A stretch of 64,000 nucleotides of DNA from positions 2,687,655-2,751,654 of the forward strand of contig NZ_CP100448.1 in the NCBI RefSeq assembly GCF_024227715.1. Direction: 5' to 3'. Positions within the stretch are counted from its first letter, which is position 1. Each line of letters starts with the position of its first letter. The notes beneath the pieces were generated by a model, which saw only the letters and a program-made list of their open reading frames with translations, had not been told where the DNA came from and did not search any database. Origin of the DNA: Halomarina litorea (GTDB lineage Archaea > Halobacteriota > Halobacteria > Halobacteriales > Haloarculaceae). Shown here one piece after another: positions 1 to 64,000 of the stretch. The position numbers and the translations under genes were made by a program.

Positions 1-1786
1 CGAGCGAACGATTGGCGATAGGACACTGTGGATAACTCACGACCGACTCAGTATTATCGACCTCTCGGATCGCGGTCGACAGCCGATGACTCTGGCTGAC
101 GACGATATCGTTCTCTCGTACAACGGGGAGATCTACAACTACGAGCAACTACGCGCTGATCTGAAAGAGACCGGGTACGAGTTCACTTCAGATACCGACA
201 CGGAAGTCATACTCAACGGATACTACGAATGGGGATTGGACACACTGCTGGAGCGCGTTCGTGGTATCTTCGCGTTCGTTATCGCTGACCACCAAACAGA
301 GGACCTCCATGTAGTACGGGATTGCTTCGGCGTCAAGCCAGTCTATTATTTCGATGGGGAATTTTTCGCCTGTGCGTCCGAGATCAAGGCGATCCTCCAA
401 CGGACGAGTGTCGACGCAGTGCTCAATAAGTCTGTCTTAGGGGAATATTTGGCAAACCTGTGGGTACACGAACCGGATACGCTGTTCAAAGACATCTACA
501 AGTTAGAGAGTGGCCACTACTTGACCCACGACCTCACGACAGGGGATACGGAAACGACCGAATACTGGAACATTCTCGATGCCACGCCAGACATAGCGAC
601 GACCGACTTAGATGAGCTCATCGAACAGGCCATGGAACGGAACATGGTCAGTGACGTCCCCGTCGGCGTCTACCTAAGCGGTGGCATCGATTCGTCGATT
701 ATCACGTATCATGCTGCCCAGTCCGCTGACGATTCTCTACTAGCGCTGAACCTTCGAAATGAGACGGACAAGGAGTTCGATGAGTTCGCCAATCTTCAGC
801 GACTCGGCGACCGGCTGAATATTGATATCGAATCGTTCGACCCGACCGAGTCGATGCTCGACATCTACGAGGAGATGATCTACTATCTCGACGAGCCGAT
901 TGCCGACCCTGCGATCATCCCAGCCTATCTGCTCGCTCGAGAGGCGAACGAGCGTGGCATCAAGGTGATGCTCTCGGGAATGGGTGCCGACGAACTCTGG
1001 GCAGGATACACGCGGTACAAAATCATTCAACACCAGTCGCTTGGTCGACTCGGAGCTCCGCTGTTCAATGGGGCGTACAAAGCATGGCCGAGCCGCCAAT
1101 CGGACTTCCGACAGAAGCTCCGCCGCGTCGGGACCTACCTATCGAACCCAGGGCCGAACAGCTACTTCTCGCTGATGTATTACTTCGACTCGGAGACGGT
1201 CAGTCGGCTCCTCAAGAGTGATTCATGGCGAGAAGATTATGAGGCGAAAATTGAGGCGATGCTTCCGACAGGAAGTCAGCTTGACCGAGTTCAGCAGTTC
1301 CAATACCTGGACCTCAAGGGTTTCTTAGGATCACATAATCTTATTTATGCCGATAAAGCAAGTATGGCAAACGGTGTCGAAGTTCGTGTTCCGTATCTTG
1401 ACCGAGATTTAGCCGAGTTCGCGTTTCATCTGCCGACCGATGAGAAGACTCGTGATGGCCTCAAGACGCCGCTCAAAGAGCACCTGCGCTCGATACTGGA
1501 CGGAGAATTCGTCAAACATGATAAGCAGGGATTTGCCTTTCCCATTGAGGATTATCTGAGTTCAAGTCGGATGCACGACCAACTTGAAACGATGGTTTTG
1601 GATGACCGAATGAGCGCGTGTTTCGATATTGATGTCATTAAGGAGCAACTTGAAGCCCACTTCGCTGGCGAAGAGAACTATTCGATGCGAATCTGGGTGT
1701 TATACACATTCTGGCTATGGTTAGAGGAATTCAATGTGAGTATCCCTTCTAAATCAGAAAGTAAGGCCATCTCTCAAACATCTTAA
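1..1786 (+). CDS. asnB: asparagine synthase (glutamine-hydrolysing) family, 5' end outside window
   Basis: Class-II glutamine amidotransferase plus asparagine synthase domain; transfers glutamine-derived ammonia to an adenylated carboxylate. The frame is open from base 2, so the usual ATG and catalytic Cys2 lie left of the window; the visible part starts just before the RLSIIDLS motif, followed by SYNGEIYNY of the glutaminase domain. The synthase half carries the PP-loop SGGIDSS and a later SGMGADELWAGY motif. About 594 residues are visible, so only a short N-terminus is missing. It heads a glycosyltransferase island, where such paralogs often amidate glycan sugars or precursors rather than make asparagine; that role is inference. 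The ATG at 86 is internal and not the true start. Confidence 0.9.
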   Translation, partial: ERTIGDRTLWITHDRLSIIDLSDRGRQPMTLADDDIVLSYNGEIYNYEQLRADLKETGYEFTSDTDTEVILNGYYEWGLDTLLERVRGIFAFVIADHQTEDLHVVRDCFGVKPVYYFDGEFFACASEIKAILQRTSVDAVLNKSVLGEYLANLWVHEPDTLFKDIYKLESGHYLTHDLTTGDTETTEYWNILDATPDIATTDLDELIEQAMERNMVSDVPVGVYLSGGIDSSIITYHAAQSADDSLLALNLRNETDKEFDEFANLQRLGDRLNIDIESFDPTESMLDIYEEMIYYLDEPIADPAIIPAYLLAREANERGIKVMLSGMGADELWAGYTRYKIIQHQSLGRLGAPLFNGAYKAWPSRQSDFRQKLRRVGTYLSNPGPNSYFSLMYYFDSETVSRLLKSDSWREDYEAKIEAMLPTGSQLDRVQQFQYLDLKGFLGSHNLIYADKASMANGVEVRVPYLDRDLAEFAFHLPTDEKTRDGLKTPLKEHLRSILDGEFVKHDKQGFAFPIEDYLSSSRMHDQLETMVLDDRMSACFDIDVIKEQLEAHFAGEENYSMRIWVLYTFWLWLEEFNVSIPSKSESKAISQTS

Positions 1787-1797
1787 TTCCCCATCTG

Positions 1798-2988
1798 CTA
1801 ATTCTGCAATATATTAGATACGTTTGAATATATCTTCTCATGCTTATTCGCACATGCTTGCAACGAAAACCGGTCGGCGGCAGTTTTTCGAGCTGCTTCC
1901 CCCCTTCGCTTTCGCTCCGTTGGGTGTTCTATAGCATGTCTAATAGATTTTGACAGTTTGTCAGGGTCTTTCGGTGGGACCAGCCAACCAGACTCGCCGT
2001 CAGAAATCTGCTCAGGTACGCCACCGACATCAGAGGCTACGATTGGTCTCTTCATAGCCATAGCTTCTAATACCGATATCGGACAGGCTTCTGCAATTGA
2101 CGGCAATACAAACAAATCTAATTGGGAAAGTAATTCGGGAATATCATCCCGCCTACCGAGAAATCGAATCTTACCGTCTAATCCGAGCTTAGATCGTCTT
2201 CTGAGAAGACTGTTATAGTAATCTTGCCTTCCTTCGAGGATTCCACCAGCCACAATTACTGTGAATTCGTCGTCAACTTTGTTTGCAAGCCTGTCTATAG
2301 CTTCAACAAGGTATCCATGACCTTTGATAGGGTTGACATTTCCTACGGCACCAATTATTATTGTATCGTCTTCAATGCCCAGCTCGTCATATAGATATTG
2401 GCAGTCGTATCTTTCCGGACGAAATTTCTCAATGTCTACAGGCGCATATAGCTTAGTAGGATTTATTGAAACTTTGTCAAAGTAGTGATTAGTCACTCCA
2501 TCGGACGCAACAACAATTTCATCAGCTAACATCGTGGCTAAAGCGGCTGCTATTCTATTTATTGGCCACGGCATTGCTACGTCGTTAAAATGCCACACGA
2601 GGCTTGCATCAGTTTTCTGGGTAGCGAGAGCGGCTTCAAAGCTAAGGGACATACTGGCATGAACGACATCTATATCGCGCTTCTGTATTACATCTGCAAT
2701 CTTCCAAATGCTTTTAGGGTACTGTCCCAGATACTGTAGATTACCTACTATGTCTCGGGGTGGTTGCACTTGTCCCAAACTCGGTCGATGTACCACAAAT
2801 CCCTCCTCTAACAATTCTTCAGCAAATTCATCGCTACCGTCAGGAAGTGCAAATTCTGTTTCGAGTTCTCTTATTCGCAGTTGCTTTGCGACAGCAAAAG
2901 CTCTCGTTTGAGGGCCTCCAATTCTAGGGTCATTCAGTACATTGAGCACCTTAAATTTCCGGTTCAATTCACGAGTATCTATTCTCAT
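1798..2988 (-). CDS. GT4-family glycosyltransferase
   Basis: Predicted retaining GT-B glycosyltransferase of 396 residues, the normal size for GT4. The N-terminal domain contains the glycine-rich acceptor loop (NDPRIGGPQTR) and the C-terminal domain the nucleotide-sugar site EACPISVLEAMAMKRPIVASDVGGVPE with the E-x7-E arrangement and an IGAVGNVNPIKGH strand opening the second Rossmann fold. No signal peptide or membrane segment, so it works on the cytoplasmic face. Convergent with asnB (11 bp apart) and divergent from the next glycosyltransferase. Sugar and acceptor cannot be told from sequence. Noticeably AT-richer than the rest of the window, like its neighbours, which suggests horizontal acquisition. 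Confidence 0.85.
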   Translation of the reverse strand: MRIDTRELNRKFKVLNVLNDPRIGGPQTRAFAVAKQLRIRELETEFALPDGSDEFAEELLEEGFVVHRPSLGQVQPPRDIVGNLQYLGQYPKSIWKIADVIQKRDIDVVHASMSLSFEAALATQKTDASLVWHFNDVAMPWPINRIAAALATMLADEIVVASDGVTNHYFDKVSINPTKLYAPVDIEKFRPERYDCQYLYDELGIEDDTIIIGAVGNVNPIKGHGYLVEAIDRLANKVDDEFTVIVAGGILEGRQDYYNSLLRRRSKLGLDGKIRFLGRRDDIPELLSQLDLFVLPSIAEACPISVLEAMAMKRPIVASDVGGVPEQISDGESGWLVPPKDPDKLSKSIRHAIEHPTERKRRGEAARKTAADRFSLQACANKHEKIYSNVSNILQN

Positions 2989-3105
2989 CGCTTACATAGA
3001 CTTACCGAAACGAGTTGGTGAGCACCAATAATATGCCATGAGATTCAACTATTAGCTGGTTGCGACAAACCATTAGGCAAATCAGCAACTAAGTGAATTC
3101 AAGAT

Positions 3106-4233
3106 ATGAATAGCATGAGAGTCCTATTTGTAACTAATGTTCCTGCGCCATACAAACGACCGAGGTTGAATCGCCTTGCTGATTTTGATGACATAAATCT
3201 ACTGGTATACTACACTAATGCTAGCACGCAGAGGCATGAATACAAAGATTTGCCAGATCCCCAGTTCACATTTATACAAGGTAAGTCACAAAACTTTTCC
3301 ATTGGGAAAAAAGAACTCATGGTCGGGTTAATACCTAGAAGAGTCGTTTCTAGATTCTCTCCAGACGTATTTATTGTAGGTGGATGGAACCATTTAGCCG
3401 CTTGGCAAGTACTAATAGCTAGCAAATACTATGGAAAACCAATCGGTATCATATCTGCTAATATCAACCAGGGTAAAATTTCCCGAACAATTCTCACTAA
3501 TCTTCTTCCATTATTTGACAAGTATTTCTCCTTGAGCAAAAGCTCAGAAGAAAACTTTCGTTCGATGGGAGTCTCAGAATCAGATATAGTCACTCTCCCC
3601 AATGGCATCGATGTTGATGCCTTCCGCAAGTCCATATCGCAGGAGAAACAAGTTAATATAAAGGAAAGATATGGCATCAGTACTGGCCCACTAGTCACAT
3701 ATGTTGGCAATTTAGAACATGATAAGGGAGTACAAGATTTAATTAGTGCTGTCAGTCAGGTTGGTGAGAAGGTTCAATTATTGATTGTGGGAGATGGCCC
3801 AAAGAAACAAGATCTTGTGGAGCAGGCGAAATCTGCAAATATTCGTGCTATATTCACAGGGATTATACCAAACTCAGAGTTATCAAATTTCTATTCCGTA
3901 AGCGATTTAGTTGCACTTCCAACATACCATGATACCTGGGGACTGGTAATTAATGAAGCATTGGCATGTGGAACACCAGTAATCTCTACTACAGCCGCTG
4001 GTGCATCGGGAGAAATTCTAATCGATGGGAAAAATGGCTTTATCACAAAGCCAGGAGATATTGAAAATTTGTCAAATTGTATTCTAAAAATACTAACAAG
4101 CGATAAATTAAGAGCAGAGTTTGGAGATTATGGTCGCGAAATATCAAATAATTATACACCAGAAAAATATGCAACAGAACTCAGGAGTGAAATGTATAAG
4201 ATGAGTAATCATCACTCCACAAATATATCATGA
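3106..4233 (+). CDS. GT4-family glycosyltransferase
   Basis: A 375-residue GT-B fold glycosyltransferase. N-terminal strand MRVLFVTNVPAPYKRPR is the usual first beta strand; the C-terminal domain shows VTYVGNLEHDKGVQDLI, the LLIVGDGP loop and the nucleotide-sugar site around LPTYHDTWGLVINEALACGTPVI (E-x7-E-like). Start could be ATG 3106 or ATG 3115; the latter puts the first beta strand directly at the N-terminus. Its 3' end overlaps the convergent gene at 4212 by 22 bp. AT-rich composition. Probably adds one sugar to a lipid-linked glycan; substrate unknown. Confidence 0.85.
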   Translation: MNSMRVLFVTNVPAPYKRPRLNRLADFDDINLLVYYTNASTQRHEYKDLPDPQFTFIQGKSQNFSIGKKELMVGLIPRRVVSRFSPDVFIVGGWNHLAAWQVLIASKYYGKPIGIISANINQGKISRTILTNLLPLFDKYFSLSKSSEENFRSMGVSESDIVTLPNGIDVDAFRKSISQEKQVNIKERYGISTGPLVTYVGNLEHDKGVQDLISAVSQVGEKVQLLIVGDGPKKQDLVEQAKSANIRAIFTGIIPNSELSNFYSVSDLVALPTYHDTWGLVINEALACGTPVISTTAAGASGEILIDGKNGFITKPGDIENLSNCILKILTSDKLRAEFGDYGREISNNYTPEKYATELRSEMYKMSNHHSTNIS

Positions 4234-5324
4234 AACTCATCAGACACTGTATCTAAAGAGTACCTACGTTCAATAGTCTTTATTGCTTCTTCTGATATTC
4301 TTTTATATTCGGTGTCTTCGCTTAAAGCTCGACAAATTGCTCGGGCTGTTCCGTTCGGAACGCTAGAATCAACTATGAAGCCGTTCTCCCCATCTCGGAC
4401 CAGTCCAGAGAGGTCTCCGACAGGAGTAACTACAGGAACAGTACCATGAGACATGCCTTCAAGTATTGACTTTGGCAAACCTTCAGATCGTGAAGGCAGG
4501 ACTACCAACATTGAGTTTGACAATTCAGCCATAGCTTCTGAATGGGGAACCCAACCTTCAATTCTCACATTAGGATCATTTTCAAACCTGTCCGACAGCT
4601 GACTAAGCAGAGGACCGTCACCGATGATTACAAACTCATACTTGTTATAGCCAGATTTTGATAAGAATTCAACAGCATCTGCGAACCGATCTGCACCTTT
4701 TAATCTGCACACCCTACCCAAGAATACAATTTTTTCCACTTTACATTCATTTCGTTTTACTCTTTGATAATTGTATGGAAGGCTTACGATTTTATTTCTA
4801 TACAGACTAAGAATGGAGTAGTCAGCCATTGACTCCGTAAACGTAAGTATATTATCTGAAACTGTGAAGGAAATGAGTTCCGTCATTAACGTAAGGTTCG
4901 AAAGCAGATACCGATCCATTTTGCTTCCCTGATTGTAGGCATTTCTAGGTTCCCCTATTACACAGATCGCTACACTTACACCGAGAATCTTTGATACCAA
5001 AATCGGCAATATTAGGGAAAATCCCCCTGCATGCCAAATAGTGTCGCTCAGATAAGATCTTCTACGGATGATGTAGTATGTAAGTTCGATTTGGAACCAG
5101 AGATTTGATAACAACCCACCAATGGTTGTATTCCAGTTCTTTTTTTCGATTGGAATTACATCCACATTGGGTCGGTGGTTAATATTCTTACTAAATACTG
5201 TTACAGGTATGCCGTTATCTAAGGCAAGATCGATTATATTCTCTATATCATCCTTAGATGGGTCTCTATCTGGATTATTCGGTGGCACCCGAATGAGGCC
5301 AATCCCACTCATTAGTTTTCCCAA
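4212..5324 (-). CDS. GT4-family glycosyltransferase
   Basis: Predicted glycosyltransferase of 370 residues. The C-terminal half has KIVFLGRVCRLKGADRF, VIIGDGPLLSQL and SRSEGLPKSILEGMSHGTVPVV, the GT4 nucleotide-sugar signature. The N-terminal half is less typical and holds hydrophobic stretches (around IWHAGGFSLILPILVSKILG), possibly a membrane-associating helix near the polyprenyl-phosphate acceptor. The start at 5324 precedes MGKLMSGIGLIRVPPNNPD; a later ATG at 5309 is possible. It ends inside the convergent neighbour with a 22-bp overlap. AT-rich like the rest of 1-11 kb. Confidence 0.8.
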   Translation of the reverse strand: MGKLMSGIGLIRVPPNNPDRDPSKDDIENIIDLALDNGIPVTVFSKNINHRPNVDVIPIEKKNWNTTIGGLLSNLWFQIELTYYIIRRRSYLSDTIWHAGGFSLILPILVSKILGVSVAICVIGEPRNAYNQGSKMDRYLLSNLTLMTELISFTVSDNILTFTESMADYSILSLYRNKIVSLPYNYQRVKRNECKVEKIVFLGRVCRLKGADRFADAVEFLSKSGYNKYEFVIIGDGPLLSQLSDRFENDPNVRIEGWVPHSEAMAELSNSMLVVLPSRSEGLPKSILEGMSHGTVPVVTPVGDLSGLVRDGENGFIVDSSVPNGTARAICRALSEDTEYKRISEEAIKTIERRYSLDTVSDEFHDIFVE

Positions 5325-5382
5325 GTATTACTTATAATTATCATATTACAACTATGGGTATTTATTATATCATATATTAAGT

Positions 5383-6687
5383 TCATGTTCTAATGGTATC
5401 ATTGAATGCGGATGCGAATTCCTGACGCATGCGCTCATGAGAGTAGCGATTTACAGCAGATTCGTTGATATCATGTTTGACGTTTCCCAGCTCACGGTAT
5501 TCCAAATACGATGATTTGATATACTGATATACGCTTGATTGATTTATCGCATGCTTACCGGCCCCAGTCTCAGCCAATATTCTTGAACTGACTCCTCTTG
5601 GTCCCCCGAATGAAAGGATTGGCCGTCCAACGCTGAGGTACTCAAATATCTTTCCAGGGCATACTTCCTCTTCTCGAGGGTGATCCCATTGCATTGACAC
5701 TAATATTTGCGACGCTTGCTGGGCCTTTTGAACCGCTTTTCTTGAAACCACACCGTGCTGGCGGACATTTTCAGTAAGTCCATGCTGTGAAGCTATAGCT
5801 TCTAGGTTTTTCGATACCGGCCCATAGTGGTTAAATACCAAGTCATCGAGGAAATTATCGTATTCTTTGGATAAATCAGAGAATGACTGGAATAGCCAAG
5901 TTGGATCGCGCTTTTCACCATACAACGATCCAGTGTGCGTAACTGAGAATTGATTACAGTTCAAGTCGTGTTTTAAACTATCATCCAAAGAGAAGCCGTT
6001 TTTGATTGAATATGATGGGATACCATGCATTTGATGAAGTTGCTGTGCAAAGGGATCAGTTGTGGTAGTGACGGCTTCCGCATTAGCTAATGTTTCCTGC
6101 TCTAGCTGACTTTCAAAGTGTTTTCTAATAGGGTTGTGAGTGTAGTAGTGGCTTTGCGTCCATAAGTCTCTGTAGTCTGCTATCCATGGAATTGTAAACT
6201 CCTGTGCAAGCCGATCACCAACTATATGTGCAGATACAGGTGGTGAAGTACTTAAAATCAAGTCAATATCCTCTTCTTTCAGAAAGTCCGAACCCTTTTC
6301 TATACCATCTGGAATCCAGTACTTATACCCGTCCGGATATGATAGTGCCTCATACGGTAACCTAAATATCTCTTTGACATATTCCTTGACAGGATTTTTG
6401 GCACTTGTAGTTGAGTTTTCAGAACTAGTGTTGGATTGGCTAGAATCATCAGCATACATAGTAGATAAGAAGTCGGGAGCTTTCTCTTTTAACACAGTAC
6501 CTACCGTCCCAACATAGTCTGATTCAACAACACGGCATTCTACATCTGGATTGATGCTCAGCTCAGGAGTTAGAATGGCTGGACGCCAACCAATCTCTTC
6601 AAGACGTCGGACTAGCCCCGCAACTCTTACAGCGCCAGATCCACCCCTAGGTGGACAATTAAACGTTATTATCAATATTCTTTTCAT
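5383..6687 (-). CDS. GT4-like glycosyltransferase
   Basis: Reads as a glycosyltransferase from MKRILIITFNCPPRGGSGAVR, the glycine-rich acceptor loop of GT4 enzymes. I chose ATG 6687 because it starts the first beta strand; the frame extends 15 residues further up to 6732 without family-like sequence. Later motifs are SVTHTGSLYG at the start of the second domain and EEEVCPGKIFEYLSVGRPIL, the donor-binding loop typical of enzymes that recognise UDP-activated aminosugars or uronates. About 434 residues, with an insertion of polar low-complexity sequence (SSQSNTSSENSTTS) in the first domain. Divergent from the flippase at 6832, with a shared 145-bp promoter region. Confidence 0.78.
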   Translation of the reverse strand: MKRILIITFNCPPRGGSGAVRVAGLVRRLEEIGWRPAILTPELSINPDVECRVVESDYVGTVGTVLKEKAPDFLSTMYADDSSQSNTSSENSTTSAKNPVKEYVKEIFRLPYEALSYPDGYKYWIPDGIEKGSDFLKEEDIDLILSTSPPVSAHIVGDRLAQEFTIPWIADYRDLWTQSHYYTHNPIRKHFESQLEQETLANAEAVTTTTDPFAQQLHQMHGIPSYSIKNGFSLDDSLKHDLNCNQFSVTHTGSLYGEKRDPTWLFQSFSDLSKEYDNFLDDLVFNHYGPVSKNLEAIASQHGLTENVRQHGVVSRKAVQKAQQASQILVSMQWDHPREEEVCPGKIFEYLSVGRPILSFGGPRGVSSRILAETGAGKHAINQSSVYQYIKSSYLEYRELGNVKHDINESAVNRYSHERMRQEFASAFNDTIRT

Positions 6688-6831
6688 ATTATCGACATTT
6701 GGTATTCCATGTTCTGTATTACAATTATGCAATGTTCAAAGTTATCAAGTTCCAATTGAAATGGGTCTTAGCGGACCGTTGGTGAGCAATATTTAATGGT
6801 GTTACACTAACCACTACTAGATAGAGGCAAT

Positions 6832-8310
6832 ATGAAGGCTTTGATTGAACGATTATCTTCTTGGATGCAAAACCCTGGGTCCGGGCTTTTCGAAAGAGTC
6901 ATACACGGCGGTATCTGGCTTACACTACTAAATATTTTTGACCGATTGTTACAGATAGTGCGCCTTCTCGTTCTAGCTCGTTTGTTATCACCCGTGGATT
7001 TCGGCCTATTTGGGATAGTTATGGTCACAGTGACTATGGCCAACAGTTTATCACGTCTCGGAATAGAGTCATCATTAATCCAAAACAAGCAGGAAAATAT
7101 ATCTAAATATCTCAACACCGCATTCGTGCTTAACAACTTTCGTAGCATTGCTACGGGGCTGGTATTAGCTATCAGTTCACCTGTAATTTCAGACATTTTT
7201 TCGGAACCCTCGTTGGTAGCACTATTAAGAGTAATCTCGGTCTACGTTATTCTTGAAGGACTGACCAATCCAGCAGTAGTATATTTCAAGAAAAATATTG
7301 ACTTTCAAAAACAGTTCATCTATCAGCTAAGTGGTTCGGTAGTTGACTTTGTGGTAGCCGTGTTTGCTGCAGTAACTTTAGGAAACGTGTGGGCATTTGT
7401 CATTGCAGTTATTTCAGGTCGAGTTGTAAGGGTGTTCTTGTCATACCTATTAACAGACTACTTTCCATCACTCCAATTTGAATGCAATGCTGCAATAGAC
7501 ATGTTGTCATATGGTAAGTGGATATGGGCGACCGGAATTGTTGGAATACTCGCCATCAATTTTGATGATTTGTTTGTTGGGTGGTATATTTCTGCATCCG
7601 CTCTTGGTCTTTATCAATTGGCATACCGCTTGTCAAACGCTCCAGCTACTGAGGTTTCTAATGTGATTTCTGGAGTCACCTTTCCAGCTTATTCAAAAAT
7701 TCAAGACGACAAAGCGATGCTGGAGGACGCATTTTACCAGACTTTAAGAATAACGTTCCTCACTATTACCCCAATGTCTGTTGGTATTTTGCTGGTTGCA
7801 AAGCCCTTTACTAATGTGTTACTGGGCAAAGATTGGATTAGTATGGTTTCAGCTATGCAAATCATGGTAGTAGCAGGATTTTCTCGTGCAATATTATCAA
7901 CAGGAGGTGCAGTGTTTCGGGGGATTGGTATACCCGAATGGGATTTTCGAATGAATTTCATTAGAGTTGTTATCACGCTTGGGACAATATGGCCCTTAAC
8001 AGAGCTCTATGGGATTTCAGGTACATCAATCAGCGTGTCACTAGGAGTCCTTTGTGCATTGCCAGTCTGGGCCTACAAGACATCAGAGATCACATCAATG
8101 AGTCCCTTTCAGTATCTCAAGACAGTCTCCACTCCAGCGTTGGCAACAGTTACAATGTCGATACCAGTCATTATTATTATAGATTCTAATTTATGGAATT
8201 TAGTATTTTCTGTTATTTCTGGGGTTATAGTTTATATCGGGGTTGTTATAATCGGTTACAAGATTGAGGGAGATAGCCCCATTAATAAGATACTGTCTCT
8301 CTCAGGATAA
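6832..8310 (+). CDS. oligosaccharide flippase (Wzx/MOP superfamily)
   Basis: A 492-residue polytopic protein with about 12-14 predicted membrane helices. The N-terminal GGIWLTLLNIFDRLLQIVRLLVLARLLSPVDFG is the characteristic first helix pair of the polysaccharide-biosynthesis/MOP exporter family, and the GLYQLAYRLSNAPATEVSNV region matches the conserved central segment. Expected role: flipping the lipid-linked glycan built by the neighbouring glycosyltransferases across the membrane. A TATA-like AT stretch (6789-6797) lies about 35-40 bp upstream of the ATG, compatible with a very short leader. A second flippase of the same superfamily is at 53426, so the window encodes two export routes. Confidence 0.88.
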   Translation: MKALIERLSSWMQNPGSGLFERVIHGGIWLTLLNIFDRLLQIVRLLVLARLLSPVDFGLFGIVMVTVTMANSLSRLGIESSLIQNKQENISKYLNTAFVLNNFRSIATGLVLAISSPVISDIFSEPSLVALLRVISVYVILEGLTNPAVVYFKKNIDFQKQFIYQLSGSVVDFVVAVFAAVTLGNVWAFVIAVISGRVVRVFLSYLLTDYFPSLQFECNAAIDMLSYGKWIWATGIVGILAINFDDLFVGWYISASALGLYQLAYRLSNAPATEVSNVISGVTFPAYSKIQDDKAMLEDAFYQTLRITFLTITPMSVGILLVAKPFTNVLLGKDWISMVSAMQIMVVAGFSRAILSTGGAVFRGIGIPEWDFRMNFIRVVITLGTIWPLTELYGISGTSISVSLGVLCALPVWAYKTSEITSMSPFQYLKTVSTPALATVTMSIPVIIIIDSNLWNLVFSVISGVIVYIGVVIIGYKIEGDSPINKILSLSG

Positions 8311-8346
8311 AGAAGTCAGGCTTTTTGACTGTCCGGATAGAACCTT

Positions 8347-10101
8347 TCATGCGTAGATGTCTACTGAACCAGAGGAATATATTTTCCAAGTGCCCTCTTT
8401 TGACTCAACATTATCTACTTTAGATGGAGAATACTGCCAAGACCCTCTGTATTCCGGATACAGCTTTGGATACACGTATTTGCCCTTTCTAGACACGACT
8501 TTGTAGACGCTACGATCACTCTCTCGGAACGTTATATTCGACGAGGAGTTTACACCCCAGATTTTACGGTTGTGTACACCAGTAATCGCAGTACTAATAC
8601 GCTTAATTGAAGGTCCAAATCGGTGTATCGAATTATCTTCTCCAGAATAATCCAGTAGCCAAGAGGTCACCTGAAATTCTGCCTGAGTGACTTGAGGATT
8701 GGTTCCTCGAGTAATAGGAGAGCTGAACAAACCAAATACGACTATGAACACTACTATGATAACTATTACTGTCGATATGCTGTCGTAAATTTTTCTTGTA
8801 ATCTTAGATGTAGAGGGGAGTTGTCGGAAACGCAGGGCTACAGGTATCAGGGCAGAAACAAGAATTATCGCGCTCATGAAACGTTCGAAACCTGCAACCA
8901 GGTTTCCAAATAGTGCAATAAGTGCAAACATGGTATAACAACCTGAGAGAATTATGAGGACAAACATATTCTGTTTAATTTCAGAACATATGTAGTCACG
9001 GTGATTTAAAAGTATAATTGAAGCTAATGCGGTAACTGGTAACAAAGCCAAAACAACGCCATACTTGAATACTAATATTTGGGCGATGTCTCCGAGCTGT
9101 GGTGAGTGTGATTGATAAACACTTGAATATGTCTCAAAGCTACTTACAGACTTTTCTCCAGTATTTGTTGATAAAACCCCGAATTCTTGTAGTGACAACA
9201 AAAGAGATTCGAATCCAACACTAACTACCAATTGAATGTGGTAAACAAAAAATGATATTGTGCTTATAGCTATTAGGTTTATCTCTCCAGAATGCCAAGG
9301 TGTAGAGTGGTTATTGCTAATCCACTTTGAGAAAATAATTGTCGATAATAAGTAAAGGGTATAGAATACTGCGAGTAGCAAGATCGCCAATGGATGGTAA
9401 ATAGTGATTGCGAGAGACAGAAGAGCACAGACTATATACCACGCCTGCTTTCTCGTGTGCGAGCGGCACTTCAAAAAGGATAAGATTGCGATAGGTACAA
9501 TCTCAAATCCAAGGGTCCAAGGAGAGAATAACAGACTCTGAGAGAGAAGTAGTGGTACGGAGAAAACGTAAGCGAAATAGACACTTTCCTCCCCTGAATA
9601 GTAAATGGAGACGCAAAATGCTGAGAGAGAAAAGCAAATGAAGAAGATTGACGGAAGAAACATGGATATAGTGTATATATTTATAGAAGAGATAGAACTT
9701 ATAGAGTGTGTTAAGAGGTGAAGACCCGGATATACGTCAGATTGTGGAATATAGTTTAACATCCCAATCGAATTAACGTATCCAAGTTGGGTAAGGGCAT
9801 CCCCTCGACCGAAATACGCATATCTTTTGATAATAGGTAGATTCATAATTGTGGCAAATATTATAACAGTAGACATGAACCCAGACAGAATCCCCATACG
9901 AGCCGACAATTTACTAATTAGTAATATGGATAAGACACAAACAGTAACAGGCCCCCAATACGATATAATATGTCCTGAATAAACCGAAAATTCATACTGA
10001 CGCGATATTGGCTGAAGAAATGACATAGCCACTGCGAAGGAGATCATTGAGACAAAAATTTTGTGCCTTTTGTTTAGTAGAAATTGCCGTACCATGTTCA
10101 A
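8347..10101 (-). CDS. polytopic membrane protein, GT-C or polymerase-like
   Basis: 584 residues with about 12 hydrophobic helices followed by a C-terminal soluble tail of about 120 residues from FQVTSWLLDYSGEDNSIH onward. The early loop RYAYFGRGDALTQLGYVNSIG, with an acidic residue after the first helices, and the YPGLHLL motif resemble archaeal GT-C/DUF2206-like or Wzy-type proteins; neither assignment is firm. In a cluster with glycosyltransferases and a flippase, a role in extending, polymerising or transferring the glycan on the outer face is a reasonable inference. Convergent with the flippase (36 bp apart). AT-rich. Confidence 0.6.
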   Translation of the reverse strand: MNMVRQFLLNKRHKIFVSMISFAVAMSFLQPISRQYEFSVYSGHIISYWGPVTVCVLSILLISKLSARMGILSGFMSTVIIFATIMNLPIIKRYAYFGRGDALTQLGYVNSIGMLNYIPQSDVYPGLHLLTHSISSISSINIYTISMFLPSIFFICFSLSAFCVSIYYSGEESVYFAYVFSVPLLLSQSLLFSPWTLGFEIVPIAILSFLKCRSHTRKQAWYIVCALLSLAITIYHPLAILLLAVFYTLYLLSTIIFSKWISNNHSTPWHSGEINLIAISTISFFVYHIQLVVSVGFESLLLSLQEFGVLSTNTGEKSVSSFETYSSVYQSHSPQLGDIAQILVFKYGVVLALLPVTALASIILLNHRDYICSEIKQNMFVLIILSGCYTMFALIALFGNLVAGFERFMSAIILVSALIPVALRFRQLPSTSKITRKIYDSISTVIVIIVVFIVVFGLFSSPITRGTNPQVTQAEFQVTSWLLDYSGEDNSIHRFGPSIKRISTAITGVHNRKIWGVNSSSNITFRESDRSVYKVVSRKGKYVYPKLYPEYRGSWQYSPSKVDNVESKEGTWKIYSSGSVDIYA

Positions 10102-10443
10102 GTCATCGAGCTCATATTTCGGATAGGGCTACCGGATTAGTTTGTATCTGTCTATTTCGCATCCCGGACATTTTAACCTTGCAGTTCACTTCTGTTAAAA
10201 CCCTTATACGAATTATTAGATTTGATACAGTCATACTCACATTAACACCACCTACTCGTTGTTTTTAGAATTTTGGCTGAGGCTACTTTCCGCGCGCTTT
10301 CAGTCTTATGCAAATAATACTACAGTCGGTTCGATAACACCATTCTCAGGTACCTCATTGGCACACACTACGATATCACAAATCCCACTCAAGAGTCAAA
10401 AACCCCGGTCTATCTCTGTTTTTGATTTGTCTCTTGCAAGGGA
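10102..10443. other. intergenic AT-rich stretch
   Basis: About 340 bp between the start of the membrane protein and the 3' end of the methyltransferase gene. It is AT-rich and must hold the promoter of the membrane protein on the minus strand. Short open frames on the plus strand show no haloarchaeal composition or family motif. I see no RNA gene or repeat here. Confidence 0.5.
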
Positions 10444-11262
10444 TTACTTCACCCCCTTTATTTGTGTCTGTCCTTGCCGTTCTTCCAAAATTTCCACTGT
10501 GAATCCGACATCCTGAAGCGTCTCCTGGAGTTGCGATGGCGTTGACCCGAAGTCTTCAATGGAGGCACCTTGGTCAGAATGATGAAGTTCGCAGTAGACC
10601 AGCCGACAGTCTGCGTCAGAGAGACGCTGTTTCATCCCGTCAATGACGAGCTGTTCGGCCCCCTCCACATCAATCTTCACGACTGATGGAGAGGAGACAT
10701 CAAGGGCATCACCACACTGTGTTTTAACTTCCTGCCCGTTGTTGTTGGTGTCAACACTTGCCCCGCCAAGGTTGCCGTCGGAGGCTGGGCTAAATCTTAT
10801 CGACCCATTGCTATCCCATAATGCCGATTCTACGATTTCGGCGTTAGCATCGTTCAGTCGGAAATTCTTCCGCATTCGACGAATGTTTTCTGGAAGGGGC
10901 TCAAACGCTATTGCGCTTCCAACGGGCGCTACCTCAACGAGACAAGAATATAGACCGAAGTTGGCGCCGACATCCCAGACAATATCATCTGGGCGTAGTT
11001 CGCGAACTAAATCTTGTGCTAGGTGCTGTTCTGCTTTTCTAAAGAAGGTATACGCCCTGTAGTCATGGCGGTCTCCTATATGAACTTGTATGGTGGTATT
11101 ATTAATTGATAGCGGCACGCTCCTCCTCTGGCGAAGATATCTGTAGTAGAGGTTATCGAATGTATCGTTCTGGTTAATCACGAATGACCGCACCTCATTG
11201 AGGAGGGCTCTGACCCCACCTTGCCGTGCGATATGCATTCCGTCCCATAATTTTGTTCCCAT
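10444..11262 (-). CDS. FkbM family SAM-dependent methyltransferase
   Basis: 272 residues. The SAM-binding motif I is IVWDVGANFGLYSCLV, followed by GSAIAFEPLPENIRRM (motif II) and SVVKIDVEGAEQLVIDGM, the IDVEG signature of FkbM methyltransferases. Members commonly O-methylate sugars or polyketides; as the last gene of the glycan island it probably caps a sugar by methylation, as in haloarchaeal N-glycans, but this is inferred from position. No membrane segment. Start at 11262 gives MGTKLWDGM and no upstream in-frame alternative. Confidence 0.85.
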   Translation of the reverse strand: MGTKLWDGMHIARQGGVRALLNEVRSFVINQNDTFDNLYYRYLRQRRSVPLSINNTTIQVHIGDRHDYRAYTFFRKAEQHLAQDLVRELRPDDIVWDVGANFGLYSCLVEVAPVGSAIAFEPLPENIRRMRKNFRLNDANAEIVESALWDSNGSIRFSPASDGNLGGASVDTNNNGQEVKTQCGDALDVSSPSVVKIDVEGAEQLVIDGMKQRLSDADCRLVYCELHHSDQGASIEDFGSTPSQLQETLQDVGFTVEILEERQGQTQIKGVK

Positions 11263-11775
11263 ACTTCAATCAGTCGGGCGGTACGCAATCAAGGTATCGC
11301 CAGTAGTAACATCGCTAAGGCAGCATGCTATACCGTTGTACCATTGGGCAGAATCAACCTGTACCCCTCATTGATGGTTTGGCTTTGACAGTGAGCAGCG
11401 AAAGAGAGAACCCTCTTAGCGAGTGTGAATCCACAGACTTCAGCTCATCTGTTGGTCTATCACTGATTAGGAACCCGACTCGCTAACAACCTTCGCGAAC
11501 TTACAGCGGAAGGGTACGCCTCTCAGAGGTAGACTTCCACTATAGATACAACAAGAGGTGATACTGATTCGTAACTGGGGGCGCATGCCTACTACGAGTA
11601 TAAACCTCTTCTCTCCTTAAGAGGGCAGTCTACACAACATCAGAGGGACAGACGTACAGCCATACGTTCCTTCGAATTGTACTGGTGGACATACGATTTG
11701 GTAGTAAACATCTCGAAGCTGCACACTAACCGGGCGAATCATAACTGGTGACCTCTAACAATCTAGTTCAGGAAC
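11263..11775. other. intergenic junction between glycan island and accessory region
   Basis: About 500 bp with no convincing gene. It contains a 9-bp inverted repeat, TTAGCGAGT at 11416-11424 and ACTCGCTAA at 11478-11486, with a 5-bp nested pair (ACAGA/TCTGT) between the arms. This marks the boundary where composition changes from AT-rich glycan genes to the decaying plasmid-like region. I looked for a tRNA as an integration target and did not find one. Confidence 0.4.
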
Positions 11776-12545
11776 TACCCCACGCCCTCGCCTGCAACCT
11801 CGCCGTTCGGACTTGATGACGTTGAGGAGGTCCTGTTCTCAGAGCAACTCCTAGACACGCCGCTCCGAGAGCAAATCCAAATCGACCTCAGTCGCGACGG
11901 AATTATACGCCTCGTAGATCCGTTCGGTCGTGAACGCCTCTCCGTCCTCTCGCTCGGTGAAGAGCGTGAGCGCGAAGAGGATCGCTTTTGCCTGTGCTGG
12001 TGCGCCCTCAATCAGCTCGCTGAATCGATCCATCTCCGCCTTCTCTTTGCCGGCATGAACGTGGGCTTCTGTCACCGACGCTGCGTTCTCCCGTTTCGCG
12101 ATTCGCCCCCCGTTTCGAAGGATATCAATCGCTTTCCGTGCGTCGCCGTGTTCCTGTGCGGCCAGCGCTGCGGTTAGTTCGATGACGCCGTCTTCGAGGA
12201 CGCCGTCCCGAAACGCGTCACGGCGTTTGTCGAGGATCTCGGTCAACTGAGTGGCGTCGTACGGTGGGAAAACGAGTTCGTCGCGAGCGAGGCTGGATTT
12301 CACGCGTTCGGAGAGGTTCTCCGGGAAGTCGATTTTGTTCGAGATGCCGATGATGCCGATGTTCGACTCGGTGAGACTTCTGTTCTCACCAGCACGAGAG
12401 AGCTTTCGGAGGACCTCGTCGTCTTGCAGCATATCGATCTCGTCGAGGATTACGAGCGCAACGTCGACACGGGTATCGACGACGCGCCACAGTCGCTTGT
12501 AGTACTCGGAGGTTTCCAGCCCTCGATCCGAACGCTCAATTGGAT
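11776..12545 (-). pseudogene. Orc1/Cdc6 replication initiator remnant 1
   Basis: Archaeal Orc1/Cdc6 (AAA+ plus winged helix) relic. One frame can be read from ERSDRGLETSEYYKRL through Walker B (VILDEIDML), sensor 1 (GIIGISN), the VFPPYDATQL lid region and GDARKAIDILRNGG, into the winged helix. There it is broken by two in-frame stops, TAG at 11851-11853 and TGA at 11839-11841; past them the frame continues with winged-helix-like EQDLLNVI, so these are nonsense mutations rather than a natural end. The Walker A half is missing; a tnpB remnant begins about 80 bp upstream and may have removed it. Confidence 0.8.
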
Positions 12546-12622
12546 TAGAGTGTGGTTGTCTCGGTTGAGGTCAGCAAATAGAGAATACGCTCGTGTCCGA
12601 AAGCACCTCCCTCGCGAGTGAC

Positions 12623-13840
12623 TTACTGCTCGCTCGATTCCGGAATTCGAACGGGCATTCCTGCTTCGAGGACACGCTTTGCATCCACGACGGTGGACAC
12701 AGGGAGCACAGTCTCCACAGACGTTCCTTCGGGACAGCCCATCCCTAGTTCGCTGATTCCCCGCTGGAGGATGTTGTACGCCGCGTTCACATCTCAATCC
12801 GCTTCGAACCCACAGACCGGACGTGAATGCTCGCGGACCCAGAGTGGCTTTGCAGTCGACACACCACAGGCAGCACACTCCGTGGTCGTCCCTGCCGGGT
12901 TGACAGCGACGAAGTGTGTGCCCTCACGCTCGCATTTGTACTCCAGCATTCGACGGAACGTACCCCAGGCGGCGGATTAGCGGTTGCGGCTGTTCCCTGG
13001 GCGTTCAATCAGACGCTTGGTCGCGAAATCCTCGACAACGACGAGGTCGTATTCCCGGGCGTAGCACGCCGAGAGCTTGTGGAGGAAATCCCGGCGCTTC
13101 CGACGAATGTCGGCGTGTCGACGAGCGACTTTCCGACGTTGCTGTTCGTAGTTCGCCGAACCCTTCTCCTTCCGCGAGAGGACGCGCTGTTCGTACTCCA
13201 GTCGATCGCGCTCCTCAGAGAGATCGAGCGACCGAACCGCGACGCCGTCGGTGTCGTGAGTATACTTGAGAATGCCCACGTCGATACCGACGACGTCTGT
13301 CGGCTGCGCTGGCTTCTCAGGTGGCTCCTCGGATGTCTCGACGCTCAACGATGCATACCAGTTGCCCGTTGCCTCGCGCTTGACGATGACTTCCTTGATC
13401 GTAGCATCGTCCGGAATATCGCGATGGTACACCAGCGGAATCGCACCGATCTTTGACAGCCACAGCCGCGTCTGTTCATCCCCGTGCCTGAGTTCGAAGC
13501 CCGACTGGCTGTAGGTGAACGACCGATAGGAGTCCGTCCCGCGTCACTGGAGCTTCCCGACCTTGTATCCACGTTCCTTCTTCGCTCGGAGCGTCGACAA
13601 GTTGTCGTACAGTCGCTGGACGACTTTCTGGAGGACCTTCGAGTGGATGTCCTGCAGCTCGGTCCATTCCCCTTTGAGGGCCGGTAACTGACGCTGCTCG
13701 GAGTACGCAGACGTCCTGTCGGTGCGGGTGAGTCGGTGAAGGAAGTGGTTGTACACCTGCCGGCAGATGTCGACAGTCCACGCTAGTCGCTCACGAAGAC
13801 TTGAGGATGGGTTCAGCCGATATCTGAATCTGTAGTACAT
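12623..13840 (-). pseudogene. tnpB: IS1341-type tnpB (IS605 OrfB) remnant, three in-frame stops
   Basis: Full-length tnpB homology in one unbroken frame: MYYRFRYRLNPSSSLRERL at the N-terminus, VVGIDVGILKYT (RuvC-I), LVVVEDFATKRL (RuvC-II with the acidic pair), then a zinc-ribbon region starting TTECAACG. Three nonsense codons interrupt it: TGA at 13544-13546, TAA at 12977-12979 and TGA at 12794-12796. The second zinc-ribbon pair is also damaged (RPVCGF where CPxCGF is usual). No frameshift was needed to join the pieces. No tnpA is nearby. It cannot make a full protein unless stops are read through. Confidence 0.85.
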
Positions 13841-13911
13841 GGGTATGAGCTATCGACTACGGTGGTTACCCAGTGGTCCGAACTGTGTCGTATCCACCGA
13901 GTGTCGGACCA

Positions 13912-14046
13912 TCACCGTTCAACCCGCCACTCGATAAAATCCGCACAGTCGTGCTCTTCGATACGCTCTTTGAGTCCGACCGCACCACACACCGGACACT
14001 CCTCGAGTTCAGGCCCAAGTGGGTGGTCGGGCGAACGCTCGCCCAT
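13912..14046 (-). CDS. small zinc-finger protein (CPVCG)
   Basis: 44-residue protein starting MGERSPDHPLG with one CPVCG motif and a later HDC, giving a possible CxxC...HxC zinc site. Its ATG overlaps the TAA of the upstream gene at 14046 in a TAATG junction, so the two are translationally coupled. The small CPxCG protein class is widespread in haloarchaea and largely without known function; regulatory or protein-binding roles are suspected for some. Confidence 0.6.
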   Translation of the reverse strand: MGERSPDHPLGPELEECPVCGAVGLKERIEEHDCADFIEWRVER

Positions 14047-14339
14047 TAGAGCCACCCGCGCGTCTGCGTGACGAACGCTTCCCACGCTGCGACAGTGCGA
14101 CCGTTCGCCGCGAGTTCTTCGACCCACTCGACGCGCCCGAACCGATCGGTGACGGTCACAGTACCGGTGGCTACATCGAAAGTGTGGACTGATCCCGTGC
14201 TGTCCAGTCCGAGCGTACGCGAGACGCTGTTCTCGAACGCTTCAGCCAGGCCGTCGTAGACGACTGCGTGGCGGGCGGTTTGGAGATTGCGGCACTGTGC
14301 TTCCGAAGGGTTTTCTAAATTGGTGACTTCTGTTGCCAT
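14046..14339 (-). CDS. small conserved haloarchaeal protein, function unknown
   Basis: 97-residue acidic protein, no membrane segment or signal peptide, no motif I recognise. Its stop overlaps the start of the downstream zinc-finger gene, forming a two-gene operon. It is transcribed divergently from the winged-helix regulator at 14533, with a shared region containing a CCATTAGT palindrome, so that regulator may control it. Confidence 0.55.
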   Translation of the reverse strand: MATEVTNLENPSEAQCRNLQTARHAVVYDGLAEAFENSVSRTLGLDSTGSVHTFDVATGTVTVTDRFGRVEWVEELAANGRTVAAWEAFVTQTRGWL

Positions 14340-14421
14340 GGGTTTGACCTTCGTGAAACCCGGCCTGGGTGTTCCAGCACCTGGGCGAATTACTACGCCC
14401 CAAGCGGCCAGTGTTTCACAT

Positions 14422-14501
14422 CCATTAGTTGCCCGGATTATGGATAAAGCTTCCCCATTAGTTGAGAGACTAATGGTTTATGTAGATAGCGAGCCCATTA
14501 G
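14422..14501. promoter_or_regulatory. CCATTAGT operator cluster in a divergent promoter region
   Basis: A perfect dyad, CCATTAGT-6 nt-ACTAATGG (14455-14476), lies between two single half-sites, CCATTAGTT at 14422-14430 and CCATTAG at 14495-14501. A TATA-like TTTATG follows the dyad at 14477. The cluster sits between the divergent genes at 14339 and 14533. The likely ligand is the winged-helix protein encoded at 14533 (inference). Confidence 0.55.
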
Positions 14502-14532
14502 CTGGATAAGGCATGGTAGATAAGAACACTAT

Positions 14533-14769
14533 ATGCCTGGAAAGGACCGAGACGAAGACAGCGGCCGGTACACAGACACCTACACCGCCGACGATATGCT
14601 CAACGCCATCCGCGATGAGGGCGGAACTGCCGGGACGACCGACGTTGCAAACGCCGTCGGATGCGCCCGCGACACGGCGTACAAGAAGCTTAAATCACTC
14701 GAAGAAAATGGTGCGGTCACCGGCCGGAAGATTGGTGGAACGATGGTCTGGACGATCGCAGAGAACTGA
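14533..14769 (+). CDS. small winged-helix transcriptional regulator
   Basis: 78 residues: a polar N-terminus, then a winged-helix fold (TADDMLNAI, GTTDVANAVGCARDTAYKKLK as helix-turn-helix, and a wing at AVTGRKIGGTMVWTI). The size fits a stand-alone wHTH repressor. An operator-like palindrome lies about 60-80 bp upstream, suggesting autoregulation. The HNH endonuclease gene follows on the same strand after 38 bp, so the two may be co-transcribed. Start ATG 14533 chosen because it begins the protein just before the polar leader; an ATG at 14513 is in another frame. Confidence 0.75.
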   Translation: MPGKDRDEDSGRYTDTYTADDMLNAIRDEGGTAGTTDVANAVGCARDTAYKKLKSLEENGAVTGRKIGGTMVWTIAEN

Positions 14770-14827
14770 GGACCCACTCGAAGAGCTTCGAGCGGTCGTC
14801 TGCGAGGGTGATGATGACAGCGGGTGA
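14770..14827 (+). pseudogene. orphan C-terminal tail of an HNH endonuclease paralog
   Basis: Directly after the wHTH stop, another frame encodes DPLEELRAVVCEGDDDSG and stops at 14827. This matches the C-terminus of the adjacent HNH nuclease (VLEELRAVVCDEEN), with LEELRAVVC identical but many third codon positions changed. It overlaps the first 20 bases of the intact HNH gene. It looks like the last remnant of a tandem HNH copy. Confidence 0.5.
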
Positions 14828-15347
14828 AGCCAGTTCCAACTGTCCGACCTGTGGGCGCGACGACTTCGCGTCCGAGCGTGCGATGAAGTCCCACCACGCC
14901 AGAATGCACGGGGAGAGTCTCGTCGAACTCGTCGAAAAGGAATTCGACTGCCGGTGGTGTGAGGAGTCGTTCTCGCGAGAACTCAGAGAAGCCGAACAAC
15001 GGGAGTTCTGCTCCCGTTCGTGTGCTGCGAAGGCGTCACACGAACAGCGAGACGAACACACGTACTCACTGTCGTCGGACGCTCGCGAGCGAGTGCTAGA
15101 ACGCGATGGACACACCTGTCAGCGGTGTGGCTGCGATGTCGAAGGTGGACATCGTGAGTCCAACCAGTCAGCAGAAGTCCATCACCTCATCCCGCGGAGT
15201 GCCGGCGGGCCGGACGCCAATCAAAACCTCGTGACGCTGTGCTGGCTCTGCCATCAGAAAGCCCATTGGGACATGGGCGATCTCCACGAGACAGCGCCGT
15301 CGGTGCTCGAGGAACTCCGTGCCGTCGTGTGTGATGAGGAGAACTGA
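14808..15347 (+). CDS. HNH endonuclease with N-terminal zinc fingers
   Basis: 179 residues in three parts: a C2H2-like finger (CPTCGRDDFASERAMKSHH, residues ~12-33), a second cysteine pair set (CRWC and CSRSC, ~48-70) and the HNH domain (CQRCG, then VHHLIPRSAGG, LVTLCWLCHQKAH, ~105-155) with paired cysteines around the catalytic histidines. Nicking or double-strand cleavage is expected; fingers may target DNA. Starts at a run of three ATG codons; the first is used here. It lies behind a small winged-helix gene. A free-standing HNH in a mobile region could be a homing, defence or plasmid-processing nuclease; the sequence does not decide. Confidence 0.82.
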   Translation: MMMTAGEASSNCPTCGRDDFASERAMKSHHARMHGESLVELVEKEFDCRWCEESFSRELREAEQREFCSRSCAAKASHEQRDEHTYSLSSDARERVLERDGHTCQRCGCDVEGGHRESNQSAEVHHLIPRSAGGPDANQNLVTLCWLCHQKAHWDMGDLHETAPSVLEELRAVVCDEEN

Positions 15348-15507
15348 CGACAGGTCTATCGCCGCATGCGGACAGCCGTATACGAAGACGACGAACAGCT
15401 AGCGGGCTCGAGCGGGGACTTGACTCAGAGCGGCATCCGGCATTCGCAGCACGAATGGCGGAACCGATAGATGGCTACCGTCTCGGTACGACAAATCAGA
15501 AAAGCGC

Positions 15508-16290
15508 TCAAATAGACCCGTTCCGTCTCGCAGTTTCTCGAAGGTGCTCGAGTAGCTCATCGACACGCAGCACGTCCTCGAGTGCCGCGATCGCACTCAC
15601 AAGGGGAACGTCGAGTTCGTAGCGGTAGTAGTTCCCCCGCGAGCCACTTCGGTTCTCGTTTGCGGTCAGGATACCGAGCATGCGAAGATCCGAGAGGTGA
15701 TTGTGGATAGCCCGCTGGCCCAGCGGCTGGACACTGGAGACCTCACAGATCGTCGTGTACTCGTCGTAGATATCACGAGTACCGGCTTGGCGTCGCATCC
15801 GACGCCGCCCGTGATACGACCGCCAGCAAGGTGTAGTGACCGTTCACAGTGAGCTGGCGCATTCCTTCCTCGACACGCTCCTGTTCGAGTTGGTCCTGTG
15901 CGTCCTCGACGTGCGCTTCGGTGATCGCGTCGGCGTCGGTGTTCTCGGCGTTCTCGCCTGCCAACCGGAGGATGTCGAGTGCCTGCCGTGCACTCCCTCT
16001 GTCGCGGCCTGCCAACGCCGCACAGAGGCTGAGGACACTGCTCTCGACGGCGCCGTCGGCAAAGGCCACCGTAGCCCGGGACTCGAGGATGTTCTGGAGC
16101 TCGACGGCGTCGTACGGTGGGAAGTGCAGTTCCCGCTCACAGAGCGTGTCCTGAACGCGTGGGTCGAGCCGGTCGCGGAACGTGAAGTCGTTCGAGATAC
16201 CGATGACGCCGACGTTCGTCTCCTGGAGTTTGCCGTTCGATCGCGCACGGGGACATTCGTAGAGGAGTTCGTCACTTCTTCGGCACCTTC
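15508..16290 (-). pseudogene. Orc1/Cdc6 remnant 2, frameshifted
   Basis: Second Orc1/Cdc6 relic. The frame from about 16290 reads DELLYECPRARSNGKL, NVGVIGISNDFTFRDRL (sensor 1), LHFPPYDAVELQNIL and GSARQALDILRLAGE, then shifts frame between 15773 and 15805. The continuation 15508-15798 supplies the winged helix (RDIYDEYTTICE, LGQRAIHNHLSDLRMLGIL) and the C-terminus. The 5' part including Walker A and Walker B is absent. It is closest in motif content to the next copy at 16757, suggesting duplication. Confidence 0.78.
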
Positions 16291-16542
16291 GATAGCATTG
16301 TGTTCAGTACCCTGCTGGAACGAACCTGGCTTCGCACAGTCCCGATACAACCACGCCGTACACTACCGTAGGTAGAACTAATGCTAGTGACCAAACAGTT
16401 CACCTTGGCCGCGAATCTACCATGCTTCTGTGTATAACCGCTGGGTCCGGTTTTCTCTCCCTTGGGGGTTGTAGAGTAGAGGGTCACGATCGGGGGGTTC
16501 GACTGACGCATTTCCTGAATCAGCGACCCTTAAAAATACGGA

Positions 16543-16748
16543 CAGTACCATTCGTATGCTCCGAGTGGCCATAGACGAGCGCCACATAGTTCAGACCAAG
16601 ACAGAGAGCATAGTTCGCATGCTCTCGAACGCAAACACGTACCGACCAGTGGAGTCAGCACGAAGAATAGAGAGTACAGTTCGTATGCTCGAATGCTTCG
16701 GAAAGAAAGAGGTGAGTCATCGAGGGGGAGAGTACATTTCGTATGCTC
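16543..16748. repeat. four 19-bp dyad repeats, consensus GAGTACAGTTCGTATGCTC
   Basis: Copies at 16543-16561, 16606-16624, 16672-16690 and 16730-16748, starting 63, 66 and 58 bp apart. The second is a perfect inverted repeat (GAGCAT-7 nt-ATGCTC); the others keep the right half GTATGCTC and a weaker left half. The array starts after the remnant Orc copy 2 and ends 8 bp before the stop codon of Orc copy 3. Iteron-like sites or operators for a DNA-binding protein are possible. Confidence 0.7.
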
Positions 16749-16756
16749 TGGTCGCC

Positions 16757-17674
16757 CTACCGCTCCGCCTCTGGATGCGCTTCGGCTTGGATTTCCTCGC
16801 GTGTCTCGATAATTACGCTCGGGTCGATATCGAGCTCGTAGTCGTAGTACTGCCCTCCACGCAATCCATAGTTGTGGTCGGTACGACGCAGGAAGCCAAG
16901 CATATGGAGATCAGCGAGATGGTCCTGAACGCTTTTCAACGTAGAAAGGGGGTCGTATCCCCACATTTTCGCCACGTCTCGATACGCGGCCTGAATCTCC
17001 TTCGACCGAGCAGGGGTATCCCCGTTTGCTTCGAGTCTCGCCAGCGTCTCAAGGATGAACTGCGCGTGCGTCGTCTGATCTCGAATGCGGTTGCTCAAGC
17101 GACCCCGTTGGACGAGGTCCTGTGCATCGATAATATGGTCGTCAACGACACACTCGTCGCCCTGTTTTTCGGCGACTTCGGCTCCCACCCGCAAGAGATC
17201 GATCGCCTGCCGGGCGTTGCCCATGTCTTGTGCTGCTTTCGCGCTTGCACACGTGATCGCTGAGTCGTCATATGCGTCGTCAGCGAACGCTTGCTCGGCC
17301 CGGTACCGGAGGATGGTCTGGAGCTCCTCGGCGTTGTAGGGTGAAAACGAGATTTCCGATTCCATCAGTGTGTCCTTGACCTTCGCGGAGAGTGTGTCAC
17401 GGAACGTGTAGCTGTTGCTGATACCGATGACACCGACCTGGGAGTCGGTGATATGGCCGATCGACCGTGCTCGTGGGAGCTCGTAGAGTAGCGTATTGGA
17501 GTCGTCGATATGATCGATTTCATCGAACACCAGCAGATGGGTTCCGCCAACCCGGTCGAGGTGTTTGTAGAGTTCCTCAAACGCATCACTTGTGCCGAGC
17601 CCTCGCTTGGGGAACTCGCTCGTCGAAACAGCCCCGGTCGGACACGACTGATATTGAGTGAACGGTCCGTTCAA
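16757..17674 (-). CDS. Orc1/Cdc6-like protein lacking the Walker A part
   Basis: 305 residues, against about 400 for complete haloarchaeal Orc1/Cdc6. It has Walker B (LLVFDEIDHI), sensor 1 (GVIGISNSYTF), the FSPYNAEEL lid region, GNARQAIDLLRVGAE (sensor 2 arginine region) and a full winged helix to ELDIDPSVIIETREE. The Walker A P-loop is missing; the first ~15 residues are unrelated-looking. The frame is otherwise intact, unlike the other three copies. Either a truncated non-functional initiator or a DNA-binding protein without ATP loading. A dyad GAACGG-T-CCGTTC (17660-17672) lies over the proposed start. Confidence 0.75.
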   Translation of the reverse strand: MNGPFTQYQSCPTGAVSTSEFPKRGLGTSDAFEELYKHLDRVGGTHLLVFDEIDHIDDSNTLLYELPRARSIGHITDSQVGVIGISNSYTFRDTLSAKVKDTLMESEISFSPYNAEELQTILRYRAEQAFADDAYDDSAITCASAKAAQDMGNARQAIDLLRVGAEVAEKQGDECVVDDHIIDAQDLVQRGRLSNRIRDQTTHAQFILETLARLEANGDTPARSKEIQAAYRDVAKMWGYDPLSTLKSVQDHLADLHMLGFLRRTDHNYGLRGGQYYDYELDIDPSVIIETREEIQAEAHPEAER

Positions 17675-17739
17675 ACCCCCACATCTCTCACGTCGAGTGT
17701 ATCGGGTACGTGTTCGAAAGAGCCACGTTCGCTTACTGA

Positions 17740-18333
17740 GTTAACCAACGAGCCGGCGACACGTCTCCCGTGTGTTGGTTAACGCGTGGTAGTCGCATCA
17801 ACTCGGAGCGAAGCAGCCGTCACCCATCCGAAAGCGTGGCAGAACGCTAACCGTCTTCGATACCCAGTCAGTGTGTCGAGAGCGCGTTTCTGGAGAAACT
17901 GAGTTCAGTCGAAAGTCGCCCAAATCGGCGTCTGCAGTCCGTCACGGGAGACCTTACAGTGGAAGTCCACGTTCGGGAAAAGCGCACACTGCGTCGCAAA
18001 CAGGGGAGAAGCGACCCAGTAGCTGGATCGGACTAATTCTCGACGGTCCGTTGCGAGCGCACTACAAACGTTCGACCAACAATTGACACGGGAATCCATA
18101 ACCAACGGGGGGGGAGGAGTCCCCCCTCGCGAGTGTAGATGTGCCGATTTCGGCTGCAGCTATCCGTCTACCTCTATATCAGCAACTGATTTGCTAACGA
18201 CTATCTTCGCGAATGATCGAGGAGCGATTCAGAACGCTTCTTGGGGCACTTGGGCGATTCAGCCACAAATTCCAGTTGGGGGATCTGCCCCGTTAACCAA
18301 CAATAGGGCGAATCTGAGGCGGTCTGTTGGTTA
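17740..18333. other. candidate replication origin with paired TAACCAAC sites
   Basis: The 730-bp space between Orc copies 3 and 4 contains GTTAACCAAC (17740-17749) facing GTTGGTTAAC (17774-17783), and TAACCAAC (18294-18301) facing GTTGGTTA (18326-18333). Both pairs have exactly 24 nt between the arms although the spacers are unrelated. A further TAACCAAC at 18099-18106 runs directly into a tract of eight Gs, and ACCAAC occurs at 18075-18080. Site-plus-G-tract layout recalls haloarchaeal origin recognition boxes, and haloarchaeal origins typically adjoin orc genes. No function is proven. Confidence 0.5.
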
Positions 18334-18404
18334 CTACGGAGACCTGTAGCCGCTCGAGGCGAGAGCAGTGCGATACGCTACTCGAAACGCGAACAGCCGG
18401 CCGT

Positions 18405-19110
18405 TCAGTCTTCGCCGACGGACTCGCACGCTCGGAGGACCGTCTCTGGCGAATCAGCGAGGAAGATGGCCCGATACGTTCCCTTGCCTTTCCCGGCACC
18501 TTTGCGGCGTTGATCGAGAACATCGAGGTCCTCGAGTTCGTCGAGCAAGTCACGGACGCGACGCCACGAAAGTGTGTTCGTCCCCTCGTGTTGCGTGAGC
18601 TGTTCGTATTTCGCGTATACGTTGTGGGATTTCACCGTCTCGCCGGGAGCGACATCCTTTGTCGTCAGAGCGACCGCCTGCATGACGTACTGTGATTGGA
18701 TCGGCTGGGTCTGCATCAGCTTCACCAGCTTGTCTGCTTCAGCTTTGTCGAGTGCCTGTTCGACGTGAGAAGTCGTCAGTACGTCCGCCCCCTCGCGTTC
18801 AGCAATCTCCCCCGTCTTCCGGAGGATATCGATCGCCTGCCGAGCGTCGCCGTACTCTTGGGCGGCGAACTTGGCAGCGGTCGCAAAGACGTCGTCAAGG
18901 TCGCCCTCGTCATCGGGAAGGACGTCGCTGTTGAACGCGTCTCGACGTGCCTTAAGGATATGAAAGAGTTCGTCGATGTTGTACGGCGGGAAGACGAGTT
19001 CGTTCTGTGTCAGCGAGGACCTGACCTCCGAGTTCAACCGCTCCTCGAACCGTGCCTTGTTCGAAATGCCCACGACACCGAGACAGCAGTTGCAGTGCGC
19101 GTTTCCGCTG
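18405..19110 (-). pseudogene. Orc1/Cdc6 remnant 4, 5' end removed by a tnpB element
   Basis: Recognisable Orc1/Cdc6 sequence starts at LGVVGISNKARFEERL (sensor 1) and runs through LVFPPYNIDELFHIL, EYGDARQAIDILRKTGE and a complete winged helix to the stop at 18405. Everything upstream, including Walker A and B, is replaced by the right end of the tnpB element that begins at 19114. The open frame can be extended to 19274 only through transposon sequence, so that start is an artefact. Confidence 0.8.
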
Positions 19111-19113
19111 TGT

Positions 19114-19145
19114 GACATCCTCCCCGGCGTAACTGCCGGGGCTTC
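19114..19145 (-). mobile_element. right end of IS1341-type element (GACATCCTCCCC hairpin)
   Basis: Plus-strand reading begins GACATCCTCCCC and forms a hairpin CCCCGGC-6 nt-GCCGGGG (19122-19141). The same GACATCCTCCCC end occurs at 22432 and, inverted, at 26030. It lies just past the tnpB stop at 19174, the place where the guide-RNA-like (omega RNA) 3' region of such elements is located. Confidence 0.7.
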
Positions 19146-19173
19146 CCGTACCGCAGGTGGGATATTTGCCGGT

Positions 19174-20427
19174 CTACGACACAACCTGTTCTCTCGTGTG
19201 AAACGTCCCGCTCTCGCGGTCAAACAGGTATGTCGATGGCTGTGCCACACAGCCGTTACTCCTATCCTCCCCATGAGGACTCGAAGTTATCTTCTGTCGC
19301 ATGTTCTCCGCCCCGTTGCAATCCGCATTACCGACCAACCCACACGACTGGCAGACGTACAACCCACGGTGCTTGCGGTTCGACTTCGTATCGTCACCAC
19401 ATGCCGAACAGGTCTTCGAGGTGTTCCACTCGTTTTCTTTCAGCACTTCGACACCGTGCTCTTCGCCCTTGTACGCGAGGTACTGGTAGAGCCGGTCGAA
19501 CGCCCACGTATGGAGTTTCTTATTGCCCGTCTTCCCCCAGTCCGACTCACGCACGTTCTCGGGCCAACTCACCGCGAGCGTGCCAACACTCCGTTCGACA
19601 CACTCACTGATGATGGTCTCTGAGAGAACGTGGTAGAAGTGCGTTTCTCGGTCTGCCAGTTTCCGACGTGCCCACATCGACTGCTCAGACGGGCCGTTCT
19701 CTCCCTCTGTGTTGTACTCTGCTCTGGTGAAGTAGTGCTTGTCCTGCTTGAGCGAGTTGCCGGGATACAGCACGTATTCCTCGGGGAATGCGACCGTGAC
19801 GATGTTCGTGATGCCGAGGTCGATACCTGCAACACCGTTACCAGCTGACTCGTCAACCTCGAGGGAGATTTTGCAGACGAAGTGCAGTTCCCACTCATCA
19901 CCGTTCCAGACAGCCCGAACGTTCTGTATCGAGTTGACCTCCGAAAGGTCGACATTGGAGCGAGTCTGGTACTCACAGAGTAGGAAGTCCGAGAAGTGTT
20001 CTTTGAGGTTCGACCCTTTCGAGAGTCGCACGCGGTTGTTCTCGGGGTCGTGTTTGAACCCGTCTGCTTTGAACGTGACCGTACTACGTGGTCGTTCGTC
20101 ACCGTGTTTGCGGTAGCCGGGCGGATTCGCCTTGTCGTCTTTCTGTCGCAGGTCGAACCACGACTGGAAAGCGTCGGAAAGTTCTTCGATGACTTTCTGA
20201 CTGGATTGTGCGTTCAGGTCTTTCCAGCACGCTTGGTTCTTCATGTACGATTTCAACGCGCTCTCGTCGGGAATGATACCGATTTCGCCCCAGACGCGAG
20301 CGACGGTCCATCGGGCGACGTTCCAGAGTTTCGAGGCGGAATCACCGAGCGAATCCAGTCCATCATGAACCTGTCGCTGGTTCTGAATGGAACCAACGTA
20401 AGTGCGGGTGACGGTCAGATTCGCCAT
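19174..20427 (-). CDS. tnpB: TnpB-like RNA-guided endonuclease homolog (IS1341-type)
   Basis: 417 residues, open over its whole length. RuvC-I: VAGIDLGITN (D203). RuvC-III: GNADCNGAEN (D369). Zinc ribbon: CSAC (340/343) and CQSC (359/362). The RuvC-II region reads LAVSWPENVRE instead of the usual I-E-D-L, so the acidic residue is either lost or shifted to E290. TnpB enzymes cut DNA beside a motif using a guide made from the element's right end and help the element persist; no tnpA is present, so movement would need one in trans. Inserted in an Orc gene. Confidence 0.85.
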   Translation of the reverse strand: MANLTVTRTYVGSIQNQRQVHDGLDSLGDSASKLWNVARWTVARVWGEIGIIPDESALKSYMKNQACWKDLNAQSSQKVIEELSDAFQSWFDLRQKDDKANPPGYRKHGDERPRSTVTFKADGFKHDPENNRVRLSKGSNLKEHFSDFLLCEYQTRSNVDLSEVNSIQNVRAVWNGDEWELHFVCKISLEVDESAGNGVAGIDLGITNIVTVAFPEEYVLYPGNSLKQDKHYFTRAEYNTEGENGPSEQSMWARRKLADRETHFYHVLSETIISECVERSVGTLAVSWPENVRESDWGKTGNKKLHTWAFDRLYQYLAYKGEEHGVEVLKENEWNTSKTCSACGDDTKSNRKHRGLYVCQSCGLVGNADCNGAENMRQKITSSPHGEDRSNGCVAQPSTYLFDRESGTFHTREQVVS

Positions 20428-20520
20428 ACATAGCCAATATCGGTATAGTGACTTGTCTGTTTGGGTTTGTTTCAGTCGAACATCCGGTTAGCGATCGGTC
20501 GTGGTTAGAATCATCAGCAT

Positions 20521-20613
20521 GTCGGATTCACGCCCGTCCCCAGAACGCGTAGCGTTCTGGTGTGCGGATGAGAGCTCCGCTCTCGTCAACGCCGTCAACG
20601 GCGAGATTCTCTC
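20521..20613 (+). repeat. tandem-hairpin element end, copy 1
   Basis: Starts GATTCACGCCCG and ends GATTCTCTCC. In between are two perfect 9-bp stems with 3-nt loops, CCAGAACGC-gta-GCGTTCTGG and then one closing on GAGAGC-tcc-GCTCTC, followed by a third short stem. A near-identical copy lies at 23873-23965, and a shortened relative at 29537. It looks like the right end of a plus-strand IS605-type element whose transposase gene is gone. Confidence 0.65.
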
Positions 20614-20640
20614 CTGGAGTCAGATAGAGAGTGTTTACCG

Positions 20641-21033
20641 TCACCTCGACCGGCGAGTGATTCGTGCCACAACCAGACAACCTGCTACAGGTCTCGATAT
20701 CCCGTACGCCGGCCTCAACGTGGTGTGACCAGTCGTCGAGCGTGTCATCAGCCTGGAAATCGTCCAACACGGGATGAGTAGGGGATGGACAGTTTGGCTC
20801 AGGATCCAGTACGGGCGATTATGTCGCACGAGTTCGTGTTCCTTCAACCGTGAGAGGATCGCACTGACAGCGTCCGTCTCCAACCCATGTCGTTCGGCAA
20901 TCGTTGCCGCCTTCCACGCTCGGTCGTCATTCTCGTCGAGGAATAGTACGATTCGTTCGGTGTCGGTCCGTTTCTCGAATTCGTCGGCATCCGCGTTTTC
21001 GAACTCGTCGATGTCGGTAGTACCGCCCGACAC
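20641..21033 (-). pseudogene. broken duplicate of the winged-helix antitoxin-like gene
   Basis: From a GTG at 21033 the frame reads a near copy of the intact gene at 21929-22288 (TDIDEFENADADEFEKR, ERIVLFLDENDDRAWKAATIA, winged helix TDAVSAILSRLKEHELV). After RPYWIL the similarity stops abruptly and the rest is unrelated sequence to a stop at 20641. The toxin-like second gene is absent. The upstream DNA is also duplicated, so this is a segmental copy truncated on its 3' side. Confidence 0.7.
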
Positions 21034-21593
21034 ACACTGTGTTGGGACATAGCTGTTTGGCGTGTTTGTTGCTATCGATGAGGGCGTTACCGTGCCCAAC
21101 AATTCGAGAGAGGTTTTCCCTCGTAAGCATTGTGAGGAGTGTCCCTCGAATTCCCAATCCATTACATCGCCACCCTGCTTGAGTCAAGTCACATCATATT
21201 TATATAATATATTTTGAATTATAGGCTAAAACTGGTAGTTGCTGGTAGAGAAAGAAGGAGTGCCAAACAGTATTGCTCACTCGGTACGCGGTGTGTGGTA
21301 TACGTCAATTGCTGTTCTGAAATCGCCCGACACGATGGTGATTTCTCACTCGGTGTGGGAGGTGCCATCGATAATTTTTCCACTTTGGTTCGCAGACACC
21401 CCGGCAGAGTCCATACTCACTCGGTACGAGGTGTGTCCCTCTCGTGCCTGCATCGGTAGAGCGAATTCCGTAGCACCTGATGAATGCGGCAGATCTACGG
21501 GCAATAAACGACGCCAGCGTGTACGCAAGCGAGAGCATCCACTCGAGGAGGTACAGGCGTCTACAAGCCAGGCGAACGTATCAGCGAGCCATC
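21034..21593. repeat. gene-poor stretch with CTCACTCGGTRYGNGGTGTGT repeats
   Basis: No credible gene. Three copies of a 20-21-bp motif lie at 21276-21296, 21345-21364 and 21416-21436, about 70 bp apart. A fourth copy is at 22375-22395, upstream of the intact winged-helix/PemK pair. Copies 3 and 4 share further flanking sequence (GCAGAGTCCA before, CCCTCTC after), so at least those two derive from the same duplicated promoter region. Operator function is inference. Confidence 0.5.
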
Positions 21594-21932
21594 TCAGGAG
21601 ATGTAGTCGATCACCTGGCTCACCACATCCTCGGTACGGTCGTCCACGAGCGATGTCAGGTAGTGGTCGACGTCCGCAGCACTGTTCAGCGTCGCAAGCG
21701 ACCAGGGAAGAACGTGACTTCGTTCCCCAAGTGGGTCGCCCTCGTAGTCGTCGTCTCTCAGTGCGAGCGCCGCTTTGTGATAGGCCTTCGTGGAAATCAG
21801 GACCGTGATGAGTTGCACGCCGTGGTTCGGGAATCGAGGAGTCCCTAGCACGAGCATCGGGCGACCCTTCTCCGAGAGCGGGTCAGTCGCCCAGACGATG
21901 TCACCACGTTCCAGTTCTTCGAACGCGGTCAC
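21594..21932 (-). CDS. PemK/MazF-like toxin
   Basis: 112 residues. ERGDIVWATDP and GRPMLVLGTPRFP are the conserved N-terminal strands of PemK/MazF-type SH3-like barrel nucleases, with the family's typical small size. These toxins cut mRNA at short sequences and are restrained by the protein encoded upstream. The start is a GTG overlapping the TGA of the upstream winged-helix gene (GTGA), so translation is coupled. Toxin activity is not shown by the sequence; sure of the family at a moderate level. Confidence 0.75.
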   Translation of the reverse strand: MTAFEELERGDIVWATDPLSEKGRPMLVLGTPRFPNHGVQLITVLISTKAYHKAALALRDDDYEGDPLGERSHVLPWSLATLNSAADVDHYLTSLVDDRTEDVVSQVIDYIS

Positions 21933-22288
21933 CGTACCTCTTCCATCTCCTCGGTTTGGAGATCTTCGAGACGCTCGTCACCGTACTGGTCGGCTGCCGT
22001 CTCATGATGTCGGTGGAGCTGGTAGGCCGACTGGAGCCGTTCTTCGTCGTCCGTGATCGCCCAGTACGGGCGCTTGTGCCGCACGAGCTCGCGGTCCTTC
22101 AATCGTGAGAGAATCGCACTGACAGCGTCCGTCTCTAGCCCGAGTCGGTCGGCAATCGTCGCCGCCTTCCACGCCCGGTCGTCATTCTCATCGAGAAACA
22201 GGACGATTCGCTCGGTATCGTTTCGTTCCTCGAATTCGTCGGCATCGGCGTTTTCGAACTCGTCGATATCGATAGTACCGCTCGACAT
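21929..22288 (-). CDS. winged-helix antitoxin-like regulator
   Basis: 119 residues: an acidic N-terminus (IDIDEFENADADEFEER), a MarR-like winged helix (AWKAATIADRLGLETDAVSAILSRLKDRELV) and a charged helical tail rich in Glu and His. It precedes and overlaps the PemK-like gene, the usual antitoxin-toxin order, and its winged helix would bind the shared promoter, which contains a CTCACTCGG repeat at 22375. A broken duplicate sits at 20641. The pairing with PemK is by context. Confidence 0.75.
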   Translation of the reverse strand: MSSGTIDIDEFENADADEFEERNDTERIVLFLDENDDRAWKAATIADRLGLETDAVSAILSRLKDRELVRHKRPYWAITDDEERLQSAYQLHRHHETAADQYGDERLEDLQTEEMEEVR

Positions 22289-22431
22289 AGGCTAATGTTG
22301 GGACTGTTGGGACATAGCTGTTTGGCATGTTTGTTGCTGTAGACAGGGGCGTTACCACCCCTGCAGAGTCCACGCTCACTCGGTGTAGGGTGTGTCCCTC
22401 TCATCGTAATGTGGCCTCCAATTATTTTTAT

Positions 22432-22460
22432 GACATCCTCCCCGGCGTGAACGCCGAGGT
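22432..22460 (-). mobile_element. right end of tnpB element 3
   Basis: GACATCCTCCCC at 22432-22443 leads into a stem GGCGT-GA-ACGCC (22444-22455). It lies just after the tnpB stop at 22483, matching the arrangement at 19114. A second, inverted copy of this type of end together with the preceding sequence (CTGCCTCCGTGGGTC) is found alone at 25958-26030. Confidence 0.65.
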
Positions 22461-22482
22461 TTCCTCGCGCTGGGGGTATCGC

Positions 22483-23763
22483 TTACCGACCCACGGAGGC
22501 AACTTGCGGGTTCGTGCGCTCCTCGTTGGAACAAGAGCGTGGTGACTCTGACCAGTCGTGGTCGTTCCACGTGAGGCACACGGGCCGTGCCATCGGCCTT
22601 GGTACTGCATCGTCTGTCTGCCGTCTCAGAAACGTCTCGCTTGCGGTGAGGTCTGCATGCCCCTCGAAGCCGCACGGACACATCAGCGTGTCGCGGTGGC
22701 GGGTCGTTCGCTCCGTGGACCCGCAGTTCGGACACTCTTGGCTTGTCCACGCTTCCGACCGGACTTCGACCTCCATGCCGTACTCCTCGGCGGTACACGC
22801 GAGCCGGTCGATGAACTGTCGGAAGGCCCAGAAGTTGTGCGTCTTCGCGTTCGCTTCGACCGACCAGTGCGTGTCCAGTACGTCCGTTAACGCCCCGACG
22901 AATACCGTGGAGACGCCTTCGGCGTGCAACCGTTCGATGAGGTCGCGTACCAGCGCGTCTTGGGCGTGGTCGCGGCGTCTCGTCCGACCACGGTACAGCG
23001 AGTGTATCCGATTCGAGGAGTATCGACCGTCGTCCAAGAGCGATTGAAGTCGAGCGATTTCTCGCGTCGTCTCGCGGAACCGCTCGAACAGGTCGTGCCC
23101 CTCGTACAGCAGTTGCGTGCCGGTTGTCGTCGTACAGGCGACGAGGTTGTTCGCACCAATATCCAGCGCGGTGGTTTCGTCCGCCAGTGGGTGTGCCAGC
23201 CGAAAATTGTCGATAGTGACTGGCTGAAAGGCCCTGAATGTCTGTGCTTGTTCGTCCCAGAACACCTCTAACCGACCCTGCTTGTCGTACTTTTTCCAGT
23301 TGGGTTCGCCCCGAATTTCGAGCCGGAGGCGTTCGCGGTGTCCCAACCTGTACTCGTCTTTCAGATCTTTGCCGACGAGGAGTTCGAGCCGGGAGTATTC
23401 GCCCCACTCGATGGAGTACGACGTATTGCGGATGTACGTTCGGAGTTCGCGGCCATCCTCGGCGTTGCCCCAGAAGCCGGGCTTGCCGTTGGCTTCGCCC
23501 TTTTTCTTGAGCGCGAAGAACGACCGCCACGCTTCGCGGTTCTTCCGTTCGATTTGTTGAACGGTCGAAGCCCCGAGCGTGCCGCCATAGCGCCCGCGAT
23601 ACTCGCTGATGTCCCACACGTCTCCGTCTGGGTCTGCGTAGTTCTCGCGGCGCTCGTAATTGATTTCGTTCCAGAGAGCGGCAGAAGCGTCCAACAGGCG
23701 TCGAAGCAACTCCTCGTCCTCATCGGACTGAGGAACCACGTCGAACGTGTTGGTCCGCTTCAT
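22483..23763 (-). CDS. tnpB: TnpB-like protein (IS1341-type), RuvC-II residue substituted
   Basis: 426 residues, complete frame from [10 protein letters not shown]. RuvC-I is ALDIGANNL (D201), Ruv[13 protein letters not shown] (D371), zinc ribbon CPNC (344/347) and MCPCGF (362/364). The RuvC-II strand reads [11 protein letters not shown]: in canonical TnpB this is I-E-D-L, and here the positions are G290-A291. If the alignment is right, one of three metal ligands is missing. A long polar C-terminus (from [10 protein letters not shown]) runs into the element's right end. No tnpA. Inserted between the toxin-antitoxin pair and the HEPN-like gene. Confidence 0.83.
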
Positions 23764-23872
23764 CGAACTAACAGAGGGTATGTCTATAGATATATGTCTG
23801 CCATCCGGAGTGAAAGTGAACGCGCGAGGGATACCCCGGACTGAGTGGTGTCGGGGGTTGCGTCCCTCTTGT

Positions 23873-23965
23873 CGGATTCACGCCCGTCCCCAGAACGCTA
23901 CGCGTTCTGGTGTGCGGACGAGAGCTCCGCTCTCGTCAACGCCGTAAACGACGGGACTCTCTCCT
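23873..23965 (+). repeat. tandem-hairpin element end, copy 2
   Basis: Second copy of the element at 20521: GATTCACGCCCG, stem CCAGAACGC-tac-GCGTTCTGG, stem GACGAGAGC-tcc-GCTCTCGTC, third short stem, ending ACTCTCTCC. Directly after it the reading frame of the HEPN-like protein begins, so the element end has replaced the gene's own start. Confidence 0.65.
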
Positions 23966-24464
23966 TGAATCAGGTAGCACGCGCATCGAGCAACTCATCG
24001 ACGAAGTCCAGGCCGCGTTCGACCACCGGCCGACTGAAATCGAGTCCGGTCTTAACGTCGACGACGCCGCACTCCTCCAGCTACGGAAGGGATGCCGGTT
24101 GCTCGCCGGCGCTGCGGCGCTCCAAGATGCGGCGTACTACACGCTTGTCATCGAAGCGTCGTTCGTGGCCATCGAGCGAACGGTCGAGTTTCGCTTGTTC
24201 GAACGGGGAACAACGCAGCCCGACGACCTCCCCGGGACGCACTCAGGTGTGTACCGGGAAGCGGCGAGGACAGGAATCTTCGCTGAATCGACCGCTGCGG
24301 ATCTTGCGGACCTCTGGCGGAACTACCAGGCGAAGACGTACTATCAGGACGGGCTCGCTACAGCGGATCGTGCTGAGAAAACATACGCGCTCGCAGCGGA
24401 AGTCCATACGTTCGTAAACTACCCCACCCTACTTCGCTCGGTCGAACGCGACCTCGCTCGTTGA
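23910..24464 (+). CDS. HEPN-like domain protein, 5' end replaced by a transposon end
   Basis: Family-like sequence starts at TRIEQLIDEVQAAFDHRP and is all-helical, with a C-terminal LWRNYQAKTYYQDGLA segment resembling the conserved R...K/H helix of haloarchaeal HEPN proteins (no clear R-x4-H is visible). HEPN proteins are often RNases or toxins paired with a nucleotidyltransferase; no such partner is adjacent. The first ~20 codons from ATG 23910 encode the inverted hairpins of a transposon end, so the native start was lost. Between those hairpins and the conserved part there is no other ATG, GTG or TTG in frame. Confidence 0.5.
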   Translation: MCGRELRSRQRRKRRDSLLESGSTRIEQLIDEVQAAFDHRPTEIESGLNVDDAALLQLRKGCRLLAGAAALQDAAYYTLVIEASFVAIERTVEFRLFERGTTQPDDLPGTHSGVYREAARTGIFAESTAADLADLWRNYQAKTYYQDGLATADRAEKTYALAAEVHTFVNYPTLLRSVERDLAR

Positions 24465-24472
24465 GGGTGTCG

Positions 24473-24521
24473 CCAGAACTCTCCGAGTTCTGGCTGCTAA
24501 CCAGAAGTCAAAGACTTCTGG
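24473..24521. repeat. two perfect tandem hairpins at the tnpB 4 end
   Basis: CCAGAACTC-tcc-GAGTTCTGG (24473-24493) followed by CCAGAAGTC-aaa-GACTTCTGG (24501-24521). Same geometry (9-bp stems, 3-nt loops) as the element ends at 20521 and 23873. It lies between the HEPN-like gene and the tnpB remnant 4, on the side where the right end of that element should be. Confidence 0.65.
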
Positions 24522-24549
24522 TGATAGGGCTTTCGCGTGGACTCCCGTT

Positions 24550-25758
24550 CTATGCCACCGAATCGATAGCAGGGGGAACATACTCCCCACTCACGTTCAA
24601 CGTCCCACGATTCAAGCGCACGTCTACGGGTGCGCCTCCGTCGTCTGCGTTTTGCCGACGGCGGAGATACTTCCAACCGATGTTTTTCGCGGCGTTGTAA
24701 TCCGCGTGGTTCTCGTACCCGCATTTCTGACAGGCGAACACTTCTCCCGAACGGTTGTCGTCGTGGGTACACCCGCACGTCGAACACCGCTTCGAGGTGT
24801 TCCGTGGGTCCACCTGTACGACTTCGAGGCCGTATTCTGTGGCTTTGTACTCGACGTACTCGTAGAGGCGTCGGAACGCCCAGACGTGTTGCCACGTTGC
24901 CTCGGGGATGTTCTCACGGATGTGTATCAAATCCTCGAAGACGATGTGCGAACAGTTGGTATCGAGGGCTTCCTCGATTAGTTCGTTCGATACCGTGTGC
25001 AGATGTATCTCGAATCGACCTGTCTCTTTCCGACCGACCGATTCGATATTCTCGTGGGCGTGTCGAGAGCCACACTGTTGGAGCGAGCCACGGCGTTTCT
25101 CGTACTCTCGACGCCAGTGGTTAAACTCGTCTGCCGACCAGAACCGTCCGGTCGAAGCGACAGCGATGTTGTTGACACCCAAATCCACACCAAGGACTGT
25201 TCTGTGCTTAGCGTGGGAATCGGGTGTCTCAGTCGTCTTGAGCATCGAGGCGTGGAGATACCACTCTCCGTCTCGATACTGGAGGTGGCCCATCCGAAAC
25301 GCGAAGTCGTCGTCTTCGACGTACTTTGTCGGTGGCGTCTCCGCGTCGTCGGGGAGGATGTAGTCACACTTGACGCGCCCTCCGACCGTCGAAAGCGACA
25401 CGTGGTTCCGATGGAACGTCGCGCTCCGCTTGTCGTACACCGCGCTATCGGCGGAGAAGTACGGTTGTGACGTGTTCTCACCACGCTTGATTCGCTCGAC
25501 GCCACTCGTGACGGCTTCGACTGCCCGTCAGATGCCTTTCTGAACGAGGTTCGCTGTCAAATCCGTCTCGTCGCGGAGACGGTCGTACAGGGCGCTCTCG
25601 GCTTTCGCTTTCGAGGTGACGTGGTAGTCGTCGTCCCGCCAGCACCACTCGCTCCCGACGTTTGCGCAGTGTTTGAACTGCTCGACTGTTTCCTCCAAGA
25701 GCGCATCGGCTCTCTCGGGGGTGTCGAGTTTGATGACGGCGGTACGACGGACTTCCAC
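24550..25758 (-). pseudogene. tnpB: tnpB remnant 4, single in-frame TGA
   Basis: Complete tnpB frame of 402 codons from MEVRRTAVIKLDTPER, broken once by TGA at 25528-25530 (between KGI and RAVEAVTS). All three RuvC motifs look canonical: [22 protein letters not shown] with the acidic E-D, and [10 protein letters not shown]; zinc ribbon CSTC and CQKC are intact. So this copy has the best-preserved active site but a nonsense codon at position 77, probably from CGA (Arg) by one C-to-T change. An internal ATG at 25440 could give a protein missing the N-terminal domain. Confidence 0.82.
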
Positions 25759-25957
25759 TGTACTTCACATTGCTATGCGGTGTTACTAATGGTTTTGGGA
25801 GCACATCAGCAGTCGGGGTGTGTTCGTATCAGCCCGTGTCGGTTTCCTCCCCGCCCTACTCGCTCCCTTCGGTCGCTCCTTGAGGACAGGGCATCCACCT
25901 CGATTTTCTGGTGAAACCACACGTTCACGAAAGTCCAAAAAAGTGCGCACAGACCCG

Positions 25958-26030
25958 CAAGCTGCCTCCGTGGGTCAGTAGCCGAATCCCCAACGGAGGA
26001 ATCCTCGCGCTTTGACGCGGGGAGGATGTC
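25958..26030 (+). mobile_element. solitary element right end, plus orientation
   Basis: CTGCCTCCGTGGGTC near 25965 and a terminal hairpin ending GGGGAGGATGTC (26019-26030) match the right end of tnpB element 3 in inverse orientation. No plus-strand tnpB precedes it; the element has been deleted except for its end. The last bases form the stop codon of the PIN gene on the other strand. Confidence 0.6.
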
Positions 26031-26526
26031 AATCCTGCCGACGGTATGGGAGGGTCGTCACATCGAATGCATCGTAGTGACTGTCATACGTGAGGATATG
26101 ATCGACCTCCAACTCGGCCATGTGTGATGCGACGATGAAGTCGGTGAGCGACGCATCAAGATCGGTCCACGTGATGAAGGTTTCTACGGCGTCATCAAAG
26201 ATGGCCTCGGACACGAATTCGACATGATAGAGCGTGCTCTCGTCGAGTGTCGTCAGGAAGGCTATCGCGTTCTGCAGCGATGCCTGCTTTTTCAGTCGGG
26301 TGGCCGCCTCGTCGACGATGTGATCGTTGACGATGAGCCGTCGGTAGGGGAGGTCGCCACCGCGAACGAACGTCATGAACGCCCGTGACACCGCATGCAT
26401 CTGGTCGCGGGGGTTGAAGAGGGCGTACAGAAATTTCGGGCCAACGACGACCTGATGTCGAACGTGGCCTGGGCGGAAGTGTTCGGCCGTGACGGGTCCG
26501 ATTGGTGTCTCGACTGGCTCGGCCAT
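26029..26526 (-). CDS. PIN-domain toxin-like protein, 3' end formed by a transposon end
   Basis: About 165 residues from MAEPVETPIGPVTAEHF. The conserved acidic positions fit a PIN (VapC-like) ribonuclease: VNDHIVDEAATRL in the middle, and TDLDASLTDFIVASHMAEL and ILTYDSHYDAF near the end. The start at 26526 lies 9 bp after the antitoxin stop; the frame runs further up but through the antitoxin gene. The TGA stop uses bases 26029-26031, which belong to the transposon end, so a few native C-terminal residues may be lost. Confidence 0.7.
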   Translation of the reverse strand: MAEPVETPIGPVTAEHFRPGHVRHQVVVGPKFLYALFNPRDQMHAVSRAFMTFVRGGDLPYRRLIVNDHIVDEAATRLKKQASLQNAIAFLTTLDESTLYHVEFVSEAIFDDAVETFITWTDLDASLTDFIVASHMAELEVDHILTYDSHYDAFDVTTLPYRRQD

Positions 26527-26534
26527 ATATCGGG

Positions 26535-26846
26535 TCAGGAGTTCGGTGATGGGTCGTCGGCGAGTGTGAACGACTCGTCGCTGCCGTGCCACTCGTCGAC
26601 GAGATCAGCTTCGGCGCGAGCGTCCGTGTGTGCCGTCTCCGACAGGGAGTCCGTTTCGAGTTCGTCAAGGACGGTAAACGCCCGATCGTTCGGGTCTGCT
26701 CGCTGCTTCCGTTCGACCCACTCGACGAGGGCTTCGTGTCCGGCTTTCTTGAGCGACAGTCCGTGTTCCCTTGCGAATTCTCGGAACCGTTCGTATTCAT
26801 CCTCGCTCAGTTCGGTTTGGACGTGCTTGGTGTCGTTGCTGCTCAT
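26535..26846 (-). CDS. antitoxin-like protein partner of the PIN gene
   Basis: 103 residues, acidic. LSEDEYERFREFAREHGLSLKKAGHEALVEWVERK resembles a ribbon-helix-helix or short HTH DNA-binding unit; the C-terminal half (VLDELETDSLSETAH...) is acidic and disordered-looking, as in antitoxins that wrap their toxin. It lies 9 bp upstream of the PIN gene. A perfect palindrome and a TATA-like box are upstream (26886-26916), consistent with autoregulation. Confidence 0.7.
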   Translation of the reverse strand: MSSNDTKHVQTELSEDEYERFREFAREHGLSLKKAGHEALVEWVERKQRADPNDRAFTVLDELETDSLSETAHTDARAEADLVDEWHGSDESFTLADDPSPNS

Positions 26847-26885
26847 GCTGGCCCTCTGTTGCTACTCTTCACTATCGGCTCATGA

Positions 26886-26916
26886 GCTATAAGATGTTCG
26901 CATGAAGTACTTCATG
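26886..26916 (-). promoter_or_regulatory. TATA-like box and 16-bp palindrome upstream of the antitoxin
   Basis: CATGAAGTACTTCATG at 26901-26916 is a perfect 16-bp palindrome. On the minus strand a TATA-like CTTATAGC (26886-26893) follows, 40 bp before the antitoxin ATG. Palindrome directly before the TATA box suits a repressor or activator site for the antitoxin or complex. Confidence 0.5.
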
Positions 26917-26956
26917 TAGCGATTCGGGGCGAATCGAAGATCTAGTGTATTCCCCC

Positions 26957-26995
26957 TGATATCCTCCCACGACTTTAGTCGTGGGCGTTCTCCTC
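26957..26995 (-). mobile_element. relic of an IS1341-type right end
   Basis: GATATCCTCCC followed by a perfect hairpin CCCACGAC-TTTA-GTCGTGGG (26966-26985). Same layout as the ends at 19114 and 22432, with diverged sequence. In this orientation tnpB should lie to the right, but the VirB4-like fragment is there instead. Confidence 0.5.
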
Positions 26996-27059
26996 GAACC
27001 TCTGTAACTGATGTCGGCGGCGTTCACCGAATCCCGGCAGAGCGCAGTCGGCTACGCGC

Positions 27060-28109
27060 TCAGTCGCATCCTCCTCGACCGACAGAGTTCGATGCGGACT
27101 CGTCGTTCACGTTCCCAGCCGAACACTCCGAGTCCTCTAGCGCGAACCCATCGTCGATCACCCTCGCTTCGAACTCGCTGGCCCGGACGCGAAGCGGGAA
27201 CCAGCCTTCCTCGTCGATACCCAGCAGCGCCTCGGAGAACCCGTCGGTCTCATTCCCTGCTTTCGCCGTCCGAACCCAACCGACCTCGCGGTCGTTCAAC
27301 CCGAACCAGTCGGTGAGTGTCTCGGTCTCCTCCTGCACACGGTGAATCACGGTCATCGAGCAGAGGTTCGCGATCGTCCGCGCCTCCGGAGTCAAGGCGA
27401 ACTCCCCGCCGGTCTGCGTGATGAACTGAATCGAGAGGTCGTAGTGGCGACTGTGCCGGACGGCCGTCTCCAAGAATGCCAGCGAGCTCGCCTCTCCCAT
27501 CAGGTAGTGGGCCTCGTCGATGGCGAACACCACCCGTTTGTCGGTACTTTTCGCCTGTTCGTAGACGGCGTTGAACAGCACCTGCATCATCAGGCTCGTC
27601 TCGCCACGCCCGCGGGTGCCTTCCTCCAGGAGCAAGTCGAGATACACGACAGGAGAATCGAGGTCGAACGACGTCGGCTGGGCGAGGTTCGCCAGATCAC
27701 CCCCATCACGGAACGACGGGCGGAGGTCGACCAACAACGACTGGGCGTCCTCGCTCACACGCTCGCACTCGCCGTCGGTCTCGTATCCGTACCCTTCAGG
27801 ATGCTCCGTCAACCCCAGTAGGGAACTCATCACCGTCGCGACGGTCGGGGACTCCCGGTCGTGTGTCGCCGGGTCGCGGGTGATCCCCGTTACGTCGTAG
27901 GCCTCCTGAATCGCCCGCCGGAGCGTCTGGGTTCGCGCACCCAGGGGGTTGCCCGCGACGTGTTCGAAGAACGTCTGGAAGAACCCGAGGACCCACGTGA
28001 TCTGTTCGGCCCACGGGTCGAGGTCCGGGGCATCCTGCAGCACGCCTTCGGGCGTGGGCTGGATCTCGAGTGGGTTGAACTGGCAGGTGACGGTCAATCC
28101 AACGGCCAA
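27060..28109 (-). pseudogene. VirB4/TraC-like conjugation ATPase, N-terminal part missing
   Basis: About 350 residues of the ATPase C-terminal half: Walker B KRVVFAIDEAHYL, then SIQFITQTGGEF and IANLCSMTVIHRV, the conserved motifs after Walker B in VirB4/HerA-like ATPases. The Walker A P-loop and the N-terminal domain are absent; the first recognised part is QFNPLEIQPTPEG and an in-frame stop lies shortly upstream. A complete homolog would be at least twice as long. The only conjugation-type gene seen, supporting a plasmid origin for this region. Confidence 0.65.
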
Positions 28110-28424
28110 CAGCTATCGTCGAGTTGGACGGGGAGTGTATATCGACTGCACATCGTAGCCTTTCACTCGAATTGGTGGTGTGTCACACGATCGATTCGCA
28201 ATAGGCAGAGGTACGAACACCGCTCGGTGGAGGAGACGAAGACTCCACCGTCGAGGTCGGACGCAGGCTACGAGTCGAGGCAAGTGCTCGCGATTCCAAC
28301 CGACACGTAGCTGACAGCGGACAAATCGGCAGCACCAGTTCTATGAATCGTTTCGACCGGTCGCGAAACCGTACGAGACCTCCGGTAGCCGAACCATTTT
28401 CTTTCGCAGCCCCTGGAATGTGGT
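28110..28424. other. right boundary of the accessory region
   Basis: About 315 bp between the VirB4 fragment and the oxidoreductase. I see no gene, tRNA or repeat in it. It must hold the oxidoreductase promoter; the ATG at 28425 has no obvious ribosome-binding site, so a leaderless or short-leader transcript is plausible. Confidence 0.4.
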
Positions 28425-29447
28425 ATGGACCTCTCTGTTGTCGATCTCTCTCCAGTTCCCGATGGCGGCACCGCCACAGACGCGTACGCGAACACCGTCA
28501 AGGCCGCACGGCAGGCCGAGGACCTCGGGTTTTCGCGTTTCTGGGTGGCGGAACACCACGCGATGGCGGACACCCTCGCGGGAACGACCCCCGAGGTGCT
28601 TCTCGGACATCTCGCCGCCGAGACCGAGTCGATCCGACTCGGGTCCGGCGCAGTGTTGCTCAACCACTACAGTCCGTTCAAAGTCGCGGAGGTGTTCGGT
28701 GCGCTCGACGGGCTCGCACCGGGGCGTGTCGACGCGGGCCTGGGTCGGGCGAACGGCTCGCCGGCGGCAGACCACGCGCTCGGAACCGACCGGCACGTCC
28801 AGAACCCCGACGAGGACCATCGGGAGAAAATCGAGGCCGTCGTGAACCACCTCTACGACGACTATCCCGACGAGCACGCCTACGGCGACCTGACGATTCC
28901 ACGCTCCGGGGGCGACGTCCCGACGCCGTGGGTACTTGGCTCGAGCCCATCCAGTGCCGCGCTCGCGGGCGAGCTCGGACTGCGGTATTGCTTTGCGGCG
29001 TTCATCAGACCGGAGTACGCGGAACCGGCCTTCGAACAGTACCGCGAGCACTTCCAACCCGGGCGACTCAGTGGCAGCATCAGCGAACCAACGGGAATGC
29101 TCGCGATGAACGCGATCTGTGCAGAGACGGACGAACAGGCGGCACGGCTCCGCGCGAGCGCCGAAGCGACATACAAGCGGCTACAGCGCGGAGTAGTTGG
29201 AACCCGGCCGTCCGTCGAAGACGCCATCGACGAACTCGGCGGCGTTCCAGAACCGACACCGACGACACTGGATGCCGGTGAATGGCCACGGGCCATCTCC
29301 GGAAGTCCGGACACGCTCGACGGTCTTCTAACCCAGCTCGCAGACCGCGTCGCTGTAAACGAGGTGATGATCCAGCAGGTGGTCGCCGACCACGACGATG
29401 GACTGCGTTCCCACGAGCTGCTGGCCGAAGGCGTGGGAATCAACTAA
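28425..29447 (+). CDS. LLM-class flavin-dependent oxidoreductase (luciferase-like)
   Basis: 340 residues, the normal length. N-terminal MDLSVVDLSPVPDG and ADLGFSRFWVAEHH match the MsnO8/luciferase-like monooxygenase group; IRLGSGAVLLNHYSPFKVAE and GRVDAGLGRA are the conserved barrel strands that bind FMN or F420. Cytoplasmic, no signal. The substrate cannot be inferred. First gene of ordinary chromosomal composition after the mobile region. Confidence 0.88.
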   Translation: MDLSVVDLSPVPDGGTATDAYANTVKAARQAEDLGFSRFWVAEHHAMADTLAGTTPEVLLGHLAAETESIRLGSGAVLLNHYSPFKVAEVFGALDGLAPGRVDAGLGRANGSPAADHALGTDRHVQNPDEDHREKIEAVVNHLYDDYPDEHAYGDLTIPRSGGDVPTPWVLGSSPSSAALAGELGLRYCFAAFIRPEYAEPAFEQYREHFQPGRLSGSISEPTGMLAMNAICAETDEQAARLRASAEATYKRLQRGVVGTRPSVEDAIDELGGVPEPTPTTLDAGEWPRAISGSPDTLDGLLTQLADRVAVNEVMIQQVVADHDDGLRSHELLAEGVGIN

Positions 29448-29807
29448 CCTGGGCAACCACCCGGGTCCAAGTGCTCCACTCCATCTACGACCGCTTGGTT
29501 CGCTGGCGGCCGACCGCGGCGGCAGTTCGATTTGGCGAATTCACGCCCGCCCAGAAGGGCGGGATTCTCTCCTCGATTTGGCGAATAGTTCGGCTCCGGA
29601 GCGGTGTGTCCGGACCTTCCAACGAGGACGGACGCGAGACGACAAGTCGAAAACTGGTAGTGGACCACAGAGGGCACGACGGCCCGGCGTACAATCCCGA
29701 TCGAAGAACAGTCTCCCCCATCGCCGGTATCCCTATAGCCCTCTCACGCCGCCCGGAGTGACGTCTGTAGAGTGAACGGTCAGCACCGTTCAGGGAAAGA
29801 CACGGGT
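29448..29807. other. intergenic stretch with a transposon-end relic
   Basis: 360 bp without a gene. It holds the hairpin end described at 29537-29573. Long open frames across it are weak and lack haloarchaeal protein character. Confidence 0.4.
29537..29573 (+). repeat. short hairpin element end, relative of 20521 and 23873
   Basis: ATTCACGCCCG and GGGATTCTCTCC flank a perfect stem CCCGCCC-AGAA-GGGCGGG. The outer sequences match those of the two larger tandem-hairpin ends, but the long hairpin pair is replaced by one stem. A solo end with no transposase gene. Confidence 0.55.
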
Positions 29808-30011
29808 ATGGACGAGAACCCACACACCGACCACCCGAACGCCGAACTGCTCGACGACATCACGGACACGGAACAGCAGCTCCTGCACATCGTCGAGGAC
29901 CTTGCCGTCGCCGGCACCCTCACCGAGGGCGACCGCGACCAGATCGGTTTCGAGATCGGCGTGCTGAGCGCCGAACTGCGCGCGTGCATCGACCCGAGCA
30001 GGTGGGAGTGA
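29808..30011 (+). CDS. small acidic haloarchaeal protein, unknown function
   Basis: 67 residues from ATG 29808 (MDENPHTDHPNAELL). Two predicted helices, the second with LTEGDRDQIGFEIGVLSAELRAC. Weak similarity in pattern to the small gene at 45752 (LTADDATELSHRVDSLADGLTAC). It lies upstream of the large regulator at 30123 on the same strand. The frame opens earlier at 29772 but the segment before 29808 is not protein-like. Confidence 0.55.
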   Translation: MDENPHTDHPNAELLDDITDTEQQLLHIVEDLAVAGTLTEGDRDQIGFEIGVLSAELRACIDPSRWE

Positions 30012-30122
30012 CGCGGCAGGGTCCCCCGCGCGTCGACCCCCGCGAACGGACCGCGAGGGTTCGTCGGATAACCCCCCGTAACCCAACGACTATTGTAGCC
30101 GGGTAGCTACCTCACGCGACGA

Positions 30123-32882
30123 ATGCTGCTCATCGGACCCGACGAGGCGACGGCCGGGTCCTACGCCGCCCCGCTCGAACGGGCGGGGTTCCGGGTCGAA
30201 ACCACGACAACCCCGGCCGACTGCCTCGACCGCATCGCGCCGTCGGCCGAGTGCGTCGTCTGTACCGACCGGCTCGACGGGACGACGGGCCTTTCGGTCC
30301 TCCGGGCGGTCCGTGCGGCCCATCCCGACCTCCCCTTCGTCCTCGTCGCGACCGACGGCGACGAGAGACTCGCGAGCGAGGCGGTCTCGGCCGGCGTCAC
30401 CGAGTACGTCCCGGCCGGCGACGGCGTCCCCCCCGACCTCGTCGAGCGCGTGCGGAGCGCCGTCGGAACCGGTGGTCGGCGGGGGGAGACGGCTCCCGAC
30501 GTCGCGGCGGTGTACGAGCGCATCAGCGATGCGTTCTACGCCGTCGACGAGTCGTTCCGGTTCGTCTACGTCAACGAGCGCGCGCGCGAACTCCTGCAGG
30601 CCGCCCCCGCCGACCTCCTCGGACGCACCGTCTGGGAGGCGTTCCCAGAGACGAGAGACACCGTCGTCCACGACGCGCTCCACGACGCGCTGGCGACACA
30701 GACGCCGACGACGTTCGACCTCTACTACGACCCAATCGACAGCTGGGTGGACGCGTGCGTCTACCCCTCGGCGACCGGCCTGTCGGTCTACCTGCGGGAC
30801 GTCACCGAGCGCAAGCGCCGCGAGCGGGCGCTCCGGGACGCCTACGAGGTGATCGCTGACCCGGAGCGCACCTTCGCCGACCGCGTCGACGACCTGCTGG
30901 AGGTCGGCCGCGACGTCCTCGGAGTCGGCTACGCCACCCTCTCGTACGTCCGCGGGGAGGAGTACGTCTTCGAGGCCGTCGCCGCCCCGCCGGGGGCCGA
31001 CCTCGCGGTGGGCGAGACGGTGCCGCTGGAGACGACCAACTGCGAGCGGGTGGTCGCGACAGAGGAGACGCTCGTGTTGCGCGACGTCGAGACGGACGCC
31101 CCCGAACTCGCCGACCGGGCGGGCAACGCGGAGTGGGGCGTCGCCTGCTACCTCGGCGCGCCCGTCGCCCTCGGCGACGAGGTGTGCGGGACCCTCTGTT
31201 TCTACGACATGGAGGCGCGGAGCGAGGCGTTCTCCGACTGGGAGGTGACGTTCGTCGACCTGCTCAGCAACTGGGTGAGCCGCGAACTCGACCAGCAGCG
31301 CCACACCGAGCAGTTCGCCGCCCTCGACGACGCCTTCCCGGACCTCGGGTTCGTCGTCGACGGCGAGGGACGCTACCGGGACTACCTCGCCGGCCCGGCC
31401 GCGGCCGGCAGCCTCGCCGTCGACCGCGAGGACCTCCTCGGGCGGACCGTCGACGAGGTGTTGCCGGGAGAGGCGGCGGAATCGCTGCTGGCGGCCGTCC
31501 GCGAGGCGACGGCGACCGGCCGACTCCAGACCGTCGAGTACGACCGCCCGGTGGGCGGGCAGCGACGGTGCTTCGAGGCGCGGGTCGCGCCGTTGACCGG
31601 GAGCGAGTACGGTCCCGAGACGACGGTCGTCGTCGCCCGCGACGTGACCGAGCGGCGGGCGCGCGAACGGGCCCTCGAACGCCAGCGCGACGAACTGGCG
31701 AAGCTCCACCGCATCGACGCGCTCACCCGGGGTATCACGGGGAGCCTCCAGAACGCGGCCACGCGCGACGCCATCGAGGCCGCTGTCTGCGAACACCTCA
31801 CCGAGTCCGACCTGTACCGGACCGCCTGGGTCGGCACCGGCGAGCGGTCGACCGCGGGCGGCGGCCCCGTCACTCCGCGAACGGTCGCCGGCGCTGTCGA
31901 CGCCCGGGAGGGCGCCCCGGGGGCGGACGGTCCGGCCGCGGCGGCTCTGCAATCCGAGCCTCGAAACGACGACGGCCCGACCGACACCGCGGGACCGCCC
32001 GCCGCGCGAGAGGACGGTGAGGGCGACCACCCCTCGCTCGCGGCGGTCCCGCTGACGACCGACGCGACGACCTACGGCGTGCTGGTGGTCGAGGCGCCGG
32101 CCGGCGAGACCATCGACGACGCCGAGCGGGAGGTCCTCGCCGACCTCGGGCGGACCATCGCCCTCGCCATCCAGCGCGTCGAGAGCCAGCGGTCGCTCAC
32201 GGCCGCGACGGCGGTCGAACTCCGGTTTCGCGTCCCCGACGACACCTTCGGCGAGGTGACCGCCGGCGAGGACGGCCGACTCGTCTTCGAGCGGCGGGTC
32301 CCGGTCGGCGACGGGCGACGCCTCTACTACTTCGCCGTCCCCGACGGCGACCCCTCGCGCGTCGGCGAGCGACTGGCAGCGAACGCGGCCGTGGACGCGT
32401 GTGCGGCCGTCGGCGACGGCGAGGGGGCCGACGGGTCGGCGCTCCTCGAGGTGGCCCTCGCTACGGACACCGCTACCGCCATCGACGTGCTGGTCGAGCA
32501 GGGGGCGTCCGTCGTGGAGGCGCGCGTCGAGGCCGGCGACCTCCACGTCACGGCCGAGGTCGCCCCCCGCACCGACGTCCGCGCCATCGTCGACGCCCTG
32601 CAGGAGGCGACGGCGGCGGCCGACCTCGTGGGCAAGCGGTCGGTCGAGCGTCCCGTCGCGACGGCACCCGAGAGGGGTGGGGGCGACGGCGGGGGCCTGA
32701 CCGCGAAACAGCGCGCCGCCCTCGGGGTCGCCCTCGCCCGCGGGTACTACGAGTGGCCGCGCGCGAGCACCGCCGAGGAGATCGCCCGGACGATGGACGT
32801 CTCCTCCGCGACGTTCCACTACCACCTCCGCCACGGTCTCCGGACCGTGCTGACGGACGTCCTCGACCGGAAGCGGGGCTGA
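30123..32882 (+). CDS. bacterio-opsin-activator-type PAS/GAF/HTH regulator
   Basis: 919 residues. Order: a receiver-like domain (1-115, with D49 in VVCTDRLDG but without the usual N-terminal acidic pair), PAS (~130-235), GAF (~250-400, including NAEWGVACYLGAP), second PAS (~405-520), second GAF-like segment (~530-700, with a low-complexity insert), bacterio-opsin-activator middle domain (~705-840) and C-terminal HTH-10 (~860-915: LTAKQRAALGVALARGYYEWPR, then AEEIARTMDVSSATFHYHL). A cytosolic one-protein sensor-regulator; signal unknown, redox, light or oxygen being typical. Very GC-rich, which creates long false frames on the other strand. Confidence 0.88.
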   Translation: MLLIGPDEATAGSYAAPLERAGFRVETTTTPADCLDRIAPSAECVVCTDRLDGTTGLSVLRAVRAAHPDLPFVLVATDGDERLASEAVSAGVTEYVPAGDGVPPDLVERVRSAVGTGGRRGETAPDVAAVYERISDAFYAVDESFRFVYVNERARELLQAAPADLLGRTVWEAFPETRDTVVHDALHDALATQTPTTFDLYYDPIDSWVDACVYPSATGLSVYLRDVTERKRRERALRDAYEVIADPERTFADRVDDLLEVGRDVLGVGYATLSYVRGEEYVFEAVAAPPGADLAVGETVPLETTNCERVVATEETLVLRDVETDAPELADRAGNAEWGVACYLGAPVALGDEVCGTLCFYDMEARSEAFSDWEVTFVDLLSNWVSRELDQQRHTEQFAALDDAFPDLGFVVDGEGRYRDYLAGPAAAGSLAVDREDLLGRTVDEVLPGEAAESLLAAVREATATGRLQTVEYDRPVGGQRRCFEARVAPLTGSEYGPETTVVVARDVTERRARERALERQRDELAKLHRIDALTRGITGSLQNAATRDAIEAAVCEHLTESDLYRTAWVGTGERSTAGGGPVTPRTVAGAVDAREGAPGADGPAAAALQSEPRNDDGPTDTAGPPAAREDGEGDHPSLAAVPLTTDATTYGVLVVEAPAGETIDDAEREVLADLGRTIALAIQRVESQRSLTAATAVELRFRVPDDTFGEVTAGEDGRLVFERRVPVGDGRRLYYFAVPDGDPSRVGERLAANAAVDACAAVGDGEGADGSALLEVALATDTATAIDVLVEQGASVVEARVEAGDLHVTAEVAPRTDVRAIVDALQEATAAADLVGKRSVERPVATAPERGGGDGGGLTAKQRAALGVALARGYYEWPRASTAEEIARTMDVSSATFHYHLRHGLRTVLTDVLDRKRG

Positions 32883-32943
32883 CCGGACGCCACTCTAGAC
32901 ACGTCTAGGGCACGCTTCTCACCCGGCGCGCCGAGGACACCGT

Positions 32944-33510
32944 ATGCACATCACGGGAGACAGCGATGCGGGAACGGACGGAGCGGCCGGTCACGTCGGG
33001 CGACAGCGGGCGGTCGACCCGCCGGGTGGTGGCGCGACAGGGGGGCAACGGGGCCGACACGTCGAACTCTGGGTTCGGGGGCGGTCCCCCTACTGCGTGC
33101 GCGACGCGGAGGAGGAGACGGGCGACCGGCTTCGCCGGCTCGTGGAGGGCGGAGCCATCGACTCCTTCGCCGTCCGCCAGTGGACCGACGTCGGGTCGGG
33201 CACCCGAACGGGAGGGGTGGCCGACGTCGCGACCAGCCACCGGAAGGTCGTCGAGTTCGAGGCGTGGGCGAACGACCGCGGGTACCGGCTCTCGCCCGGG
33301 TTCCGGACCCACGAGCTACAGTCGATGGTGGGTCACAGCGTGCGCCGGAAGCTGGTCTCGCCGGTGCTCTGCCTGGCGGTCTACGACGGCGACACGCTCG
33401 ATGCGGTCTTCCCCCACGCCGACGAGGGGGACGTCCACACCGTCGCCGACGGCCTCGGGCGACTCGCGCGGGGCGGGACGGCGACGTCCCACGGGGGTGA
33501 GGTGGCGTGA
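32944..33510 (+). CDS. haloarchaeal HTH-type regulator-like protein
   Basis: 188 residues. After a glycine-rich leader, HVELWVRGRSP and RDAEEETGDRLRRLVEGGAIDSFAVRQW match a haloarchaeal family annotated as HTH-domain proteins, in which a short alpha/beta unit precedes a region that ends with a conserved VCLAVYDGDTL-like strand. No membrane segment. Its stop overlaps the GTG start of the next gene (GTGA), so they form an operon. Direct DNA binding is not evident from the sequence. Confidence 0.55.
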   Translation: MHITGDSDAGTDGAAGHVGRQRAVDPPGGGATGGQRGRHVELWVRGRSPYCVRDAEEETGDRLRRLVEGGAIDSFAVRQWTDVGSGTRTGGVADVATSHRKVVEFEAWANDRGYRLSPGFRTHELQSMVGHSVRRKLVSPVLCLAVYDGDTLDAVFPHADEGDVHTVADGLGRLARGGTATSHGGEVA

Positions 33511-33785
33511 ACGACACCGAACGGGGGCGCCTCTCGGCCCGCGTGCGGGTGCTCGAGGCGCTCGAACACCTGCGGCAGGCCCGGGAGGCGCTGGCCCAGG
33601 GCGACGACGTGGCCGACGCACTCGGGGAGGCGATTCGGGAGGTCGAGGCGCTCCGCGACGGGCTCGAAGACACCGTCGCGGAGGCGATATCTACGGACGT
33701 GACCGAACCCGTCGAGGGATGGGGGCCTGCCGAGCGGACGACCCCCATCGACGTACTGGCGGGGGTCGACCAGCGGCGGAACTGA
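33507..33785 (+). CDS. small helical protein, unknown function
   Basis: 92 residues starting at GTG 33507, overlapping the previous stop. The first two thirds form one long charged helix (RVRVLEALEHLRQAREALAQ, then IREVEALRDGLEDTVAEAI), the rest a short tail. Coupled to the upstream HTH-type gene; perhaps a partner of it. Confidence 0.5.
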   Translation: MNDTERGRLSARVRVLEALEHLRQAREALAQGDDVADALGEAIREVEALRDGLEDTVAEAISTDVTEPVEGWGPAERTTPIDVLAGVDQRRN

Positions 33786-33803
33786 CGACGCGTCTACTGA
33801 CCG

Positions 33804-34592
33804 CTACTCGGAGACGCCCTCCAGCGCCCCCCGGCGGGCCACCAGCGCGTTCACGACCACGCCGAACAGGAGCATCGTCGCCGCGGCGTACAGCGCGGTC
33901 AGGATGATGATGATGCCGCTCAACACGCCGTACACCGCGTATCGCCCGGCGTTCGTCGCGTACACCTGCACGACGAGCAACAGCACGGTCCACCCCAGCG
34001 CCGCGCTGACCGCCCCGGGCAGCGCCGCCCGAACCGACGTCACCAGGCGGGAGGGGACGTAGTACAGCGGGACGAACGCGGCCGTCAGGGCGAGTGGCAA
34101 CACGAGAAAGCCGACGTGGGCCACCGACTCGGATGCGGGGATGAGCGGGAAGAGCGCCCCGACAACGACGAGCGCGGCGATAGCGAGCAGGAGCGACCCG
34201 AGGATGCCAGTGGCGTCCCGCGCCTGATCGAGCAGCGACCGGTCGCCCGCCGCCTCGACGCGCTCGATCACCGTCAGGAAGCCGATGGAGATGTTGGCCG
34301 CGCTCCAGGCGAGGACGGCGGCGGCGAGGAGCGCCGCGCCCGCCCTCCCCGTGGCCGTGGTCAACGCCTCGTACATCAGCTGTTGGGCCTCCGTAGTGAG
34401 GACCCGCGGGGTCGCCGCCTGAATCTCCGTCGCGATGGGCGCCCCGACGAGGGCGAGCACCAGCACGACCAGCGGGAGCAAGGAGACGAACGAGTAGTAC
34501 GCGAGGGCGGCCGCCGGATACCTGATGTCGTGTTCAGTCGCCACCCTGACGACGGTCAGGGCGCCGCTGAGTACACTGCCCACGCGGAACAT
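33804..34592 (-). CDS. YihY/BrkB family membrane protein
   Basis: 262 residues with six predicted membrane helices. RYPAAALAYYSFVSLLPLVVLVLAL is the family's conserved first helix, followed by SAANISIGFLTVIERVE, PLYYVPSRLV and AGRYAVYGVLSGIIIILTALY. YihY/BrkB proteins are of uncertain function, possibly transporters. Its start is 137 bp from the divergent ABC gene. Confidence 0.85.
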   Translation of the reverse strand: MFRVGSVLSGALTVVRVATEHDIRYPAAALAYYSFVSLLPLVVLVLALVGAPIATEIQAATPRVLTTEAQQLMYEALTTATGRAGAALLAAAVLAWSAANISIGFLTVIERVEAAGDRSLLDQARDATGILGSLLLAIAALVVVGALFPLIPASESVAHVGFLVLPLALTAAFVPLYYVPSRLVTSVRAALPGAVSAALGWTVLLLVVQVYATNAGRYAVYGVLSGIIIILTALYAAATMLLFGVVVNALVARRGALEGVSE

Positions 34593-34700
34593 ACCGCGGG
34601 TACGAAGCTACCCACCTAAAGCCTTGTATCTCGGGGGAGTGCGTCCTGACGACGGCCGTCAGTGTCGTCATCGAAAGTCACACTCACGGGCGCCTAGAAC

Positions 34701-34707
34701 TTTTATC
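34701..34707 (+). promoter_or_regulatory. TATA box of the ABC exporter operon
   Basis: TTTTATC lies 22 bp before the ATG at 34729. That distance places transcription start at or next to the start codon, the leaderless arrangement common in haloarchaea. Confidence 0.55.
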
Positions 34708-34728
34708 CGGCAGTGCCGTACTCGACGT

Positions 34729-35457
34729 ATGTCGACGGGGACACTGGGCAGTGGACCGCCCACCATCGCGCTGACGGACGTGGGCGTGGTCTACGGGCGC
34801 GGAGCGCTCGTGCGCGCGCTCGACGGTGTCTCGCTGACGATCGCTCCCGGGTCGTACACCGCGCTCATGGGGCCGAGCGGGTCCGGGAAGAGTACGCTCT
34901 TGCACCTGGCCGGCTGCCTCGATACACCGACGAGCGGTCGGGTCGAGCTTCTCGGAACCGACGTCGCCGCGCTGGGCGACGGCGAGCGGGCCACCCTCCG
35001 CGGACGGGAGATCGGCTTCGTCTTCCAGTCGTTCAACCTGATGCCGGCGCTGACGGCCGTCGAGAACGTCGCGCTCCCCTTGCTCTTTCAGGGGGTGGGT
35101 CGGACGGAGCGCGTCGGGCGTGCAACGAACCTCCTCGAGGGTGTTGGTCTCGCCGACCGTACCGACCACCTCCCGCGAGACCTCTCTGGCGGCCAGCGCC
35201 AGCGGGTCGCTATCGCCCGCGCGCTCGCCAACGACCCCGCGCTCCTCCTCGCGGACGAACCCACGGGGAGCCTCGACTCTGCGACCGGTGACCAGATCAT
35301 GGCGCTGCTCGATTCGCTTCACGCCGACGGAACCACGATCGTCCTCGTCACACACGACCGCGGGGTCGCCGAGCACGCGGATCGCATCGTCCACCTGCTC
35401 GACGGCCGAATCCGCCGTGACGAGATGGTCGACCCGCAGGCGGTGAACGCACGGTGA
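34729..35457 (+). CDS. ABC transporter ATP-binding protein (MacB/LolD type)
   Basis: 242 residues from ATG 34729 ([11 protein letters not shown]). Walker [11 protein letters not shown]-loop [12 protein letters not shown], signature [15 protein letters not shown], Walker [14 protein letters not shown] and the switch histidine in VTHDRG are all present. The motif set and the [20 protein letters not shown] segment are typical of MacB/LolD-type exporters. The frame is open upstream to 34525 but the promoter and conserved start are here. It overlaps the permease start by 4 bp. Confidence 0.92.
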
Positions 35458-36686
35458 ATCTCGTCGAGTCGGTTCGGTTCGCCTGGCGTGACCTCCGGGG
35501 GCACCCGCTCCGGTCGGCGCTCACCGCGCTCGGCGTCGTCATCGGCGTCGCGACCGTCATCGCGTTAGTGACGCTCAGCGCCAGCCTGCAGGCGGGACTG
35601 GTCGGCGACATCACGACCGACGCCGCGACCGTGAACGTCTGGGCGGGGCCGGCCGCCGGTGCGGACACACCCGGGTCGGGTACGCGACCCGTCTTTACGG
35701 ACAGCGACGTGCGGGCGCTCGCGGCCATCGAGGGCGTTGCAGACGTTACCCCACGGGCGAGCACGGGGCTGGGAACCGTCGAGGTCGGCGGACGAACCAT
35801 CGCCGGTCGGGGGGCGGTCGCCGTCGAGGCAGCGTACTTCGACCCCGGTGACGTCCAGCGCGGTCGGGCGTTCCACGACGGCGCACCCGAACTCGTGGTC
35901 AACCCCGCCGGTCTCGCCCTCCTCGGGGAAGGCGTCGACGTCGGCGACACCGTGCGGATAACCCGCTCGGAGGAAACTATCGAGGCGACCATCGTCGGCG
36001 TCCTGCACGGATCGGACGCACAGGACCCCTTCGACGGATTGGGCGAGAAACCCCGTATCTACGTCCCGATGGACCCGTTCTACGAGCGGACGGTCGCACT
36101 GCCGGACGGGACGCGCGAGCGCGCCTACCCCATCCTCTTCGTCCGGGGGACCGACCCGGCGGCGACCGACGCCATCGCCGAGCGGGCACTCACCGTCTTG
36201 GAGGCGGAGTCAGACGCGTCGACCCTGCTTCCGGAGGGGTACGTCTTCGAGGCGCAGACGAACGCCCAGTTCCTCGACTTGCTGCTCGAACTCGTCCGCA
36301 CGCTGACTGGATTCGTCCTGGGCGTGGCGGTCGTCTCGCTCGGCGTCGGGAGCATCGGCATCGCGAACGTCGTGCTCGCGAGCGTGAGCGAGCGGACCCA
36401 CGAGATCGGTATCATGAAAGCCATCGGCGCGCGCGAGCGCGACGTCCTCCTGCTCTTCCTCGTCGAGAGTGTGACGCTGGGAACGCTCGGGGCCGTCGCC
36501 GGCGCGCTGGTCGGGCTCGCCACCGGCGTCGTCGCGGCCACGCTCATCGACCTCCCGGTCGTCGTCCCGTGGGAGTGGGTCGGACTGGCCCTCGGGATGG
36601 GCGTCGTCGTCGGCGTGGTCGCCGGCCTCTATCCGGCGTGGAGTGCCGGGCGTGTCGACCCGGTCGTCGCGCTTCGGTCGGAGTGA
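35454..36686 (+). CDS. ABC transporter permease (MacB-like, FtsX fold)
   Basis: 410 residues starting at GTG 35454, overlapping the ATPase stop (GTGA). One N-terminal helix (LRSALTALGVVIGVATVIALVTL), a large extracellular MacB-core domain (~45-270) and three C-terminal helices with the FtsX signature ASVSERTHEIGIMKAIGARERDVL. Forms a mechanotransmission-type exporter with the neighbouring ATPase; the cargo (lipoprotein, peptide or drug) is unknown. Confidence 0.9.
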   Translation: MNLVESVRFAWRDLRGHPLRSALTALGVVIGVATVIALVTLSASLQAGLVGDITTDAATVNVWAGPAAGADTPGSGTRPVFTDSDVRALAAIEGVADVTPRASTGLGTVEVGGRTIAGRGAVAVEAAYFDPGDVQRGRAFHDGAPELVVNPAGLALLGEGVDVGDTVRITRSEETIEATIVGVLHGSDAQDPFDGLGEKPRIYVPMDPFYERTVALPDGTRERAYPILFVRGTDPAATDAIAERALTVLEAESDASTLLPEGYVFEAQTNAQFLDLLLELVRTLTGFVLGVAVVSLGVGSIGIANVVLASVSERTHEIGIMKAIGARERDVLLLFLVESVTLGTLGAVAGALVGLATGVVAATLIDLPVVVPWEWVGLALGMGVVVGVVAGLYPAWSAGRVDPVVALRSE

Positions 36687-36748
36687 CTCGGGTCACACGC
36701 GGATAGAAAGTCGAATGGATGGTACCGGCTCATCCCGGCCGGGCGGCA

Positions 36749-37669
36749 TCAGTCGTCTTCCGTTTTTTGGCTGTCGTCCTTCCCGTTGGCGTTCCCCTTC
36801 CGGTTTCCACCGTGACCCTTCGAGTCGGCCGTCCGGAGGTGCGGGCGGGCGACCGCATCGACCGTAGCGTACACCTTCGGTTTGAAGCCGCCGGCCTCTG
36901 GCGTGCGCTCGGCGACGTAGGCCGAGTAGGCAGTCCCGTGACGGAGGCCACCCGTGATGACCTTCGCCAGCTCGCCGGAGCGGTAGATACGAATGGGACG
37001 CTTCGGGTCCACGTGCATGTACCCGGTCGTCTCGCCGAAGCGCACGCCGCTCGCGAGCGTCTCCCCGCCGGAGCGAACCGTCACGCGACCGCCGTCGGCC
37101 AGCGCGTGAACGAACCGGACGAGCGTCTGCTTCTGTTTCGGGAGCTGGGTCCGGCCGTACCCCGGCGGATCTTCGCCCTCGTTGTCGACCAGCGCGAGCG
37201 CCTGCGGCATGGGCTGTTCGAGCTCCGGGGAGACTTCACCGATCGCGAGGACGGTGTAGTTCCGCCCGGCCTCGAAGTCGAACTCGGGGATCTTCACGAT
37301 CGGCTCGTCGGGTTTGCCCGCCGGCGTCACCTTGAGCCCGATGCCGATGGCGGGGACGTCCGCGTACTCGGCGGGGATGTTGGGCCGGACCGCCGTGTAG
37401 TCCAGGTTGGTGTTGATGGGCACCTCACCGACCTCCTCCATCCCGGGGACGAACGCGTACACGTCGACAGCCGGTCCATCGGGGATGAAGTGCCCGAAGC
37501 GGACGCGACTGGTACTGACGCCCCCATCGGAGAGGTCGTCGATCATACCGCTCATCCCGTCGCCGTCGTCGCCCTGCTGGGCGGTCACCATCCCGGCGCC
37601 GCCGAGCCCCGTCAGCGCACCCGCAGCGCCGAACAGTTTGAGCACGCGTCGTCTGGTTTCGTCGACCAT
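36749..37669 (-). CDS. Tat-exported DUF4397 domain protein
   Basis: 306 residues. The N-terminus MVDETRRRVLKLFGAAGALTGLG is a twin-arginine signal (RRRVLKLF), ending near MVTAQQ; I chose ATG 37669 because it leads straight into the signal. Then RVRFGHFIPDGPAVDVY and LDYTAVRPNIPAEY belong to the DUF4397 fold, found in secreted proteins in two beta-sandwich repeats. A charged tail rich in Gly, Asn and Lys closes it. Likely cell-surface; function unknown. tatA at 47470 would serve its export. Confidence 0.88.
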   Translation of the reverse strand: MVDETRRRVLKLFGAAGALTGLGGAGMVTAQQGDDGDGMSGMIDDLSDGGVSTSRVRFGHFIPDGPAVDVYAFVPGMEEVGEVPINTNLDYTAVRPNIPAEYADVPAIGIGLKVTPAGKPDEPIVKIPEFDFEAGRNYTVLAIGEVSPELEQPMPQALALVDNEGEDPPGYGRTQLPKQKQTLVRFVHALADGGRVTVRSGGETLASGVRFGETTGYMHVDPKRPIRIYRSGELAKVITGGLRHGTAYSAYVAERTPEAGGFKPKVYATVDAVARPHLRTADSKGHGGNRKGNANGKDDSQKTEDD

Positions 37670-37973
37670 ACGAGGAGTCACAGGAGGAATCAAGTTAGTT
37701 AACAATCAATATAGTGGTGAAACAATCATCTGCGCCGTAGACTCCCTCGTTCGGTAGTCTCACCGTCGAAAGAGAGACGTCTGCATCGACGTAGTTGGAT
37801 AATCAACCGCCACGCGAGGTCGCCCCGGGCCCGAGAAACTGAGAGACGCAGACGGCGTATCTACTGGGTGAACTGTCGAATCGGCGTGAGTCACCTGCAA
37901 GCCGGGCCTTACGCGAACGGTGACTGTGTAAGCAGGTGTAATTTTCCCGGTTGCCGCCGCCGAGGCGTACGGG
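37670..37973. other. intergenic region before the epimerase
   Basis: About 300 bp. A TATA-like TATATTG on the minus strand about 40 bp upstream of the DUF4397 start is the only signal I can point to. No gene, RNA or repeat recognised. Confidence 0.35.
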
Positions 37974-38945
37974 TCAGTCGTCGGTCGCCAGCAGCTCGCG
38001 GACGCTTCCCTCGACGCTCTCCTGTGGTTCCCAGCCGAGGCGCTCGCGCGCGCCCGACCAGTCGACCTCGAAGGAGTCGACGAGCGTCTCCCCGCTGCGT
38101 GGGTTCTCGACGAGTTCGACGTCGGTGTCGATGTCGCGTTCCTCGCGGGCGATTCCCTGGACCAGTTCGGCGACGTCCATCACGCTCGGGTCCTCGTCGG
38201 TGGCGATCTCGAACTTCTCGACGCCCGTCTCGCCGTCGGCGTGTTGCTCGACGAGTCGCTCGGCGCTGCAGACGAACGCGCGGGCGACGTCCTTCACGTG
38301 GACGAAGTTGCGCGACTGCGTGCCCGGTTCGTAGACCGTCAGCGTCCCGCCCGAGAGCGCCCGGTTGACGAAGAAGTTGATGACGGTGTTCTTCGAGACC
38401 GTCCGCCCGTTCATGACGTGTTCGCCGTAGAGGTTGGCGACCATGAACTGGTGGGCCGGGAACGCCCCCTCGGCGTAGCAGTCGATGGCCTGTTCGTTGA
38501 GCACCTTCGTCCGCCCGTACCAGTTCAGCGGGTCGCGGTCCATCCCGACGTGGATGGGGAACTCGTCGGGGTCACCGATGACCGCCATCGAGAACGGGAA
38601 GGCGAGTGCCGTGCCGGTCTTCCGGCAGTACCACGCGACGTTCTCGGTGCCGACGACGTTCACCTCGTAGGCGCGGTCCGGGTTGTCGTCACAGTCGTCG
38701 ACGCCGCTGATGGCCGCGAGGTGGAGTACCACGTCCGCGCCGTCGAGGGCCGCTTCGAGGTCCTCGCGGTGGCGGATGTCGACGTGGTCGACGGTCACGT
38801 CGCCCACCTCGCGGACCTCCCCGAGGTAGTAGTTGTCCAGCGCCGTGACCTCCCAGTCGGGGTGCTGTGTCTGCAGTTCGTGGACGACGCGACTCCCGAT
38901 GTAGCCCGCCGCCCCGGTGACGGCGACGTGTGGCGAGTCAGTCAT
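37974..38945 (-). CDS. NAD-dependent epimerase/dehydratase (nucleotide sugar)
   Basis: 323 residues of the extended SDR family. Glycine motif VTGAAGYIGSRV at the N-terminus, NVVGTENVAWYC helix, and catalytic YxxxK in NWYGRTKVLNE. The C-terminal substrate domain includes SRNFVHVKDVARAFVC, shared with UDP-glucose epimerases. It may change the configuration of a UDP- or dTDP-sugar. Stand-alone, facing away from the zinc-ribbon genes, but close to two more epimerases and an AglQ-like gene. Confidence 0.87.
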   Translation of the reverse strand: MTDSPHVAVTGAAGYIGSRVVHELQTQHPDWEVTALDNYYLGEVREVGDVTVDHVDIRHREDLEAALDGADVVLHLAAISGVDDCDDNPDRAYEVNVVGTENVAWYCRKTGTALAFPFSMAVIGDPDEFPIHVGMDRDPLNWYGRTKVLNEQAIDCYAEGAFPAHQFMVANLYGEHVMNGRTVSKNTVINFFVNRALSGGTLTVYEPGTQSRNFVHVKDVARAFVCSAERLVEQHADGETGVEKFEIATDEDPSVMDVAELVQGIAREERDIDTDVELVENPRSGETLVDSFEVDWSGARERLGWEPQESVEGSVRELLATDD

Positions 38946-39180
38946 GGCGATAGTGGACGGACTTCGCCCGCCCGACTATAGCTTTCGCTTACCGTCACCG
39001 CGTGATGGGCGCCGACTGGGAGAGTCCACGCGCGAACCGTCGCGGACGTCGACCCGTCCTAGTGTATCACGCCAGCCATACACTTATCTGACCAGTCCGC
39101 GAACAGTACAGTCGACCCGCCGCGTCGTACGCTACCCCGCTCGACGCGGCCTCCGACGCCGAGCGATCCGCAATCCACCC

Positions 39181-39354
39181 ATGAGTTCCAAATCAACCGA
39201 CCACCCCGACTACGCGGCGATGCGCACCTCCCTCCGGAAGCTGAACGAGCGGACCGACGGCGAGGGACTGGCCTGTCCGAACCCGACGTGCGACGGTACC
39301 CTGCGGACGAGCGACGGCCTGCTCTCCTGTGGCACCTGCGCCGCGACGCGGTAG
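39181..39354 (+). CDS. small zinc-ribbon protein
   Basis: 57 residues (MSSKSTDHPDYAAM). A four-cysteine site, LACPNPTC and LSCGTC, suits a zinc ribbon. A shorter-cysteine paralog is encoded at 41181 (shared PDY...R.(S/T)LR.LN core), and a different mini zinc-ribbon gene ends 1 bp after it on the other strand. Haloarchaeal genomes contain dozens of such mini-proteins, few with known function. Confidence 0.7.
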   Translation: MSSKSTDHPDYAAMRTSLRKLNERTDGEGLACPNPTCDGTLRTSDGLLSCGTCAATR

Positions 39355-39355
39355 G

Positions 39356-39478
39356 TCACTCCTCGCGTCGCCAGCCACACTGGCCACAGAGAACGGGGAT
39401 CTCATCGCCGTTCGCCCCGATGGTGATGCGAACCTGGTAGCTCCCGCAGTCGGGACAGCACTCCGCCCCCCGAGTCAC
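39356..39478 (-). CDS. 40-residue zinc-ribbon mini-protein
   Basis: Start GTG 39478, stop TGA 39356-39358: TRGAECCPDCGSYQ, then ITIGANGDEIPVLCGQCGWRREE. CPDCG and CGQCG are the classic paired knuckles of a rubredoxin-like zinc ribbon. The pattern of third-position GC supports coding. Convergent with the 39181 gene, one base apart. Start chosen as the only in-frame GTG/ATG before the first cysteine pair. Confidence 0.6.
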   Translation of the reverse strand: MTRGAECCPDCGSYQVRITIGANGDEIPVLCGQCGWRREE

Positions 39479-39690
39479 GATACCACCTCGCAGTTCGCGT
39501 CCATACGTGGCGAGTACACGACGTGTCGGATAGTTCCGACGTTAAGTATCCGAACAGTGTGGCGTACAATCTACGCCGAACCGCCCGGAATGTTGTTATT
39601 CGACCGATATTTTCGGGAGAGATCCCTCGGGCGAGCGAGAGCGACGACGCGTCGGACAGGGTTTTCCCCTCGAAGTACCAACTGGAGACG

Positions 39691-40959
39691 ATGACGGATA
39701 CGACCGCTACGGACGCCCACACCGAGACCCGCGAGGGTCGGGCCGACCGCGCGGCCGCGCGCTCCGGCGACGACGCGGGCGCGCGCCGCCGGTTGGCCGC
39801 GGTCGTCTGGGCGGTCATGCTCGCGCAGGTGGTCCTCTACCCGAACGTCCCTCGACTCGTCCGGGTGCTCGGTGCGAGCGACAGCCTCGACGGCGGCACG
39901 TGGTTCCTCGCGAGCGAGTTCGCCGCGTTCGTCCTCTTCGCGGGCGTCTGGGGTTACACCTCGGACCGACTGGGCCGGCGCGTCCCCCTCATCGTCGCCG
40001 GGGCCGGCGGCGGCGCGGCGGGGTACGCCGCCATCGCCCTCGCGCCCGGACTGGGTCTCGGGTTCGGCGCCGTCCTCGTCCTCAGGGCGGTACAGGGCGC
40101 GGCCACCATCGGGGCGTTCTCGCTGGCGATGACGATGCTGACTGACCTCGGCGGCGGCCACGGGAAGAACATGGGCGCGGCGGGCATCGCCATCGGCCTC
40201 GGGACGGCGATGGGCGCACCCCTCGGTGGAGCGGTCGCCACCGTGGACCCGCTCGCGCCGCTGGCGCTCGCCGCCGCCCTCCTGCTCTGTAGCGGGGCCG
40301 TCGCGCTCACGACGCCCGACCGCGCCCCCTCGGGCGGGCGCGACCTCCGCGCGGCACTGGCCCGCCTCCAGCGCCGGCCGGCGCTTGGCATCCCCTACGC
40401 GTTCGGGTTCGTCGACCGCCTCACCGCGGGCTTCTTCGCCCTCGTCGGGACGCTGTACTTCCAGACGACGTTCGGTCTCGGCCCGGCGATGACGGGCGTG
40501 TTGCTCGCGTGTTTCTTCGTCCCGTTCGCCCTCCTCCAGTACCCGATGGGCCTGCTGTCGGACCGGGTCGGCCGGTTCCTCCCCGTCGTCGTCGGGTCGC
40601 TCTGTTACGGCTTCACCATCGTCGCCGTCGCCTTCGCGCCCTCGGTCCCCGTCGCGGCGCTCGCGATGGTCCTCGTCGGGGTGTGTGGCGCGCTCGTCTC
40701 CCCGGCGACGATGGCGCTCGTGACGGACCTCGCGCCCGCCGACGACCGGGGGAGCGCGATGGGCGGGTTCAACGTCTTCGGGAGCCTCGGCTTCCTCGCC
40801 GGGTTCCTCCTCGGCGGGTGGCTGACCGACGCCTACGGGTTCACGACGGCGTTCGTCGCCACCGGACTGCTGGAGGTGGGCATCGCGCTGGTCGCCTCAC
40901 GCGCCGTGGCCCGGGTGAGCGGGCGCGTCCTCCCCGTGGGGCGCGCCCGCGCCGAGTGA
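39691..40959 (+). CDS. MFS transporter
   Basis: 422 residues from ATG 39691 (MTDTTATDAHTET). After a polar 30-residue leader there are about 12 helices; the loop-2/3 motif reads GYTSDRLGRRVPLIV, with its counterpart LLSDRVGRFLPVVV in the second half. The substrate is unknown; sequence resembles drug or sugar-efflux branches. The frame continues upstream to 39523 but that part lacks haloarchaeal codon use. Confidence 0.88.
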   Translation: MTDTTATDAHTETREGRADRAAARSGDDAGARRRLAAVVWAVMLAQVVLYPNVPRLVRVLGASDSLDGGTWFLASEFAAFVLFAGVWGYTSDRLGRRVPLIVAGAGGGAAGYAAIALAPGLGLGFGAVLVLRAVQGAATIGAFSLAMTMLTDLGGGHGKNMGAAGIAIGLGTAMGAPLGGAVATVDPLAPLALAAALLLCSGAVALTTPDRAPSGGRDLRAALARLQRRPALGIPYAFGFVDRLTAGFFALVGTLYFQTTFGLGPAMTGVLLACFFVPFALLQYPMGLLSDRVGRFLPVVVGSLCYGFTIVAVAFAPSVPVAALAMVLVGVCGALVSPATMALVTDLAPADDRGSAMGGFNVFGSLGFLAGFLLGGWLTDAYGFTTAFVATGLLEVGIALVASRAVARVSGRVLPVGRARAE

Positions 40960-41180
40960 GCCGACGCGTCCGACCGGTGACCCGGACCTAGACGAGTACT
41001 AGGGGACGGGAAATCCCTCTGTGGATTCCGCACCCTACCACGGACAGCGATCATCAGTCGTCACGTTATCGTAGCGACAACTTCGGAGGCGCTCACGAAC
41101 CCGGTCGAAACGACGCCGTCCGGCACGTTTCCGGCCCGGCGCTGACGAGCCGCCTCGACTCACACCACAGCCACACGACC

Positions 41181-41357
41181 ATGGACCCCCACACCCCGTC
41201 GGGGTCGCCCGACTACGGCACGGTGCGTGCGACCCTGCGCGACCTGAACGGGTCGTTCGACGAACTGGCCTGCCGGACGCTCGCCTGTCCGGGCACCCTC
41301 TCCGCGCGGGCGGGCCTCCTCGGCGGCGAGGAGTGTCGGCGGGGCGGCCCGTCCTGA
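41181..41357 (+). CDS. paralog of the 39181 zinc-ribbon gene with lost cysteines
   Basis: 58 residues (MDPHTPSGSPDYGTV). It aligns with the 39181 protein along its length (PDY, R-x-(S/T)LR-x-LN, AC....C.GTL, GLL) but the second cysteine pair is reduced to one, so a full zinc site is unlikely. Whether it is expressed is unclear. Confidence 0.5.
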   Translation: MDPHTPSGSPDYGTVRATLRDLNGSFDELACRTLACPGTLSARAGLLGGEECRRGGPS

Positions 41358-41442
41358 CCCGTCAGGACTCGCCGCCGTCGGACAGTCCCGGTGTCGGACG
41401 GGAGGCCACCAGCTATTCCCCGGCGTCCCGGGTATCGGGCCC

Positions 41443-42570
41443 ATGGTCAGCCTCTCGTCGCTTCTCGTCGGCGCGGCGTCGACCGGGGTCTCGCTCCTGG
41501 CCGATGCCCCGGCCGGCCGGATGCCGGCGGGACACAACGGCCCCTGGAACGACGACGTCACCCCGCTTCGGAACACGGGCCACTGGTCGACGCTGTTCTT
41601 CGAGGCCTACGACCGGACGGGCGACGAACGCTACCGGGAGGCCGCCGTCGACTGCGTCGAGTACCTCTGTCGGGACGCGGCCCGCCCGGAAGGCTACACC
41701 TTCCACCACCGCGACGAACCCGGCAAGGACCGCTGTAACGGGCTGGTCGGGCAGGGGTGGTCGATCGAGGCGCTGGCGATCGCCGACCGCTACCTCGACT
41801 CCGACACCCCCCGAGCGGTCGCCGAGGAAGTGTTCTGTCTCCACCCCGTCGACGCGGAGACGGGCCTCTGGCGGACGGTCGAGGTGGACGGCACCGTCGG
41901 GTCGTCGTTCGGCATCGTCAACCAACAGCTCTGGTTCGCGGCCGCGGGGTCGCTGCTCTGTCGCGACGGCGGCGCGCCCGAGGTACGCCGGCGGGTCTCG
42001 CGGTTCCTGGACGGCCTCTCGGACCTCGTCCGGACCTACCACGGCGGCCTCGTCTACCACGGCGGGTACCCCTACGGCGACGCGCAGTTTCTCGGCCAGC
42101 GCGTCGGGTCGCGCCTGTGGGGGAACGCCGACCGCCTCGAGGTGCTCGCGCGGGGCTACCACTCGTTCAACCTCTACGCGCTGGCGATACTGAAGCGGTC
42201 GTTCCCGGACCACCCGGTCTGGTCGTCGGACCTCGTCGAGACGCTCCTCGCGCCCGTCGAGAGCGTCCCGTACCGGAACGGGGTGGCCGACAACGTCTAC
42301 GCCTTCGGCTACAACCCCACCGGCTTCGAGGTGGCGTTCGCACTGGAGGTGTTCCGCGACGAGACCGACACCTTCTGGGTGGACGAGCAGTTCCGCCGGT
42401 GTTACGACCCGGCGACGGGCCTGCTCTCGGAGGGGTGGGACCCCGAGACGCTCTCGGCGCGCCTCTATCAGGCGACGCGACTCGCGGACCGCGAGGTGTC
42501 GCTCGCGGGCAGTGGGGCGACGGGAGACGCGGGGAGCGGGCGGGCCGCCCGCCTATTCGGCCGACGTTGA
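41443..42570 (+). CDS. AglQ-like six-hairpin glycosidase-fold protein
   Basis: 375 residues, no signal peptide or membrane helices. MPAGHNGPWNDDVTPLRNTGHW, then GWSIEALAIADRYL and YGDAQFLGQRV, fit the haloarchaeal 'agl cluster protein AglQ' family, related to (alpha/alpha)6 unsaturated glucuronyl hydrolases. In Haloferax volcanii AglQ is involved in S-layer N-glycosylation (established for that organism). Next to nucleotide-sugar epimerases, this supports a shared glycan role. The C-terminus (ARLFGRR) lies inside the 39-bp repeat, and the stop is at 42568-42570. Confidence 0.6.
   Translation: MVSLSSLLVGAASTGVSLLADAPAGRMPAGHNGPWNDDVTPLRNTGHWSTLFFEAYDRTGDERYREAAVDCVEYLCRDAARPEGYTFHHRDEPGKDRCNGLVGQGWSIEALAIADRYLDSDTPRAVAEEVFCLHPVDAETGLWRTVEVDGTVGSSFGIVNQQLWFAAAGSLLCRDGGAPEVRRRVSRFLDGLSDLVRTYHGGLVYHGGYPYGDAQFLGQRVGSRLWGNADRLEVLARGYHSFNLYALAILKRSFPDHPVWSSDLVETLLAPVESVPYRNGVADNVYAFGYNPTGFEVAFALEVFRDETDTFWVDEQFRRCYDPATGLLSEGWDPETLSARLYQATRLADREVSLAGSGATGDAGSGRAARLFGRR
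42528..42566 (+). repeat. 39-bp direct repeat, left copy
   Basis: Perfect copy of 43241-43279. It begins CGCGGGGAGCGGG and ends TTCGGCCGACG, with a GC-rich imperfect palindrome inside. It encodes the C-terminus of the AglQ-like protein. Confidence 0.85.
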
Positions 42571-42574
42571 CGCG

Positions 42575-43009
42575 TTACGGGACGACAGTCTCTATTCCGT
42601 GGTTCGCAGCGACGGCGACCAGTTCGCGGTCCGCACAGACGAACTGGAGGTCTTCGACACTCTCCGCGAGGTCGAGAGCCGTGGCGAGTTGCAGGCTATC
42701 GAGCGTCCTGAGGTCGTCGACCAGGACGAGGTCGAGCGACCGTTCCTGTGGGACGTCGGCGAGCGGGACGATGACGAACTCGTCGAGCGCTTCGGCGAAG
42801 AACGCACCCACGAGTCCCTCCATCTCCACCTCGGTGAGCTCCCCCCGGTTGTGTTTCCTCCGGAAGGCGGAGGCGGCTTCGACGACGGACAGCGAGGAGA
42901 TGACGACGTGGTTCCTCTCGGCGTCGAGGATTCGGTCTATCGTCTCGGTCCCCGGTTCCTCGTGGTAGCGCTTCACCAGCGCCGACGTATCGAGGAAGTA
43001 CTCGCCCAT
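42575..43009 (-). CDS. vapC: VapC-type PIN ribonuclease toxin
   Basis: 144 residues, standard size. Conserved acidic residues: D7 in YFLDTSALVKRY, E44 in SSLSVVEAASAF, D104 in LDSLQLATAL and D127 in FVCADREL. VapC toxins cleave tRNA or rRNA. The ATG at 43009 overlaps the TAA of the antitoxin (TAATG). The whole module lies between two perfect 39-bp repeats. Confidence 0.85.
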   Translation of the reverse strand: MGEYFLDTSALVKRYHEEPGTETIDRILDAERNHVVISSLSVVEAASAFRRKHNRGELTEVEMEGLVGAFFAEALDEFVIVPLADVPQERSLDLVLVDDLRTLDSLQLATALDLAESVEDLQFVCADRELVAVAANHGIETVVP

Positions 43010-43203
43010 TACACCCGCTCGTCGCGGTCCTCGATGACGACGTCTGCGAGCGACGTGTCGTCCGCGGTGGCCGTGCGGAGCGCTTTCACGTCACCTCCCC
43101 CATGCGCGTCGACGAATTCCCGCATCCGCGTTCGGAGGCCCGCGGTACCGGCTTTCCGCCGCAGGTGTTCGCCGAGGAACTCGATGTCGTCGGAACGACT
43201 CAT
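43009..43203 (-). CDS. vapB: VapB-like antitoxin
   Basis: 64 residues from MSRSDDIEFLGEHLRR. Mostly helical and charged, with a C-terminus ADDTSLADVVIEDRDERV that could occupy the VapC active site. No classical AbrB or RHH motif is obvious to me; identity as antitoxin is from position, size and overlap with vapC. Start chosen at 43203: the reading frame further up crosses the repeat and is not protein-like. Confidence 0.68.
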   Translation of the reverse strand: MSRSDDIEFLGEHLRRKAGTAGLRTRMREFVDAHGGGDVKALRTATADDTSLADVVIEDRDERV

Positions 43204-43240
43204 ACCCGTAGTTCGTCCGTCCTCGCTGATAAGGGTTCGT

Positions 43241-43279
43241 CGCGGGGAGCGGGCGGGCCGCCCGCCTATTCGGCCGACG
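43241..43279 (-). repeat. 39-bp direct repeat, right copy
   Basis: Identical to 42528-42566, one mismatch beyond its right edge and different sequence to its left. It encodes the C-terminus and stop (43266-43268) of the epimerase on the minus strand. Confidence 0.85.
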
Positions 43280-44207
43280 CTGATGGGCGGAACGCGCTCG
43301 CGAGGTCGCGGACGCCCTCGCGGAGCGTCCACTCCGTCTCGTAGCCCGTCTCCGCGATGCGGTCGAAGTTGACGTGGTAGGAGGGGCCGGGGTGTTCGTC
43401 CTCGAGGTAGGTCACGTCGACGGGCGCGACCTCCTCGCTGACGAGTTCCGCGATATCGGCTATCTGGAAGTTGCCCTCGTTGGAGCCGACGTTGTAGACG
43501 ACGCGGTCCCAGTCGTCGGGCGCGAGGGCGGCGTGGGCGTACGCGCGCGCCGCGTCTTTCACGTGGATGAACGGCCGCCAGTTCGACCCGTCGCCGTAGA
43601 CGGTGAGCGCGCGGTCGGTCAGCGCGCGGAAGACGAACGTGTTGACGACGAGGTTGAACCGGACGCCGGGTGCGTCGCCGTAGTTCGTCGCCATCCGCAG
43701 GGCGGTGCCGTCGAAGCCGTACTCCTCCATCGCCTCGCGCAGGAGACCCTCGCCCTCGAACTTCGTCTCGGCGTAGGGGTTGATGGGGTCGGGGTCGACC
43801 GTCTCGTCTAAGTCCGTACTCGCCGCCCGCCCGTAGAGGTTACACGAGGAGGCGAAGACCACGTTGTCGACGCCCAGTTTCCCCGCGGCGGTGAGGACGT
43901 TCTCGGTGCCGTCGTGGTTGATGTCGAACGTCTCCTCGCGCCGGTCGTGCGTGCTCGACGCGCCCGTGACGGCCGCGAGGTGGACCACGGTGTCGCTCTC
44001 GCGCATCGCGCTCTCGACGTCGCCGTACTCGCGAACGTCGCCGCGGCGGAAGTCCACCGTCTCCGTGAGCGACCCCTTGAGCGACCGGGGAGAGCCGAGC
44101 GAGAGGTCGTCCATGACCGTGACCCGGTCGACCCGGTCGTCGCGGTCAAGCAGGGGGACGAGTTCGCTCCCGATGTAGCCCAGCCCACCGGTGACGAGGA
44201 CCTCCAT
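43266..44207 (-). CDS. NAD-dependent epimerase/dehydratase
   Basis: 313 residues, extended SDR. Nucleotide motif VTGGLGYIGSELVPLL, catalytic YAETK in NPYAETKFEGE, and RPFIHVKDAARAYAHAAL in the sugar domain. Probably acts on a UDP- or dTDP-hexose. The downstream gene on the minus strand (sulfoquinovose-synthase-like) is 4 bp upstream of this ATG, so they share an operon. The 3' end is inside the 39-bp repeat. Confidence 0.87.
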   Translation of the reverse strand: MEVLVTGGLGYIGSELVPLLDRDDRVDRVTVMDDLSLGSPRSLKGSLTETVDFRRGDVREYGDVESAMRESDTVVHLAAVTGASSTHDRREETFDINHDGTENVLTAAGKLGVDNVVFASSCNLYGRAASTDLDETVDPDPINPYAETKFEGEGLLREAMEEYGFDGTALRMATNYGDAPGVRFNLVVNTFVFRALTDRALTVYGDGSNWRPFIHVKDAARAYAHAALAPDDWDRVVYNVGSNEGNFQIADIAELVSEEVAPVDVTYLEDEHPGPSYHVNFDRIAETGYETEWTLREGVRDLASAFRPSASAE

Positions 44208-44211
44208 GGGA

Positions 44212-45399
44212 TTACTCCGCGTCCCCGTCCTCGTCCTCGAGGGCGTCGGGGAGGAAGCGGTCCTCGTGGGCGACGATAGTGTCGCGGTAGCGATTGAGCA
44301 CCTGCATCACGTCGTGCATGCCGGACTCGAAGTCCTGGCGCTGCTCGCCGATGAGGTCCATGTACCGCTGGTTCTCGATCTCCATCTGGTGGGTCTCGTC
44401 CTCGTCGCGGGGGTTCTCGACGTGCGCGACTTCGACGTCCATGTCGAACTCGTCGCCCACGTCGGCGATGGTCTCGGCGATGTCGACGATGGCGACGGGT
44501 CTGGTGACCTGGTTGTAGACGACGTGGTCGGCGGGGCGGTCGTCGACGTCGTCGACGGCGAGGCGCGCGAGACCCTCGACGGCGTCTTCCAGCGAGATGA
44601 ACGGCTTCCGCTGTTCGCCCTTGCCGTAGACGGTGAGCGGATAGCCCGCGACGGCCTGCGCCGCGAAGCGGTGGGCGACGACGCCGAAGTAGTAGTCGAA
44701 GTCGAAGCGCGTCTTCAGGCGGTCGTCGGCGCGCGTCTCCTCGGTCTCCGCGCCGTAGGTGATGGCCGTCCGCACGTCCGAGACCGGGATGTCGAACTGC
44801 GTGTTGGCCAGCCGGAGGTTCGCCGCGTCGTGGCTCTTCGTCATGTGGTACCACGACCCCGCCATCGCCGGGTAGGGGACGGGGCTCTCCTTGCCCTCGT
44901 GGTACATCGTCGCGCCGCCCTCGGGGATGGGGAACGCGGGCGCGCCGTAGATGCCGGTGGTGGTGGTCTCGATGAGATGCGTGTCCGCGAGGTCGTTCTC
45001 CGCGAGGCCGAACGCGAGGTTGCGCGTGGCCTGCATGTTGTTGTGCTGCGTGAAGTTCGCGCGCTCGCCGTTGATCTGCGAGTAGGGGGCACTCGGCTGG
45101 GCGGCGGTGTGGACGATAGCGCGCGGTTCGTGGACGCGGAGGATCTGGTCGACGAACGCGCGGTCGACCAGGTCGCCGTAGACAAAGGAGAGGTTGCGCA
45201 GGCCGTGGACCTCCTCCGCGGCCTCGATGCGGCGTTCCATCTCCGCGACGGGCGTGGCGCTGGTCGAGCCGACGCCGGCGACCCAGTCGCGGCGGCCGAA
45301 GTTGTCCACGAGAACGACGCGTTCGTCGGTGCGGTCCGCGATTCGAAGGGCCGTCGGCCACCCGATGTAGCCGTCGGCGCCGGTGACGAGGATGCTCAT
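44212..45399 (-). CDS. UDP-sulfoquinovose synthase-like SDR protein
   Basis: 395 residues, long for an SDR and typical of the SQD1/Agl3 family. Motifs: ILVTGADGYIGWPTAL, VHTAAQPSAPYSQINGE, ANFTQHNNMQATRNLAF, TTTTGIYGAP, catalytic Y and K in SWYHMTKSHDAANL, and YPLTVYGKGEQRKPFISLED. Sqd1/Agl3 makes UDP-sulfoquinovose from UDP-glucose and sulfite. A haloarchaeal sulfated glycan or sulfolipid is a reasonable inference. First gene of an operon with the following epimerase. Confidence 0.75.
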   Translation of the reverse strand: MSILVTGADGYIGWPTALRIADRTDERVVLVDNFGRRDWVAGVGSTSATPVAEMERRIEAAEEVHGLRNLSFVYGDLVDRAFVDQILRVHEPRAIVHTAAQPSAPYSQINGERANFTQHNNMQATRNLAFGLAENDLADTHLIETTTTGIYGAPAFPIPEGGATMYHEGKESPVPYPAMAGSWYHMTKSHDAANLRLANTQFDIPVSDVRTAITYGAETEETRADDRLKTRFDFDYYFGVVAHRFAAQAVAGYPLTVYGKGEQRKPFISLEDAVEGLARLAVDDVDDRPADHVVYNQVTRPVAIVDIAETIADVGDEFDMDVEVAHVENPRDEDETHQMEIENQRYMDLIGEQRQDFESGMHDVMQVLNRYRDTIVAHEDRFLPDALEDEDGDAE

Positions 45400-45473
45400 A
45401 GTTACTCGGTTAGCGAGTAACTACGCGAGTGGTAAATAGATTGCCATCGCGGCGGAGCCGGGGGGTCCCGCCG

Positions 45474-45755
45474 TCAGTCCGCGCGGACGACGCGAATCGG
45501 CTCGTCGGCGAGCTGCCCGCGGAGGCTGTCGTGGTCGACCCAGAGGTGCTGGCCGTCGGGCATGCGCACCCGGAGCGCGCGGGCCGTCGCGCCGACGACG
45601 CGCCAGACCTGCCCGTCGTCGTGTTCCAGTCGGTCGCCGCAGACGAGCGAGGCAAGGTCCGGAGCGCGCGGGCCCGCGGGTCGCTCGCCCGCCCGCCGCC
45701 CGCCGCGTGGCTCCCGGGCCGTCCGGTCCGGTGCCGCGAGGGCCTGATGGATCAT
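45474..45755 (-). CDS. small haloarchaeal protein, unknown function
   Basis: 93 residues. After a basic Arg-rich leader, LASLVCGDRLEHDDGQVWRVVGATARALRVRMPDGQ resembles a small beta-barrel domain. The ATG at 45755 overlaps the TGA of the upstream small gene (ATGA), so they are co-translated. No motif assigns a function. Confidence 0.5.
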   Translation of the reverse strand: MIHQALAAPDRTAREPRGGRRAGERPAGPRAPDLASLVCGDRLEHDDGQVWRVVGATARALRVRMPDGQHLWVDHDSLRGQLADEPIRVVRAD

Positions 45756-45937
45756 CGCGCCCCCTGGGCGGCGATCGCACACGCCGTGAGGCCGTCGGCC
45801 AGCGAGTCGACGCGGTGGGAGAGTTCGGTCGCGTCGTCGGCGGTCAGTCGACCCTGGAACCGGAGGTCGTCGATGACGGCTTCGAGGGTCGCGATTCGCG
45901 TGTCGATGGTCGAGAGCGGCGTGTCGGCGTCGGTCAT
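45752..45937 (-). CDS. small helical protein, unknown function
   Basis: 61 residues: one long helix pair with heptad-like leucines (TRIATLEAVIDDLRFQGRLTADDATELSHRV). Similar in layout to the gene at 29808. Coupled to the next small gene by overlap. Confidence 0.5.
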   Translation of the reverse strand: MTDADTPLSTIDTRIATLEAVIDDLRFQGRLTADDATELSHRVDSLADGLTACAIAAQGAR

Positions 45938-46079
45938 GGGCGTACAGGTGCACCGACACGTCCCCGCCCCATCCCGGTTGCAGCTAGTAGGCGAAGGGTC
46001 GGCCCGTCGAGTGGCTAGATGAATTGCGAAGCGTCGGACCGCGTGTCTATCTCGAATTTCCGAACCTCGGCCGGGGCGC

Positions 46080-46697
46080 TCACCCGGCGACGGTGACGAC
46101 CTGGTGGCGGTAGGCGTCGGCGTCGAGGTGGTCGACGACGAACCGCGCGAGGTCGGCCCGCGAGAGCGACCCGCTCTCGGCGTCCTCGTCGATCTCCACG
46201 CGGTAGTCGCCCGTCGCCGGCCCGTCGGTCAGTCCCGTCGGCCGGACGATGGTCCAGTCGGCCGTGCTCGCCCGCACGAGGGCCTCCTGGTCGTCCTCGG
46301 TCGCCGCGCGCTCGTGGTTCCCGACGAGGTTCGTGAGGCGCGCGCGGAGACCGGGCTTCTCGGCGGTCCCGTTGGGGGCGGTGACGACGACGATGCGCGA
46401 GGTCTGGAACCGCGAGAGCACGTCGAGGACGTTCTCCATCGCGTCCCCGAGGTCCGTCCCCGGCAACTGGTCGAGCGGTTCGTCGAACGCCGTACAGACC
46501 GCGTCCGCCCCCCGGATGGCCGTCTCGACCGTCGGGATGTCGAAGACGTCGCCCTCCAGCACCCGCAGTCGCTCGGCGTCGAGGGGGAACTCCTGGGGTT
46601 CCTGGGCGAGGACGGTCACGGCGTGGCCGGCGTCGAGGGCGGCCTCGGCGATGGCCCGCCCCGTCGCCGTGGTCGCACCGAAGACAGTGACCTTCAT
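46080..46697 (-). CDS. NAD(P)-binding atypical SDR (NmrA-like)
   Basis: 205 residues from ATG 46697 (MKVTVFGATTATGRAI). GATTATGRAIAEAALDAGH is the NmrA/SDRa nucleotide motif; RIVVVTAPNGTAEKP and DWTIVRPTGLTDGP match the conserved parts of the NAD(P)H-binding subfamily. Possibly a redox sensor or reductase of unknown substrate. The frame upstream of 46697 is discarded because it lacks the fold. Confidence 0.82.
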   Translation of the reverse strand: MKVTVFGATTATGRAIAEAALDAGHAVTVLAQEPQEFPLDAERLRVLEGDVFDIPTVETAIRGADAVCTAFDEPLDQLPGTDLGDAMENVLDVLSRFQTSRIVVVTAPNGTAEKPGLRARLTNLVGNHERAATEDDQEALVRASTADWTIVRPTGLTDGPATGDYRVEIDEDAESGSLSRADLARFVVDHLDADAYRHQVVTVAG

Positions 46698-46797
46698 GTC
46701 AGTGGTGAGGCGGCGGAGCCGCTTATCCACTCTGGCTTCCGGCCGCGTCGCTCGCGAGTGAAACGAAAGGTATCCGCGACGCGCCGCGAGCGACGAC

Positions 46798-47319
46798 CTA
46801 CTCGCGGAACTGGTTCTGGACGGCGACGACCGCCCGCTGGAAGACCGAGGTGGACTCGCCGGACCGCTGTTCGGCGGCGCGGCCAGACCGGGACGGGGCG
46901 GTACGCGTCGTCGCGTCCGCGTCGCCCGCCGGGCCGGGCGTCGGCGCGGCGAGCGTCGCCGCCGTCTCGGTCTCCTCGGAGTCGGCGGCCCCGGAGGCCG
47001 GCGTCCGGTGGAGGTCCTCGACGATGGCGTCGTGGTGACACCCGGAGTCGAAGGTGAACCCCGCCATCACCTCGTCCGGGTCGCGCAGTCGGTAGGTGCC
47101 GCGGCGTTCGACGGCCGCGTCGACATCGCCCCGGTCGCTCGGGTCGAACACCCCGTCGAGCGCGTGCTCGCCGACGAAGGTGCGCGTCTCGACGCGCACC
47201 CGACCGTCGACCACCGACACCTGCGGCGACTCCTTCCGGAGCACCTCGGTCGCCAGTGTCACTACCAGTTCGTGTTTCCCCGCCGTCCGGAGTTCCCGGA
47301 GGCGCTCGGCCACTCCCAT
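46798..47319 (-). CDS. haloarchaeal protein of unknown function
   Basis: 173 residues from ATG 47319 (MGVAERLRELRTAGKHELVV). The first ~100 residues look folded (VSVVDGRVRVETRTFVGEHALDG; EVMAGFTFDSGCHHDAIVED with a C-H-H cluster), the rest is disordered and Thr/Ala-rich. AT-rich promoter stretch just upstream. No family recognised. Confidence 0.5.
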   Translation of the reverse strand: MGVAERLRELRTAGKHELVVTLATEVLRKESPQVSVVDGRVRVETRTFVGEHALDGVFDPSDRGDVDAAVERRGTYRLRDPDEVMAGFTFDSGCHHDAIVEDLHRTPASGAADSEETETAATLAAPTPGPAGDADATTRTAPSRSGRAAEQRSGESTSVFQRAVVAVQNQFRE

Positions 47320-47469
47320 GGGTACAATATCTATCCAGAGATATTTCAAACCTTGTACTATTCACACCTTACGTCATCCCGTGTGCTAGAATATCAGGTG
47401 GAGAGGGGTGTCACGGGGCGGGGTCGCAGGTGGTTCGGTCGCGGGCGGGGTCGGTCGCGGTCGGTTCGG

Positions 47470-47733
47470 TCAGTTGGTCGCGGATTCGCGGGCGGCCGAG
47501 GCGGCCCCTTCGTCGTCGGGGGCGTCGTCAGTCGGGGAGGCGGACTCGCGCATCGCGTCGAGTTCACGGTCGACCTCCTCGCGTCCTTTCTTGAACTCGC
47601 CCATCGCCTGCCCGCTGGAGCGGGCGAGCTTCGGGAGTTTGTTCGCCCCGAACAGGAGGACGACGACGAGCAGGACGACGAACATCTCGATTCCACCGGG
47701 CATGCCGGGGAACAGCGGTACGGGCTGGTACAT
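47470..47733 (-). CDS. tatA: Sec-independent translocase TatA/E subunit
   Basis: 87 residues: an N-terminal helix preceded by GGIEMF, then VVLLVVVLLFGANKLPKLARSSGQ, the FG hinge and amphipathic helix conserved in TatA, followed by a charged acidic tail. Haloarchaea export most secreted proteins by Tat. The Tat-type signal of the DUF4397 protein at 36749 fits. No tatC is seen in this window. Confidence 0.88.
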   Translation of the reverse strand: MYQPVPLFPGMPGGIEMFVVLLVVVLLFGANKLPKLARSSGQAMGEFKKGREEVDRELDAMRESASPTDDAPDDEGAASAARESATN

Positions 47734-47874
47734 CCTGTCTTGACGGACGGCGCTCCCCAGTAAGGCCGTAGTGGGTATACAGCGAATCGCGGGCCGCGCG
47801 GTGGGCTACACACGTCGGGTGGGGGGCCTGCCGCAACCACGACGTTCATCCCGCTGGGTTCCTCAACGTCGGCC

Positions 47875-48114
47875 ATGCCAAGCATGGAGGTGTCGCTTCC
47901 GGACCGCATCGACAGCCAGATTCAGCGCCTCGTCGAGCAGGGCGACTTCCTGAACCGCGAGCAGGCCTACGAGGAACTCGTCTCGATGGGTATCTCGGCG
48001 TACACGACGACCGAGGACACCCCCGACGAGATGGCCGACGACCTGTTCTCGCAGGCCGTCGACGACCAGCAAGACCCCGCCGCCCGGACCGACCTCGACG
48101 ACGGCGGCTACTGA
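47875..48114 (+). CDS. small CopG-like/DUF7120-type protein
   Basis: 79 residues. MEVSLPDRIDSQIQRLVEQGDFLNREQAYEELVSMGISAY is an RHH-like or CopG-like unit seen in a haloarchaeal family; the tail is acidic. Start at ATG 47875 or 47884 (MEVSLPD). Could bind DNA as a dimer. Location in front of an asparaginase gene on the same strand is not informative. Confidence 0.6.
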   Translation: MPSMEVSLPDRIDSQIQRLVEQGDFLNREQAYEELVSMGISAYTTTEDTPDEMADDLFSQAVDDQQDPAARTDLDDGGY

Positions 48115-48163
48115 ATCCCGTCCCGACCCGAGGGTTCATCCCCCGCCGACGAGCGTGACCGGT

Positions 48164-49153
48164 ATGACCGCATCCGTGACGGTGCTGACCACCGGCGGGA
48201 CTATCGCGAGCACCGGGAGCGAACGCGGCGCGGTGCCGAGCGAGGACGGCGCCGCCCTCCTCGCGGCCGTCCCCGGCGTCCATGACCACGTCGACGTGAC
48301 GGTCCGCGACGTCCTGCGGCGACCGAGTTTCGCCCTCTCGCTGGACGACGTGGCGAGCGTCGTCGACGCCGTCCGCGAGGCCGTCGAAGGGGGTGCCGAC
48401 GGCGTCGTCGTCACCCACGGCACCGACACGATGGAGGAGACCGCCTACCTCCTCGACCTCGTCTGCTCGCTCGACGCGCCCGTCGTCCTCACGGGGGCAC
48501 AGCGGCGGCCCGACGAACTCGGCGCCGACGGGCCGAGCAACCTCCTGACGGCCGTCCGGGCGGCGAGCCACGACCGCCTGCGGGGGGCGAGCGGCGTCTA
48601 CGTCGCCTTCGACGAGGCACTCCACGCCGCACGCGACGTGACGAAAGGGCACACCAGCGCGCTCTCGGCGTTCGTCTCGCCCGAGTCGGGCCCGGTCGCC
48701 CGCGTCGAACGCGACGGCGTCAGGTTCCACCGCGAACCCGGGAGTCGCTCGGTGAGCGTCCCCGCCGTCCCCACCGACGTCGCCGTCGCGACGGTCACGT
48801 CGGGCCTTGGCGCGAGCGCGCGCAGGGTCGAACACGCGCTCGCGGACGGCGTCGACGGCATCGTCGTGGAGGGGACGGGTCTCGGCAACGTCACTCCGCG
48901 CGTGGGCGACGCCGTCGGCGAGGCCGTCGACCGCGGCGTGCCCGTCGTCGTCACCTCGCGCTGTCGCGCCGGGCGCGTCGCACCCGTCTACGGGACGCCC
49001 GGCGGCGGCGAGACGCTGGCCCGCCGCGGCGTCGTCGGCGGCGGGGACCTCCCCGCGTGGAAGGCGCGGCTGAAGCTCACGTGCGTGCTCGCGGCGCTCG
49101 GCGACGACGCGACGGTCGAGTCCGTCCGCGACGCGTTCGAAGAAGGAATCTGA
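48164..49153 (+). CDS. asparaginase family protein
   Basis: 329 residues from ATG 48164 (MTASVTVLTTGGTIAST). TGGTIAST holds the first catalytic Thr, and VVVTHGTDTMEETAYLLD the second Thr-Asp pair. GAQRRPDELGADGPSNLL is the third conserved block. It hydrolyses L-asparagine to aspartate; the related Gln-tRNA amidotransferase subunit GatD is longer and has an extra N-terminal domain, absent here. Confidence 0.9.
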   Translation: MTASVTVLTTGGTIASTGSERGAVPSEDGAALLAAVPGVHDHVDVTVRDVLRRPSFALSLDDVASVVDAVREAVEGGADGVVVTHGTDTMEETAYLLDLVCSLDAPVVLTGAQRRPDELGADGPSNLLTAVRAASHDRLRGASGVYVAFDEALHAARDVTKGHTSALSAFVSPESGPVARVERDGVRFHREPGSRSVSVPAVPTDVAVATVTSGLGASARRVEHALADGVDGIVVEGTGLGNVTPRVGDAVGEAVDRGVPVVVTSRCRAGRVAPVYGTPGGGETLARRGVVGGGDLPAWKARLKLTCVLAALGDDATVESVRDAFEEGI

Positions 49154-49180
49154 CGCGACCGACCCGACCGGTGGTGGTCG

Positions 49181-49759
49181 CTACTGGGCGCGCTCGTCGA
49201 TGGAGATGTCGGCACCCGCCGTCTGCTCGTCGTCCTGCCCGGACGTCCCCCGGCGGAAGCGACGCGCGCGACGGACGCCGTAGGCGACGGCGGCGAGCAT
49301 CCCGAGGACGCTCGCGGTCCGCCCGACGCGCCGGCCCGTCCGCTTGGCCGAGCGGACCTTCTCGCGGACCGCGGTCGTCCGCCGGCGCTCCACCGTGGCG
49401 ATCAGTTGGCGGCCCTGGTCGGTTTCGGTCGTCTCGAGGTCCGCGATGGTCTCGCCGCGGCGGCGGTCGATGTCGAACGCCTCGGCGAGCGCCTCCGTGG
49501 CCCGCTCGAAGGAGACGGCGCGCTTCCCCTCGCGCGCGTCCCGCTCCGACTCCTCGGGCTGTTCCTCCCGGGCCGCTCGCTCCTCCCGGTCCTCCCGGCC
49601 CTGTCGGGTCTTCCACCCCTTTCGACGCGCTCGACGGCCCGTCTCCTCCTCTGTCGACCGCCCGTCTGTCGACGACTCGCGTTCCTGTTCGCGCTCGTCC
49701 TCGTCGGTCGCCGTCTCCTCGACCCGTGTCTCGTCGGTGGTTTTCGTGGACTTCCGCAT
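49181..49759 (-). CDS. charged haloarchaeal protein with one membrane segment
   Basis: 192 residues from ATG 49759 (MRKSTKTTDETRVEE). Residues 1-85 are a disordered Glu/Arg/Thr-rich stretch; residues 85-150 are helical (ERATEALAEAFDIDRRRGE; ETTETDQGRQLIATVERRRT), then TASVLGMLAAVAYGVRRARRF is a single hydrophobic segment followed by a short acidic tail. No function assigned. Convergent with asparaginase. Confidence 0.6.
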   Translation of the reverse strand: MRKSTKTTDETRVEETATDEDEREQERESSTDGRSTEEETGRRARRKGWKTRQGREDREERAAREEQPEESERDAREGKRAVSFERATEALAEAFDIDRRRGETIADLETTETDQGRQLIATVERRRTTAVREKVRSAKRTGRRVGRTASVLGMLAAVAYGVRRARRFRRGTSGQDDEQTAGADISIDERAQ

Positions 49760-49882
49760 ACGTGACCTCAGCTGTCCGACGGGATTAAGAATTGTGGCTG
49801 CACGGGACAGGTAGCGCGCGAGTCGAGTGGCAAGCGACCCCGGTTTCGAAACCCGCTTGCACCTCGTCGGCGAACCTCCGGT

Positions 49883-51052
49883 GTGAAGTGGCGGTACGCC
49901 AACACGGTCCTCGCTCTCTGTACGCTCGCGTTCTTCGCGACGATGGTCGCCCGACTCGTCATCAGTCCCGTCGTCCCCGACATCGGGGAGGCGTTCTCCG
50001 TCTCCACGAGCGCCGTCGGCCTCGCGCTGACGGGGATGTGGGCCGCCTACGCGCTGACGCAGTTCCCGAGCGGGCTGTTGGGCGACCGCTTCGGCGAGCG
50101 CAGAGTCATCCTCACGGCCGTCGGGGGAACCGTCGTCACGAGCGCCCTGCTCACCGTCGTCCCCTCCTACGCGCTGTTCGTCGTCGCAACGGTCTGTCTC
50201 GGCGCGGCGGCGGGCCTCCACTACAGCGTCGCCACCTCCCTGCTCACGCGCCAGTTCGCGGACATCGGGCGGGCCATCGGCATCCACGTCGCCGGCGGCC
50301 CCCTCGCCGGACTGCTCGCGCCCGTCGCCGCCGCCCTCGTCGGCGCGCGCTACGGGTGGCGCTGGGCGCTCGCGCTCGGCGTGGCGGCGGCGATTCCGGT
50401 GTTCGCCCTCTTCGCGCGCTACGTCGAGCCGACACCGCCGCGCCTGCCCGACCGCCCGATGCGCGACCGGATGGAGCTCCGCCCGCTCGCGGAACTGCTC
50501 TCGCGCCCCCAGATCGCGTACACGACCGGACTGGCGGTGCTCGGCGCGTTCACGTGGCAGGCCACCGCGTCGTTCCTCCCGGCGTTCCTAGAGCAGGGAC
50601 GCGACCTGCCCCAGACGACCGCGGGACTGTTGTTCTCGCTCTACTTCGTCGTCCACGGCCTCACGCAACCCGTGATGGGGTCCATCTCCGACCGCTATCC
50701 GCGTGACCTGACGGTGGCGGGGACGATGGGCGTGGGTATCGTCGGGTACGGCCTGCTGGTGGTCGGGCGGGCGGTGCCGGTGCTCGTCGTCGGCGTCGTC
50801 CTCGCGGGGCTGGCGATGAGCTGGGGCGCGCCGCTCCAGTCGCGGTTCATGGACCTCCTGGGCGACTCGGAGCGCGGGGCCGGCTTCGGCCTCGTCCGGA
50901 CGGTGTACATGACATTGGGGGCGTCGGGGAGCGTCGTCGTGGGCGTCGTCTCGGACCTCGCGGGGTGGACGACGGCGTTCGCGCTACTGGCGGGGCTGAT
51001 GGTCGTGGGCTTCGCCTCCATCTCCGGGGTTGCGCTGCTGAGCGGGCAGTGA
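49883..51052 (+). CDS. MFS transporter
   Basis: 389 residues from GTG 49883 (KWRYANTVLALCTLAFFATMVARLV). About 12 helices; motif A in the loop 2/3 reads GLLGDRFGERRVIL, and the matching half reads GSISDRYPRDLTVAG. No substrate motif. A GTG start is the only plausible one because the first helix begins there. Confidence 0.88.
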   Translation: MKWRYANTVLALCTLAFFATMVARLVISPVVPDIGEAFSVSTSAVGLALTGMWAAYALTQFPSGLLGDRFGERRVILTAVGGTVVTSALLTVVPSYALFVVATVCLGAAAGLHYSVATSLLTRQFADIGRAIGIHVAGGPLAGLLAPVAAALVGARYGWRWALALGVAAAIPVFALFARYVEPTPPRLPDRPMRDRMELRPLAELLSRPQIAYTTGLAVLGAFTWQATASFLPAFLEQGRDLPQTTAGLLFSLYFVVHGLTQPVMGSISDRYPRDLTVAGTMGVGIVGYGLLVVGRAVPVLVVGVVLAGLAMSWGAPLQSRFMDLLGDSERGAGFGLVRTVYMTLGASGSVVVGVVSDLAGWTTAFALLAGLMVVGFASISGVALLSGQ

Positions 51053-51083
51053 GTCCGTCGGCGAAAAATCGCCCGCGACCGAC

Positions 51084-51821
51084 TCAGGCGTACTGCCCGA
51101 TGAGCGACTCCAGTTCGTCACGGACCCGCGAGACGTCCGTCGAGGTGATAGTGGTCTGGACCCTGCTCTCGTCGGTCTCCGCGAGTTCGCTGAGCAGGCC
51201 GCCGCGTCGGTCGACCTCGACGAACAGGACGAGTTCGTCCGGGCCGGGGCGGGCGACGAGTTCGATCTCGTCGAGCGTGCCGCGGAACCGCCCCGAGGTG
51301 GGGCGGAACTCGAACTCCTGGACGAACCGGCGACCCGTCGTGTACCGGCCGTAGGGGTCGGCCTCGCACTCGGCGCTCTTGATGGTGAAGCCGAGTTCCT
51401 CCATCGCGTCGAAGACGGCCTGGAGGCGGGGGGTGGGTCGGACGTCGAGGTAGTCCTTGTCCTCGGGGTCGACCGCGAGGTCGATGTCGAGTTCCGTCTC
51501 CACCCAGACCGAGACGTTGCCGACCGTCACCGGCGTCTCGTAGGGGACGTCGATGGTGACCGAGCGGGTCTCCTCCTGTCCGGGTTCGATGGTGAGGCCC
51601 TCGGCGATGGTGAACCGGTCGATATCGACCTCACGGTGGCCGTCCTCGGTCAGGAAGCGCGTCTCCAGTTCGAGGCGGATGGCACCCACCTCCTGGGCCG
51701 CGTTCCCGCCGGTGATGTGGACCTCCGCGTCGACCGACTCGCCGGGGCGGACGGTCTCGGAGGGGAGGACTGTGTCGACGGTGGCGTTACCGATACCGAT
51801 GCTCGCGAGGATCTTCTTCAT
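51084..51821 (-). CDS. Spo0M-family (arrestin-like fold) protein
   Basis: 245 residues from ATG 51821 (MKKILASIGIGNATVDTVL). Typical Spo0M order: GESVDAEVHITGGNAAQEV, FTIAEGLTIEPGQE, TSVTIDV-like strand, then SAECEADPYGRYTTGRRFVQEFEFRP. Arrestin-like beta sandwich, cytosolic, function in archaea not known. Family named after Bacillus sporulation control protein, which has no meaning for archaea. Confidence 0.88.
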   Translation of the reverse strand: MKKILASIGIGNATVDTVLPSETVRPGESVDAEVHITGGNAAQEVGAIRLELETRFLTEDGHREVDIDRFTIAEGLTIEPGQEETRSVTIDVPYETPVTVGNVSVWVETELDIDLAVDPEDKDYLDVRPTPRLQAVFDAMEELGFTIKSAECEADPYGRYTTGRRFVQEFEFRPTSGRFRGTLDEIELVARPGPDELVLFVEVDRRGGLLSELAETDESRVQTTITSTDVSRVRDELESLIGQYA

Positions 51822-51910
51822 GGTTCGTCCGGAGTGTTCGCCAACGGACACATATAGTTAGTGGAGGGAGAATCCACCACGGTCGGGAATCGTGTGACTC
51901 GGGTCGACCG

Positions 51911-52423
51911 TCAGTGCAGTCTACCCCTGTCGGGGAGACCGCCCGGCCTGCGAACCAGCGCCCAGACGCAGAGCGCGACGACGCCGGTCGCGACCGCCGG
52001 CCAGTAGTCCGTACTCAGGTACAGCCCCGGCGTCGGTGGGTGGTACTGCGTGATCGGCCAGAACACGGGGTAGGAGACGCTCGCCGCCTTCGCGAGGAAC
52101 GCGTCGGCGACCAGGTGCGAGGCGGCACCGAGCGAGAGGAGCGACCCGACCCGCGCGCGTTCCTCGCTCGCGACGAGGACGACGCCGACGAGGACGGCGA
52201 CGGCCGCCCCCCCGAGCGTGTGGAGGCCGAACCAGTCGAACGGGACGCCGAGGGCGCTCCCCACGGTGGCCCCCTCGACGAGGAGGTCCGCCTTCGCGAG
52301 GTCCGGGACGAACGCCCCCGCCATCCCGACGGTGACGTACCGCGGCGCGAGCCAGTCGTACCGGAGCGCGAGGAGGGTACACAGCGAGTAGGCGATGAGG
52401 GCGTGCGAGAGCAGGTCAGGCAT
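51911..52423 (-). CDS. membrane-bound metal-dependent hydrolase-like (DUF457) protein
   Basis: 170 residues, four or five membrane helices. MPDLLSHALIAY at the N-terminus and SHLVADAFLAKAA in the middle place His and Asp residues like YdjM/DUF457 proteins. Linked to the gene at 52416 by an 8-bp overlap, so part of one operon. Confidence 0.75.
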   Translation of the reverse strand: MPDLLSHALIAYSLCTLLALRYDWLAPRYVTVGMAGAFVPDLAKADLLVEGATVGSALGVPFDWFGLHTLGGAAVAVLVGVVLVASEERARVGSLLSLGAASHLVADAFLAKAASVSYPVFWPITQYHPPTPGLYLSTDYWPAVATGVVALCVWALVRRPGGLPDRGRLH

Positions 52424-52946
52424 CGCGACCCTCCGTATCGGGGCAGGACAGGTCGTCCCGGGGTCGGACGGCGAGCGTGGACCACTCGACGGTCCACCCG
52501 CGGGCGAGGCGAGCGAGCACCCAGCACCCCGCGACGAAGGAGACGAGGTAGGTGTACAGGAAGTTCCGGTCGGGAACGGCCACGGCGTCGGTGGCGTCGA
52601 TGGTTCGGTCCGGGCGGACGGTGCCGAACACCTGCAGGTGGTCGCCGGTCGCGGTGGGTGTTTCGAGGTCTCTGACGGTCAGTCTGAGGTCGCCGGTCCG
52701 GTAGCCGTCCCCGGTGTACGCCTCGTACTCGGCGACGAGGACGACCGGGTCCGTGGCGACGACCGTTCCGGAGACCTGCGCGGGATCGCCGACGTGGGTG
52801 GGGTAGTCCGCCCCGAGGTCGTCTTCCGTGGGGTACGCGCCCAGTTCGGGGGCTGGCTGGAGTGCGCCGAACCAGATGGTGAGGGCGGCGAGCGTAGAGC
52901 AGAGGACCGCGAGGGCGAGGAGTCGGGGGCCTCGAGAGGTGAGCAT
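52416..52946 (-). CDS. membrane-anchored haloarchaeal protein, unknown function
   Basis: 176 residues from ATG 52946 (MLTSRGPRLLALAVLCSTLAAL). Signal-anchor, an extracellular beta-rich domain (AQVSGTVVATDPVVLVAEYEAY; GDHLQVFGTVRPDRT, OB-fold-like), a second helix (FLYTYLVSFVAGCWVLARL) and a short cytoplasmic tail. I prefer 52946 because the upstream frame belongs to an aminotransferase fragment. Operon with the DUF457 gene. Confidence 0.65.
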   Translation of the reverse strand: MLTSRGPRLLALAVLCSTLAALTIWFGALQPAPELGAYPTEDDLGADYPTHVGDPAQVSGTVVATDPVVLVAEYEAYTGDGYRTGDLRLTVRDLETPTATGDHLQVFGTVRPDRTIDATDAVAVPDRNFLYTYLVSFVAGCWVLARLARGWTVEWSTLAVRPRDDLSCPDTEGRDA

Positions 52947-53019
52947 GTTCGATTCACTCCGGCGACGGGGCTTAACGGCTCGTGTCTCGGGCGGGCGACA
53001 GCGGAACCGGCGGCATCGG

Positions 53020-53125
53020 TCGATGACCTTCATCCCGAGGAGGAGGGCGGTGCTGTTCGAGACGCCGGCAGCGTGGTCGGTACCGCAGATGTCGGCGAAG
53101 TTGGCTCCGAACGGCTCAGGTGAAT
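53020..53125 (-). pseudogene. fragment of a DegT/DnrJ/EryC1-type aminotransferase
   Basis: Just upstream of the previous gene the frame reads EPFGANFADICGTDHAAGVS, then NSTALLLGMKVID. This matches the N-terminal segment of sugar aminotransferases of the DegT family (F..EFA..CGT.HA.GVSNGT.AL.LA). Only about 33 residues remain. Such enzymes make amino sugars, so the fragment is fitting at the edge of a glycan cluster. Confidence 0.45.
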
Positions 53126-53425
53126 CACTAGACGGTGTCGGATTCGTCCGTTAGTTCAAAGGAGTTGAAGCGGAAGATTGTCGATGATCCATGTACCGAG
53201 AATTTGTGAACTCGTCGTGAAATGTGTCGTTCACAACATCAAGCGTGCCGCGACACCGTGAAATCAACCGCAGTATGGCGATTCACCAGAGCCCTTCGAA
53301 CTGGTTGAGGACAGGTCCCTCATGGACCGACGGCAGTTTGTGGCACACGCGTCTGTCCGGCCGACATTGGAAGCGCGCGTGACGATGGTTTGTATCAGCG
53401 ATGATAGTCACAACCCTCATCACGA
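53126..53425. other. intergenic region before the second glycan cluster
   Basis: About 300 bp without a convincing gene. A minus-strand open frame (53283-53528) overlaps the flippase and has no family features. It must hold the flippase promoter. Confidence 0.4.
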
Positions 53426-54931
53426 ATGTGTTTGGATAAGGTAGTAGTGAAAAACGATCGGGAGTCAGAGGCCAATGGTATCCAGAGGCAGTTCGGTCGC
53501 GATTTCGGTCGATATCTCCTCTCAACAATCCTGCCCGCCGCGCTCGGGATATCGACTATTGTCGTTCTGACACGGTCGTTTGCGCCAACTGATTATGGGC
53601 ACTATTCGTTGACAATGGTCGCTGTGACCGTCACCACAACGGTGATGACGGGATGGCTGAGTCAGTCCGTCCTCCGTCTGGAACCAGAGGTTGACAACGA
53701 GGCATTGTTATCAACTGTTTGGATTGCACTCAGTACAATCGTCGTCCTCCTCGCTGGGGCGAGCATTGCAGTTGGTATCCTAGCATACGGTGACCTTGGA
53801 CCGTTTCGTCCCTATTTTGTCGCGGGGGCACTATTCGTCGCTGCCGAGTCCTTGTTCGTCGTCGTCCAAGCACTCCTGCAGGCGAGACTTCAGTCTGGCA
53901 TCGTTGCCACGATCAAGGTTGTGAGAGCAGTTGGTCGGTTCGTTCTTGGAGTCGGCGTCGCGCTCGCCATCACGAACCACCTGTCCGGTTGGTTCTTCGG
54001 CGCGGCTGTCGCAACAGGCGTGACAGCCTTTTCGGCTGTCCCAATAGCCCGACTGATACCGAGCCAGATTCAATTTGACGGAAGAGTCCTGCAACGGATG
54101 GCGACTTTTGGTCTGCCGATGATCGGGTGGCTCCTGGGTATGAACGTGCTGAACTTCATTGATCAAATCCTCATCCAAGCCCTCTTGGGGAGCAGGTCGG
54201 TCGGCATCTACGCGTCGAACTACTCGCTGGCAAACAAGGCTCTACCCCTTATTTTTGCTCCGATTGTTCAGGCAGCACATCCGATAGTTATGAATATCTG
54301 GGACGGCGGCAACCACGAACGAGTCCGCCAGACCGTGACGCAGCTAACCCGCTATTATCTTCTTTTCGGAGCACCAATAACAACGCTGGTGGCACTCTAC
54401 GGCGAACCGATGAGCTCTCTTGTGCTCAGCCAACAGTACGAGGTCGGATACCTTGTCATCCCTTTTGTCGCAGTCAGTGTTTTCATCTGGAACTTGGCGA
54501 TGTTCGTCCATAAAGGGCTTGAGGTAACCGATAAGACGCATCTAATGTTAGCGGGTGTCGTTTTTGCATCGGTCATAAACGTCGCTCTCAACATAGTACT
54601 TATCCGGGAGTACGGCTACCTCGGTGCCAGTATAGCGACGTTCCTCAGCTTTGCCGGATACCTCCTGTTCGTACTTGTCATTGTCGAGTGGGTGCTCCCG
54701 TGGCGCCCTCCTCTTCGGACGGGTCGGAATATTCTTATCGGGCTTCTGCCAACCACTCTGACGGTGCTTACGACGTACACCCTGCTGGGCCGCACGCCTC
54801 TTGCGATGTTCGTGTCGCTCGTTCCGAGTTTGTTACTGTACTTCGTCACTCTACACCTACTCAACGAATTCGATCCTCAAGAGTTGGAGCAGATCCGAGA
54901 AACACTCATCCGGGGGGTACATCGTGAGTAA
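53426..54931 (+). CDS. oligosaccharide flippase (MOP superfamily)
   Basis: 501 residues and about 12-14 helices. RYLLSTILPAALGISTIVVLTRSFAPTDYGHYSL is the family's first helix pair; FGLPMIGWLLGMNVLNFIDQILIQALLGSRSVGIYASNYSLANKALPL matches the mid-protein MOP segment. Distinct from the flippase at 6832. Probably moves the lipid-linked glycan made by the neighbouring genes. Overlaps the next glycosyltransferase by 8 bp. Confidence 0.88.
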   Translation: MCLDKVVVKNDRESEANGIQRQFGRDFGRYLLSTILPAALGISTIVVLTRSFAPTDYGHYSLTMVAVTVTTTVMTGWLSQSVLRLEPEVDNEALLSTVWIALSTIVVLLAGASIAVGILAYGDLGPFRPYFVAGALFVAAESLFVVVQALLQARLQSGIVATIKVVRAVGRFVLGVGVALAITNHLSGWFFGAAVATGVTAFSAVPIARLIPSQIQFDGRVLQRMATFGLPMIGWLLGMNVLNFIDQILIQALLGSRSVGIYASNYSLANKALPLIFAPIVQAAHPIVMNIWDGGNHERVRQTVTQLTRYYLLFGAPITTLVALYGEPMSSLVLSQQYEVGYLVIPFVAVSVFIWNLAMFVHKGLEVTDKTHLMLAGVVFASVINVALNIVLIREYGYLGASIATFLSFAGYLLFVLVIVEWVLPWRPPLRTGRNILIGLLPTTLTVLTTYTLLGRTPLAMFVSLVPSLLLYFVTLHLLNEFDPQELEQIRETLIRGVHRE

Positions 54932-56081
54932 CATCGCGCTCTACCACCCCGTCATGGGAACCGGGGGTGGGGAGGCAGTGCTGATGAACGTGCTTGAGGT
55001 TTTGGAGAACGACCATGAAATCACTCTGTTCACACTCTCCGATGTGGACTTTGACAGATTAAATGAGTACTTTGGGACGACAGCGAATGGGGTTCCTGTT
55101 CGGCGCTTCGACGGGCCCGGTGATGCGCTCCGGCGGTCGCACCGATGGACCCAAGCGGTGTCCCCCAGAGGACTTGGACGGCTCCACGCGTGCCTCTTCG
55201 CGCGGCTAGTGCGGACAGTTGACGACGACTACGACCTCGTTGTCAGCACATTCGGCGAATTCGATTTCGATTGTCCTTCGATCCAGTACATTCACTATCC
55301 AATGTTCGGCCGACATCTGATTCCTGCCGACATTGAGCGGCGCGGCACTGCTCGCGTCGTCTACGACTATCTCTGTGATGCCGTCGCCGGTCAGTTGTTC
55401 CGGCACACTACGTCGGGGACGCTCCTCGCAAACTCCGACTGGACGGCCAGAATCACAGAAGGGATCTACGGTCGGAGACCGCGGACACTCTACCCGCCCG
55501 TCGACACACGAGAATTCGATCCGGTCCCTTGGTCGGAACGCGCTGACGGAATCGTCGCTATCGGCCGCGTTGATCCGAGCAAGCGCGTCGAGACGCTTAT
55601 CGACATCACGGAGGGGCTTTGGCAGCGCGGCCACGACCTGCCGCTATACATCGTCGGTCCAATCGGCGAGGGGAGGTATTCACGGGAAATCCGGAGACGG
55701 GCGGAGACGACGGCAGGTGTCCATCTCGTGGGGGCCGTCTCTCGGCAGGAGCTCATAAAGTATGTCTGCTCATATCGTTATGGACTCCACGGGATGCGAT
55801 ACGAACACTTCGGCATCGCCGTGGCCGAACTCGTCGCCGGCGGTGCGCTCCCATTCATCCATGACAGCGGTGGGCAGTGCGAGATAGTAGACGAGTCGGC
55901 TCTTCGATACCGATCGGTAGACGACGCTATTCGGAAGATCGAAGCAGTTCATACCAACTCCGACAAACAACGGGATATCATCGAAAACTTGCCCGATATC
56001 GAGAGCAGATTCGGCCGGTCCCGGTTTAAACGGGTATTCCGACGGACTGTCGAGACAGTGCTAGACAGTGCAAGTCAGTGA
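54924..56081 (+). CDS. GT4-family glycosyltransferase
   Basis: 385 residues from GTG 54924. MSNIALYHPVMGTGGGEAVLMNVLEVL is the acceptor loop, and a GGGGGGT-like ribosome-binding site precedes it. The second domain has GIVAIGRVDPSKRVETLID, YIVGPIGEGRYSREI and GLHGMRYEHFGIAVAELVAGGALPFIH, the E-x7-E region with the first E as H-F-G-I-A-V-A-E. Enzymes of this type include mannosyltransferases ALG11-like; the acceptor is not certain. Overlaps the flippase stop by 8 bp and converges on the ligase by 7 bp. Confidence 0.83.
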   Translation: MSNIALYHPVMGTGGGEAVLMNVLEVLENDHEITLFTLSDVDFDRLNEYFGTTANGVPVRRFDGPGDALRRSHRWTQAVSPRGLGRLHACLFARLVRTVDDDYDLVVSTFGEFDFDCPSIQYIHYPMFGRHLIPADIERRGTARVVYDYLCDAVAGQLFRHTTSGTLLANSDWTARITEGIYGRRPRTLYPPVDTREFDPVPWSERADGIVAIGRVDPSKRVETLIDITEGLWQRGHDLPLYIVGPIGEGRYSREIRRRAETTAGVHLVGAVSRQELIKYVCSYRYGLHGMRYEHFGIAVAELVAGGALPFIHDSGGQCEIVDESALRYRSVDDAIRKIEAVHTNSDKQRDIIENLPDIESRFGRSRFKRVFRRTVETVLDSASQ

Positions 56082-57736
56082 GTGACTCGGGAATATTCAC
56101 CAACAATTGCCCCGGCGAGAATCCATAGTGGGAAGAAACCAGTCCCGGAGTACAGTTGAAGAATGTCCCAGAACCCGAACGCAAGGGTGCCTACAATGCC
56201 CGCGACTGTTGCCGCAACGAGAGATCGGTCGGTCGCCGGAGTTCGCAGGAGGCGCACGCCGTACACTAAAACGAGCGCGAGCGTGCCGACGTACAGAAGG
56301 AATCCAACGAGTCCCGTCTCTGCGAGGAGCGCGACGTAGATGTTGTGAATTGGAAGTGGTAAACGCTCGCCGGGACGAGGTGTGATTCCGTACTGTTCAG
56401 CCATTAGAACGTAGTTCATCCCACCAATACCGACCAATGGGTTGCGAACGAACAGTTCGATACCGACAAGGTACTGCTGTAGTCTAATGCCGATATTTGA
56501 GAGGTCGAACAGTGGGACAGAACTCGAGGTGAGCCACTCAAGGAGCTCTTCGACCGCCGTTGGGTCTTCTACCGCTGATTTAGCCGGTGTCGTTCCCTCC
56601 TGAGAGTGGTTGGCCGACGGTTTAGCGTTCGACGACTCGGTCACGTCGCTGCGTGCCGAGGATTCCCCGGCTGCCGACGAGGGGTAGAGGACCACCAATG
56701 GACCAAGAATAGCCGGGAAAATCTGGAGGGCGCTTCCGGTCCACTTGTCGGACTGCGAGCGAAAGATCGAGATAGCCCGGCGACGGTACGTGTACAAAAG
56801 CAGACTACACAGACATACAATTGCAACCAGTAGTCCACCACGACCTGCATCAGTCGTTGTCGCCCTGACGACACCAAACGAGACGACTGCCCAGAGGGAA
56901 ATCAGGGGACGGGCCCGACCAGCGCGAGCGACGAAGACGAGTAGTATCGGGATGGTCAGGACGAGGAGATTTGCCAAGTTGAAAGACATCGCTGTGAATC
57001 CGCTAACGAACGTCCCCATCGCGACGTCGCCGAACGGAAACGAGGCGGTCGCAACAACGATGTCTGCCCCTTCACCCAGCCGGTGCAACCCAAACGCACC
57101 CTGATTGAACATCTGAGCAACGGCGACGGCAGTGTGTCCGGCCACTGCGACGACCATCATTGCTACAAGCGAACAGAACTCGATATACCCCGTTCTGATA
57201 ATATGCTGGACGAGAACGAACACAACGAGACCGAGCCCCATGAACATGCTGTACTGGAGCGCGATAGTTGATTTCGGACCACCGCCAAATAGTGCCGAAA
57301 CGATCGACCACCCAACAAATGCGGCAAGTGACAGCGTCGGAAGCGAATGCTCGAAGGACTCCTGTCGCCAGACGAGTACTGTCCCGAGTGCCAAGATAGC
57401 TCCGTAAACGAGGAGAATATCGCCGATGACGTGGCCAGGGTAGTCCGTTGCCCCTGGCAAAATCGGGACATCCGCGCCCATCGTTGAGAGTACGACGAGG
57501 GCGGCGAGGCTTCCTTCGAGGAATCGTCGCTTGTAGAGGACGATAGCGATATAGGGTACTGCTCCGATTCCGAGACCAATTAAGAGAGGGAGCGGAATCG
57601 CGTCATTCGTCGCAAGAAGACTGCCGACAATCGGGGCGAGAAATAGGAGCGTACAGACGAGAGTAGCTGTCAAATCAAGGCCTCGGTAGCCCGCGAGTTT
57701 GCCCCAAAATCGCCCAACAGTTGTGGATTTCATGTA
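56075..57736 (-). CDS. O-antigen ligase-like membrane protein
   Basis: 553 residues from ATG 57736 (MKSTTVGRFWGKLAGY), about 12 helices. The large extracellular loop includes GESSARSDVTESSNAKPSA and then NPLVGIGGMNYVLMAEQYG with RPGERLPLPIHNIYVALLAETGLVGFLLY, the conserved Wzy_C segment (H in PIHNIY). O-antigen ligases join or polymerise glycan units outside the membrane. Convergent with the glycosyltransferase at 54924. Confidence 0.82.
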   Translation of the reverse strand, partial: YMKSTTVGRFWGKLAGYRGLDLTATLVCTLLFLAPIVGSLLATNDAIPLPLLIGLGIGAVPYIAIVLYKRRFLEGSLAALVVLSTMGADVPILPGATDYPGHVIGDILLVYGAILALGTVLVWRQESFEHSLPTLSLAAFVGWSIVSALFGGGPKSTIALQYSMFMGLGLVVFVLVQHIIRTGYIEFCSLVAMMVVAVAGHTAVAVAQMFNQGAFGLHRLGEGADIVVATASFPFGDVAMGTFVSGFTAMSFNLANLLVLTIPILLVFVARAGRARPLISLWAVVSFGVVRATTTDAGRGGLLVAIVCLCSLLLYTYRRRAISIFRSQSDKWTGSALQIFPAILGPLVVLYPSSAAGESSARSDVTESSNAKPSANHSQEGTTPAKSAVEDPTAVEELLEWLTSSSVPLFDLSNIGIRLQQYLVGIELFVRNPLVGIGGMNYVLMAEQYGITPRPGERLPLPIHNIYVALLAETGLVGFLLYVGTLALVLVYGVRLLRTPATDRSLVAATVAGIVGTLAFGFWDILQLYSGTGFFPLWILAGAIVGEYSRVTH

Positions 57737-57797
57737 GCTACACTCATTCGAACCGTGTTCCGATTTAGCGCACACTGACAGAAGTCAAATCGGGGAA

Positions 57798-58676
57798 TCA
57801 TGTAGGTGTGGGGGTATCCCTAAAGAGCCGCTCGTAGATGTACCCGCGAACCCGTCCAGGGACGAACCGGACCGGAAGACGCAGCAGGAGATTGAGACAG
57901 AACCGGAACGGGCCGATGAATCCCCAACGGAGGAAGTCGGTCTGTCGTCTGAGTTCCTCGCGTCCGTACTCCAATCCGCTCCGTCGCTCGTAAAGCCCAT
58001 CTCCGGCCCGCATCTTGAGAAGTACATCTGGGAGGTTTGCGAATTTCGCCCCATCAATGAGCATCCGGACCCAGAGATCGTAATCCTCCATCGGCTCGAC
58101 TGGGCGGTAGTTCCCGGCAGCCAGTACGGCCTCGCGGCGGAACATTACCGTGGCGTGGTTCATTGGTGATCTCGAACGAGCCATCGTGGCAATCTCTTCG
58201 TGTCGTAGTGGTACCCGACGAAGAGACGTTACTTTGTCAGGGTTAGTTCCGAACTCGGCCAACTGTCCGCCGATGACATCAACAGTGGGGTTGTCAGAGA
58301 GATATTCGAGTTGTCGTTCGAACCGGTCTGAGACAGAAATATCGTCGGCGTCCATCCGGGCGACCAGATCATGCGAGCACTCTCGAACTCCGGTTCGGAG
58401 CGCGTTGCCGAGACCACGGTTTTTCGGGATCCAATCGACCCGAAATTCAGCTGGGAACTCTTCACACCATCTCTTGAGGGAGTTTTCGAGTGATCTGGTT
58501 AGGGGTCCGTCTGCGATGACGACAACCTCTGTGGGCGTCTCGGTTTGTGTGCGGAGGCTCTCGACAGCCGTATTGAAATTGCGAGCGTCGTCCCCCCGAT
58601 AGACAGGCAGGACGACCGAGAACGGGAGACCACTGCCTCCGTCTGCATTTTCAGCGTCATCTATATTCCTAGCCAT
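57798..58676 (-). CDS. GT2-family glycosyltransferase
   Basis: 292 residues from ATG 58676. GT-A fold: LPFSVVLPVYRGDDARNFNTAVESL at the N-terminus, VVIADGPL, LVARMDADDIS (DxD metal-binding site) and EDYDLWVRML (ED motif of inverting enzymes). The C-terminal end lacks a membrane helix. Overlaps the upstream sugar transferase by 8 bp, so the two share a transcript. Adds an inverting sugar to a lipid carrier. Confidence 0.88.
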   Translation of the reverse strand: MARNIDDAENADGGSGLPFSVVLPVYRGDDARNFNTAVESLRTQTETPTEVVVIADGPLTRSLENSLKRWCEEFPAEFRVDWIPKNRGLGNALRTGVRECSHDLVARMDADDISVSDRFERQLEYLSDNPTVDVIGGQLAEFGTNPDKVTSLRRVPLRHEEIATMARSRSPMNHATVMFRREAVLAAGNYRPVEPMEDYDLWVRMLIDGAKFANLPDVLLKMRAGDGLYERRSGLEYGREELRRQTDFLRWGFIGPFRFCLNLLLRLPVRFVPGRVRGYIYERLFRDTPTPT

Positions 58677-60054
58677 CGTACCATCTCCCGACGACAGCAC
58701 ATAGTTGCCGAACCACGATCTTCATGTCGTACCAGAACGACTGCCCCCTGATATACGCCACGTCATACCGCAACTTCTCCTCCGGACTCGTACTCGACGC
58801 GCCGTTGACCTGCGCGAGTCCGGTCAGACCGGGCTTGACGAACCAGCGCTTTCGCCACTCGCCGGTCTCGCCCTCCAGAAGGACTTCCTCGTCGGTCCAG
58901 ACGGCACGCGGGCCGACGACGCTCATGTCGCCGACGAGGATGGACCAGAGCTGGGGAGCCTCGTCGAGGTGCGTGTTCCTGAGCACGCGACCGACGCGCG
59001 TGATTCGCGCACTGTCGTCGCCGGGACGTTCGTCCTCGCTGCCGGGAAGCATGCTCCGAAACTTGTACACCGTAAAGGTCTCGCCAAACTCGGCGGTCCG
59101 TTCCTGTGCATAGAGCACCGACCCACCGTCCTCCAGTTTCACCGCCAGCGTGACGACCAGAATCACGGGCAACAACACGACGAGCCCCACCAGCGCGAAC
59201 GCCACGTCGAAGGCGCGTTTGGCGAGGCGGTCCTGCCAGTCCCACGGTTCGACGTCCACGTCGACGAGGTCGCCCCCCGCGACGCCCGTCGTCAGCACGC
59301 CGTCGGCGTGGTCGCGGTGGACCTTCGCCTGCACGCCCGCCCGGTCGCAGGCGTCGAGCGCGCCGAAGAACTCCTCGCGGTCGGGATGCGAGAACGCGAG
59401 GATGGCCACGTCTGCGTCGTAGTCGACGAACAGCGACCAGAGCTGTGACAGCCCGCCCAGACAGGGGACTCCCTCCAGAACCGCCGTCCCGCCGTCGGGC
59501 GACAGGGGGCGGACCCGCCGCCCGTCGAAGAGGCGCGTCGGCGGGGTGACGTACCCCACCACGTCGAGGTCCGTCGCCCGCACGATGTCCGCCATCGCCT
59601 CCGGGTCGTCGCCGACGACGATGGCGCGGTCCCCGTCGCCGCCAGGCCGCGGGCGGGCGAGGACGAACCACGCGGGCAGCCAGACGAACAGGAGCGCGAC
59701 GACGAGAATCAGCGTCGTCCGGGGGAGCCGGTAGGTGTAGTCGAAGTAGCCCACCGCGGCCAGTCCGGCCCCGCCGACGAGCAGCCGACGGTGCGAGAGG
59801 GCGACGACGTCGAGGATGCGCCGCGTCTCGGGACGAAAGAGGGGGACGAAGGCGAGACAGACCACGCCGACGGACGTGAGTATCGCCAGCGCGAGGTCCC
59901 GGCCCCCGAGCGTCGTCGCCGGGAGACGGGAGAGGAGGGGCGCCGCGGTGACCAGCCGCTGTGCGGCGGGCGTGTTTCCGAGGACCACCGCGAGCGCCGT
60001 CAGGGCGGCGACGGCTCCGACGCTTGCGACGCGATACCGCCAGGTCCGCTGCAT
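58669..60054 (-). CDS. polyprenyl glycosylphosphotransferase (WcaJ/WbaP-type)
   Basis: 461 residues. Four or five N-terminal helices (VASVGAVAALTALAVVLGNTPA...; RPRPGGDGDRAIVVGDDPEAM Rossmann-like CoA-binding-like middle domain), then the catalytic tail with VYKFRSML, HLDEAPQLWSILVGDMSVVGPR and KPGLTGLAQVNG. Transfers a sugar-1-phosphate from a UDP-sugar to dolichyl or polyprenyl phosphate, starting the lipid-linked glycan. Upstream of the GT2 gene on the same operon. Confidence 0.92.
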   Translation of the reverse strand: MQRTWRYRVASVGAVAALTALAVVLGNTPAAQRLVTAAPLLSRLPATTLGGRDLALAILTSVGVVCLAFVPLFRPETRRILDVVALSHRRLLVGGAGLAAVGYFDYTYRLPRTTLILVVALLFVWLPAWFVLARPRPGGDGDRAIVVGDDPEAMADIVRATDLDVVGYVTPPTRLFDGRRVRPLSPDGGTAVLEGVPCLGGLSQLWSLFVDYDADVAILAFSHPDREEFFGALDACDRAGVQAKVHRDHADGVLTTGVAGGDLVDVDVEPWDWQDRLAKRAFDVAFALVGLVVLLPVILVVTLAVKLEDGGSVLYAQERTAEFGETFTVYKFRSMLPGSEDERPGDDSARITRVGRVLRNTHLDEAPQLWSILVGDMSVVGPRAVWTDEEVLLEGETGEWRKRWFVKPGLTGLAQVNGASSTSPEEKLRYDVAYIRGQSFWYDMKIVVRQLCAVVGRWYDG

Positions 60055-60152
60055 CTATTACGCCCTTCTGACGGGAAGAAATAACCGTTACGTCTACACG
60101 ACGAACGAACAGTTCGCGACTGGTGGCGGTCGGCGGGTGCGGGAACGCCGGA

Positions 60153-60959
60153 CTACTCCTCGTCGGCGTCGCCGCTCCCGTCGGTCGCCTCCGCCGACGC
60201 GGGCGGCTCTGCCCCCGTGGATTCCGATTCCGCCTCCGGGGCGTCGCGTAGCTCCTGCAGTCGGCGTTCGGCCTCCTCACGGTCCTCGGGGTAGCCGACG
60301 TCGACGCGCCAGCCGTCCATCCGGATGGCGTCGATGGTCCGGCCGGACTGGAGCAGGAGGTTGACCGCGTCGGAGAGTTCGTACTCGCCGCGGTCGCTCG
60401 GTTGCGTGAGGTGGCAGGCGTGGAAGATGGCGGGCGTGAACGTGTAGAAACCCGTCATCACCAGATTGGTCGGCGGGTCGTCGGGTTTCTCGACGACGGC
60501 GGTGATCTCACCGTAGTCGTTGGTGTCACAGACGCCGTAGCGACTCGCCTCCTCCCAGGGCACCTCCTCGACGAGAAACGCCGCGTCCGCGCGGTCCTCG
60601 CGCTGACGCCGGACCACGTCCTCCAGATTGGCCTGGAAGATGTTGTCGCCCAGGATGAGCATGAAGTCGTCGTCGATGTGTTCCTCGACGGTGAGCAGGG
60701 CGTGGGCCAGCCCCTTCGCGTTCCGCTGGTGGCTGTAGGTGATGGGCACCCCCTCGAACTCGTCGCCGTAGTGGCTGATGATGCGCTCTTTCAGGTAGCC
60801 GACGACGACGAACAGTTCGTCGGCCCCCAGTTCGACCAGTTGCTCGAAACAGTGCGTGAGGATCGGCTTGCCGTCGACCTCCACCATCGCCTTCGGCTTG
60901 TCGTCCGTCAGCGGACGGAGGCGCGTTCCCTTCCCGGCGGCGAGTACGACCGCTTGCAT
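60153..60959 (-). CDS. aglF: AglF-like UTP-glucose-1-phosphate uridylyltransferase
   Basis: 268 residues from ATG 60959 (MQAVVLAAGKGTRLRPLTDDKPKAM). The nucleotide-binding loop is complete; GKPILTHCF, LGDNIFQAN and GFYTFTPAIFHACHL match haloarchaeal AglF, where H. volcanii AglF makes UDP-glucose for N-glycosylation. A Glu/Ala-rich tail of about 30 residues follows. The ATG at 60974 is five codons upstream; I prefer 60959 because the strand begins there. Pairs functionally with aglM. Confidence 0.82.
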   Translation of the reverse strand: MQAVVLAAGKGTRLRPLTDDKPKAMVEVDGKPILTHCFEQLVELGADELFVVVGYLKERIISHYGDEFEGVPITYSHQRNAKGLAHALLTVEEHIDDDFMLILGDNIFQANLEDVVRRQREDRADAAFLVEEVPWEEASRYGVCDTNDYGEITAVVEKPDDPPTNLVMTGFYTFTPAIFHACHLTQPSDRGEYELSDAVNLLLQSGRTIDAIRMDGWRVDVGYPEDREEAERRLQELRDAPEAESESTGAEPPASAEATDGSGDADEE

Positions 60960-61199
60960 TACTCGTTTCATCACCCTTCCGGGTTATAGTGTCGTCGGCC
61001 TCGGGTCGGAGCGGGTCGGCCTCCCACGCGGCCGCGTCACGTTCCACGTCGGGACGCGTGAGTGCTACGTCGGGGCGCGTAAGTCCACGTCGGAACGTGT
61101 GAGTGGTCGCTCCCCACACGCGACAGCACCCCGGCGGACCGTCGCACGCGGTGCGACGAGCCGAACCGGTAAAGGGCCTCCACGGTGTCTCACCGTACG

Positions 61200-62501
61200 A
61201 TGAACGTATCAGTCGTCGGCAGCGGCTACGTCGGCACGAGCGTCGCCGCCTGTTTCGCCGACCTCGGCCACGACGTCACGGCCATCGACATCGACCCCGA
61301 CATCGTCGAGCGGATCAACGCCGGCGAGTCGCCCATCCACGAACCCGGCCTCCCCGAACTCATCGAGGAACACGCCGGGGGCCGACTGCGCGCGACGACC
61401 GAACACGAGGCGCTCCTCGATACGGACCTCACGTTCGTCGCCATGCAGACCCCGTCGCGCGAGGACGGCTCCATCGACCTCTCGGTCGTCGAGGCCGGCA
61501 TGCGCGACGTCGGCGAGACGCTCGCCGAGAAGGACGACTACCACCTCGTCGTCGTCAAGTCGACGGTCATCCCCGGGATGACCGAGGAACGACTCACGCC
61601 CGTCCTCGAGGAGGCCTCCGGGAAGACCGCGGGCGAGGACTTCGGCGTCGCCGTCAACCCCGAGTTCCAGAGCCAGGGGAGTGCCGTGGAGGACTTCATG
61701 CACCCCGACAAACTCGTCTTCGGCACCGACGGCGACCAGCGCGCACTCGACCTCCTCCACGAACTGTACGCACCGCTCGTCGAGGCCAACGAGGGGGACG
61801 TGCCCGTCGTCGAGACGGGCCAGCGCGAGGGCGCGATGATCAAGTACGCGAACAACGTCTTCCTCGCAGCGAAGATCTCCACCATCAACGAACTGGGGAA
61901 CATCTGCAAGGAGTTCGACGTCGACTCCTACGCCGTCGCCGACGCGATGGGCCTCGACGACCGCATCGGCGAGCAGTTCCTCAACTCGGGGGTCGGCTGG
62001 GGCGGCTCCTGTTTCCCCAAGGACACCGACGCCCTGCGCGCGGCCGCCCGCTCGAAGAACTACGACCCCGTCCTCCTCGATGCAGTCGTCGCGGTCAACG
62101 ACCACCAGCCCATGCGGATGCTCGAACTCCTCGAACGCCACGTGGACGTGGCGGGCAAGCGCGTCGCCGTCCTCGGCCTCGCGTTCAAGTCCGGCACCGA
62201 CGATATCCGCGGGTCGCGCGCCACGCTCGTCATCGAGGGCCTCCTCAACCGCGACGCCGAGGTGGTCGCCTACGACCCCATCGCCGCCGACAACATGCGC
62301 GAGACGTTCCCCGACATCGAGTACGCCTCGTCGGCGGCCGAGGCGCTGGAGGGCGCACACGGCGCGCTCGTCGTCACCGACTGGGACGAGTTCGCCGCCC
62401 TCGACGACGAGTTCGACGCGATGGCCGAGTCCGTCGTCGTCGACGGGAGACACATCGTCGAGGAACGCGAGGGGACGGTCTACGAAGGGTTGACCTGGTA
62501 G
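61200..62501 (+). CDS. aglM: UDP-glucose 6-dehydrogenase AglM-like
   Basis: 433 residues from ATG 61200 ([19 protein letters not shown]). NAD loop GSGYVGTS, catalytic Cys in [14 protein letters not shown], conserved [19 protein letters not shown] and [16 protein letters not shown]. Oxidises UDP-glucose to UDP-glucuronic acid in two NAD-dependent steps. H. volcanii AglM is the UDP-glucose dehydrogenase of the N-glycosylation pathway. Diverges from aglF. Confidence 0.9.
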
Positions 62502-62507
62502 GTCCGG

Positions 62508-62699
62508 TCAGGGCGACGGCCCGCGAACCAGTACGGCGGAACATGGCACCCCCCGGACGACTCGTTCGGTGAGGGTGTCGACGGCGGGACGGCCGCCCTC
62601 CGTCACCGTCGGGAGGCCGAGACAGACCGTGTCGAACTCACGAACCGCCGCTTCTATCGCGTCGGGGTCGCCGGTAATCACCACTCTCTCGTAATCCAC
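62508..62699 (-). CDS. half UspA-like domain protein
   Basis: 63 residues. MDYERVVITGDPDAIEAAVREFDTVCLG followed by LTERVVRGVPCSAVLVRG corresponds to the second half of the universal stress protein domain (the last strands and the nucleotide-binding tail). It lacks the first half. Could be a fragment, or a small free-standing protein. Confidence 0.5.
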   Translation of the reverse strand: MDYERVVITGDPDAIEAAVREFDTVCLGLPTVTEGGRPAVDTLTERVVRGVPCSAVLVRGPSP

Positions 62700-62746
62700 C
62701 GTGTCGAGTCCTGCCGCCGCCTCGACGTCGCCGATATCCTCGACCC

Positions 62747-64000
62747 CTACGCCCGGGTCGCCGTCCCGTTCTCGACTGCGGCTTCGCTCACCCGGACGCT
62801 CGTCGCCCCACCACCCTCGATTCGGTACTCGCCGGGGTAAGCGAGCGTCACGGCGTAGGTGCCGTTCTCGACTGTCGCCCGGCGCGTGTAGGTGAACGAC
62901 TCGCCGTCGACGCTGACGTTCGTCGAGAGCGTCACCGTCTCGCCCGAGGCGGTCCCCCGCACCGTCGCGCCGGGGACGACCCGGAAGGCGGTGTACTCCC
63001 CGTCGGGGCTAACGTGGATAGCGCGGTAGTGGCCCAGTCCGGGCGTCTCGTCGCCCCTACTCCCGTAGCGGGCGAGCGCGACGCCCATCGACCCGGCGAC
63101 GCCCGTCGAGGCGTCCTCGACGACGACGAACCCGACGCGCTCGGCGAACCCCCTCGTGTCGTACTTGGCCGGTCGCCCCGTGAGGAAGGGCTCGAAGGTG
63201 GTCCGCGCCCGGGAGTACGACCGGGACTCACCGCTGACGAAGTAGTTGTACATCCGGTTGCGCCCCCACTCGCTGAGCACGTAGCTCTCGGGATAGGAGA
63301 GGTTCTGCGCGGCGGCGTACTCGTCCATCGCCTCGGCCGTCTCGTACTGGCTCTGCGGGATGGTCACCTGACTGGTCTTGACGGGCACCTGCACCATCCC
63401 GAGGCCGCCGACGAGGAGGAACAGGGCGAGGAGCGCCCCCGCCTGCCGGCGGTCGGGCAGCGAGAGCGTCCGACTCCCCCCGCGTCCGCCGTCTGCGCGC
63501 GTCCCCTCGTCAAACGGGGCGGGGCGGTCCGTCACCTCCACCCAGCCCGCGAGGTGGACGAACCCGAGGCCGGCGAACACCGCGACGAAGTGGGCGAGTT
63601 CGCCCGCGAATCTGAGCTGGACGCCCGCGAGGACGAGGAACGCGAGGGTGTAGACGCCGAGCGCGAGCCAGTCAAACCGACCGCGCCATCCGCGGTACAG
63701 CCCCCACGCGGTGTACGGGAGCGCGAGGACGAGCGCGAAGCCGAACAGGAGCAGCCAGCCCATCCCGCGCCCGTCGAACAGCGACTGGACCTCGACGATG
63801 CCGTCGGTGCGAAAGAGGGTGTCCACGCCCCGCAGCAGGCCCGCCCAGAGGTCGGGGAGGGCCGACTGGACGGCGAGGACGCCTCCGACGCCCCCGACGA
63901 GGAGGACGACGCCCGCGGCGAGGGCGGGGACGCCGAGTCGGACCGACGCCTCCCCGACGGCGAGGACGGCCACGCAGCCCACGAACAGCAAGAAGGGGGC
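62747..64000 (-). CDS. oligosaccharyltransferase (AglB/STT3)-like membrane protein, 5' end outside window
   Basis: The frame continues past the right edge; 417 residues are visible. Several helices, then FLVLAGVQLRFAGELAHFVAVFAGL, similar to the R..F helix of archaeal AglB, and a C-terminal soluble domain beginning EAMDEYAAAQNLSYPES. Where AglB has the catalytic-peptide-binding WWDYG, this protein has VLSEWGRNRMYN (residues ~238-250 of the visible part; about 63245-63280). C-terminal beta-domains follow (GETVTLSTNVSV; YRIEGGGATSVRV). It may be a divergent OST or a different GT-C enzyme. A TTG at 63991 is internal. Confidence 0.5.
   Translation of the reverse strand, partial: APFLLFVGCVAVLAVGEASVRLGVPALAAGVVLLVGGVGGVLAVQSALPDLWAGLLRGVDTLFRTDGIVEVQSLFDGRGMGWLLLFGFALVLALPYTAWGLYRGWRGRFDWLALGVYTLAFLVLAGVQLRFAGELAHFVAVFAGLGFVHLAGWVEVTDRPAPFDEGTRADGGRGGSRTLSLPDRRQAGALLALFLLVGGLGMVQVPVKTSQVTIPQSQYETAEAMDEYAAAQNLSYPESYVLSEWGRNRMYNYFVSGESRSYSRARTTFEPFLTGRPAKYDTRGFAERVGFVVVEDASTGVAGSMGVALARYGSRGDETPGLGHYRAIHVSPDGEYTAFRVVPGATVRGTASGETVTLSTNVSVDGESFTYTRRATVENGTYAVTLAYPGEYRIEGGGATSVRVSEAAVENGTATRA

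Follow-up and report, generated by a model that had tools for sequence, protein, structure and literature searches.

A VapBC-type module between 39-bp direct repeats at two convergent gene ends in Halomarina litorea, and long host-derived repeats around further toxin–antitoxin modules of the genus

The route by which toxin–antitoxin pairs scatter over chromosomes without a visible vehicle is an old question, and several described systems resemble parts of the case reported here. Some restriction–modification systems insert with a long and variable target duplication on the order of 100 bp, according to a review (PMC3874152, citing Nobusato et al. 2000 and Furuta et al. 2010), and the same type of insertion is described in PMC1643837 and PMC3031569. 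The likeness to the present case lies in an addiction-type module without a transposase of its own, long direct duplications of variable length and an empty site with one copy; the difference is that the known case concerns Helicobacter and about 100 bp, whereas here the hosts are archaea, the cargo is toxin–antitoxin genes, the repeats are 30–56 bp long and gene ends are mostly kept whole. In Haloquadratum, indels and deletion-coupled insertions are bounded by direct repeats (usually <20 bp, four >20 bp) and are read as deletions in PMC3119063. These, too, are strain-specific haloarchaeal segments with direct repeats and a single copy at the empty site; they are unlike the present loci in their usually shorter repeats (<20 bp), in the deletion reading, and in that a link to toxin–antitoxin modules is not drawn in the text consulted.

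Among toxin–antitoxin modules proper, a ParDE-like pair of Microcystis lies between 152-bp direct repeats (PMC7935541); it shares with the present locus the identical direct repeats on both sides of the pair, but its repeats are noncoding, and the source does not present them as duplicated ends of genes. The toxin–antitoxin cassettes of superintegrons are small, promoter-bearing mobile units, sometimes in repeat-separated arrays (PMC2654758), and resemble the present modules as small promoter-bearing operons; here, however, each locus has its own host-derived repeat, and no common attC-like site, repeat or end motif of the integron-cassette kind was found among the compared loci. Integrative elements (for example one at a tRNA gene, with a repeat of 55 bp, PMC4158269) are alike in inserting at a gene 3' end that is rebuilt by a direct repeat, but unlike in that the inserts here have no integrase, no tRNA target, a length of about 0.7–0.9 kb and no common attachment sequence. 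No report of a long target duplication at archaeal toxin–antitoxin insertions was found in the open-access literature.

The locus lies in a window, i.e. the whole stretch of DNA that was analysed, of 64 kb, and consists of the following features (window positions).

41443-42570, plus strand: upstream gene (putative, 'AglQ-like'); last codons within the left repeat
42528-42566, no strand: left repeat copy, 39 bp, similarity continuing to 42570; 3' end of the upstream gene
42567-43240, minus strand: insert between the repeats, 674 bp; GC 64.4% vs 69.7% in the flanks
42575-43009, minus strand: predicted vapC-type toxin gene, 144 aa; PIN domain PF01850 (E=3.3e-9), conserved acidic residues
43009-43203, minus strand: putative vapB antitoxin gene, 64 aa; overlaps vapC as TAATG; partner conserved in homologous loci
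43204-43240, minus strand: short upstream region, presumed promoter of the pair (from its position only)
43241-43279, no strand: right repeat copy, 39 bp, similarity continuing to 43283; 3' end of the epimerase gene (minus strand)
43266-44207, minus strand: NAD-dependent epimerase/dehydratase gene, PF01370; 3' end within the right repeat

The two direct repeat copies are identical at 39 of 39 positions and extend to 43 bp with one mismatch, which confirms the perfect flanking repeats claimed by an earlier, sequence-only reading of this DNA. As that reading also held, the repeat encodes the C-terminus of a different gene on each strand: the upstream open reading frame ends in ...GSGRAARLFGRR within the left copy, and the epimerase ends in ...SASAE within the right copy. 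The removal in silico of 713 bp (the module and one repeat) leaves both genes intact and convergent with the predicted 18-bp overlap, at 42553-42570. The earlier wording of 'both disrupted genes' is better replaced by 'both neighbouring genes', and the label 'AglQ-like' is without family support, since the product of the upstream gene has no match in Pfam or NCBIfam.

The pair between the repeats fits, by its predicted products, a VapBC type II toxin–antitoxin module: a PIN toxin and a small antitoxin gene upstream of it, in one operon. The acidic residues of the predicted toxin are invariant in 10 homologues, the stop/start overlap of vapB with vapC is that of a two-gene operon, and a small VapB-like protein (39–46% identity) precedes vapC in homologous loci; the putative VapB itself has no Pfam or NCBIfam match and thus no match to a named VapB family. 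The two genes take up the 674-bp insert, on which, as claimed before, there is neither a transposase nor an integrase. No close carriers of this vapC were found in phage and viral collections, and its relatives in the plasmid collection were confined to Thermus, with about half of the query covered.

The repeat is present in two copies only in the 3.88-Mb genome and was not found in 7 congeners (31-bp core, up to 3 mismatches allowed in both searches); it is thus no terminator of the dispersed type, even if a stable hairpin (-20.1 kcal/mol) can form from the 39-mer. Within the window it is the sole close direct repeat of such kind outside a transposon-like region, and no other isolated, sharp repeats of at least 30 bp spanning 400–3000 bp were found in 864 kb (stretches of this genome and of one congener, sampled to a total of 800 kb, together with the 64-kb window), barring paralogous or internally repetitive genes. 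Elsewhere in the window, several diverged direct repeats (108–227 bp, about 88–90% identical) are clustered at 20520-23977, a region with a transposon-rich or duplicated look.

This vapC is missing in all 7 congeners, none of which is a conspecific strain, and is patchy farther out (6 of 146 genomes of the family, 23 of 392 of the order). In two congeners the upstream gene and the epimerase gene are convergent and directly adjacent, separated by 31 and about 58 bp; other congeners lack the upstream gene there. Where both genes are present their tails are strongly diverged, and therefore no recognisable single repeat copy is visible at this locus; nor does any of these relatives carry two repeats without VapBC.

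Empty sites are seen at other loci of the genus. In congener G003, the 3' end of hutH carries an insert of 2.28 kb that holds a PIN-toxin pair, a membrane-protein gene and a methyltransferase gene and is enclosed by perfect 37-bp repeats that are the last hutH codons; the right-hand copy is the one continued by ancestral sequence. The hutH site of G006 is empty, and since the matches to both G003 flanks overlap there by 43 bp, it has one repeat copy. With its additional genes, this insert indicates that the cargo is not solely toxin–antitoxin. Differing extra genes also occupy the interval from the hutH 3' end to the adjacent gene in G005 (L108) and G004 (L111); the site may be an insertion hot spot. 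No long repeats were found around these extra genes in either genome.

At a DUF7573 gene, the repeat is 53 bp and comprises the last 17 codons and the stop. Genome G001 has two copies, which bound a HEPN-MNT pair, and G004 has three, with a HEPN-MNT pair and a DUF433-DUF5615 pair between them; a single copy without insert is present in G002, G000 and G005. In a census of the PIN loci of the genus, long flanking repeats were seen at four more loci, which represent three independent sites; the proposed check for long repeats at other vapBC-type loci was positive, with gene-end repeats of 30–56 bp at further sites. In both G001 and G004, mutY is followed by a PIN_3 module between 30–36-bp repeats that open with the last mutY codons, and a VapBC module lies between 55–56-bp repeats that take in the beginning of a small gene for a membrane protein. 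The latter VapBC is related to the one at hutH, and these related modules are flanked by unrelated repeats. At a further locus (L258) the repeat, of about 77 bp, is palindromic and imperfect, without assignment to a gene end.

At the membrane-protein gene (L179, L182), where the inserts of the two genomes are orthologous (91.9%), the two repeat copies are nevertheless alike at 54 of 55 positions in one genome and 51 of 56 in the other, but at 44–46 of 54 in comparisons across the genomes, which means that sequence is exchanged between the copies. Repeat identity is then no clock, and excision is plausible. Concerted evolution of these vapBC repeats extends over about 1 kb. L182 also holds, at 1400-1501, a copy of an interspersed repeat that is about 100 bp long, with about 40–50 matches each in G001 and G004 and fewer in the other congeners.

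Exact flanking repeats of at least 20 bp were present at 5 of 61 PIN loci and 3 of 15 nucleotidyltransferase (MNT) loci, versus 10 of 3000 random positions (0.33%); the remaining 56 PIN loci have no such repeat. With the window left out and orthologous loci counted once, about 5 of 65 independent sites carry repeats of at least 20 bp (binomial P ~3e-6, against an approximate null of random, overlapping positions that were not matched for accessory status). Shorter repeats at L089 (17 bp), L090 and L181 (both 16 bp) were left out as near the 3.2% background for repeats of at least 16 bp; the one at L181 also falls within a gene's final codons. The repeats at distant homologues, not all of a comparable kind, were left out as well (L063, tRNA-like; L064 and L067, interspersed in toxin–antitoxin islands; L069, palindromic; L066, intergenic).

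Across these loci, the duplicated sequence is the host's own, specific to the site, 30–56 bp long and usually placed across a gene end. At four of the five gene-end sites the inserts measure just about 0.7–0.9 kb and are filled by the module, and at all sites the inserts are GC-poorer than their flanks. The modules do not all have the same orientation to their host genes, no recombinase was found on the inserts of the compared loci, and the inserts have no common terminal motif or inverted repeats. The longest inverted end match is 4–7 bp, as in random pairs, and the duplications of 30–56 bp are neither short nor fixed in length, unlike those of an IS element, a transposon or a MITE; the features of an integrase-type element are likewise lacking, with no integrase in the insert and with repeats that are unrelated between loci.

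We consider it probable that a foreign VapBC module inserted at the convergent 3' ends of the two genes, that a target of about 39–43 bp was duplicated so that each gene kept an end of its own, and that insertions of this kind are recurrent in the genus at different sites; the window locus would then have arisen in the same way as the other loci. The earlier proposal that the module entered at the shared 3' end and duplicated 39 bp gains from this recurrence and from the empty sites at hutH and DUF7573, but a single copy was not seen at the window locus itself. The module might have been inserted by host repair, with no need for a recombinase on the insert, either at a staggered break that was filled in on both sides around the captured DNA, or by a polymerase that switched to foreign DNA and resumed 30–60 bp upstream; staggered-break fill-in or template switching fits because the repeats are host-derived and variable, with no shared end motif and no recombinase. 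Insertions that break genes would be lost and those that duplicate a gene end would survive, with no design needed, and addiction together with intact neighbours would favour persistence, as an addictive module may be hard to delete later. Both genes did stay whole, as the sequence-only reading stated for its 'gene-preserving acquisition mechanism'; the same picture would, however, be left by selection against insertions that disrupt genes, and a mechanism that preserves genes by itself does not follow from it.

An unlikely alternative is that a dedicated recombinase acts in trans and moves the modules as cassettes, by a staggered cut of 30–60 bp at gene ends or by recombination through the repeats. 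The two different modules serially inserted at one gene end of G004 have the look of stacked cassettes, and the repeat copies at the membrane-protein gene recombine, being more alike within than between genomes; yet the inserts share no site, terminal motif or inverted ends, are small and without a recombinase gene, and stand in no constant orientation to the host gene, and the repeat length is variable (30–56 bp). In a broader form, and quite unlikely in our estimate, unrelated haloarchaeal toxin–antitoxin families would be moved as cassettes by one shared, undescribed recombination system that makes cuts with a 30–60-bp stagger at the ends of genes and through which the repeats continue to recombine; if so, modules could stack and leave with the host gene unharmed. 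Integrative elements typically enter the 3' ends of genes and rebuild them, leaving direct repeats. The module might accordingly be the remnant of a larger element whose integrase used an attachment site with a match to the gene end and of which only the toxin–antitoxin pair is left; repeats of similar length would be expected from such elements, but we regard this origin as improbable, given the small module-filled inserts without trace of an integrase at four of five gene-end sites, the related VapBC modules with unrelated repeats at hutH and the membrane-protein gene, and the lack of close homologues in collections of phages, plasmids and viruses. A repeated loss of everything but the module, with both repeats retained, would also be an unlikely course of events.

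It is very improbable that the two-copy state is old and that single copies result from deletions between the repeats, as has been proposed for Haloquadratum indels (PMC3119063). Deletions through repeats have been documented in haloarchaea, and the repeat copies do exchange sequence; however, the hutH and DUF7573 repeats are the coding end of a conserved gene, for which a second copy needs a prior duplication, the GC content of the inserts looks foreign, and the gap at the hutH site is short in four congeners (G000, G001, G002 and G006), which makes an insertion in G003 the simpler account. Scarcely credible, finally, is a GC-rich hairpin or terminator that lies on both sides by chance: the stable fold of the 39-mer would agree with it, as would the dispersed hairpin-like or tRNA-like repeats that flank some distant homologues (L063, L067, L069), but both gene ends are encoded by the repeat, and no further copy was detected in the genome or in the 7 congeners (31-bp core, at most 3 mismatches).

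With the insertion of foreign modules and duplication of the host target as the preferred reading, several insertions are mapped to the base level, with empty sites in congeners, and insertion with a long target duplication, known for bacterial restriction–modification genes, is extended to archaeal toxin–antitoxin modules. Duplication of their ends is what lets the host genes survive, and the loci suggest that toxin–antitoxin pairs can spread without a visible transposase. As haloarchaeal genetics exists, it is directly testable whether break repair, template switching or a recombinase is the mechanism.

Some repeats and loci of other kinds were observed in the compared genomes. In Halorutilus salinus (L067), repeat copies at 1990-2034, ~4664-4709 and 5465-5509 separate different toxin–antitoxin pairs; this locus and that of MAG Ods02 (L040/L064) are toxin–antitoxin islands whose pairs are set apart by copies of one 25–45-bp repeat, partly hairpin-forming, and look cassette-array-like. 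Dispersed direct repeats of the GGGATTTGAACC type, similar to a tRNA T-arm, occur also around vapBC in Salinigranum salinum (L063, 4542-4575 and 5633-5666), and at L150 and L144. On the 130.6-kb contig G001:C3, the same PIN loci are present twice (L085/L093 and L099/L104), about 89.4 kb apart, and the contig may represent a circular plasmid of about 89 kb that was assembled beyond its own length.
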